Source of the DNA: Nitrospirota bacterium
Lineage (GTDB): Bacteria; Nitrospirota; Nitrospiria; Nitrospirales; Nitrospiraceae
Length of the DNA: 36,023 nucleotides
Assembly: GCA_023248295.1 (NCBI GenBank)
Contig: JAHFEU010000006.1
Span: 1 to 36,023, forward strand
Direction: 5' to 3'
The position numbers and the translations under genes are program-made. Shown here piece after piece: positions 1 to 36,023 of this stretch. Each line of letters opens with the position of its first letter. The stretch's first letter is position 1. The notes below the pieces were generated by a model. The model saw only the letters and a program-made list of their open reading frames with translations, searched no databases and was not told where the DNA came from.

Positions 1-110
1 CGCGCGGCCTCGTCATAGCAACGATCGAGATGCTGGGCCAGAAAGACATAGAGTCGGACCAGCGTCTCGGTGATCTCAATATGTCTCGGCACTGCAGATT
101 GAGCAGACAC
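1..110 (-). CDS. 5' part of a minus-strand CDS running off the window start (hypothetical)
   Basis: Reverse complement from GTG at 110-108 is open to the window edge and reads VSAQSAVPRHIEITETLVRLYVFLAQHLDRCYDEAAR; follows pdhB in the same direction. Confidence 0.4.
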   Translation of the reverse strand, partial: MSAQSAVPRHIEITETLVRLYVFLAQHLDRCYDEAA

Positions 111-126
111 GCCTTGCCCTCCCTCG

Positions 127-1104
127 TTACGACCCCTTGACAACCTGTCTGACGGCCGCGCGCACACGCTCCCGATCAGGAATGGCGGCATCCTCGAGCG
201 GCCGCGTATAGGGCATCGGGACATCCACCCCCGTCACCCGCACGATGGGAGCATCCAAATAATCGAACGCCTGCGCGTAGACCACCTCGGCGATCTGTGC
301 GCCAAGTCCGGCGAAGCGCCAGCCCTCTTCCACAATCACGAGCCGTCCGGTCTTCTGGACGGAGGACACGATGGCCTGCACATCCAACGGCTTGAGGGTT
401 CGGGGGTCCACGACTTCGGCCTGGATGCCTTCCCGGGCCAGATCCTCCGCTGCCTCCAAGGCCAGCAACAGCATCTTGGAGTAGGCCACGATCGTGACAT
501 CGTCGCCCCGACGCTTCACCTCCGCCTGCCCGATCGGGATCGTGTACTCCCCCTCCGCCACGTCTCCTTTCGTCGAGTACAGCAGTTGCGCCTCGATGAA
601 GATGACCGGATTCGAATCGCGCACGGCGCTTTTTAAGAGCCCTTTGGCATCGTGCGGGGTCGCCGGCGCGATGACTTTCAAGCCCGGGACGTGGCAAAAC
701 CACGCCTCCAAACTCTGCGAATGCTGCGCCCCCAATTGATGCGCGGCGCTCCCCGGTCCGCGGATGACGAGGGGAACCGACAACTGTCCTCCCGACATGT
801 ATCTGATTTTGGCCGCGTTGTTCACGATCTGATCCAGCGCCAGGATGCCGAAGTTAAACGTCATGAGCTCGACGATCGGGTGCAAGCCGGCCATGGCCGC
901 GCCGATGGCCAACCCAGTGAACCCTGCTTCCGTAATCGGGGTGTCCAGGACCCGCTGCGTGCCGAACTCTTCCACGAACCCCTTGCTGACTTTGAAGGCC
1001 CCCTGGTAATAGCCCACCTCCTCGCCAATCAGGAAGACGCGGTCGTCCCGCCGCATCTCCTCGCGCATGGCCTGGTTCAACGCTTCGCGGTATGAGATCA
1101 GCAT
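127..1104 (-). CDS. pdhB: Pyruvate dehydrogenase E1 component, beta subunit
   Basis: Transketolase-like E1 beta: MLISYREALNQAMREEMRRDDRVFLIGEEVG...DTPITEAGFTGLAIGAAMAGLHPIVELMTFNF; adjacent to E1 alpha. Confidence 0.93.
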   Translation of the reverse strand: MLISYREALNQAMREEMRRDDRVFLIGEEVGYYQGAFKVSKGFVEEFGTQRVLDTPITEAGFTGLAIGAAMAGLHPIVELMTFNFGILALDQIVNNAAKIRYMSGGQLSVPLVIRGPGSAAHQLGAQHSQSLEAWFCHVPGLKVIAPATPHDAKGLLKSAVRDSNPVIFIEAQLLYSTKGDVAEGEYTIPIGQAEVKRRGDDVTIVAYSKMLLLALEAAEDLAREGIQAEVVDPRTLKPLDVQAIVSSVQKTGRLVIVEEGWRFAGLGAQIAEVVYAQAFDYLDAPIVRVTGVDVPMPYTRPLEDAAIPDRERVRAAVRQVVKGS

Positions 1105-1110
1105 GGCGGA

Positions 1111-2076
1111 TTACTCGGCATAGACGTCTTCCTCAAGAGCCGTTGGAGCCGGGAACGGACTCTCATCGGCAAACTTCACCGCGGCAGCCACAATCTCTCC
1201 CACCTCCCGCTCCAGCCGTTTAAAATCGGGTTCCGATCCCAGCCCCCGGTTCATGATGGTCTGGCGGAGCAGCAGCAACGGGTCGCGTGTTCGTTCTTCT
1301 TCCACTTCTTCTTTGCTCCGGTAGTGACCATGGGACGGGTCGGCCATCGAATGACCCATGAACCGGTACGTCAAGGCCTCGACGAAAGAGGGGTGCGGCG
1401 CGGACCGCACCTTGGTGACGACCGTCTTCATGAGCGTGCGCACCGCCAGCACGTCCATCCCATCCACCGTCTCGGCCTCAATGCCGTACGCACGGGCCGT
1501 CTCCGCCACGTTGGAATAGAGCGCGACCGCTCGTTGAACCGGCGTCCCCATGCCGTAGCGGTTGTTCTCGCAGATGAAGATGACCGGCAACTTCCAGAGG
1601 GCTGCGAGATTGAAGGCCTCGTGCGCCTGCCCGGTGGGCACCGCGCCTTCTCCGAAGAAGCACAGGACCACCTGGTCGCGCTTCTGGTACTTGACGGCAA
1701 AGGCCAACCCTGTGGCCAGCGGAAGGTGTCCTCCCACGATGGCATAGCCGCCCATGAAGTTCCGACGGGCGTCCACCAGATGCATGGAGCCTCCCTTCCC
1801 CTTGCACAGACCGGTCGCTTTGCCGAACAGCTCGGCCATGACTCGGCCCGGCTCCGAGCCCTTGGCAAGACAATGACCGTGGTCTCGGTAGGCAGTGATC
1901 ACATAGTCATTCGCCCTGATGGCCGCGATGGCGCCCACGGCAATCGCCTCTTCACCGATATAGAGGTGCAGGAAGCCGCCGATCTTGGCTAAGGCGTACA
2001 TCTCCGCCGATTTTTCCTCGAAGCGGCGGATCAGCAGCATCTGGCGGTAGAGAGACAGGAGGTCGTCGCGGTCCAT
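1111..2076 (-). CDS. pdhA: Pyruvate dehydrogenase E1 component, alpha subunit
   Basis: E1 alpha family: LLIRRFEEKSAEMY, GKGGSMHLVD, thiamine-PP region GEGAVPTGQAHEAFNLAALWKLPVIFICENN. Confidence 0.93.
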   Translation of the reverse strand: MDRDDLLSLYRQMLLIRRFEEKSAEMYALAKIGGFLHLYIGEEAIAVGAIAAIRANDYVITAYRDHGHCLAKGSEPGRVMAELFGKATGLCKGKGGSMHLVDARRNFMGGYAIVGGHLPLATGLAFAVKYQKRDQVVLCFFGEGAVPTGQAHEAFNLAALWKLPVIFICENNRYGMGTPVQRAVALYSNVAETARAYGIEAETVDGMDVLAVRTLMKTVVTKVRSAPHPSFVEALTYRFMGHSMADPSHGHYRSKEEVEEERTRDPLLLLRQTIMNRGLGSEPDFKRLEREVGEIVAAAVKFADESPFPAPTALEEDVYAE

Positions 2077-2127
2077 CAGGACCCATTATGCAGAATGCGG
2101 GCGGGAGACACAAGAAACGGGGTCGCG

Positions 2128-2433
2128 TCAGAGCAAAATCTTGACGTCACTCCCCTCGACCGTCACCTGGTAGGACTTGACACAGGCCGACGGGTTGTTG
2201 ATCGACTTCCCGGACTTCACGTTGTACTGCCAGCCGTGCCACGGGCAGGTGACGGTGTCGCCCTCGAGTTCGCCCTCGCCAAGCGGACCGCCGCGATGCA
2301 CGCAGGTATTGTCGATCGCAAAATAGGTTCCGTCCACATTAAACACCGCGATGGACTGGCCCTTGACCTCGGCGACCACACCACTCCCCGGGGCGACATC
2401 GGCCGCGCCGGTGACTCTCACAAACTCAGCCAT
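2128..2433 (-). CDS. Rieske [2Fe-2S] ferredoxin-type protein (NirD/biphenyl-dioxygenase ferredoxin-like)
   Basis: Rieske motif CVHRGGPLGEG...CPWHGWQYN in a ~100 aa protein. Confidence 0.9.
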   Translation of the reverse strand: MAEFVRVTGAADVAPGSGVVAEVKGQSIAVFNVDGTYFAIDNTCVHRGGPLGEGELEGDTVTCPWHGWQYNVKSGKSINNPSACVKSYQVTVEGSDVKILL

Positions 2434-2476
2434 TCTGCCTCCTCTTCTTGGTGAGGTTGAGGTTCACCTATCTTCT

Positions 2477-3370
2477 TCATGTTCCCAGCGGCCGTTTGAT
2501 CTTTTTCAGCAGGCTGTCCAGCGACGCCTTAGGCTGGCCTCCCATCCCTGCATCCGTGCCACTGATCCCATCCGCAAGCTTGGCCGCGATCTCCCTGAAC
2601 ACCGCCGCCTGAGGCGATGCGGGATTGGCCACGACGATCGGCATCCCCGAGTCCCCGCCGGCTCGGATGGCGGGATCGATCGGAATTCGCCCGAGAAACG
2701 GAATGCCCAACTTCTCGGCCGCCCGCTCGCCCCCCCCATGAGAAAAAATTTCAGTCCGTTCGCCGCAGTGCCCGCAGACGAAGAAGCTCATGTTCTCGAT
2801 GATGCCCAGCAACGGGACGTTGACCTTCTGGAACATCATCATGCCCTTCCGCACGTCGTGCAGTGCCACCTCCTGAGGTGTCGTCACCGTCACCGCGCCA
2901 CACATGGGCACCAGTTGAGTGAGGGTGAGCTGGGCATCTCCCGTCCCCGGAGGAAGATCAATGAGCAGATACTCCAGCTCCCCCCAGAGAACATCCCGCA
3001 GGAACTGCTGGATGGCCGTGTGAATCATGGGGCCCCGCCAGACCACGGCCGTCTCTTCCGGCACGAAGAATCCCATCGAGATCAGCTTGACCCCATGGCT
3101 CTCAGCCGGCTTGATCTTGCCGTCCTGCTGCTCAGGCGGTTTCGGGACCCCCATCATCATGGGGATGTTCGGCCCGTACACGTCGGCATCCATCAGACCG
3201 ACTGTCGCGCCCGAGAGACGAAGCGCCACCGCAAGATTGACCGCCACGGTGGTTTTGCCCACTCCTCCCTTGCCGCTGCTGATGGCGATGACATGCTTGA
3301 CGTTCGGGATCAGGTCCTCTTTCCCCTGATTCCGCCCCTGGGTCATCCCCCCGCTGTTCACCTCTCCCAT
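2477..3370 (-). CDS. Mrp/NBP35 family P-loop ATPase (Fe-S carrier)
   Basis: Deviant Walker A SSGKGGVGKTTVAVNLA, MDADVYGPNIPMMMG, and CxxC in FFVCGHCGERTEIF. Confidence 0.93.
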   Translation of the reverse strand: MGEVNSGGMTQGRNQGKEDLIPNVKHVIAISSGKGGVGKTTVAVNLAVALRLSGATVGLMDADVYGPNIPMMMGVPKPPEQQDGKIKPAESHGVKLISMGFFVPEETAVVWRGPMIHTAIQQFLRDVLWGELEYLLIDLPPGTGDAQLTLTQLVPMCGAVTVTTPQEVALHDVRKGMMMFQKVNVPLLGIIENMSFFVCGHCGERTEIFSHGGGERAAEKLGIPFLGRIPIDPAIRAGGDSGMPIVVANPASPQAAVFREIAAKLADGISGTDAGMGGQPKASLDSLLKKIKRPLGT

Positions 3371-3476
3371 GCCACCGTCCTCCTCACCTCTCCAAGCTCA
3401 GACGCAAGCCGCACTCTCCCTTCCCTGCCATCCGCACCGCTGTCAACGTGGCAACTGAGCGATGTCCGTCGGGCGG

Positions 3477-3749
3477 TCAGCTAAGCTGGGTGGCAAACTT
3501 CTTGCGCGCGCGGCCTATAAGGGGCGACGGACGAGATTCGCGATTGGACGCGATGACCGGATCCAGAATCTCTCCGCACGTGATGCAGCGCCAGCCTTTG
3601 AAGGACAAGGCCCCCGTGTCGTCCCTCATGTCTTCAAAGACATCCTGCACCATGATACCCCTGCAGCGTGGGCATTCCATCGTGCATCTCCTTCTGAACG
3701 GAGCCAGGTTGGCCTTTTCATGATACGCCACCCTCCGGTGAAGAGACAA
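3477..3749 (-). CDS. Small zinc-ribbon-like hypothetical protein (probable start MECPRCRG, about 3681)
   Basis: Paired CxxC motifs MECPRCRGIMVQD...GWRCITCGEILDPVI. Confidence 0.65.
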   Translation of the reverse strand: MSLHRRVAYHEKANLAPFRRRCTMECPRCRGIMVQDVFEDMRDDTGALSFKGWRCITCGEILDPVIASNRESRPSPLIGRARKKFATQLS

Positions 3750-3788
3750 GGGGGGAAAGCGAAGGCTGGGAGCCGAATGGCGAGAAGG

Positions 3789-4685
3789 TCAGCCGCGATA
3801 CCGCTGCAGATTATAGGCCATGCCTGCTTTCGACAGGGTGAAAACCAGCCACTTGGACGGATCAAAGTTATACCACTTCGGTCCATTGCGATAGTCCCGA
3901 AGGTACATGTGGTGATAGTTGTGGTAGCCTTCCCCGAAGGTCACGAGGGAGACCCACCAACTGTCCCGACTGCTGTCACCATTTCCGTGTGGCTGAGCAC
4001 CCCAGAGATGGCAGATGGAGTTGATGCAAAACGTGGAGTTGAGCACCAAGAACACACGGCACACTCCGGCCAGCAAAAAGCAACTGAGGCCTCCGATCCA
4101 GCCTCCGTGCAGCAGACCTACCCCGAACGGCAGCGCCAGGCCCGACAGCACGATCGGGATATAGTACCGGTGCTGCCACATGATCAACGGGTCTTTCCGT
4201 AACGTGATTTCGTATTTCTCCTCCCGGTAGGGAGAGACCTCAAAAATCCAGCCGCAGTGGCTATGCCAAAATCCCCTCATCGCGTTGTAAGGGTCGTCTT
4301 CCTCATCACACCGGGCATGATGCCGGATATGATCCGCGCACCATCGCAGCGCCGAGTTTTCCAGCGCCCACCCGCCGGCCACGAGCAGGCAGGCCCTCAC
4401 CCAAGGCGGACATTCGAAACTTCGATGCGAGATCAACCGGTGATAGCCGACCGTGATACCGAGTCCGCTGACCATGTACAGCACGCCGAACATGACCCAA
4501 TCGAGCGACGTGAAGCCGACCATGACGCCGAACATCGGCACGCCCACGACTGTGCCTAGCGTGAAGAGTGCAAAAAGTACGATGACAGGGTAATCAAGCC
4601 GCCTGGAAGTTTTCTCCACCCTTGCTCCTCCTCCCGGATCGCACAGCCTTGTGCGCGAGCTGCGAGACCTAGCTAATCGGCTCAT
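3789..4685 (-). CDS. Acyl-CoA/fatty-acid delta-9-type desaturase
   Basis: Membrane desaturase histidine boxes HRLISH, HIRHH and HNYHH; hydrophobic segments. Start uncertain (the N-terminal ~25 aa may not be translated). Confidence 0.88.
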   Translation of the reverse strand: MSRLARSRSSRTRLCDPGGGARVEKTSRRLDYPVIVLFALFTLGTVVGVPMFGVMVGFTSLDWVMFGVLYMVSGLGITVGYHRLISHRSFECPPWVRACLLVAGGWALENSALRWCADHIRHHARCDEEDDPYNAMRGFWHSHCGWIFEVSPYREEKYEITLRKDPLIMWQHRYYIPIVLSGLALPFGVGLLHGGWIGGLSCFLLAGVCRVFLVLNSTFCINSICHLWGAQPHGNGDSSRDSWWVSLVTFGEGYHNYHHMYLRDYRNGPKWYNFDPSKWLVFTLSKAGMAYNLQRYRG

Positions 4686-4731
4686 GCTAGCGAACTGTCA
4701 CGCTGATTTTCAAGAAAAATCGTTCGCGGTG

Positions 4732-4737
4732 TATACT
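4732..4737 (+). promoter_or_regulatory. Possible -10 element (TATACT) upstream of putA
   Basis: TATACT 34 nt upstream of the putA ATG in the short divergent interval; TTCAAG at 4709-4714 gives a 17-nt spacer. Pattern only. Confidence 0.3.
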
Positions 4738-4770
4738 ATCCATCAATAGGTCTCCTGCGCAGGGGAAGGT

Positions 4771-7746
4771 ATGAAGCTGACCGATTCGGTGCTCGAACCC
4801 GCCATTCGTCGCATAGGCCAGGAGCTGAGGGAACGATCAGCCGGGAGTTCTCCGACGGTGTTCGACCCCCGCTGGTGGTCGGGGAACTTGCTCGAGTGGT
4901 GCATGAAGGATGAGACCTTCAAGGTTCAGTTATTCCGCTTCATCGATGTCCTGCCGTGCCTCCGCGATGATGACCACGTCGCCCGGCTGCTGGAGGAATA
5001 CTTTGGGGAGACGGAGACGCTGGCGCCCTCCCTTCAGTGGGGATTACGCGCGATGTCCGCCACGCGCCTCGGCGCTCGCTTGAGCGCAAAGTCGCTCCGG
5101 CATCAAATCCACCAGATGGCCCGCACGTTCATCGCCGAAGCCTCGATCGAGCACGCAGTGCCGGTCCTGGCGCGCCTCTGGACAGAGGGGCGTGGATTTT
5201 CGGTGGACCTTTTGGGGGAAGCGACGGTCAGCGAGCTAGAGGCCGACCGGTACCGGGATCGCTGTCTCGAAGCGTTGCGGCTGCTGGCCAAGGCCACGGC
5301 CGCCTGGCCCTCCCTTCCGGTGCTGGAGCGGGACCGCATCGGGCCGCTCCCCAGAGTCAACCTGTCGGTCAAATTGTCGGCGCTGTATTCCCAATTGGAC
5401 CCCATCGATCCCGAAGGCTGTTTTCGCGCCGTGGCGGCACGCCTGCGTCCAATGCTAGACCTGGCAGCGACCTTACCGGCCGCGATCACGTTCGACATGG
5501 AACAGGCGGAGCAGAAGGATCTGACGCTGATGATCTTCATGCGCCTCCTGTCCGAAGACGCCTACCGTCGCTATCCCCATGGCGGCCTCGCGATGCAAGC
5601 CTACCTGAAGGAGTCGGCAGCCGACCTCCAGAGCGTGATCCGATGGGTGCGGCAACGTGGCACTCCGGTCACGATCCGGCTGGTCAAGGGGGCGTATTGG
5701 GATTCCGACACGATCCGTTATCAACAGCGGGGCTGGCCGGTCCCGGTCTTTGAAACGAAAGCGGAGACGGATCACAACTACGAGCTCCTCAGCCGGACGC
5801 TGGTCGAGCACGCCAGCCTCATCCGACCCGCATTCGGCACGCACAACCTGCGCAGCCTGGCGCATGCCCAGGCTGCGGCGGAAGCCGCGGGGCTGCCGCC
5901 GGATGCCGCCGAGTACCAGATGATCTTCGGAATGGCCGAACCGCTCCAGACCGCCGTCACCCAGGCCGGAAGACGTGTCAGGATTTACACGCCGGTGGGG
6001 GAACTCCTCCCGGGTATGGCCTACCTGGTGCGCCGCCTGCTGGAAAACACGTCGAACGAATCCTTCCTGCGCAAAGAATACGCTGAATCGCAGCCCCTCG
6101 ATCTCCTCCTGGCTCCCCCGCCCGTCCCGACTCCTCCCACCTCCGGCCGTATTTCTCAGGGACCATCGGAACCGGAACTCGCCGATTGGTTCATCAACGA
6201 ACCTCATACGGATTTTTCGAAAGCGCCGGCCCGAGCGGCCATGGCCCAGGCGATCACCTCGGTCAGGGCGCAGTTTGGCCGTCGACTTCCGTACCCGGTG
6301 GCGCCTGGCCTGTCACCGTCCGGGGCGGATCTCGTCTCACGAAATCCCAGTTCGCCGGGTGAGGTGGTCGGCCGGATGCCCGGCTTCGCTCCCCAGGATA
6401 TCGCCGTGGCAGCCCGGCACGCGCTCTCGAGGCAGCCCGGCTGGACGGCGCTGTCGCCGGCACTGCGGGCCGACATCATGAGCAAAGCGGCTGCCGCGAT
6501 GCGGCAACGGCGTTTCGAGCTGTCCGCCTGGGAAATGTTTGAAACGGGCAAACCGTGGCATGAGGCCGACGCGGACGTTGCGGAGGCGATCGACTTTCTT
6601 GAATTCTACGCCCGCGAGATGCGCCGCACCGGTGCGCCGCGCCGGCTCGGGCGCGAACCCGGCGAGCTGAACCAGATGGCGTTCTCTCCGCGGGGCCTCG
6701 TGGCCGTCATCTCACCGTGGAATTTCCCCCTGGCGATCCCGACCGGCCTGGTGTCCGCCGCGTTGGTGACCGGCAACGCGGTGCTCTTCAAGCCGTCGGA
6801 ACGCGCGCCGATCATGGGACACCTCTTGGCCGACCTGCTGGCCGAGGCGGGAGTGCCCGAAGGGGTCCTGCAATTCACCCCCGGCGGTCCGGATGTCGGC
6901 CAGGCGCTGGTTGCCCATCCGGAGGTGGAGGTCATCGCCTTCACCGGATCAAAGGATGTCGGGTTGCGTATCCTGGCTCAGGCCGCGCGCGTGGACCCGG
7001 GCCAGCGGTCGGTCAAGCGCGTCATCGCGGAGATGGGCGGGAAGAACGCCATCATCGTTGATGACACGGCGGACCTCGACGAGGCGGTGGTGGGAGTTGT
7101 GACCTCCTTCACGGGGTACCAGGGACAGAAATGCTCAGCCTGTTCACGGGCGATCGTCCATGACTCGATCTACGACGTGTTCCTGCAGCGGCTCGCCGAC
7201 GCGGTCATGAGCGTCCGGATCGGGCCTCCGGAGGATCCGAGCAACCGCATGGGTCCCCTGATCGACGAGCGGGCCCGCGCCAAGGTGCGCGAGTACATCG
7301 AAATCGGCAAACGCGAGGGGCGGCTGGTGCTGGAGAGGCCGGTCACGGGAGATGGGTGCTTCATCGGGCCGGCGATCTTCGCCGACATCCAACCGTCTCA
7401 CCGGCTGGCGCAAGAGGAGATTTTCGGACCGGTGCTGGCGGTGATGCGGGCGCGAGACTTCCCCGAGGCGATCCGCTTTGCGAACGCTACGCCATATGCG
7501 CTGACCGGGGGCGTGTATTCACGGAGTCCCGCGAATATCCGGACAGCCCGCGAGACGTTCGACGTGGGCAACCTGTACATCAACCGGCCCATCACGGGGG
7601 CGTTGGTGGGCCGCCAGCCCTTTGGAGGACACCGCCTGTCCGGAGTCGGGACCAAGGCCGGCGGCGAAGGCTACTTGGCCCAATTCATGGTGGCGCGCGT
7701 CGTGAGCGAGAACACGCTCCGCCGTGGGTTCGCACCGTCGGAGTGA
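4771..7746 (+). CDS. putA: Bifunctional proline dehydrogenase / delta-1-pyrroline-5-carboxylate dehydrogenase
   Basis: PRODH half (PRVNLSVKLSALYSQLDP, VTIRLVKGAYWDSDT) followed by ALDH half (SPWNFPLAIPTG, AEMGGKNAIIVD, GYQGQKCSACSRAIV). No N-terminal DNA-binding region evident. Confidence 0.96.
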   Translation: MKLTDSVLEPAIRRIGQELRERSAGSSPTVFDPRWWSGNLLEWCMKDETFKVQLFRFIDVLPCLRDDDHVARLLEEYFGETETLAPSLQWGLRAMSATRLGARLSAKSLRHQIHQMARTFIAEASIEHAVPVLARLWTEGRGFSVDLLGEATVSELEADRYRDRCLEALRLLAKATAAWPSLPVLERDRIGPLPRVNLSVKLSALYSQLDPIDPEGCFRAVAARLRPMLDLAATLPAAITFDMEQAEQKDLTLMIFMRLLSEDAYRRYPHGGLAMQAYLKESAADLQSVIRWVRQRGTPVTIRLVKGAYWDSDTIRYQQRGWPVPVFETKAETDHNYELLSRTLVEHASLIRPAFGTHNLRSLAHAQAAAEAAGLPPDAAEYQMIFGMAEPLQTAVTQAGRRVRIYTPVGELLPGMAYLVRRLLENTSNESFLRKEYAESQPLDLLLAPPPVPTPPTSGRISQGPSEPELADWFINEPHTDFSKAPARAAMAQAITSVRAQFGRRLPYPVAPGLSPSGADLVSRNPSSPGEVVGRMPGFAPQDIAVAARHALSRQPGWTALSPALRADIMSKAAAAMRQRRFELSAWEMFETGKPWHEADADVAEAIDFLEFYAREMRRTGAPRRLGREPGELNQMAFSPRGLVAVISPWNFPLAIPTGLVSAALVTGNAVLFKPSERAPIMGHLLADLLAEAGVPEGVLQFTPGGPDVGQALVAHPEVEVIAFTGSKDVGLRILAQAARVDPGQRSVKRVIAEMGGKNAIIVDDTADLDEAVVGVVTSFTGYQGQKCSACSRAIVHDSIYDVFLQRLADAVMSVRIGPPEDPSNRMGPLIDERARAKVREYIEIGKREGRLVLERPVTGDGCFIGPAIFADIQPSHRLAQEEIFGPVLAVMRARDFPEAIRFANATPYALTGGVYSRSPANIRTARETFDVGNLYINRPITGALVGRQPFGGHRLSGVGTKAGGEGYLAQFMVARVVSENTLRRGFAPSE

Positions 7747-8586
7747 GGCCGTTTCCGTCTTGACCTCCGCTTCCTCGAGTTCCTCCGTGATCTCGGTGAC
7801 CAGACCCCGGTCCGACCTGAACGGAGGGATCTCCTGCCGCTCGACATACTTGACCAGCCCGACGCCCTTGGCGAACCATGCCGTCATCGTATCGGTTCCA
7901 ACCGCGGTCCGCTGAGCGCCGGAGAGATGGATCTGCATCGTCATCCGGGCCTCGATCTTGAGGGCATCCGGGTAGGAACCGGAGGGCACCGACACGGTCT
8001 CTTTGCCGACCACCGTGACCGACGCTTGCACGTCCGCCTGCTCGTTCCTGTCATCACCATCGAGATCACTGCCGAAGTTGAGCCCCTTGCGGTCGAATTG
8101 CTGAAAAGAGGACGGGAACTCGAGCGGAAATCGGACGATCTGATAAGGAGTCAACTGCTTTTCGAGCGCGGTGCCCGGCTCGGAACCGTAGTACACGATA
8201 CCGGCTGCATCACGCCGATAATAACTGTCGGAAGGACCGTAGTTCCCCGGATTGGTATCGTGAAACACCTTCACGCTGACGCCCTTGATCGTCTCGGCTC
8301 CCTTCACGGTGGACACATTGACGAACCCATTGCCGATTTTCTGGAGGGGGACATCGACCACCTGGCCCCGGTAGCGCCATCGGCTCCCCATGGCATCCGG
8401 AAAATAGTCGTCCGCGTTGGCGACTATCTCGGCTCTCAGCGCAGCAGACCCCAGGTCATGCAGGCCCGGCCCCAGGGTCAGACTCAACCCCACGAAGACT
8501 GTCAGCCCGACAGTGACACGAACCCCCTGCATCGTTGTTCGCCTCCTGCGCTTCTCTCCCGCACCAGTTGGTGGCCACCGTAACAT
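7519..8586 (-). CDS. Exported hypothetical protein; C-terminal ~75 codons are antisense to putA
   Basis: Signal-peptide-like start (MQGVRVTVGLTVFVGLSLTLGPGLHDLGSAALRAEI) and a plausible secreted domain (DDYFPDAMGSRWRYRGQV...). Stop at 7519 lies inside putA. Confidence 0.65.
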   Translation of the reverse strand: MLRWPPTGAGEKRRRRTTMQGVRVTVGLTVFVGLSLTLGPGLHDLGSAALRAEIVANADDYFPDAMGSRWRYRGQVVDVPLQKIGNGFVNVSTVKGAETIKGVSVKVFHDTNPGNYGPSDSYYRRDAAGIVYYGSEPGTALEKQLTPYQIVRFPLEFPSSFQQFDRKGLNFGSDLDGDDRNEQADVQASVTVVGKETVSVPSGSYPDALKIEARMTMQIHLSGAQRTAVGTDTMTAWFAKGVGLVKYVERQEIPPFRSDRGLVTEITEELEEAEVKTETASLRRCEPTAERVLAHDARHHELGQVAFAAGLGPDSGQAVSSKGLAAHQRPRDGPVDVQVAHVERLAGCPDIRGTP

Positions 8587-8743
8587 AACTCCTTGCGAGC
8601 GGCAAGGCCCGGACTGGAGGCCTGGCCGCCTCCCCGGCCGGCCCGCTTCGGCGGCAGACGCGCAGATGCGGCGTCAGCTCCGCGCCCTGCAGGCATGCCT
8701 CGCCGCGGTCATCCGCTGAGCTTGCCTTTGCGTTGCGCGTTCC

Positions 8744-9538
8744 GTGATAATACCGGCTCGCGAGGCGTACATGCCGACATCGTCGCTGGCCGGGACCTCT
8801 CCTTCACCCTCGCCAGTCCCCCATCCCACGGTCCTGGTCACAGGCGGCTCTCGCGGCATCGGCCGCGCCATCTGTCTGGAGTTTGCGCAGGCCGGGTGGC
8901 GGGTCGGCGTCCACTACCGGGAACGCCGGGAGGACGCCGATCGAACCGCCGCCTGGATCAAAGATCGCGGCGGCGAGGGATTCACGGTTTGCGCGGATAT
9001 TCGGGACGCGCGGCAAGTGGACGCCATGGTTCAAGCCCTCGCGGCCCGGTGGGGGAGGCTGGACGTGATGGTCTGTAACGCGGGGCAGGCCTCCAGCACG
9101 CTCCTGCTTCGCACGCGCCCGGAGGACTGGGCGGCCATCATCGACACCAACTTGACGGGGACGTTTCATTGCCTCAAGGCGGCGGGCAGGCTCATGCTGT
9201 CGCAGAGGGATGGCTCAGTGATCGTGGTGAGCTCGTTCGCGGGCGTGCAGGGAAAGAGCGGGCAGTCTGCCTATGCTGCCTCCAAAGCCGGCTTGCTGGG
9301 ATTGGTGAAAACTGCGGCCCGGGAATGGGGGCGCCGGAATGTGAGGGTGAACGCGGTGTTCCCGGGCTGGCACAACACCGACATGTCAGAGGCGGCCATG
9401 CCGGACAAGGCCCGCTTGCATGACCATGCGCTCGGACGCTCCCCCGATCTGGAAGAAATCGCCCGGTCCGTCCATCATCTGGCAGTCTTGAAGGACGCGT
9501 CGGGCCAGGTCTGGAATCTGGACAGCCGCATCCTCTAA
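8744..9538 (+). CDS. SDR-family oxidoreductase, 3-oxoacyl-ACP reductase (FabG)-like; likely start ATG 8771
   Basis: TVLVTGGSRGIGRAI, VCNAGQ, and S...YAASKAG catalytic pattern. Confidence 0.9.
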   Translation: MIIPAREAYMPTSSLAGTSPSPSPVPHPTVLVTGGSRGIGRAICLEFAQAGWRVGVHYRERREDADRTAAWIKDRGGEGFTVCADIRDARQVDAMVQALAARWGRLDVMVCNAGQASSTLLLRTRPEDWAAIIDTNLTGTFHCLKAAGRLMLSQRDGSVIVVSSFAGVQGKSGQSAYAASKAGLLGLVKTAAREWGRRNVRVNAVFPGWHNTDMSEAAMPDKARLHDHALGRSPDLEEIARSVHHLAVLKDASGQVWNLDSRIL

Positions 9539-9624
9539 CGAAGAGCTGATGGCGAATGGCCGATGGCCGGAAGTCATCGGGCACCTGCTTTCCGCCAGTC
9601 GCTATCAGCGATACGCTCCCCATT

Positions 9625-10374
9625 ATGACTCGTGGCTGTTTCGTCACCGGGACCGATACCGGCGTTGGAAAAACCGTGGTGGCGGCAGCCCTGGCGATCT
9701 GCCTCAGGCAGCGTGGCCTCAACGTGGGCGTCATGAAGCCCGTGGAGACGGGCGTCAGGGAACGCGGCTCCACCCTGTCCGACGCGGAGGGCTTACGGGC
9801 CGCCGGAGGAGCGGTGGACCCTGTGGACGTCATCAGTCCCTACCGCTTCGCGGCTCCGCTGGCTCCCCTGGCGGCCGCCAGGCAAGCCGGCAGCGCGATT
9901 GAGATGGATCGCATTCTGGCGGCGTATGAAAGGCTTGCGGCCGGTCACGCGCTGATGGTGGTGGAGGGCGTCGGAGGGGTGATGGTCCCGATCGGCCATC
10001 ACTTCAACGTACGCGACCTCATCGCCCGGCTCGGACTCCCCGCCGTGGTGGTCGGACGGGCCACTCTGGGCGGCGTGAATCACGCCTTGCTGACGGTCGA
10101 GGCGCTGAGACAGCGCCGGATCGCCATCCTCGGGATCGTGCTGAATCACGCCGCGATCCCCTCGGAGCATTCCCGGACGAGGCCGGAGGCGAGCGACACG
10201 AGACAGGGAGATTCCACTGCCGACCTGCTGAAGGAGCTGAGCGGAGTCCCTGTGCTCGGCCCTCTCTGCCATGAGCCCATGCTCGCTCAGGCACGGGAAG
10301 CAGGGTTCGGCAAGGTGGCCACCGAGGAGGCCATCCGCACGCTGGCTGATCTGATCATGACAGACGCGCCATGA
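9625..10374 (+). CDS. bioD: ATP-dependent dethiobiotin synthetase
   Basis: MTRGCFVTGTDTGVGKTVVAAALA, KPVETGV, VVEGVGGVMVPIG. ATG 9625 is preferred over the ORF-track start at 9556, which falls in repeat-like sequence. Confidence 0.92.
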   Translation: MTRGCFVTGTDTGVGKTVVAAALAICLRQRGLNVGVMKPVETGVRERGSTLSDAEGLRAAGGAVDPVDVISPYRFAAPLAPLAAARQAGSAIEMDRILAAYERLAAGHALMVVEGVGGVMVPIGHHFNVRDLIARLGLPAVVVGRATLGGVNHALLTVEALRQRRIAILGIVLNHAAIPSEHSRTRPEASDTRQGDSTADLLKELSGVPVLGPLCHEPMLAQAREAGFGKVATEEAIRTLADLIMTDAP

Positions 10375-10996
10375 ACGCCCGGACCGCTCCCGCGATGTCG
10401 GGCGAGTCCACAATCGCGGAGACCACGGCCACTCCGTTCGCTCCCGCACCGACCACCGCCTCCACCGTGTCAACGGTCAAGCCGCCGATCGCAAAGATCG
10501 GCAACCGCGTCAGCGGCCGAACCTGGCGGAGTCCCTCTATGCCCACGACCGGCTCGTCGCGAGGCTTGGTAGCTGTCGGGAAGATCGGCCCGAACCCCAG
10601 GTAATCGGCCCCGCCCTCGGTCGCATCCCGGACCTGGGCCGCCCCATGGGTTGACACCCCGATGATTTTCCCGGCTCCCAGCACGCGCCTGGCAAGGGAC
10701 GGAGGGAGGTCCTCCTGGCCCAGATGGACCCCGTCGGCATCCACTGCCAGGGCGAGGTCGCATCGGTCGTTGACCAGAAAGAGCGCCCCCGCATCCGCTG
10801 CCGCCCGCCGGAGTTGGAGGGCCTGGCGGTAGATCTCTACCGTCGAGGAGGTCTTGTCACGGTACTGAAAGAGCCGGGCCCCACCGGATGCCGCTTCTCT
10901 CAGCGCATCCACGAGCGATCGGCCCCGCAACGCCTGCGCGTCCAAGACCACGTAGAGGCCCTTGAGGGAGGACGCGTGGGTGAGGGGAGAAGACAC
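10355..10996 (-). CDS. thiE: Thiamine-phosphate synthase
   Basis: LYVVLDAQ, FQYRDK, LFLVNDRCDLALAVDADGVHLGQEDLP, GFGPIFPTATK, FAIGGLT. Start (GTG 10996) uncertain. Confidence 0.92.
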   Translation of the reverse strand: MSSPLTHASSLKGLYVVLDAQALRGRSLVDALREAASGGARLFQYRDKTSSTVEIYRQALQLRRAAADAGALFLVNDRCDLALAVDADGVHLGQEDLPPSLARRVLGAGKIIGVSTHGAAQVRDATEGGADYLGFGPIFPTATKPRDEPVVGIEGLRQVRPLTRLPIFAIGGLTVDTVEAVVGAGANGVAVVSAIVDSPDIAGAVRAFMARLS

Positions 10997-11021
10997 GGGC
11001 TACACGATCATGCGCACGGGG

Positions 11022-11237
11022 TAGCCCGCGTTATTCATGACGGTTCGTGGCGAAATCGCGCAGTCGCGTCGCGAGACGGGCGCGTGGAGCCGCGAAGGAG
11101 GGAGGCATACTCCCGGCAGTACGTTGACCGACTGAGCGGCGAGCCCGCCCGCCTGCATGCCGCGGCAGCCGCATGCAGGCTTGTCGCAGCAGCGAATCCG
11201 CGATTACAGCAGAAGCGTTCATGAATAATGCGGGCTA
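11022..11237. repeat. Element A: terminal-inverted-repeat intergenic element, 216 bp
   Basis: Left end TAGCCCGCGTTATTCATGA (11022-11040), right end TCATGAATAATGCGGGCTA (11219-11237), inverted with one mismatch. Internal perfect 10-bp stem GCCTGCATGC/GCATGCAGGC (11151-11160/11171-11180). Its reverse complement aligns by eye with element B. Confidence 0.85.
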
Positions 11238-11256
11238 GGGGCGGCATCCGCCGGTC

Positions 11257-12606
<1,350 letters not shown>

Positions 12607-12635
12607 CGGCTGACTCCTGCGTGAGGATCAGACGA

Positions 12636-13208
12636 TCAGGGCGTTGGTGCGGGATCTATCAGGAACAACGGCTGGCCGAACTCTACGGGCTTGGTGCTTT
12701 CAGCTAGGATCTTGACGACTCGTCCGTCCACTTCGGATTCGATCTCATTCATCAGCTTCATCGCTTCCACCACGCACAAGACCTGCCCTTTCTTGACGAT
12801 ATCGCCCTCCTCGACGTATGGATCGGCGTCCGGGGATGGAGATCGGTAGAAGGTTCCGACGATCGGGGACGTGATGGTGACCTTCCCGATCGTCTCACCC
12901 GGGCCTGAGTCTGCAAGGCGCTCCGCGGGCCTCTCCAGGCCGGCGGGAACGCTTTCCCGCGCTGCAGCGGCCTGGCCGGGACCCGCCTCGCGTTTCAGAT
13001 AGATCCTGAACCCATCCCGCTCGAATTCCAGCTCCGCGAGGTTGTTCCGCTTCAGCAACTCGATCAGCTCTTGAATTTCCCGATGCTGGTCCACGCTCAT
13101 GCCGGTGAGCTCTTGGCTGCTCGATGAGAGATCGGGAAAGGGGTTCGGCACCGCAGCCAGTTGGCCGGGGTCTTTCCTCGGGCGAGGAGGCACGCGCGCT
13201 TTGCTCAC
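12636..13208 (-). CDS. accB: Acetyl-CoA carboxylase biotin carboxyl carrier protein (BCCP)
   Basis: Biotinylation motif [17 protein letters not shown]; upstream of accC. Overlaps efp by 4 bp if the upstream ATG is used; the alternative start [17 protein letters not shown] also looks good. Confidence 0.95.
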
Positions 13209-13765
13209 CGGACACGCTCCACGTATTCGCGAGTTCTGGTATCGATTCTGATGACCTCGCCTACTTCCAGGTACAGCGGGACCTTGATGGTCGCGCCGGT
13301 TTCCACCACGGCAGGCTTGGTCCCCCCTGAAGCGGTATCTCCTCGGACGCCGGGTTCCGCGTCAACCACCTTGAGCTCGATGAAAATCGGCAACTCGACG
13401 GCGATCGGCCGGTGCTCATACACCAGGATCGTCGCCACCATGTTTTCCTTCAGGAGGTCCGCGTTCTCCCCCAATTCCTTCTTCTCGTAGGTAAACTGCT
13501 CGAAGCTCTCGGTGTCCATAAACGTATATGAGTCTCCCGCCGCGTACAAGAACTGCATCTCACGCTCTTGCAGATTGGGCTCCTCAAACCGCTCTCCGGA
13601 CCGAAACGTCCGATCGATCACATTGCCGGTCTTACAGCTTTTCAATTTGGTCCGCACGAAGGCTCCGCCCTTGCCGGGCTTGACGTGCTGAAACTCGACG
13701 ATGTCATAGGGCTCCCCATCGAGTTCGAGACGAGCCCCGTTGCGAAAATCCCCTGTCGAAATCAC
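13205..13765 (-). CDS. efp: Translation elongation factor P
   Basis: [35 protein letters not shown]-terminal [40 protein letters not shown]. Confidence 0.97.
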
Positions 13766-13804
13766 GAAGACATGCCTCCCTCCCCTCGTCGAGGTCCTCT
13801 GACG

Positions 13805-14290
13805 TCATTGGGGTGCGGCCGCCCGTATCGCCTTGAGATGCTCGATCGCGGCCTTGATTCCGAGTAAATACCCCGTCGGGCCGAACCCGGATATCTGGCC
13901 CAGCGCGACCCCCGCGATGTAGGACCGATGCCGAAACGCCTCGCGCCGGTAGATGTTCGTCAGGTGAACCTCGATGGTCGGGATCGCCACCCCCGCGATC
14001 GCATCACGAAGGGCGACGCTGGTATGGGTATACCCGGCTGGATTGATCACGATGGCATCGAATCGATCTCGGGCGTCTTGAATCCAGGTCACGAGCTCCC
14101 CTTCCTGATTGGAATGCCTGATCTCCACCTGCACGCGTTCTTGTTTGGCCAGCTTGGTAATCTCGGTATTGATCGCTTTGAGCGAGACATCCCCATACAC
14201 GGACCGCTCCCGCTTCCCCAGCATGTTGAGATTCGGGCCATGCAAAACAAGAAGGCGGAACATAGGCATCCCGTCCGGACGCCGACTCAC
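13805..14290 (-). CDS. aroQ: 3-dehydroquinate dehydratase, type II
   Basis: LLVLHGPNLNMLGKRE..VYG, HSNQEGELVTWI, INPAGYTHTSVALRDA, EVHLTNIYRREAFRH. Confidence 0.96.
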   Translation of the reverse strand: MSRRPDGMPMFRLLVLHGPNLNMLGKRERSVYGDVSLKAINTEITKLAKQERVQVEIRHSNQEGELVTWIQDARDRFDAIVINPAGYTHTSVALRDAIAGVAIPTIEVHLTNIYRREAFRHRSYIAGVALGQISGFGPTGYLLGIKAAIEHLKAIRAAAPQ

Positions 14291-14460
14291 GACCGGAGCC
14301 GAACATTCAGTCTGGTGGGTGAAGCGACGGTCATTCTAGCAGCCTCGGGCGGAAGGGTCAAACGAGGCACGCAAGTTGTGCGAGACGATGCCACACGACC
14401 GGCCGTCAAATTCTGGAGACTCGCCGTTGCTGGATGCTCGCGAGCCGCTGCATGCAGCGT

Positions 14461-15714
14461 CTACGTCCTCCCGAGCGGTGGCGTGTGCGCGCGGCGCTTG
14501 GTCGGCAACGTGAGGTCCAGAACGGCGTCCAGTATGCGATCAGCGAGGATACGTTTCGGCATCAGGTCGAGCTGCGTCACATGACCGTCCCGATCGATCA
14601 GAACCGCCGCGTTTGTGTCCGTCCCGAACCCGGAGCCCTCAGCCGCCACGTTATTTCCGACGACCAGATCGAGCCCTTTGCGTCCCAGTTTCTCCTTCGC
14701 ATGTGCGACGACGTGCCCAGTCTCGGCCGCGAATCCCACCAGAACCTGGCTGGTTCTCTGCCTGGCCAGCATCTCCAGAATATCGCCGGTCGGCTCCATC
14801 TCCAACTTCTGCAGAGACGTCGCGCCCTTTTTGATCTTCTCGGACGACGGCCGTTTGGGACGGACATCGGCCACCGCGGCGGCCATGATCACGACCGTCG
14901 ACCAGGCAAACCGGGAGATCAGCGCTTTCCCCATCTCCTCCGCCGTACAGACCGGCACATACTCCACGCCTCCGGGAACCTCGAGCGCAGTGGGCCCGCT
15001 CACCAGCACGACCTCGGCTCCTCGTTCACGGGCAGCCTGAGCCACCGCGTACCCCATCTTGCCGGACGAACGATTGGAAATGTACCGGACCGGGTCGATC
15101 GCCTCCTGTGTCGGTCCCGCCGACACCAGGACCCGCTGGCCGACCCAGTCACGGGCCGGACTCAATCGCGCCTCGATCGCGGCGAGGATGACGCGCTCCT
15201 CGGTCAAACGACCTCTGCCCACCCGCCCCGAGGCGAGGGGACCTTCTTCCGGTTCGAGCACCGTCACGCCTCGGCCGCGCAAGGTTTCCGTGTGGGCCTT
15301 GACCGCGGCCTGCTCCCACATGCCGCCATCCATCGCCGGGGCCAGGATGAGCGGACAACCGGCGCTGAGCACGATCGTGCTCAGCAAGTCATCGGCCAGA
15401 CCGAGCGCGCATTTCGCGAGCACGTTCGCGGTCGCGGGTGCGATCACCATCAGATCGGCCCGCTCCGGCAGGGTCAAATGAAGCATCTCCTGGTGCGCGC
15501 CGAACAGATCCGTCGCGACGGGGCGCCCTGAAAGCACCTCAAAGGTGAGGGGACGCACGAAGCGCGTCGCCGAGTCAGTCATCACCACCGTGACCTCGGC
15601 CCCCTCCTGCACCAGCTCGCGGACCAGCCCGACGGCCTTGTAGGCGGCAATGCTCCCGCTCACCCCGAGCAAGATCCGCTTTCCCAGAAACCGAAGGTTC
15701 CCTGTGGGCAACAT
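14461..15714 (-). CDS. coaBC: Bifunctional phosphopantothenoylcysteine decarboxylase / phosphopantothenate-cysteine ligase
   Basis: LGVSGSIAAYKA, IAPATANVLAK, APAMDGGMWE, VLVSAGPTQEAIDPVRYISNRSSGKMGYA. Confidence 0.95.
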   Translation of the reverse strand: MLPTGNLRFLGKRILLGVSGSIAAYKAVGLVRELVQEGAEVTVVMTDSATRFVRPLTFEVLSGRPVATDLFGAHQEMLHLTLPERADLMVIAPATANVLAKCALGLADDLLSTIVLSAGCPLILAPAMDGGMWEQAAVKAHTETLRGRGVTVLEPEEGPLASGRVGRGRLTEERVILAAIEARLSPARDWVGQRVLVSAGPTQEAIDPVRYISNRSSGKMGYAVAQAARERGAEVVLVSGPTALEVPGGVEYVPVCTAEEMGKALISRFAWSTVVIMAAAVADVRPKRPSSEKIKKGATSLQKLEMEPTGDILEMLARQRTSQVLVGFAAETGHVVAHAKEKLGRKGLDLVVGNNVAAEGSGFGTDTNAAVLIDRDGHVTQLDLMPKRILADRILDAVLDLTLPTKRRAHTPPLGRT

Positions 15715-15725
15715 GATGGGATTCC

Positions 15726-16088
15726 CTAGCCTTCGCCTTCGGGCTCGGCGGCTTTGGGGGAGTCATCCATGTAGACGCTCAGTTCTTTCTTGATTTCGCG
15801 AGCATCCTCGCCGGTCGACGCCATTGCCATCCGTTCCACTTCACTTTCCCTGCCCCGTTTCGCGTCTTTCATCGCTTGGCGGGCGTCCTTCCCCGTGAGG
15901 AACTCGATGAGGCCCTGCAGGACTTCATCGAGCGCGATCGTGGTCTCCTTCGTGAATTTCGACACCCCGAGAGGCTTTCCCCCCTGCAGCAGGTGCTTGG
16001 CGCGTTGGCACGCAGCAATCACCAACCGATGACGGGAATCGAACCGTTCGTGGCTGTGCTCAGGCAGCAAAGACAGTGCGTCAATCAT
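15726..16088 (-). CDS. rpoZ: DNA-directed RNA polymerase omega subunit (probable)
   Basis: RFDSRHRLVIAACQRAKHLLQG...FTKETTIALDEVLQGLIEF; lies between gmk and coaBC, the usual bacterial context. C-terminal tail is longer than usual. Confidence 0.8.
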   Translation of the reverse strand: MIDALSLLPEHSHERFDSRHRLVIAACQRAKHLLQGGKPLGVSKFTKETTIALDEVLQGLIEFLTGKDARQAMKDAKRGRESEVERMAMASTGEDAREIKKELSVYMDDSPKAAEPEGEG

Positions 16089-16792
16089 CGTTTCTGCTTC
16101 TCCTCCTCGATGGCGACGGATACCCCACGGTCCGCCGGCTTCTCGTCCTTCTCCCGAATAAAGTTCTCCTCGAGCCAGGTCATGTCTATTCGCTTCGTCT
16201 TGATCCGCTCGGCCAGGACGATGGCCTCCAGCTCTTTCAGCGCCTGCTTCATGTCCTCGTTCCGGACGATGTAGTAATAATCACGGTAGCTCCACACCTC
16301 TTCGCGAGCCTTCTGGAGTCGCCGGTTGATCTCCTCCGGCGGATCCCCTCCCCGCTGGATCAATCGGGCTCGGAGCGCGTCAATGGAGGGGGGCATGATA
16401 TAAATGAAGACGGCGTCCGCGAACTTCTTCTTGATCTGGATCGCGCCCTGGGCGTCGATCTCCAACAGCACATCCACGCCTTTTTCAATCATCTCGGTCA
16501 GCGCGGTTCTGGGAGTGCCGTAGAAATACGCGTACACAGGCGCCCACTCGGCGAATTCGTTCCGATTCACCATCTCTTGAAACAGGCTCTCCTCGACGAA
16601 GAAGTACTCCCGACCGTGCAGTTCATCCGGTCGAGGCTTCCGGGTCGTATAGGAGATCGAGTGCCGGAGCCCGGGCACCACCGAGATTAGTTCCTTGCAC
16701 AACGTCGTTTTTCCGGCACCGGAAGGCGCCGACACGACAAACAACAACCCTCGTCGTTCCATGGCCTCCTTTTCCCTCTGGCTCCGCCTCAA
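16085..16792 (-). CDS. gmk: Guanylate kinase
   Basis: LLFVVSAPSGAGKTTLCKEL, SISYTTRKPRPDELHGREYFFV. Start likely MERRGLLF. Confidence 0.96.
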   Translation of the reverse strand: MRRSQREKEAMERRGLLFVVSAPSGAGKTTLCKELISVVPGLRHSISYTTRKPRPDELHGREYFFVEESLFQEMVNRNEFAEWAPVYAYFYGTPRTALTEMIEKGVDVLLEIDAQGAIQIKKKFADAVFIYIMPPSIDALRARLIQRGGDPPEEINRRLQKAREEVWSYRDYYYIVRNEDMKQALKELEAIVLAERIKTKRIDMTWLEENFIREKDEKPADRGVSVAIEEEKQKR

Positions 16793-16825
16793 CGCAACGG
16801 CTCGACTCTTCGAGGCGGCGTGGCG

Positions 16826-17704
16826 TCACTCGATATTCTGCACCTGCTCCCGGACCTTTTCCAGTTCGCCCTTGATCTGCACGACGTGCGTCGTGATCTC
16901 CGCATCACTGGCCTTGGACCCGATCGTGTTGACCTCCCGCCCCATCTCCTGAAGCAGAAAATCCAGGGTCCTCCCCACCGGCCCCCGGCTGTTCAGCGCC
17001 GCGGTGAATTGCACGAGATGGGACTCGAGCCTGGTCAGTTCTTCGCTGACGTCGCACCGATCCGCATACAGCGCGAGTTCCTGATGGAGGCGTCCCGAAT
17101 CGGCCTGTCCTGAGCCGACCAGCTTCTCAACACTGGCCTTCATTCGTTCGAAATACTCCTGAACCACCAGCGGCGTTCTCGCCGCGATGCCGGCCACAGC
17201 CTGGCGAACGACCTGCAGCCGGCTCTTGGCATCGCGCGCCAACGCTGCACCCTCACGCCGGCGCATCGCGTCGAGGTCCGCCAATGCGCCCGTCACGAGA
17301 CGCTTGACGATCTCGGTCACTCGTCGGTCCACGATCGGCTGATCCGACACCGAGACAATGTCCCTGAACCCCGCGAGCAGCGCCACGTCGATCGTTCCGC
17401 CGAGGCGGAGCTCCTGTTTCAGGTCGCCGAGGAGACGATGGTACTGCTTGGCGAGGGAACGGTCAAGGCTGATGGTTCTTCCGCTTTCTTTCCCGCCATG
17501 CAGCGAGACCGTCATCTCGACCCGCCCGCGCGTGCAACGGCGCTGGATCCTCCGCTTGAAGTCGTCCTCCAGAGAAGACAGCGCTCTCGGCAGCCGGATG
17601 ACGACCTCACAGAAACGGTGGTTGACGGAACGCAACTCCACCGCCACCGAGCCGCCGCGCCAGACGGCCTCCCGCCTTCCATAGCCGGTCATGCTCGTGA
17701 TCAT
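16826..17704 (-). CDS. YicC-family endoribonuclease-like protein
   Basis: MITSMTGYGR.., VAVELRSVNHRF, and C-terminal GRTLDFLLQEMGREVNTIGSKASDAEITTHVVQIKGELEKVREQVQNIE. Confidence 0.94.
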   Translation of the reverse strand: MITSMTGYGRREAVWRGGSVAVELRSVNHRFCEVVIRLPRALSSLEDDFKRRIQRRCTRGRVEMTVSLHGGKESGRTISLDRSLAKQYHRLLGDLKQELRLGGTIDVALLAGFRDIVSVSDQPIVDRRVTEIVKRLVTGALADLDAMRRREGAALARDAKSRLQVVRQAVAGIAARTPLVVQEYFERMKASVEKLVGSGQADSGRLHQELALYADRCDVSEELTRLESHLVQFTAALNSRGPVGRTLDFLLQEMGREVNTIGSKASDAEITTHVVQIKGELEKVREQVQNIE

Positions 17705-18408
17705 CGTGGTCGCTTACCCACCCAGGCGCACTCAGCGTAGACCGCGCATTGCTCACACTTCGGCTTACGAGCCAGACAGACATACCGACCATGCAACAGG
17801 AGCCTCTGCGCCCCCGGTGTCCAGCCTCGGCGAGGGATGAGCCGCTGCAGCGCGTGCTCGATCCGCGTCGGATCCTCGCTGGCCGCCAATCCGAGTCGCT
17901 GCGAGACTCGTTTCACATGGGTGTCCACGACCACGGCCGGTTTTCCGAAACAGGTCCCCAGGATCACGTTGGCGGTCTTCCTCCCGACACCAGGGAGCGT
18001 CACGAGTGCGTCCATGGTGTCCGGCACTTGCCCGCCGAACTTCTCGGTCAGCACGCGGCCGCAGGCCACAAGATTGCGTGCTTTGCTCTTGTAGAATCCG
18101 GTCGGGCGAATGATCGCCTCGAGCTCAGCGGGATCAGCTCCGGCGTAATCCGCCGCCCGGCGGTAGCGTCTGAACAACTTCGGCGTGACCTGATTGACCC
18201 GTTGATCGGTGCATTGAGCCGAGAGGATTGTCGCCACGAGTAATTCCAATTGGTTCCGGTGCAATAATTCAACCTTCGCCTGAGGAATGCTCCGCTCCAG
18301 GGATGCCAGAATGCGCGCCACCCGCTTCCGATCCCAAGGGCCTGGCCCTGCGACCTCCTGCTGTCCAACCCGATATCCACGCATCCGGATGGCAACCCTG
18401 TCGGTCAA
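17701..18408 (-). CDS. nth: Endonuclease III (DNA glycosylase/AP lyase)
   Basis: HhH motif TLPGVGRKTANVILG, VDTHVKR, and Fe-S ligands C-X6-C-X2-C-X5-C (CLARKPKCEQCAVYAEC). Confidence 0.95.
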   Translation of the reverse strand: MTDRVAIRMRGYRVGQQEVAGPGPWDRKRVARILASLERSIPQAKVELLHRNQLELLVATILSAQCTDQRVNQVTPKLFRRYRRAADYAGADPAELEAIIRPTGFYKSKARNLVACGRVLTEKFGGQVPDTMDALVTLPGVGRKTANVILGTCFGKPAVVVDTHVKRVSQRLGLAASEDPTRIEHALQRLIPRRGWTPGAQRLLLHGRYVCLARKPKCEQCAVYAECAWVGKRPR

Positions 18409-20108
18409 GGTCCGCCGATTCCGCTCCCCACGGACGATGACGCCACCACAGGCGGGCTGGCGGGCGTCCCCCGGAACTCGTGAAGTCGCTCGGCCAGGGT
18501 CCGTTCGAGGCAGTCAGTCAACGGCCTCAGAGTCGATGACTGAAGCGCCGAGATACCGAGCGCCCGGTACCGGTGACACAGCGCCTCCGCCTCTTCCGGG
18601 GGCAATCGGTCGCATTTATTTAAGACCAACAGCCGCGGAATCCGGTCCAGCTCAAGCTCGGACAGGATCGCCTCGACCGACTCAACCTGCCCTTGAACGT
18701 CCCTGGCGCTCGCGTCCACGAGATGCAGGAGGAGATCGGCATCCCGGAGCTCTTCCAGAGTGGTCCGAAACGCTCCCATGAGATCCTTCGGGAGATCGCG
18801 AATGAATCCGACCGTATCCGTAATGATCACCTCCCGGTCGCGGGGGAAACGCAACCGGCGGCTGGAGGTATCCAGCGTTTCGAACGGACGATCCTGGACC
18901 GGGACATGACTCTCGGTGAGCGCGTTCAGCAGCGTAGATTTGCCGGCGTTGGTGTACCCGACGATGGAAATGATGGGGACCATCCGGCGGAACCGGCGAC
19001 CGCGTCGTTGGTCTCGATGACGCGCGAACGCCCCGAGCTCGCGCTCCAGGTGAGCGATACGATCCCGAACCCGGCGTCGGTCGGTTTCCAGTTTGGTCTC
19101 GCCCGGGCCCCGTCCTCCGATGCCGCCGCCCAACCGCGACAGCGCGGTGCTTTGCCCCGACAACCGGGGCAACAAGTAGCGAAGCTGCGCCAGCTCGACC
19201 TGAATTTTCCCTTCACGGCTGTGAGCCCGACGCGCGAAGATGTCCAGGATCACCTGCGTCCGATCGATGACTTTCATCTCGGTCATTTCCGCGATCGTCC
19301 TGATCTGGGCGGCCGTCAAATCTTGATCGAAAATGAGCAGGTCCGCGCCGCGTTGCAAGGCCTTGATCACCACTTCCTTGAGCTTGCCGCTGCCTAGGAG
19401 GTATTTCGGGTGAATGTCGTGGGTCCGCTGGACGACCGTCTCCAGTACCGTGATCTCATCCGAGCGGACCAACTCGGCCAGCTCTTCCAATCGCTCCTGT
19501 TGATCGCCGCGACTGCGTGTTGAGACGCTGACCAGGATCGCGGACTCTTGACCGCCTTGCACGACGTGGTCGGAGGCTACGCGCGTCAACTCGGTTTCCA
19601 GCGCGTCCACGAAGGCGTCACACTCCAACTGGAAGGAGTGGAACGCGGACGGGGCCCACACGTCGTAGACCCGCCCCCTGGGATTCGGCGGCAGGATGTG
19701 GGCCAGGTACACATCGGCCGGCAACCCATGGGACCCCACGCCGATGGCGACGATCAGATCCAGTCGAAGGAGCGCGAGGTCGGTCAAGTCATCCCGAGTG
19801 AGCGGCTCATTGTCGAGGTGTGTATGGACGAGTCTGACACCCCGCAACAACCGGCGCCCCAAACGGAACCTCGACAGGTCGGTGAGCTCCAGTTCCCGCC
19901 CGCTTCCGACGATCACCTGCTCGATGGCCCCGCGGCGGGTGATCACGAGACCGATTTGTCGCCGGATTTCGTGAGATAATTCCGTGCAGGCCCTGGCCAG
20001 TTCCGGGGTGATCACTTTGTCGACCGGCACCCGACGGCGGTACAGGTGCTCCAGCTTCAACAGGTGATTGGCCTTCAGGCCGGTGACATGTCCTCGTAAG
20101 GTCGGGAT
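18405..20108 (-). CDS. hflX: GTPase HflX; likely begins at a non-canonical ATC codon at 20108-20106
   Basis: GLKANHLLKLEHLYRRRVP, GPGETKLETDRRRVRDRIAHLERELGA, SIVGYTNAGKSTLLNALT, ITDTVGFIRDLPKDL, LNKCD. The ORF is open to 20210 but the upstream codons overlap tsaD. Confidence 0.93.
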   Translation of the reverse strand: MPTLRGHVTGLKANHLLKLEHLYRRRVPVDKVITPELARACTELSHEIRRQIGLVITRRGAIEQVIVGSGRELELTDLSRFRLGRRLLRGVRLVHTHLDNEPLTRDDLTDLALLRLDLIVAIGVGSHGLPADVYLAHILPPNPRGRVYDVWAPSAFHSFQLECDAFVDALETELTRVASDHVVQGGQESAILVSVSTRSRGDQQERLEELAELVRSDEITVLETVVQRTHDIHPKYLLGSGKLKEVVIKALQRGADLLIFDQDLTAAQIRTIAEMTEMKVIDRTQVILDIFARRAHSREGKIQVELAQLRYLLPRLSGQSTALSRLGGGIGGRGPGETKLETDRRRVRDRIAHLERELGAFARHRDQRRGRRFRRMVPIISIVGYTNAGKSTLLNALTESHVPVQDRPFETLDTSSRRLRFPRDREVIITDTVGFIRDLPKDLMGAFRTTLEELRDADLLLHLVDASARDVQGQVESVEAILSELELDRIPRLLVLNKCDRLPPEEAEALCHRYRALGISALQSSTLRPLTDCLERTLAERLHEFRGTPASPPVVASSSVGSGIGGP

Positions 20109-20109
20109 C

Positions 20110-21183
20110 TTATCTTCTCCTTGCAGCCGCCATGCGCCGCTTCGGTGAACGGGACACGGCCGCCGCCTCGAGAGGCAGGTCGGCATCGGCCTCCATCTCC
20201 CACGACGCAAACCGGCCCTGCGCGTATGCCCGCTGACCCGCCGCCGCGATCATGGCCGCGTTGTCGGTGCAGTACTCTGCAGGCGGGAGAGCCAGTCGAA
20301 CGCCCGCCGACTCCGCCCGCGCAGCCAGCCAGGCGCGGAGCCTCGAGTTCGCCGACACGCCACCCACGACGGCCAAGGCCCGCACGCGACATCGTCGAAC
20401 CGCCTCGAACGCCTTCTCCACCAGCACCTCCACGATCGCTTCCTGAAAACTCGCCGCCACGTCCCCCACCGGCCGCGGCCGTCCCGACCGGTCGAGGTCC
20501 CGCAGATAGTACAACAACGCGGTCTTGATCCCGCTGAAGCTGAAATCCAAGCCTCCTTGTTTCAGGTAGGGACGCGGGAAGCGGATCGCGCCCGCGTCAC
20601 CCGTTCGGGCCAATCGATCGATCGCCGGGCCGCCCGGATACTCCAGTTCCAGCATCTTCGCCGCCTTATCGAACGCCTCGCCGGCGGCGTCATCCAACGT
20701 GCGACCGAGCAACTGATAGGATCGGTCCCGACTCACCAGGTACAAATGGGTGTGCCCCCCCGAGACCACCAGCGTCACGCACGGTGTCGGAAAGTCAGGT
20801 TGATCGATCCATGCCGACGCCAGATGGCCTTCCAGATGGTTGATCCCGATCAACGGGATCTGCATCGCATAGGCCAGCGCCTTGCCGAAGCTCACCCCCA
20901 CCAGGAGCGCGCCCGCCAGACCGGGTCCGCGGGTGACCGCGATCGCGTTCAGGTCGGACCAGTCAATCTTTGCCCGCTGCATCGCCTCCAGGACCACCGC
21001 TTCCACGGTCTCGATGTGCCGGCGCGCAGCCAGCTCCGGCACCACTCCTCCATACGGTCCGTGCACATCACCCTGAGAGTATAACGCGCTCGAAGCGACG
21101 TGGCCCTCGCCCCTCACGACAGCTGCCGCGGTTTCATCACAGGAGGTTTCAAGTCCGAGGATGGTGGGGGCTGGTGACGGCAC
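20110..21183 (-). CDS. tsaD: tRNA N6-adenosine threonylcarbamoyltransferase
   Basis: TILGLETSCDETAAAVV, GVVPELAARRHIE, GPGLAGALLVGVSFGKALAYA, metal motif NHLEGHLAS. Confidence 0.97.
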   Translation of the reverse strand: MPSPAPTILGLETSCDETAAAVVRGEGHVASSALYSQGDVHGPYGGVVPELAARRHIETVEAVVLEAMQRAKIDWSDLNAIAVTRGPGLAGALLVGVSFGKALAYAMQIPLIGINHLEGHLASAWIDQPDFPTPCVTLVVSGGHTHLYLVSRDRSYQLLGRTLDDAAGEAFDKAAKMLELEYPGGPAIDRLARTGDAGAIRFPRPYLKQGGLDFSFSGIKTALLYYLRDLDRSGRPRPVGDVAASFQEAIVEVLVEKAFEAVRRCRVRALAVVGGVSANSRLRAWLAARAESAGVRLALPPAEYCTDNAAMIAAAGQRAYAQGRFASWEMEADADLPLEAAAVSRSPKRRMAAARRR

Positions 21184-21208
21184 CTGATCGCTTTCGTTCA
21201 GTGGAGCC

Positions 21209-21329
21209 CCGCGGCTTCACAGCCGTGGTCCCTTTAGTATCTTCAGCGAAACCCGCCGAAGCATGTCCTCCTTCGCCGAGGCTTCGGAGGACACCCGCTG
21301 CGCATGCCTCCACGGCTTAACAGCCGTGG
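21209..21329. mobile_element. Orphan fragment with IS200/IS605-like terminal hairpins (possible relic)
   Basis: Hairpins CCGCGGCT-TCAC-AGCCGTGG (21209-21228) and CCACGGCT-TAAC-AGCCGTGG (21310-21317/21322-21329) around a segment containing GTCCTCC...GGAGGAC. No transposase ORF in the window. Confidence 0.4.
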
Positions 21330-21490
21330 CTTCCTGCGTAGGCGGGTGAAGAGGACTGTGGGGCGTTGGGACGTGGAGCGCGAAGGCGCCGGCGACCTGC
21401 CGAGACAGAACGACCCTCGTACCGATTCCCGCTACGAGGGCCGTCACACCGTCCGTGACGTATTCGTGCGTGGCACGGGGGAGGGCCACG

Positions 21491-23920
<2,430 letters not shown>

Positions 23921-24183
23921 CCTTCCTCCTTCGTTCGTCGTCAGGCGACGGAATCGCAGGAACCCTTCGAAAATGTTGCCGTAATTCTATCGGCCAGGTG
24001 GTTGCCTGTCAAGCCCTTCGTTCGGTTCGTCGCCTCATGGTCCAGAATTCTTCCGCTGCCGAGTCACCGTGCGCGTCCGTCGCGAGCGATCATTCGTTGA
24101 CAAGAAAACGGACCTCCCGATACAATCCGACCCCACTTCTATTCGTCGCCCCAGTCCATCGCCGCCACCGGGATTGGAGACCC

Positions 24184-25038
24184 ATGAAGACCATCGGCAT
24201 CCTCACCAAGCCCAAGTTTCCCGACGTCAAGCACATCCTCACAGACCTCGTCGCCTGGCTTCGAGAGCGCAAGAAAGAGGTGGTGCTTGACGCGAAGACC
24301 GCCGCCCTCATCGGCGAATCCGCGTCGCACCAGAAAACTCAAATCGCGACACGGTCTGACATGGTCCTGGTGCTGGGCGGCGACGGAACGATGCTGAGCG
24401 CCGCGCGGCTCCTGGAGGAACGCGCCGTGCCCATCCTGGGCGTGAACATGGGAGGGCTGGGATTTCTCACGGAGATCACCCTCGATCAACTCTACCCGGC
24501 CCTCGAGAAGGTCTTTGCCCAGGAGTTCATGGTCGAGGAACGACTGATGCTGCGTGCCGACATGCATCGCCACGGTGAGCAGGTGGCGAAGGCGACGGTC
24601 CTGAACGACGTGGTCGTGAGCAAGGGTACCCTCGCGCGAATGATCGAGATTCAGATTCTGATCGACGGACAGTTCGTGACGCGTCTACGAGGGGACGGAC
24701 TGATCGTCTCGACCCCGACCGGCTCCACCGCCTACTCGCTCTCCGCCGGCGGGCCGATCATCCACCCGACGGTCCAAGCGCTGATCCTCACCCCGATCTG
24801 TCCGCACACGCTCACCCACCGCCCGCTTCTGGTTCCCCGCGACGTTGCCCTGGAGGTCACGCTGACCAGCCAGGTCGAGGGTGCGATGGCGACGTTCGAC
24901 GGGCAGGTGGGCGTCGCCCTGGTGCAGGGAGACACGGTCGCGATCGCCGTCTCCGAACACCGAACACAGCTCATCCGCTTGCCGGATCGGACGTACTATG
25001 ATGTTTTGAGAAGAAAGCTGAAGTGGGGGGACAGCTAG
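24184..25038 (+). CDS. nadK: NAD kinase
   Basis: MKTIGILTKPKFPDVKH, VLVLGGDGTMLSAARL, GDGLIVSTPTGSTAYSLSAGGPI. The TAG stop is the first 3 bp of element B. Confidence 0.94.
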   Translation: MKTIGILTKPKFPDVKHILTDLVAWLRERKKEVVLDAKTAALIGESASHQKTQIATRSDMVLVLGGDGTMLSAARLLEERAVPILGVNMGGLGFLTEITLDQLYPALEKVFAQEFMVEERLMLRADMHRHGEQVAKATVLNDVVVSKGTLARMIEIQILIDGQFVTRLRGDGLIVSTPTGSTAYSLSAGGPIIHPTVQALILTPICPHTLTHRPLLVPRDVALEVTLTSQVEGAMATFDGQVGVALVQGDTVAIAVSEHRTQLIRLPDRTYYDVLRRKLKWGDS

Positions 25039-25308
25039 CCCGCGTTATTCATGAACGCTTCTGCTGCAATCGCGGATTCGCCGCTTCGACGAGCCTGCAT
25101 GCGGCTTCCGAGGCATGCAGGCGGGCGGGCTCGCCGCTCAGTCCCTCGACGTACTGTTTCAAGTACGCCTCGGTCCCTCGCGGCTCCTCCCTGACCCATT
25201 GCAACGAGAAGAGCAATGGGTCCCCCTCGCGCGCGACTGCCGGGTACCCCTTGCTCTGAGGGAATGCAAGGGGTGGACGCGACGAACCGCCATGAATAAC
25301 GCGGGCTA
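25036..25308. repeat. Element B: terminal-inverted-repeat intergenic element, 273 bp
   Basis: Ends TAGCCCGCGTTATTCATG...CATGAATAACGCGGGCTA, perfectly inverted. Internal perfect stems GCCTGCATGC/GCATGCAGGC (25093-25102/25113-25122), ACCCATTGC/GCAATGGGT (25194-25202/25213-25221), ACCCCTTGC/GCAAGGGGT (25246-25254/25266-25274). Related to the reverse complement of element A. Confidence 0.9.
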
Positions 25309-26730
25309 ACGTGCGGCGGGGGCTCGTTCGCGCTCGCGCCGTTCCTGGATGAGCGTCAGCATCAGTTCGTTGGACGGAAATTTGAATTCGCCGATACACT
25401 CACGCGTCATGCCCTGTTCCTTCTCGATGGCCTCCAGGAGTCTGAGGCTTTCCACGTCGATCGCGTGCACCCCTCGCGCCTGCAGCACCGTCCGAAGTTG
25501 ACGAAGCACCCGCTCGTTCACGCGAGGCTCCCGCGGGGGCCGTGATTCCAGATATCGCAGGAGGACCTCGGTGCACCATTCGCCGTCCCGCTTTGCGATC
25601 CCGACCAGGCCCTCGCTGGCCTTTCGCGCCCAGCCCGTCAGAAACACCCCCTCGATCGCCGTTCCGGTTGCTTCATCGTAGGCCTGGAAGAGCGCATCGT
25701 CGGGGTCGTTGCCGGTCGATGTCGGGTTCGTGACGAAGACCCCGCTCTTGTACGGCAGCCCGACCGTCTCGTCCACCCTGTCTCCCACGGCGAACACCAC
25801 GCTGTCGCAGGGGAAGTCGTAGTATTCCTTCAGCCCGACCGCCGCGAAATCCTGCCCCTTGGGCTCCAGCCTGGTTTCCTCGATCTGCAACCCCCGGACA
25901 CGATTCTCTGCGTCGGTCAACACCCGACGGGGAGACGCCAGGAAACGGAGCCCCATCTTCGTCGGGCTGGTCAGCGGCTCGCATTTGGTGAATTCGTCGG
26001 TCATCCCCTTGAGGATTTCGTCCGGGTTCTGCCCCACCGCTTCCAACCGAGGGCGAAGGCGGGCGAACTCCTCCGCCAGCGTCGCCCGATCAATGTTCGA
26101 ACAAATGGCGCGAATCTCCTTGGGGTTATACTTGCGCTCCGCAGGGCCGCGCCTCGCGATCGCGGTGACCTGCTCCACCTGCTTGTAACGAATCAGCCAG
26201 TGGGCGATGTCGACCATCACATCGCCGACCCCGATGATGGCGATCCGCCGGCCCATCTCAAAGGGCCGCTCGCTGAAGCCGGGAAGCCGATTGAAATGGT
26301 AGACCACGTCCTTGGCATGATAGACGCCGGTCGCCGAGTCGCCCTCGACGCCGATGGTCTTCGTCCCCTGGGCGCCCGTGGCAAACACCAGCGCGCTGGC
26401 CTCCAGACTGCGGAGGTCATCGACGGTGAGGTCTTTGGTCTTGCCGACCGACACGTTCCCGAAATAATGCACGTTCGGCCGTTCGTTGATCTCCCAGTAC
26501 GACTTCCGCAGTCCTCCCCGCAGCTTGAGCTTGCTCGGGAAAATGCCGTATTCCGCGAGGCCGCCAAACTTGATGTCCCGGTTCAGAATCACCACCTCAT
26601 GGCCGGCCTTGGAAAGCAGGTTCGCGGCCGCCATGCCGGCCGGCCCGGCGCCTACAATAATAATGAGGTGTGCCTGGCCTATTCCCGCGGTTGCCATGAT
26701 GTGATTCCGGCCCTCTTCTCCGTCGCTCAA
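25306..26730 (-). CDS. FAD-dependent pyridine-nucleotide oxidoreductase, ferredoxin-NADP reductase (FprA)/adrenodoxin-reductase-like
   Basis: IIVGAGPAGMAAANLLSKAGHEVVILNR, FATGAQGTK, IAIIGVGDVMVDIAHWL, FLTGWARKASEGLVGIAKRDG. The TAG stop is the last 3 bp of element B. Confidence 0.87.
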   Translation of the reverse strand: MSDGEEGRNHIMATAGIGQAHLIIIVGAGPAGMAAANLLSKAGHEVVILNRDIKFGGLAEYGIFPSKLKLRGGLRKSYWEINERPNVHYFGNVSVGKTKDLTVDDLRSLEASALVFATGAQGTKTIGVEGDSATGVYHAKDVVYHFNRLPGFSERPFEMGRRIAIIGVGDVMVDIAHWLIRYKQVEQVTAIARRGPAERKYNPKEIRAICSNIDRATLAEEFARLRPRLEAVGQNPDEILKGMTDEFTKCEPLTSPTKMGLRFLASPRRVLTDAENRVRGLQIEETRLEPKGQDFAAVGLKEYYDFPCDSVVFAVGDRVDETVGLPYKSGVFVTNPTSTGNDPDDALFQAYDEATGTAIEGVFLTGWARKASEGLVGIAKRDGEWCTEVLLRYLESRPPREPRVNERVLRQLRTVLQARGVHAIDVESLRLLEAIEKEQGMTRECIGEFKFPSNELMLTLIQERRERERAPAAR

Positions 26731-26819
26731 CCGACCGTCGGGCTCGGGGTTCTAAAAAAGGTTCGCGGACTTTAGCACAGACGCGGAAGAATTGTCAAAA
26801 GCATCGCGCACTTGCACCC

Positions 26820-27341
26820 TTATCGAGCCATCAGGTGATCGTCGGCAGCGATACGGTCAGCCTCATCCCACCGGGGCATCGTCACCACGAAAAAAACGGC
26901 AGGGGTCTGCCCGAGAGGCGCGAAGGTGTGGACCTGACCGGGTCGGACACGCACCACCGATCCCGTCCGCACCGGCATCCGTTCCGACTCCAGGCGAAAG
27001 ATCCCCTCCCCCTGAAGCAGGTAGAGGATCTCCCGCGTATGCCGATGAAAGTGCGGGGGCAGAGCGGTCCGTACTTGGACCAGCAACGCACTCGAGTCCT
27101 GGTCTTCGATCAATGGGGTGATGCGCAGCTCCTCAGTCGGACCGATGGGGTTCCGGTCGAGCTGTTCACGGAGGTCGGCGAGGCTGCGAAGGGCGACATT
27201 CGGAAGGTCGCCCGGCACGCCGGGCTGTTGCCCCCCGGCGCCGCCCGTCCAGCCGGCCGGCGACGCGAAGATGCACAAGAGACCGACAAGAGACATCGCT
27301 CGGAGGGGCCGTTCCATGGTCATCTTCCGGCCGGGGCGCAA
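26820..27341 (-). CDS. Exported cupin-domain protein (likely start ATG near 27323)
   Basis: Signal-peptide-like N-terminus; cupin motifs LPPHFHRHTREILYLLQGEGIF and VRVRPGQVHTFAPLG. Confidence 0.82.
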   Translation of the reverse strand: MRPGRKMTMERPLRAMSLVGLLCIFASPAGWTGGAGGQQPGVPGDLPNVALRSLADLREQLDRNPIGPTEELRITPLIEDQDSSALLVQVRTALPPHFHRHTREILYLLQGEGIFRLESERMPVRTGSVVRVRPGQVHTFAPLGQTPAVFFVVTMPRWDEADRIAADDHLMAR

Positions 27342-28856
27342 TCAGCGCCGCCCCCGCTTGCGCGACTCCTCTCCCGGCTCCGTCATCCGCCACGGGTCCA
27401 GCAACGCCTCGAGTCGGGCTTCCGGAAGGATCTGCTGACTACGGGCGACCTCGCGGACGGTTTTTCCGGTCCGATGCGCCTCCTTGGCGATCTTGGCCGC
27501 AGCCTCATAGCCGATCTCGGGCGCCAGCGCGGTACACATGGCCAGGCTCTGTTCGATGGAGTTCCGGCACCGCTCCTCATCGGCGGCAATCCCATCAACG
27601 CACCGCAGCGCGAAATTTTCGGACGCGCGGGCGAGCAGCTCGATGGACTGGAGCAGATTGTGGGCCATCACCGGCAGCATGACGATCAGTTCGAAATTCG
27701 CGGCCTGTCCGCCCACCGTGATGGTGACATCGTTCCCCATCACCTGCGCCGCCACCATGGTCACGGACTCCGCGATCACCGGGTTCACCTTGCCGGGCAT
27801 GATGGAGGACCCGGGCTGCATCTCAGGTATGAGGATCTCGCCCAGTCCGCATCGCGGTCCCGACCCCAGCCAGCGGATGTCGTTCGCGATCTTCATCAGG
27901 CTCACCGCGACGGTGCGAAGCTCACCGCTGGCCTCCACGATGGAGTCCTGCGTGGACTGAGCCTCGAAGTGGTTCACCGCCTCCGTGAGGGGACACCCGA
28001 TTTCCCTCGACAACAGCGCGATCACGCGCGGCGCGAAATCCGGATGCGCATTGAGGCCCGTCCCCACCGCCGTGCCTCCCAGCGCCACTTCGCTCAGCGC
28101 CGCCTGCCCACGCCGGGCCCGGGCCAGCCCCAACTCGATCTGGCGGGCGTACCCGCCGAACTCCTGGCCGAGCCTGATCGGCGTGGCGTCCTGGAGGTGG
28201 GTCCGGCCGATCTTCACCACGCTGTCGAACTCGCGGGCCTTGGCAGCCAAGGCGTCATGCAACCGGGTCAGCGCCGGCAGGAGCTGCCGCTCGATCGTCT
28301 CCACCGCGGCGATGTGGATCGCGGTCGGAATGACATCGTTGCTGGATTGCCCGAGGTTGACGTGGTCATTGGGGTGAACCAGCTTGCCGCCGCGCGCGCC
28401 GCCGAGCAACTCGGCAGCCCGATTGGCAATGACCTCATTCGCATTCATATTGGTGGAGGTGCCGGACCCGGTCTGGAAGACGTCGACCGGGAATTCCGCG
28501 TCCCACCGCCCCTCGACCACTTCCCAACCCGCCTTCCGGATCGCCTCCGCCACCTTCTTCTCGATCAACCCGAGGGACTCATTCACCGTCGCGGCAGCCC
28601 ATTTGAGCAGTCCCAGCGCCCGTAGGAAGGCCCTGGGAAACCGAAGCCCGCTGATGGGAAAATTCCGGATAGCCCGCGCGGTCTGCACGCCGTAGTAGGC
28701 GTCAGCGGGCACCGCCAACTCCCCCATGGTGTCCCGTTCGACCCGCGTCCCGGCTCCGGCGGGTCGTGGATCAGCCGACTGCCCGCCTCGCGGCTGCGGG
28801 GCCGGCCCCCTCTTCGCCGTCTTGGGCCGCGTGGCCACGGTCTTCCCTTTGCTCAT
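27342..28856 (-). CDS. fumC: Class II fumarate hydratase with an N-terminal extension
   Basis: RVERDTMGELAVPADAYYGVQT, GSGTSTNMNANEVIANRA, GSSIMPGKVNPV (signature GSxxMPxKxNP). Confidence 0.95.
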   Translation of the reverse strand: MSKGKTVATRPKTAKRGPAPQPRGGQSADPRPAGAGTRVERDTMGELAVPADAYYGVQTARAIRNFPISGLRFPRAFLRALGLLKWAAATVNESLGLIEKKVAEAIRKAGWEVVEGRWDAEFPVDVFQTGSGTSTNMNANEVIANRAAELLGGARGGKLVHPNDHVNLGQSSNDVIPTAIHIAAVETIERQLLPALTRLHDALAAKAREFDSVVKIGRTHLQDATPIRLGQEFGGYARQIELGLARARRGQAALSEVALGGTAVGTGLNAHPDFAPRVIALLSREIGCPLTEAVNHFEAQSTQDSIVEASGELRTVAVSLMKIANDIRWLGSGPRCGLGEILIPEMQPGSSIMPGKVNPVIAESVTMVAAQVMGNDVTITVGGQAANFELIVMLPVMAHNLLQSIELLARASENFALRCVDGIAADEERCRNSIEQSLAMCTALAPEIGYEAAAKIAKEAHRTGKTVREVARSQQILPEARLEALLDPWRMTEPGEESRKRGRR

Positions 28857-28893
28857 GTGTGCCGTGCAGCGTGTCGTTTTCTCGAGGCCCCAC

Positions 28894-29211
28894 TCATTTC
28901 CGCTTCAACTTCTCACCCCAGATTTCATGCAATAATTCCCGCCATTCACGTCGGGCCACTGCCGGCATCGTCGTGATCCGGATATGCCCCAGCGACGCAT
29001 TCAGCACCGCCGCTTTCATCGCCGCGCGGTTGTTCGGGAACTCCAGAATGGCTACCACGTCGTATTCCCCGAGGCAGTAATACGCATCCAGCAGTTTCCC
29101 GCCCAAGGATTCGACGTTCCGCTGGACCGCCTCCGAACGAGCAATTCCCTGCTGTTTCATGGTGGAAATCCCGTGCTCAGTAAACTTGACCAGGCTCACG
29201 TAGACGGGCAT
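28894..29211 (-). CDS. GYD-domain-like protein
   Basis: MPVYVSLVKFTEHGISTMKQ...GGKLLDAYYCLGEYDVVAILEFPNNRAAMKAAVLNASLGHIRITTMPA. Confidence 0.82.
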   Translation of the reverse strand: MPVYVSLVKFTEHGISTMKQQGIARSEAVQRNVESLGGKLLDAYYCLGEYDVVAILEFPNNRAAMKAAVLNASLGHIRITTMPAVARREWRELLHEIWGEKLKRK

Positions 29212-29324
29212 GAGTGCCTCCTTTCGCCTGTCGCGATGAGTTCCAGAGATAATCGGACCGTTACCGGTCGGGCAATCTTAATCCATCGAGCTACCCAGCA
29301 CAAGCCCCTTCCCCGGACGGTCGG

Positions 29325-29612
29325 TTGACAGTCTCACGGCAGCAGGCTATCGTGACCTCGATGCGGGACACGCAAGCGGGGGGATCAGCCAACTTCGTGG
29401 TGGATGCGTACGCCGGGTACAAGGGGGAGGAGACCCCCCGTGCGTTCATCCATGAAGGGCTCCGGCATGAGGTCCGGGAGATCGAAGCGCGCTGGTATAC
29501 CGACCGCCACAGTTATTTCAAGCTACGCGCGGACGACGGTCAGCGCTACGTCCTTCGGTACGACGTGGACGATTTGATCTGGGAACTGGTGATGCGTGAA
29601 GCAGACAGGTAG
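29325..29612 (+). CDS. Conserved-looking hypothetical protein (likely start MRDTQAGG)
   Basis: Compact charged/aromatic protein: FVVDAYAGYKGEETPRAFIHEGLRHEVREIEARWYTDRHSYFKLRADDGQRYVLRYDVDDLIWELV; fills the interval between minus-strand genes. Confidence 0.65.
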   Translation: MTVSRQQAIVTSMRDTQAGGSANFVVDAYAGYKGEETPRAFIHEGLRHEVREIEARWYTDRHSYFKLRADDGQRYVLRYDVDDLIWELVMREADR

Positions 29613-29624
29613 GGCCCCTGCCGG

Positions 29625-30758
29625 TCAGCGCTTCTCGATCGGCACGTAGGGCCGGTTGTGTTCGCCGGCGTAAATCTGGTCCGGGCGATACAGCTTATTC
29701 TCTTTGAGTTGCTCAAACCAGTGCGCGAGCCAGCCAGCCACCCGCGCCATGGCGAAGATCGGGGTGAAGAACTCCACCGGGATCCCCATCTTGTCGTAGA
29801 TAATCCCGGAATAAAAGTCCACGTTGGGATACACTGCCTTCTCGGCCAGCAACCCCGCCGCGACTCGTTCCACTTCCAGCGCCACCTCGTACAGGGGTGA
29901 CGGCCCGCACGTCCTGAACAGCCGTTCGCAGAGCGACTGTAAAATGGTCGCGCGCGGGTCCTTCACCTTGTACACGCGGTGGCCTAACCCCATGATCTTC
30001 TGCTTGTCCTTCAGCTTCCGTTCGAGGTAGGCCCGGACCCGCCCCGGCGTGCCGATCTCCCTGAGCATCTCGACCACTTCTTCGTTGGCGCCGCCGTGCA
30101 AGGGCCCCTTCAGCGCCCCGATCGAAGAGGCTACCACGGTGTAGGGATCGGCCAGGGTGGAGGCCGTGACCATCCCCGCGAAGGTGGAGGCGTTCATCGT
30201 GTGCTCGGCGTGCAGGACGAGACAGGTGTCCAGGATCTGGCTCCACACCCGTTCCGGCACCTTCTCCGAGAGCATATAGAGAAAGTTCTCGCAGAAGCTC
30301 AGATCATCCCGTGGGGGAAGGTGGTCATCCCCCCGGCGGAGTCTCGCGTAGGCCGCCACGATCGTGGGCAGCTTGGCGATCAGCCTCACGGCGGACCAAT
30401 AGTTATTCTCCCGGTCCTCCACGTTTCGCCCCGGGTAAAACATCCCCAGGGCCGCCACGGCCGCCTGCAGGGCATCCATCGGATGACCCTGCTCGGGCAG
30501 GGTCTTGATCAGGTCCACGATCCGATACTTGATGCGTCGGTGGACGGTAATGTCCCCGACGAACTGATCCAGTTCCGGCTTTGATGGGAGACGCCCGACC
30601 AGCAACAGAGACGCCGTCTCCAGAAACGAAGATTTCGCGCAGAGCTCCTCAACCCGGATGCCGCGGTATTCCAGAATGCCGCGCTCGCCATCCACGTCGC
30701 TCACCGAGGACATGGCCGCGGGCACCCCCGCCAATCCCGGCATGAAATCATGCGGCAT
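29625..30758 (-). CDS. gltA: Citrate synthase
   Basis: GILEYRGIRVEELC, LHAEHTMNASTFAGMV, GALKGPLHGGANEEVVEML, GLGHRVYKVKDPRA, YPNVDFYSGIIYDKMGIP. Confidence 0.96.
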   Translation of the reverse strand: MPHDFMPGLAGVPAAMSSVSDVDGERGILEYRGIRVEELCAKSSFLETASLLLVGRLPSKPELDQFVGDITVHRRIKYRIVDLIKTLPEQGHPMDALQAAVAALGMFYPGRNVEDRENNYWSAVRLIAKLPTIVAAYARLRRGDDHLPPRDDLSFCENFLYMLSEKVPERVWSQILDTCLVLHAEHTMNASTFAGMVTASTLADPYTVVASSIGALKGPLHGGANEEVVEMLREIGTPGRVRAYLERKLKDKQKIMGLGHRVYKVKDPRATILQSLCERLFRTCGPSPLYEVALEVERVAAGLLAEKAVYPNVDFYSGIIYDKMGIPVEFFTPIFAMARVAGWLAHWFEQLKENKLYRPDQIYAGEHNRPYVPIEKR

Positions 30759-30949
30759 CGTCCGCCCCCCCCCTCAGTCCTATTGAATCACCGGACCATT
30801 CAGAGAAACAAGCAAACAATAATGGCTCAACGAATCCGCGTCAAGCCACGAGGCCTTTTCAGGCGAGGCTCCCTTGAAATGAAGCAGACCCTTGGGCATA
30901 CTACGTCAAGAGCAGCCTGTTCTCGGTCAGCCCCACGAAGGCGGGACAC

Positions 30950-31306
30950 ATGCCACGAGCGGCCACAACCTTGCTGACAGTGGGCGGAGTCGCGCTCGCC
31001 GCCGTCCTGATCACGTGGCGTGGAGCTCCGGACCCCTCGCCGCGTGCGACCAGTGGGCGCAGCGCCGTGGGCCTGCCCGCCACCGTCATCGGCACGAGCG
31101 CCCTCAGCCATGGAAACCCTGCGCCCGCTCGTGACGGCGCAAGACCAACACCGGATCCTTGCCCCGTCACGACCATACCGGCCGCTGCAGCCGAGCGGTC
31201 GGATGGCTCCGGGCGCATCCCCTGCGCTTCAGAGAGGGACAGACCATCCCGCGAGATCAGTGACGCCGATGGTTCGACCCGCCCGTCTCGCGGGCGACCG
31301 GACTGA
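30950..31306 (+). CDS. Possible small exported hypothetical protein
   Basis: ORF with a hydrophobic N-terminus (MPRAATTLLTVGGVALAAVLITW) upstream of another exported ORF; the rest is low-complexity and may be spurious. Confidence 0.3.
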   Translation: MPRAATTLLTVGGVALAAVLITWRGAPDPSPRATSGRSAVGLPATVIGTSALSHGNPAPARDGARPTPDPCPVTTIPAAAAERSDGSGRIPCASERDRPSREISDADGSTRPSRGRPD

Positions 31307-31330
31307 TCAACGAAGAGGAACGAGCAGGCT

Positions 31331-31720
31331 ATGAGGCGGCCCAGATGGCTGGAAGTCGGGACAGGACTCTCGCTCCTGCTCTCCGCCGTCTTGGCGATCG
31401 CGCAGCAGGATCCTCTGGTCATCTTTGCCGTCGTCACCAAGGTCTCGAAAGACAGGAAGCAGGTCACGGCGCAGGTGTCCGCCGGTGGAGCTGCGACCGA
31501 GGCCACGTTGATCGCAACCGATCCGATTCTCGATAACCTGATCTGGAAGAAGCTGGAGATCTGCCATTCACTCAAAGCCGAAGCCTGGATGACTCCAGAG
31601 GGCTACCGGCTTGTCTCGGTCAAAATACTCGATGCGGGGATGCTTCCGATGACCCTTCAAGGAGTTGCCGGGGAGTGCCTCTTGAAGAAGGCGTTGGAAT
31701 TCGCCCCGTTGGTGGACTAG
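31331..31720 (+). CDS. Exported hypothetical protein
   Basis: Signal-like N-terminus MRRPRWLEVGTGLSLLLSAVLAIAQQ then a plausible domain. The TAG stop (31718-31720) is the first 3 bp of element C. Confidence 0.6.
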   Translation: MRRPRWLEVGTGLSLLLSAVLAIAQQDPLVIFAVVTKVSKDRKQVTAQVSAGGAATEATLIATDPILDNLIWKKLEICHSLKAEAWMTPEGYRLVSVKILDAGMLPMTLQGVAGECLLKKALEFAPLVD

Positions 31721-32000
31721 CCCGCATTCTTCACGAACAAAGCACCGTCGTGAAGAATGCGCCTGCACGTGCGGGCTCCGCGACTCGCCTGCCTGCGACG
31801 AGCTCAGCCGAGGCGAGCTCGCCGAAGTCCGCACCTGCAGGTTTCGACAGGCCGCCTCCGCGGCCTGCTCAAGGCTAGCCCTGAGCGACGCCCCGCAAAT
31901 GCGGGGCGGAGTCGAAGCCCGGAGGGCCCATCGAGACACCTCAGGGCCCTGAGTTTATCGAAGGGCGGATTGTTCACCTCTTCGTGAATAAGCCGGGCTA
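31718..32000. repeat. Element C: divergent/composite member of the same terminal-repeat family, 283 bp
   Basis: Ends TAGCCCGCATTCTTCACGAA...TTCGTGAATAAGCCGGGCTA, flanked on both sides by CTAG. Perfect 14-bp stem CGCATTCTTCACGA/TCGTGAAGAATGCG (31723-31736/31748-31761), CGCCCCGC-AAAT-GCGGGGCG (31889-31908), and a core rich in TTCGACA/CTCAGG-type repeat motifs. Confidence 0.8.
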
Positions 32001-32378
32001 GCCGGTGGAAGACGGGGCGCAAGCCGGGCATTCCGTCCGCTCGTGCTCTGCGTGGAACTCTTCGGAGGTCAGCGGAAAGTGCTGGTCGCATCTCTGACAT
32101 TGCCGGATTTCGAAATAGGCGACCCCCTTCTCATCGATTTCGGTCGGAAGCAGCAATTCCGACGGGTCGTAGCCCAGCAACACCCCGTCAGCGAACTTCA
32201 CTACGGCAAGACGGACGTTGAAGAGTTCAAAGGCCGCCTCCTGCCCTTTCCGTTCCACGACATGACCGACCACGAAGACTGGCTGTCCCCGTCGTTTCGT
32301 CCGCAAATCTTTCAGCGTCCGCTGGGTCGCGGTGGCGACGGTGAAGCCGCCGCTCGAACTGGTTCCCGCCGTCGGCAT
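31998..32378 (-). CDS. Hypothetical protein with C-terminal zinc-ribbon-like CxxC pair
   Basis: CQRCDQHFPLTSEEFHAEHERTECPAC; the TAG stop (32000-31998) is the last 3 bp of element C. Confidence 0.6.
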   Translation of the reverse strand: MPTAGTSSSGGFTVATATQRTLKDLRTKRRGQPVFVVGHVVERKGQEAAFELFNVRLAVVKFADGVLLGYDPSELLLPTEIDEKGVAYFEIRQCQRCDQHFPLTSEEFHAEHERTECPACAPSSTG

Positions 32379-32395
32379 AGTCTTGCTTCCCGAGC

Positions 32396-32463
32396 AGGCA
32401 ATAGGTGATGGGCAACAGGCTATGGGCTGATTCGTTCTCCTATCGCCAATGGCCCATCGCCTT
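32396..32463. repeat. Degenerate inverted GGCRATRGG-type intergenic repeat
   Basis: ggcaataggtgatgggcaacaggctatgggctg ... ctcctatcgccaatggcccatcgcctt, imperfect inverted arms. Confidence 0.5.
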
Positions 32464-32522
32464 GTTCCATTACCACGCGCAGAAAAACCACGTCAAGCAG
32501 CGGTCATTCGGAGAGGGCAACC

Positions 32523-32873
32523 ATGACGATGATCACCATATACCAGAAACCAACCTGCTCCACCTGCCGGGAGGCGGTGAAGATCCTCGAGGCCAGCGGC
32601 CGGGACTACACCGCCGTCAACTACTACGAGACGCCCTTCACCAAGGGGCAGCTCGAAGGGCTGTTGAAGAAGGCGGGGTTGAGGCCAAAGGACGTGCTCC
32701 GGACCAAGGAAGAGATCTATAAGAAGCTGAAGGTCGGCGAGAAGACTCTGTCCGATGGCGAGCTGATTGATCTGATGGTCACGCACCCCGATCTGATCCA
32801 GCGCCCGCTCGTGGAGAAGGGCAACAGGGCGATATTGGCCAGGCCGGCGGAGACGGTGAAGCAACTACTGTAA
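32523..32873 (+). CDS. ArsC/Spx-family arsenate-reductase-like protein
   Basis: ITIYQKPTCSTCREAVKILEASG (CxxC), ...IQRPLVEKGNRAILARPAETVKQLL. Confidence 0.9.
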   Translation: MTMITIYQKPTCSTCREAVKILEASGRDYTAVNYYETPFTKGQLEGLLKKAGLRPKDVLRTKEEIYKKLKVGEKTLSDGELIDLMVTHPDLIQRPLVEKGNRAILARPAETVKQLL

Positions 32874-34103
32874 CGGGACAGGGGTCAACCGGAGCTTTCC
32901 CGTGTGCCGGTCCACGCTGACCCCCGTGTTCCCGTCCAGCACCTGAAGCAGCGTCTCGCCGGCCAGCTTCCGACGCCAGCCGTGGAGGATCGGCAGGTCC
33001 AGCTTGTCACGATCATGCTTTGCGTCCACGAGCGCTTGCAGATCGGATGCCGTGGCCAGCAGGCTCGGGGCGATGTGCTCGTCTTTCGCAAGGGCCTTGA
33101 GCACCGCTTGCAGCAGTTCCACTTGTCCGGATGATTCCGGCTCATGCTCCCGAGCCGTGGCCACCATGGGCCACTCCGATTCTGGAGCCTCCCAGCCGCG
33201 CTGAATCGCCGCGAGAATCGCCTCCCCCTTCCGCTCGATTTCGGTCACGTGTAGACCTCGCGTTCCCTTCAAGGTCTCCAGGGTCGTGGGAGGGCGGCGG
33301 GCCAGTTCCAGCAGCACTTCATCGCGCACGACGCGGCTGCGTGGGACGTCCCTGCGCCTCGCTTCCTCGTCACGCCACGCAGCCAATTCTTTCAGAACGG
33401 CGCCGGCTCGTGGTTTGAGGTGCTCCCACCCGCGGATGCGCCGGTAAGATTCGGACGGACCTCGCGCGGCAGTGCTCAACGAAGACTGCAATCGCGCGAA
33501 CTCTTCCTGTAGCCAGTCGAGCCGTCCGAGCGATCTGAGTCGTTTGAGGAGATGATCGTGGATCGGGAACAGAAACTGGACGTCTTCGAGGGCGTAGTTG
33601 ATCTGCTCCTGGGTCAACGGCCGCTGGCTCCAGTTGGTGTAGGTGTGGGATTTGTCCAGCTTCTTTCCCGTGATTTTCTGCACCAGTTGTCCGTAGGCCG
33701 CCTGGAGGCCATACCCCACCATGGCCGCCGCCAGTTGCGTGTCGAAGAACGGCAGCGGGAACGTGCCTGTGTGGGCGGAGAGTAATTCCAAATCCTGGCG
33801 TCCGGCGTGGAACACTTTCAGGATCCGCTGGTCGCCGAGTACTTCGGCCAGGTCATGGACGGTCCCGAGGGCCGGCACGTCAATGACCGCACAGAGGTCG
33901 CCTGCCGCCACTTGGATCAGCTCCAAGCGGGCCACAAACCTGCCCTCTCCCACGAACTCGGTGTCCAGGGCGATCCGATCGCTGTCGCGAAGATGCCGAC
34001 AAAGGCTCCGAAGGCTGGCCGCATCGGCGATATAGCGGGGTGGTTGGCCGCTCACTGACAAGGGGTCGCACTCTGAGGGCGAGCGTTCGACATCAGAAGT
34101 CAC
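32865..34103 (-). CDS. rnd: Ribonuclease D
   Basis: DEDD exonuclease: IALDTEFVGEGRF, VFHAGRQDLELL, YALEDVQFLFPIHDHL; HRDC-like C-terminal part. Confidence 0.93.
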   Translation of the reverse strand: MTSDVERSPSECDPLSVSGQPPRYIADAASLRSLCRHLRDSDRIALDTEFVGEGRFVARLELIQVAAGDLCAVIDVPALGTVHDLAEVLGDQRILKVFHAGRQDLELLSAHTGTFPLPFFDTQLAAAMVGYGLQAAYGQLVQKITGKKLDKSHTYTNWSQRPLTQEQINYALEDVQFLFPIHDHLLKRLRSLGRLDWLQEEFARLQSSLSTAARGPSESYRRIRGWEHLKPRAGAVLKELAAWRDEEARRRDVPRSRVVRDEVLLELARRPPTTLETLKGTRGLHVTEIERKGEAILAAIQRGWEAPESEWPMVATAREHEPESSGQVELLQAVLKALAKDEHIAPSLLATASDLQALVDAKHDRDKLDLPILHGWRRKLAGETLLQVLDGNTGVSVDRHTGKLRLTPVPLQ

Positions 34104-34728
34104 GAGGCGGATCGGTCTGCATCAGGCTCAGGTTTTCCCTGAGGTATTGGTAGGCCTCGATAATCCGTCGCAGCTCCGGCTCCGAGCTTCGATCCCCTTT
34201 CCTGACATCGGGGTGAAGCCTCTTTGCGCGCTGGCGAAACGCCGCGGTGATCGCCGCCATCGAACATCCGGAGTCGAGGCCCAGCGCGTTGAGCGCGTCG
34301 GACGCATTGGTAATCTCGCCGCGGGAACCCGGCGCGTCCCCGCCCTCGCCGGCCGCCTTGAAGAAATCGGACATGTTGAGCCTGCGGCGGCGTCGCCGCG
34401 GCCGCTGGCGCGCTTCGCTGTCAAGCTCCTCAAAGAGGTCTTCGATGAACTCCAGGCGCGAATCAAGACGGAGCGCGCCTGATAAATCACGGATCTCATC
34501 GAGGTCTTCCTCGATCAGTCCCAACGTCCGATCGATTTCCTCCAATCCTTCCTCCACCTTAAAATAGGAGTCCACCCGGTCCTGCATCATGGTGTCGAGC
34601 GCGAAGTCGAGGCTGTCTACGGTTTTCGTCCGGAGGGCCTCGATACGCCGCCGCATCCCGGCCCGGTATCTGGCCAGCTTCGTCCGATCGAAGGCCATCA
34701 CGCCCCTGCGGGAACTCGCCTCTGGCAC
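34093..34728 (-). CDS. Protein with C-terminal J domain
   Basis: C-terminal AITAAFRQRAKRLHPDVRKGD...LRRIIEAYQYLRENL contains HPD; N-terminal half is helical/charged. Confidence 0.8.
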   Translation of the reverse strand: MPEASSRRGVMAFDRTKLARYRAGMRRRIEALRTKTVDSLDFALDTMMQDRVDSYFKVEEGLEEIDRTLGLIEEDLDEIRDLSGALRLDSRLEFIEDLFEELDSEARQRPRRRRRRLNMSDFFKAAGEGGDAPGSRGEITNASDALNALGLDSGCSMAAITAAFRQRAKRLHPDVRKGDRSSEPELRRIIEAYQYLRENLSLMQTDPPRDF

Positions 34729-34786
34729 ACGACGGCCGCCGACCGTCTGCGTGCCGGCGCCATTCTAGCATAACGCGGATGACGAC

Positions 34787-36023
34787 TCATGTCTTACGAA
34801 GTCGGCAGGCGACGCCTGTCTCCCGGGCGGCAGCGGCGACCACCTTCGACACCCGCGGCACCACCTGCTTGTCGAAGACGCTGGGAATGATGTACTCCTC
34901 GCTGAGCGTCCCCTCGGGGATGATGTCGGCGATGGCCTGGGCCGCGGCCAACTGCATGGCCTCATTGATATCCCGGGCCTGGACATCCAGGGCGCCGCGA
35001 AAGAGGCCCGGAAAAGCCAGGACATTGTTGATCTGATTCGGATAATCCGACCGGCCGGTGGCAAAGACCCGGCAACGCGGTATGGCCAGCTCCGGCGCGA
35101 TTTCCGGGTCCGGATTGGCCATCGCGAACACGATCCGATCCTCGGCCATCAAGTCCAGGTCTTCAGGGCGCAGGACGTTTCCCACCGAGAGGCCGATGAA
35201 GACGTCGGCGCCCTTCAGGGCATCCTGGAGCGTCCCCGTCGGACGGTCCTGATGCAGGCACGGGGCCAGGTCGCGCCGGCAGGCGCGAAGCTTGTCCGGG
35301 TCTCCGGACAGCACGATGCCACGCCGACCGCAGCCCACCAGATGCGAAACCCCCGCCGCCAACAGGATCTGACAGCAGGCGGTCCCGGCCGCACCGAGCC
35401 CGTTGACGACCACCCGCACCTCTTCGAAGCGCTTCTTGATCACCTTGAGCGCGTTCTTGAGCGCGGCCAGGATGACCACGGCGGTGCCGTGCTGATCATC
35501 ATGCATCACCGGAATGTCCAGCGTGTCTTTCAAGCGGCGCTCGATGGCGAAGCAGCGGGGCGCGCTGATGTCTTCCAGATTAATGCCCCCGAAGCTGGGC
35601 GCGATGCCTTGCACGATCCGGACGATTTCATCGGGGTCCTGCGTGTTCAGGCAGATCGGCCAGGCGTCGATGCCGGCGAACTCCCTGAACAACATGGCCT
35701 TCCCCTCCATGACCGGGAGCGCCGCCTCCGGGCCGAGATTGCCCAGGCCCAGCACCGCCGATCCATCCGTGACCACCGCCACGCTGTTGCTCTTCGTCGT
35801 GAAGGCGTAGACTTTCGCCCGGTCCTTCGCGATCGCCCGGGAGACTCGCCCCACTCCCGGCGTGTACACCATCGACAGCGCGTTCCGCGTCGTGAGCGGC
35901 AGTTTGCTTTCGACGCGAATCTTGCCTCCAAGATGCAAGAGGAAGATGCGATCGGAAGCGGAGAGCACCTTCACGTCGGGAATCGCGCCTAACCGCTGAA
36001 GCACCTGCTCACCGTGCTCCTCG
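34787..36023 (-). CDS. NAD(P)-dependent malic enzyme; 5' end beyond the window
   Basis: YTPGVGRVSRAIAKD, ALPVMEGKAMLFREFAGIDAWPICLNTQDPDEIV, MHDDQHGTAVVILAAL. The frame stays open past the tracked start (36004, a GTG) through EEHGEQ to the window edge. Confidence 0.93.
   Translation of the reverse strand, partial: EEHGEQVLQRLGAIPDVKVLSASDRIFLLHLGGKIRVESKLPLTTRNALSMVYTPGVGRVSRAIAKDRAKVYAFTTKSNSVAVVTDGSAVLGLGNLGPEAALPVMEGKAMLFREFAGIDAWPICLNTQDPDEIVRIVQGIAPSFGGINLEDISAPRCFAIERRLKDTLDIPVMHDDQHGTAVVILAALKNALKVIKKRFEEVRVVVNGLGAAGTACCQILLAAGVSHLVGCGRRGIVLSGDPDKLRACRRDLAPCLHQDRPTGTLQDALKGADVFIGLSVGNVLRPEDLDLMAEDRIVFAMANPDPEIAPELAIPRCRVFATGRSDYPNQINNVLAFPGLFRGALDVQARDINEAMQLAAAQAIADIIPEGTLSEEYIIPSVFDKQVVPRVSKVVAAAARETGVACRLRKT

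Follow-up and report, generated by a model that had tools for sequence, protein, structure and literature searches.

Element B is a short repeat between two convergent genes, nadK (24184–25038, plus strand; Pfam NAD_kinase) and a gene for an FNR-like flavoprotein (25306–26730, minus strand; an FAD/NAD(P) pyridine-nucleotide oxidoreductase with Pfam Pyr_redox_2). Its two ends coincide with the stop codons of both neighbours, which raises the question of whether the element supplied these stops or came to lie in them. The locus is part of a window of 36,023 nucleotides, the whole stretch of DNA that was analysed, which is contig C91 of an incomplete Nitrospirales MAG (2.5 Mb in 220 contigs). A perfect 18-bp inverted repeat, TAGCCCGCGTTATTCATG, occupies 25036–25053 and 25291–25308. 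The 3′ end of nadK reads GAC AGC TAG with the TAG at 25036–25038, and the TAG stop of the flavoprotein, which is CTA on the plus strand, is at 25306–25308. The overlap of the repeat ends with these triplets, first proposed in a sequence-only reading of the window, was thus reproduced to the base.

The TAG and CTA triplets are best read as parts of a target duplication, because the flanks at the two ends correlate among copies and an empty site holds the tetranucleotide only once. The terminal inverted repeat (TIR) proper, CCCG...CGGG, lies within the inner body of element B (25039–25305), which is 267 bp long and contains no ORF. Inverted-repeat comparison places the left TIR, CCCGCGTTATTCATG, at 25039–25053 on the plus strand and the right TIR at 25291–25305 on the minus strand; the TIR of the whole family is CCCGSATTATTCATGA, with a length of 16–18 bp. 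The body is flanked by two 4-bp target copies, CTAG at 25035–25038, which contains the nadK stop, and CTAA at 25306–25309, which contains the flavoprotein stop.

The orthologous site in a sister genome of the same genus (G005) is 94% identical across the joined flanks of element B and carries no element. Its sequence, GACAGCTAACGTGC, aligns end to end as GGGGACAG-CTAA-CGTGCGG, and the stops of nadK and the flavoprotein overlap in the single CTAA (GACAG-CTAA-CGTGC). Two other loci (L211 and L212) align without gaps through the element B junction and have CTAG there, and about ten further family members have YTAR at the junction with the element absent. Because both stops are present in the empty site of the sister genome, the suggestion that the element termini supply them is wrong in direction; the duplication merely copied what was already there. 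Two other parts of the same reading held, namely that the C-terminus of NadK is natural and that the element sits at a stop codon without truncating the gene. The NAD_kinase_C domain is complete (1–126/126), the empty-site relatives end at the same codon, and neither gene of the pair continues past the insertion point.

A second copy in the window (31717–32001 with its target copies, 31721–31997 without them) has CTAG on both sides, and two convergent ORFs end exactly at its flanks. Its site is also empty in G005 (GTGGATTAGCCTGTGG), where TTAG occurs once (GTGGAT-TAG), the left gene ends VD*, the right gene on the other strand ends STG*, and neither runs on past the insertion point. Thus, for two of the three window copies, the stops of both neighbours pre-existed in one shared YTAR. 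The third copy, element A (11022–11238, with its 210-bp body at 11025–11234), belongs to the same subfamily as element B, is flanked by GTAG and CTAG, and is not at a stop codon. At another locus (L064) the sister genome retains a copy at the orthologous place, reduced to its TIRs. Local indels made the remaining comparisons with empty sites in G005 imprecise.

The source genome contains approximately 45 copies of this protein-less, MITE-like element. The end motif used for the scan, CCCG(C/G)(A/G)TTATTCATGA, gave 85 matches (42 + 43), and because the reversed control pattern gave 1 (0 and 1), the TIR repeat is not due to chance. Forty complete copies could be paired in 43 source-genome stretches (~341 kb). 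They are 173–325 bp long, mostly 210, 238, 266 or 294 bp, and lack a transposase ORF; 33 copies belong to one subfamily and four to another, which includes the window copy at 31721–31997. A length below 500–600 bp without coding capacity, TIRs, a target duplication and dispersed mobile copies are all characters of a MITE, a further one being ends in common with an autonomous element that mobilizes it. Contigs C22, C32, C54, C71, C76, C88 and C158 of the source assembly end within or beside element copies, and the repeat probably fragments the assembly of the MAG.

In the source genome the copies are flanked by YTAR, mostly CTAG, a near-palindrome that contains the stop codon TAR whichever strand is read. 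In permutation tests, the variable positions of the left tetranucleotide correlate with those of the right one (P = 0.0003 and 0.0008), the pattern that a target duplication would leave. In genomes independent of this one, the two flanks match exactly in 39 of 63 copies. The duplication may comprise anything from 2 bp (the TA core) up to all 4 bp, because the two flanks of element B differ and G/C is commoner beside the TIR than a plain 4-bp duplication would give. The TIR-adjacent base is replaced by G/C in one direction only (26 cases, with 0 in reverse; 119/119 when the outer base is C/G), which rules out a pure 4-bp duplication with random decay. Wherever an A/T stands beside the TIR, the outermost base of the opposite flank is also A/T (13/13), and this association rules out a pure TA duplication. 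The one-way replacement would be explained if the flanking base were corrected to match the base at the end of the element itself, for example by donor-base carry-over or gene conversion.

The distribution of copies relative to genes was compared with that of control sites cut in silico from the ~341 kb of stretches around the copies, with genes called identically in both sets by a simple caller based on codon usage in place of a standard annotation. A gene stop lies in the target copy of 14 of 35 non-disruptive copies, compared with 18/99 non-disruptive CTAG sites (P = 0.02), 42/262 CTAG, TTAG and CTAA sites (P = 0.002) and 46/349 YTAR sites (P = 2 × 10−4). Both neighbouring genes stop in the target at 2/35 copies and at 0/349 YTAR sites (P = 0.008). 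Gene-breaking copies are rarer than gene-breaking CTAG sites (1/36 versus 36/135, P = 0.001). In other genomes, 28/71 copies have an ORF of at least 120 codons that terminates at the flank, compared with 272/1951 YTAR sites (P = 2 × 10−7). Convergent junctions are not enriched (6/37 elements versus 36/269 control sites, P = 0.61). The earlier suggestion of a mobile element that targets CTAG/TAG at gene ends was therefore borne out for the CTAG-type target and for the enrichment at stop codons, in the source genome and beyond. A preference for convergent junctions was not supported.

Taken together, we consider it about 85% probable that element B is a non-autonomous MITE-like element that duplicated a YTAR within pre-existing shared stops and left both genes intact. 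The family inserts at YTAR, best at CTAG, and duplicates the tetranucleotide. At this locus nadK and the flavoprotein already had overlapping stops, as the empty site shows, and the target was that 4-bp overlap; its duplication gave each gene its own intact stop while separating the two, which the insertion spaced 271 bp apart. Both genes are intact because the duplicated YTAR reads TAR on both strands. The choice of YTAR opens many stop codons to landing, where an insertion is costless, unlike one inside a gene, and stop sites are over-represented among the surviving copies. We infer that purifying selection removes the gene-breaking copies, so that survivors accumulate in proportion at stops. 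The preference for YTAR and the loss of gene-breaking insertions explain most of the pattern. The excess of stop sites over random non-disruptive YTAR sites is about threefold, and tolerance alone may be insufficient to explain it; either selection against 5′ insertions or active targeting could account for this residual.

The body of element B is strongly folded. As single-stranded DNA it has a predicted energy of −78.2 kcal/mol, compared with −56.0 kcal/mol for shuffled sequences (z = −5.65). The at least three stems of 9–10 bp that the sequence-only reading had described were located at 25093–25122, 25193–25222 and 25246–25274. The first is a 10-bp stem, GCCTGCATGC/GCATGCAGGC, and it shows compensatory changes among copies, as does a small arm, CGTACT...AGTACG, at 25150–25167. 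The second is a nested 28-bp REP-like hairpin module, ACCCATTGC...GCAATGGGT, which is optional in the alignment, and the third is another nested hairpin module, ACCCCTTGC...GCAAGGGGT, recognized by alignment and stem search. A 61-pair structure fits 31 copies, drawn from both the source genome and Nitrospira, with 96.8% pairing. Double changes occur at 24 of the 61 pairs and in 118 cells, compared with 32.8 cells in shuffles (0/500 as high) and 5–27 cells in slid controls. Because the base-pair covariation spans the full length, the entire body, beyond its ends, is maintained as a foldable strand, and this compensatory maintenance suggests that the element passes through a single-stranded stage, as DNA or RNA. 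The modules of about 28–30 bp, ACCC(A/G)TTGC...GCAA(C/T)GGGT, are independently present or absent at four fixed positions. The source genome has 103 exact copies of the module motif, the sister genome has 50 and one Nitrospira genome has 0; some of the copies are outside elements. The module looks like a second, REP-like repeat nested inside the larger element. A search of the element against Rfam gave no family above the gathering cut-off.

Several other explanations of the locus were weighed against this evidence. If the element carried TAG/CTA in its own ends, it would truncate genes and supply them with new stops. The near-invariant G/C beside the TIR, which appears as if partly element-borne, and the TAG adjoining the TIR in most copies are in keeping with this. 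However, in the sister genome the genes use the same stop codon although no element is present, which refutes it for element B and the copy at 31721; moreover, genes that terminate at the flanks retain their C-terminal domains in full (HU 1–90/90 and Mg_chelatase_C 2–94/94, in addition to that of NadK), and the two end flanks correlate. Such an origin of the stops is highly improbable. Active targeting of gene 3′ ends beyond the choice of YTAR, such as coupling to translation termination, transcription or lagging-strand hairpins, would account for the threefold excess and for the sites at which both genes stop, but the numbers are small, selective removal of insertions in 5′ regions may yield an equal excess, and many copies are away from stops. 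We regard it as unlikely, though the least so of these alternatives.

A third explanation, somewhat less likely than active targeting, is that the element is retained at gene ends as a two-way transcription terminator or a stabilizing 3′-UTR element, including a Rho-dependent effect. Its strong hairpins with conserved pairing and the position of 40% of the copies at 3′ ends are consistent with this function. However, neither strand of the element has the intrinsic terminator signature of a stem followed by a T-run, and the proposal of a two-way intrinsic terminator is not upheld; a Rho-dependent or 3′-UTR effect would still be compatible with the sequence. In addition, convergent junctions show no enrichment, five of 37 copies lie between divergent genes, and a gene start is on one side of most copies. 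Movement as single-stranded DNA by a Y1 (HUH) transposase, as in a REP/RAYT-type element, is improbable to a similar degree. It would agree with the covariation over the whole body, with the hairpin modules and the very short 26-bp palindromic copies, and with the one Y1 transposase gene in the source genome. Against it, no Y1 gene in the source genome and the relatives examined is flanked by element ends, Y1_Tnp was not detected in the element-bearing genomes G001 and G002, and the correlated flanks fit a target duplication, which HUH insertion does not make.

The search for a mobilizing enzyme was extended to other transposase families. PF13701, PF01609 and PF13546 are absent from the source genome, an incomplete MAG. 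PF01609 was not found in G000, G002 and G004, and its one gene in G003 lacks the element TIR; PF13546 is present in 3/41 relatives, in none with the element TIR. No ORF-bearing element bounded by this TIR occurs among all fetched loci, viral contigs and plasmids. The candidates for an autonomous element (L134, L180, L190, L191 and G065:C6:373452-375652) were rejected as separate copies around host genes or as having weak ends. Because the MAG is incomplete and its contigs often end inside copies, the assembly may have lost a multi-copy partner.

In its short length, lack of an ORF, TIRs, target duplication, tens of copies and mostly intergenic position, the family resembles known bacterial MITEs (Correia, RUP, Chunjie and others). 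Chunjie of Geobacter, compared here by description, is 178–235 bp long and has 38 copies (PMC10969869). The present element differs from these MITEs in its GC-rich body, its covarying multi-arm fold, its REP-like modules at fixed places and the occurrence of its ends in many phyla with no related autonomous element found. It shares the YTAR target with IS5-type elements, and IS701 also has a YTAR target. For IS5, YTAR has been reported as the target duplication (PMC10359306); in contrast to IS5-type systems, DDE_Tnp_1 was not found in the source genome, and no gene is bounded by the element TIR in the loci examined. REP/REPIN sequences (RAYT, Y1) are similar in their palindromes, conserved hairpins, intergenic position and high copy number, and resemble the nested 28-bp modules, whereas the element has a duplicated 4-bp target and 16-bp TIRs, and Y1 genes are not flanked by its ends. 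The CIR elements of Caulobacter are long palindromic intergenic repeats with an RNA-like fold (PMC2229807) and are alike by description, but they occur in a different host, and our element has no Rfam match reaching the cut-off. In the literature searched, the letters of the TIR appear in no paper, and no study was found of MITEs in Nitrospira or of MITEs located in stop codons. The element is thus known in kind as a MITE and is new as a family to that literature; for a MITE, the covariation of its body, the nested modules and the lack of a partner are unusual.

Relatives of the element body are present in Nitrospira, with about 6 copies in N. moscoviensis, and exact YTAGCCCGSATTATTCATGA occurs in at least 117 contigs in a scan across bacterial contigs; the groups among the matches listed are Nitrospirota, Planctomycetota, Acidobacteriota, Myxococcota, Gammaproteobacteria, Deltaproteobacteria and others. 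For the family of the source genome, 27/41 genomes carry the element, with 0 to more than 40 exact ends per genome. We tentatively suggest, as a broader picture of rather low probability, a multi-phylum family whose body is kept as a structured strand with hairpin modules at its arm tips, which is moved by a not-yet-recognized enzyme, and for which YTAR turns overlapping convergent stops into damage-free landing pads. The rule for harmless genome loading would be to pick and duplicate a tetranucleotide that reads as a stop in either orientation; where convergent genes overlap in their stop codons, they would be safe landing pads that the insertion separates. An apparent stop-codon function can arise as a side effect of how targets are chosen. 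Given its covarying fold and missing transposase, the family is a good place to seek an unrecognized or single-strand-based route of transposition among uncultured bacteria such as Nitrospira.

Several individual copies have peculiar structures or surroundings. Among viral contigs, one 10.6-kb IMG/VR contig has a single copy (L300:801-1044), the interior of which is a nearly perfect long hairpin; the plasmids searched gave weak partial matches only. In L063:852-2417, an ORF ending in a target copy combines phosphoglycerate kinase with the C-terminal half of triosephosphate isomerase, which is either a fusion by deletion or an assembly error. Pairs of copies or partial copies surround host genes over 0.7–2.2 kb in a composite-transposon-like arrangement (L191:858-1554, L180:4761-6594 and L319:1957-4149). 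Minimal copies of 26–68 bp, barely more than two TIRs, are found at L134 (~2047–2072), L078 (~3087–3112) and G003:C8:357691-357758, and those at L134 and in G003 are flanked by YTAR-type tetranucleotides.
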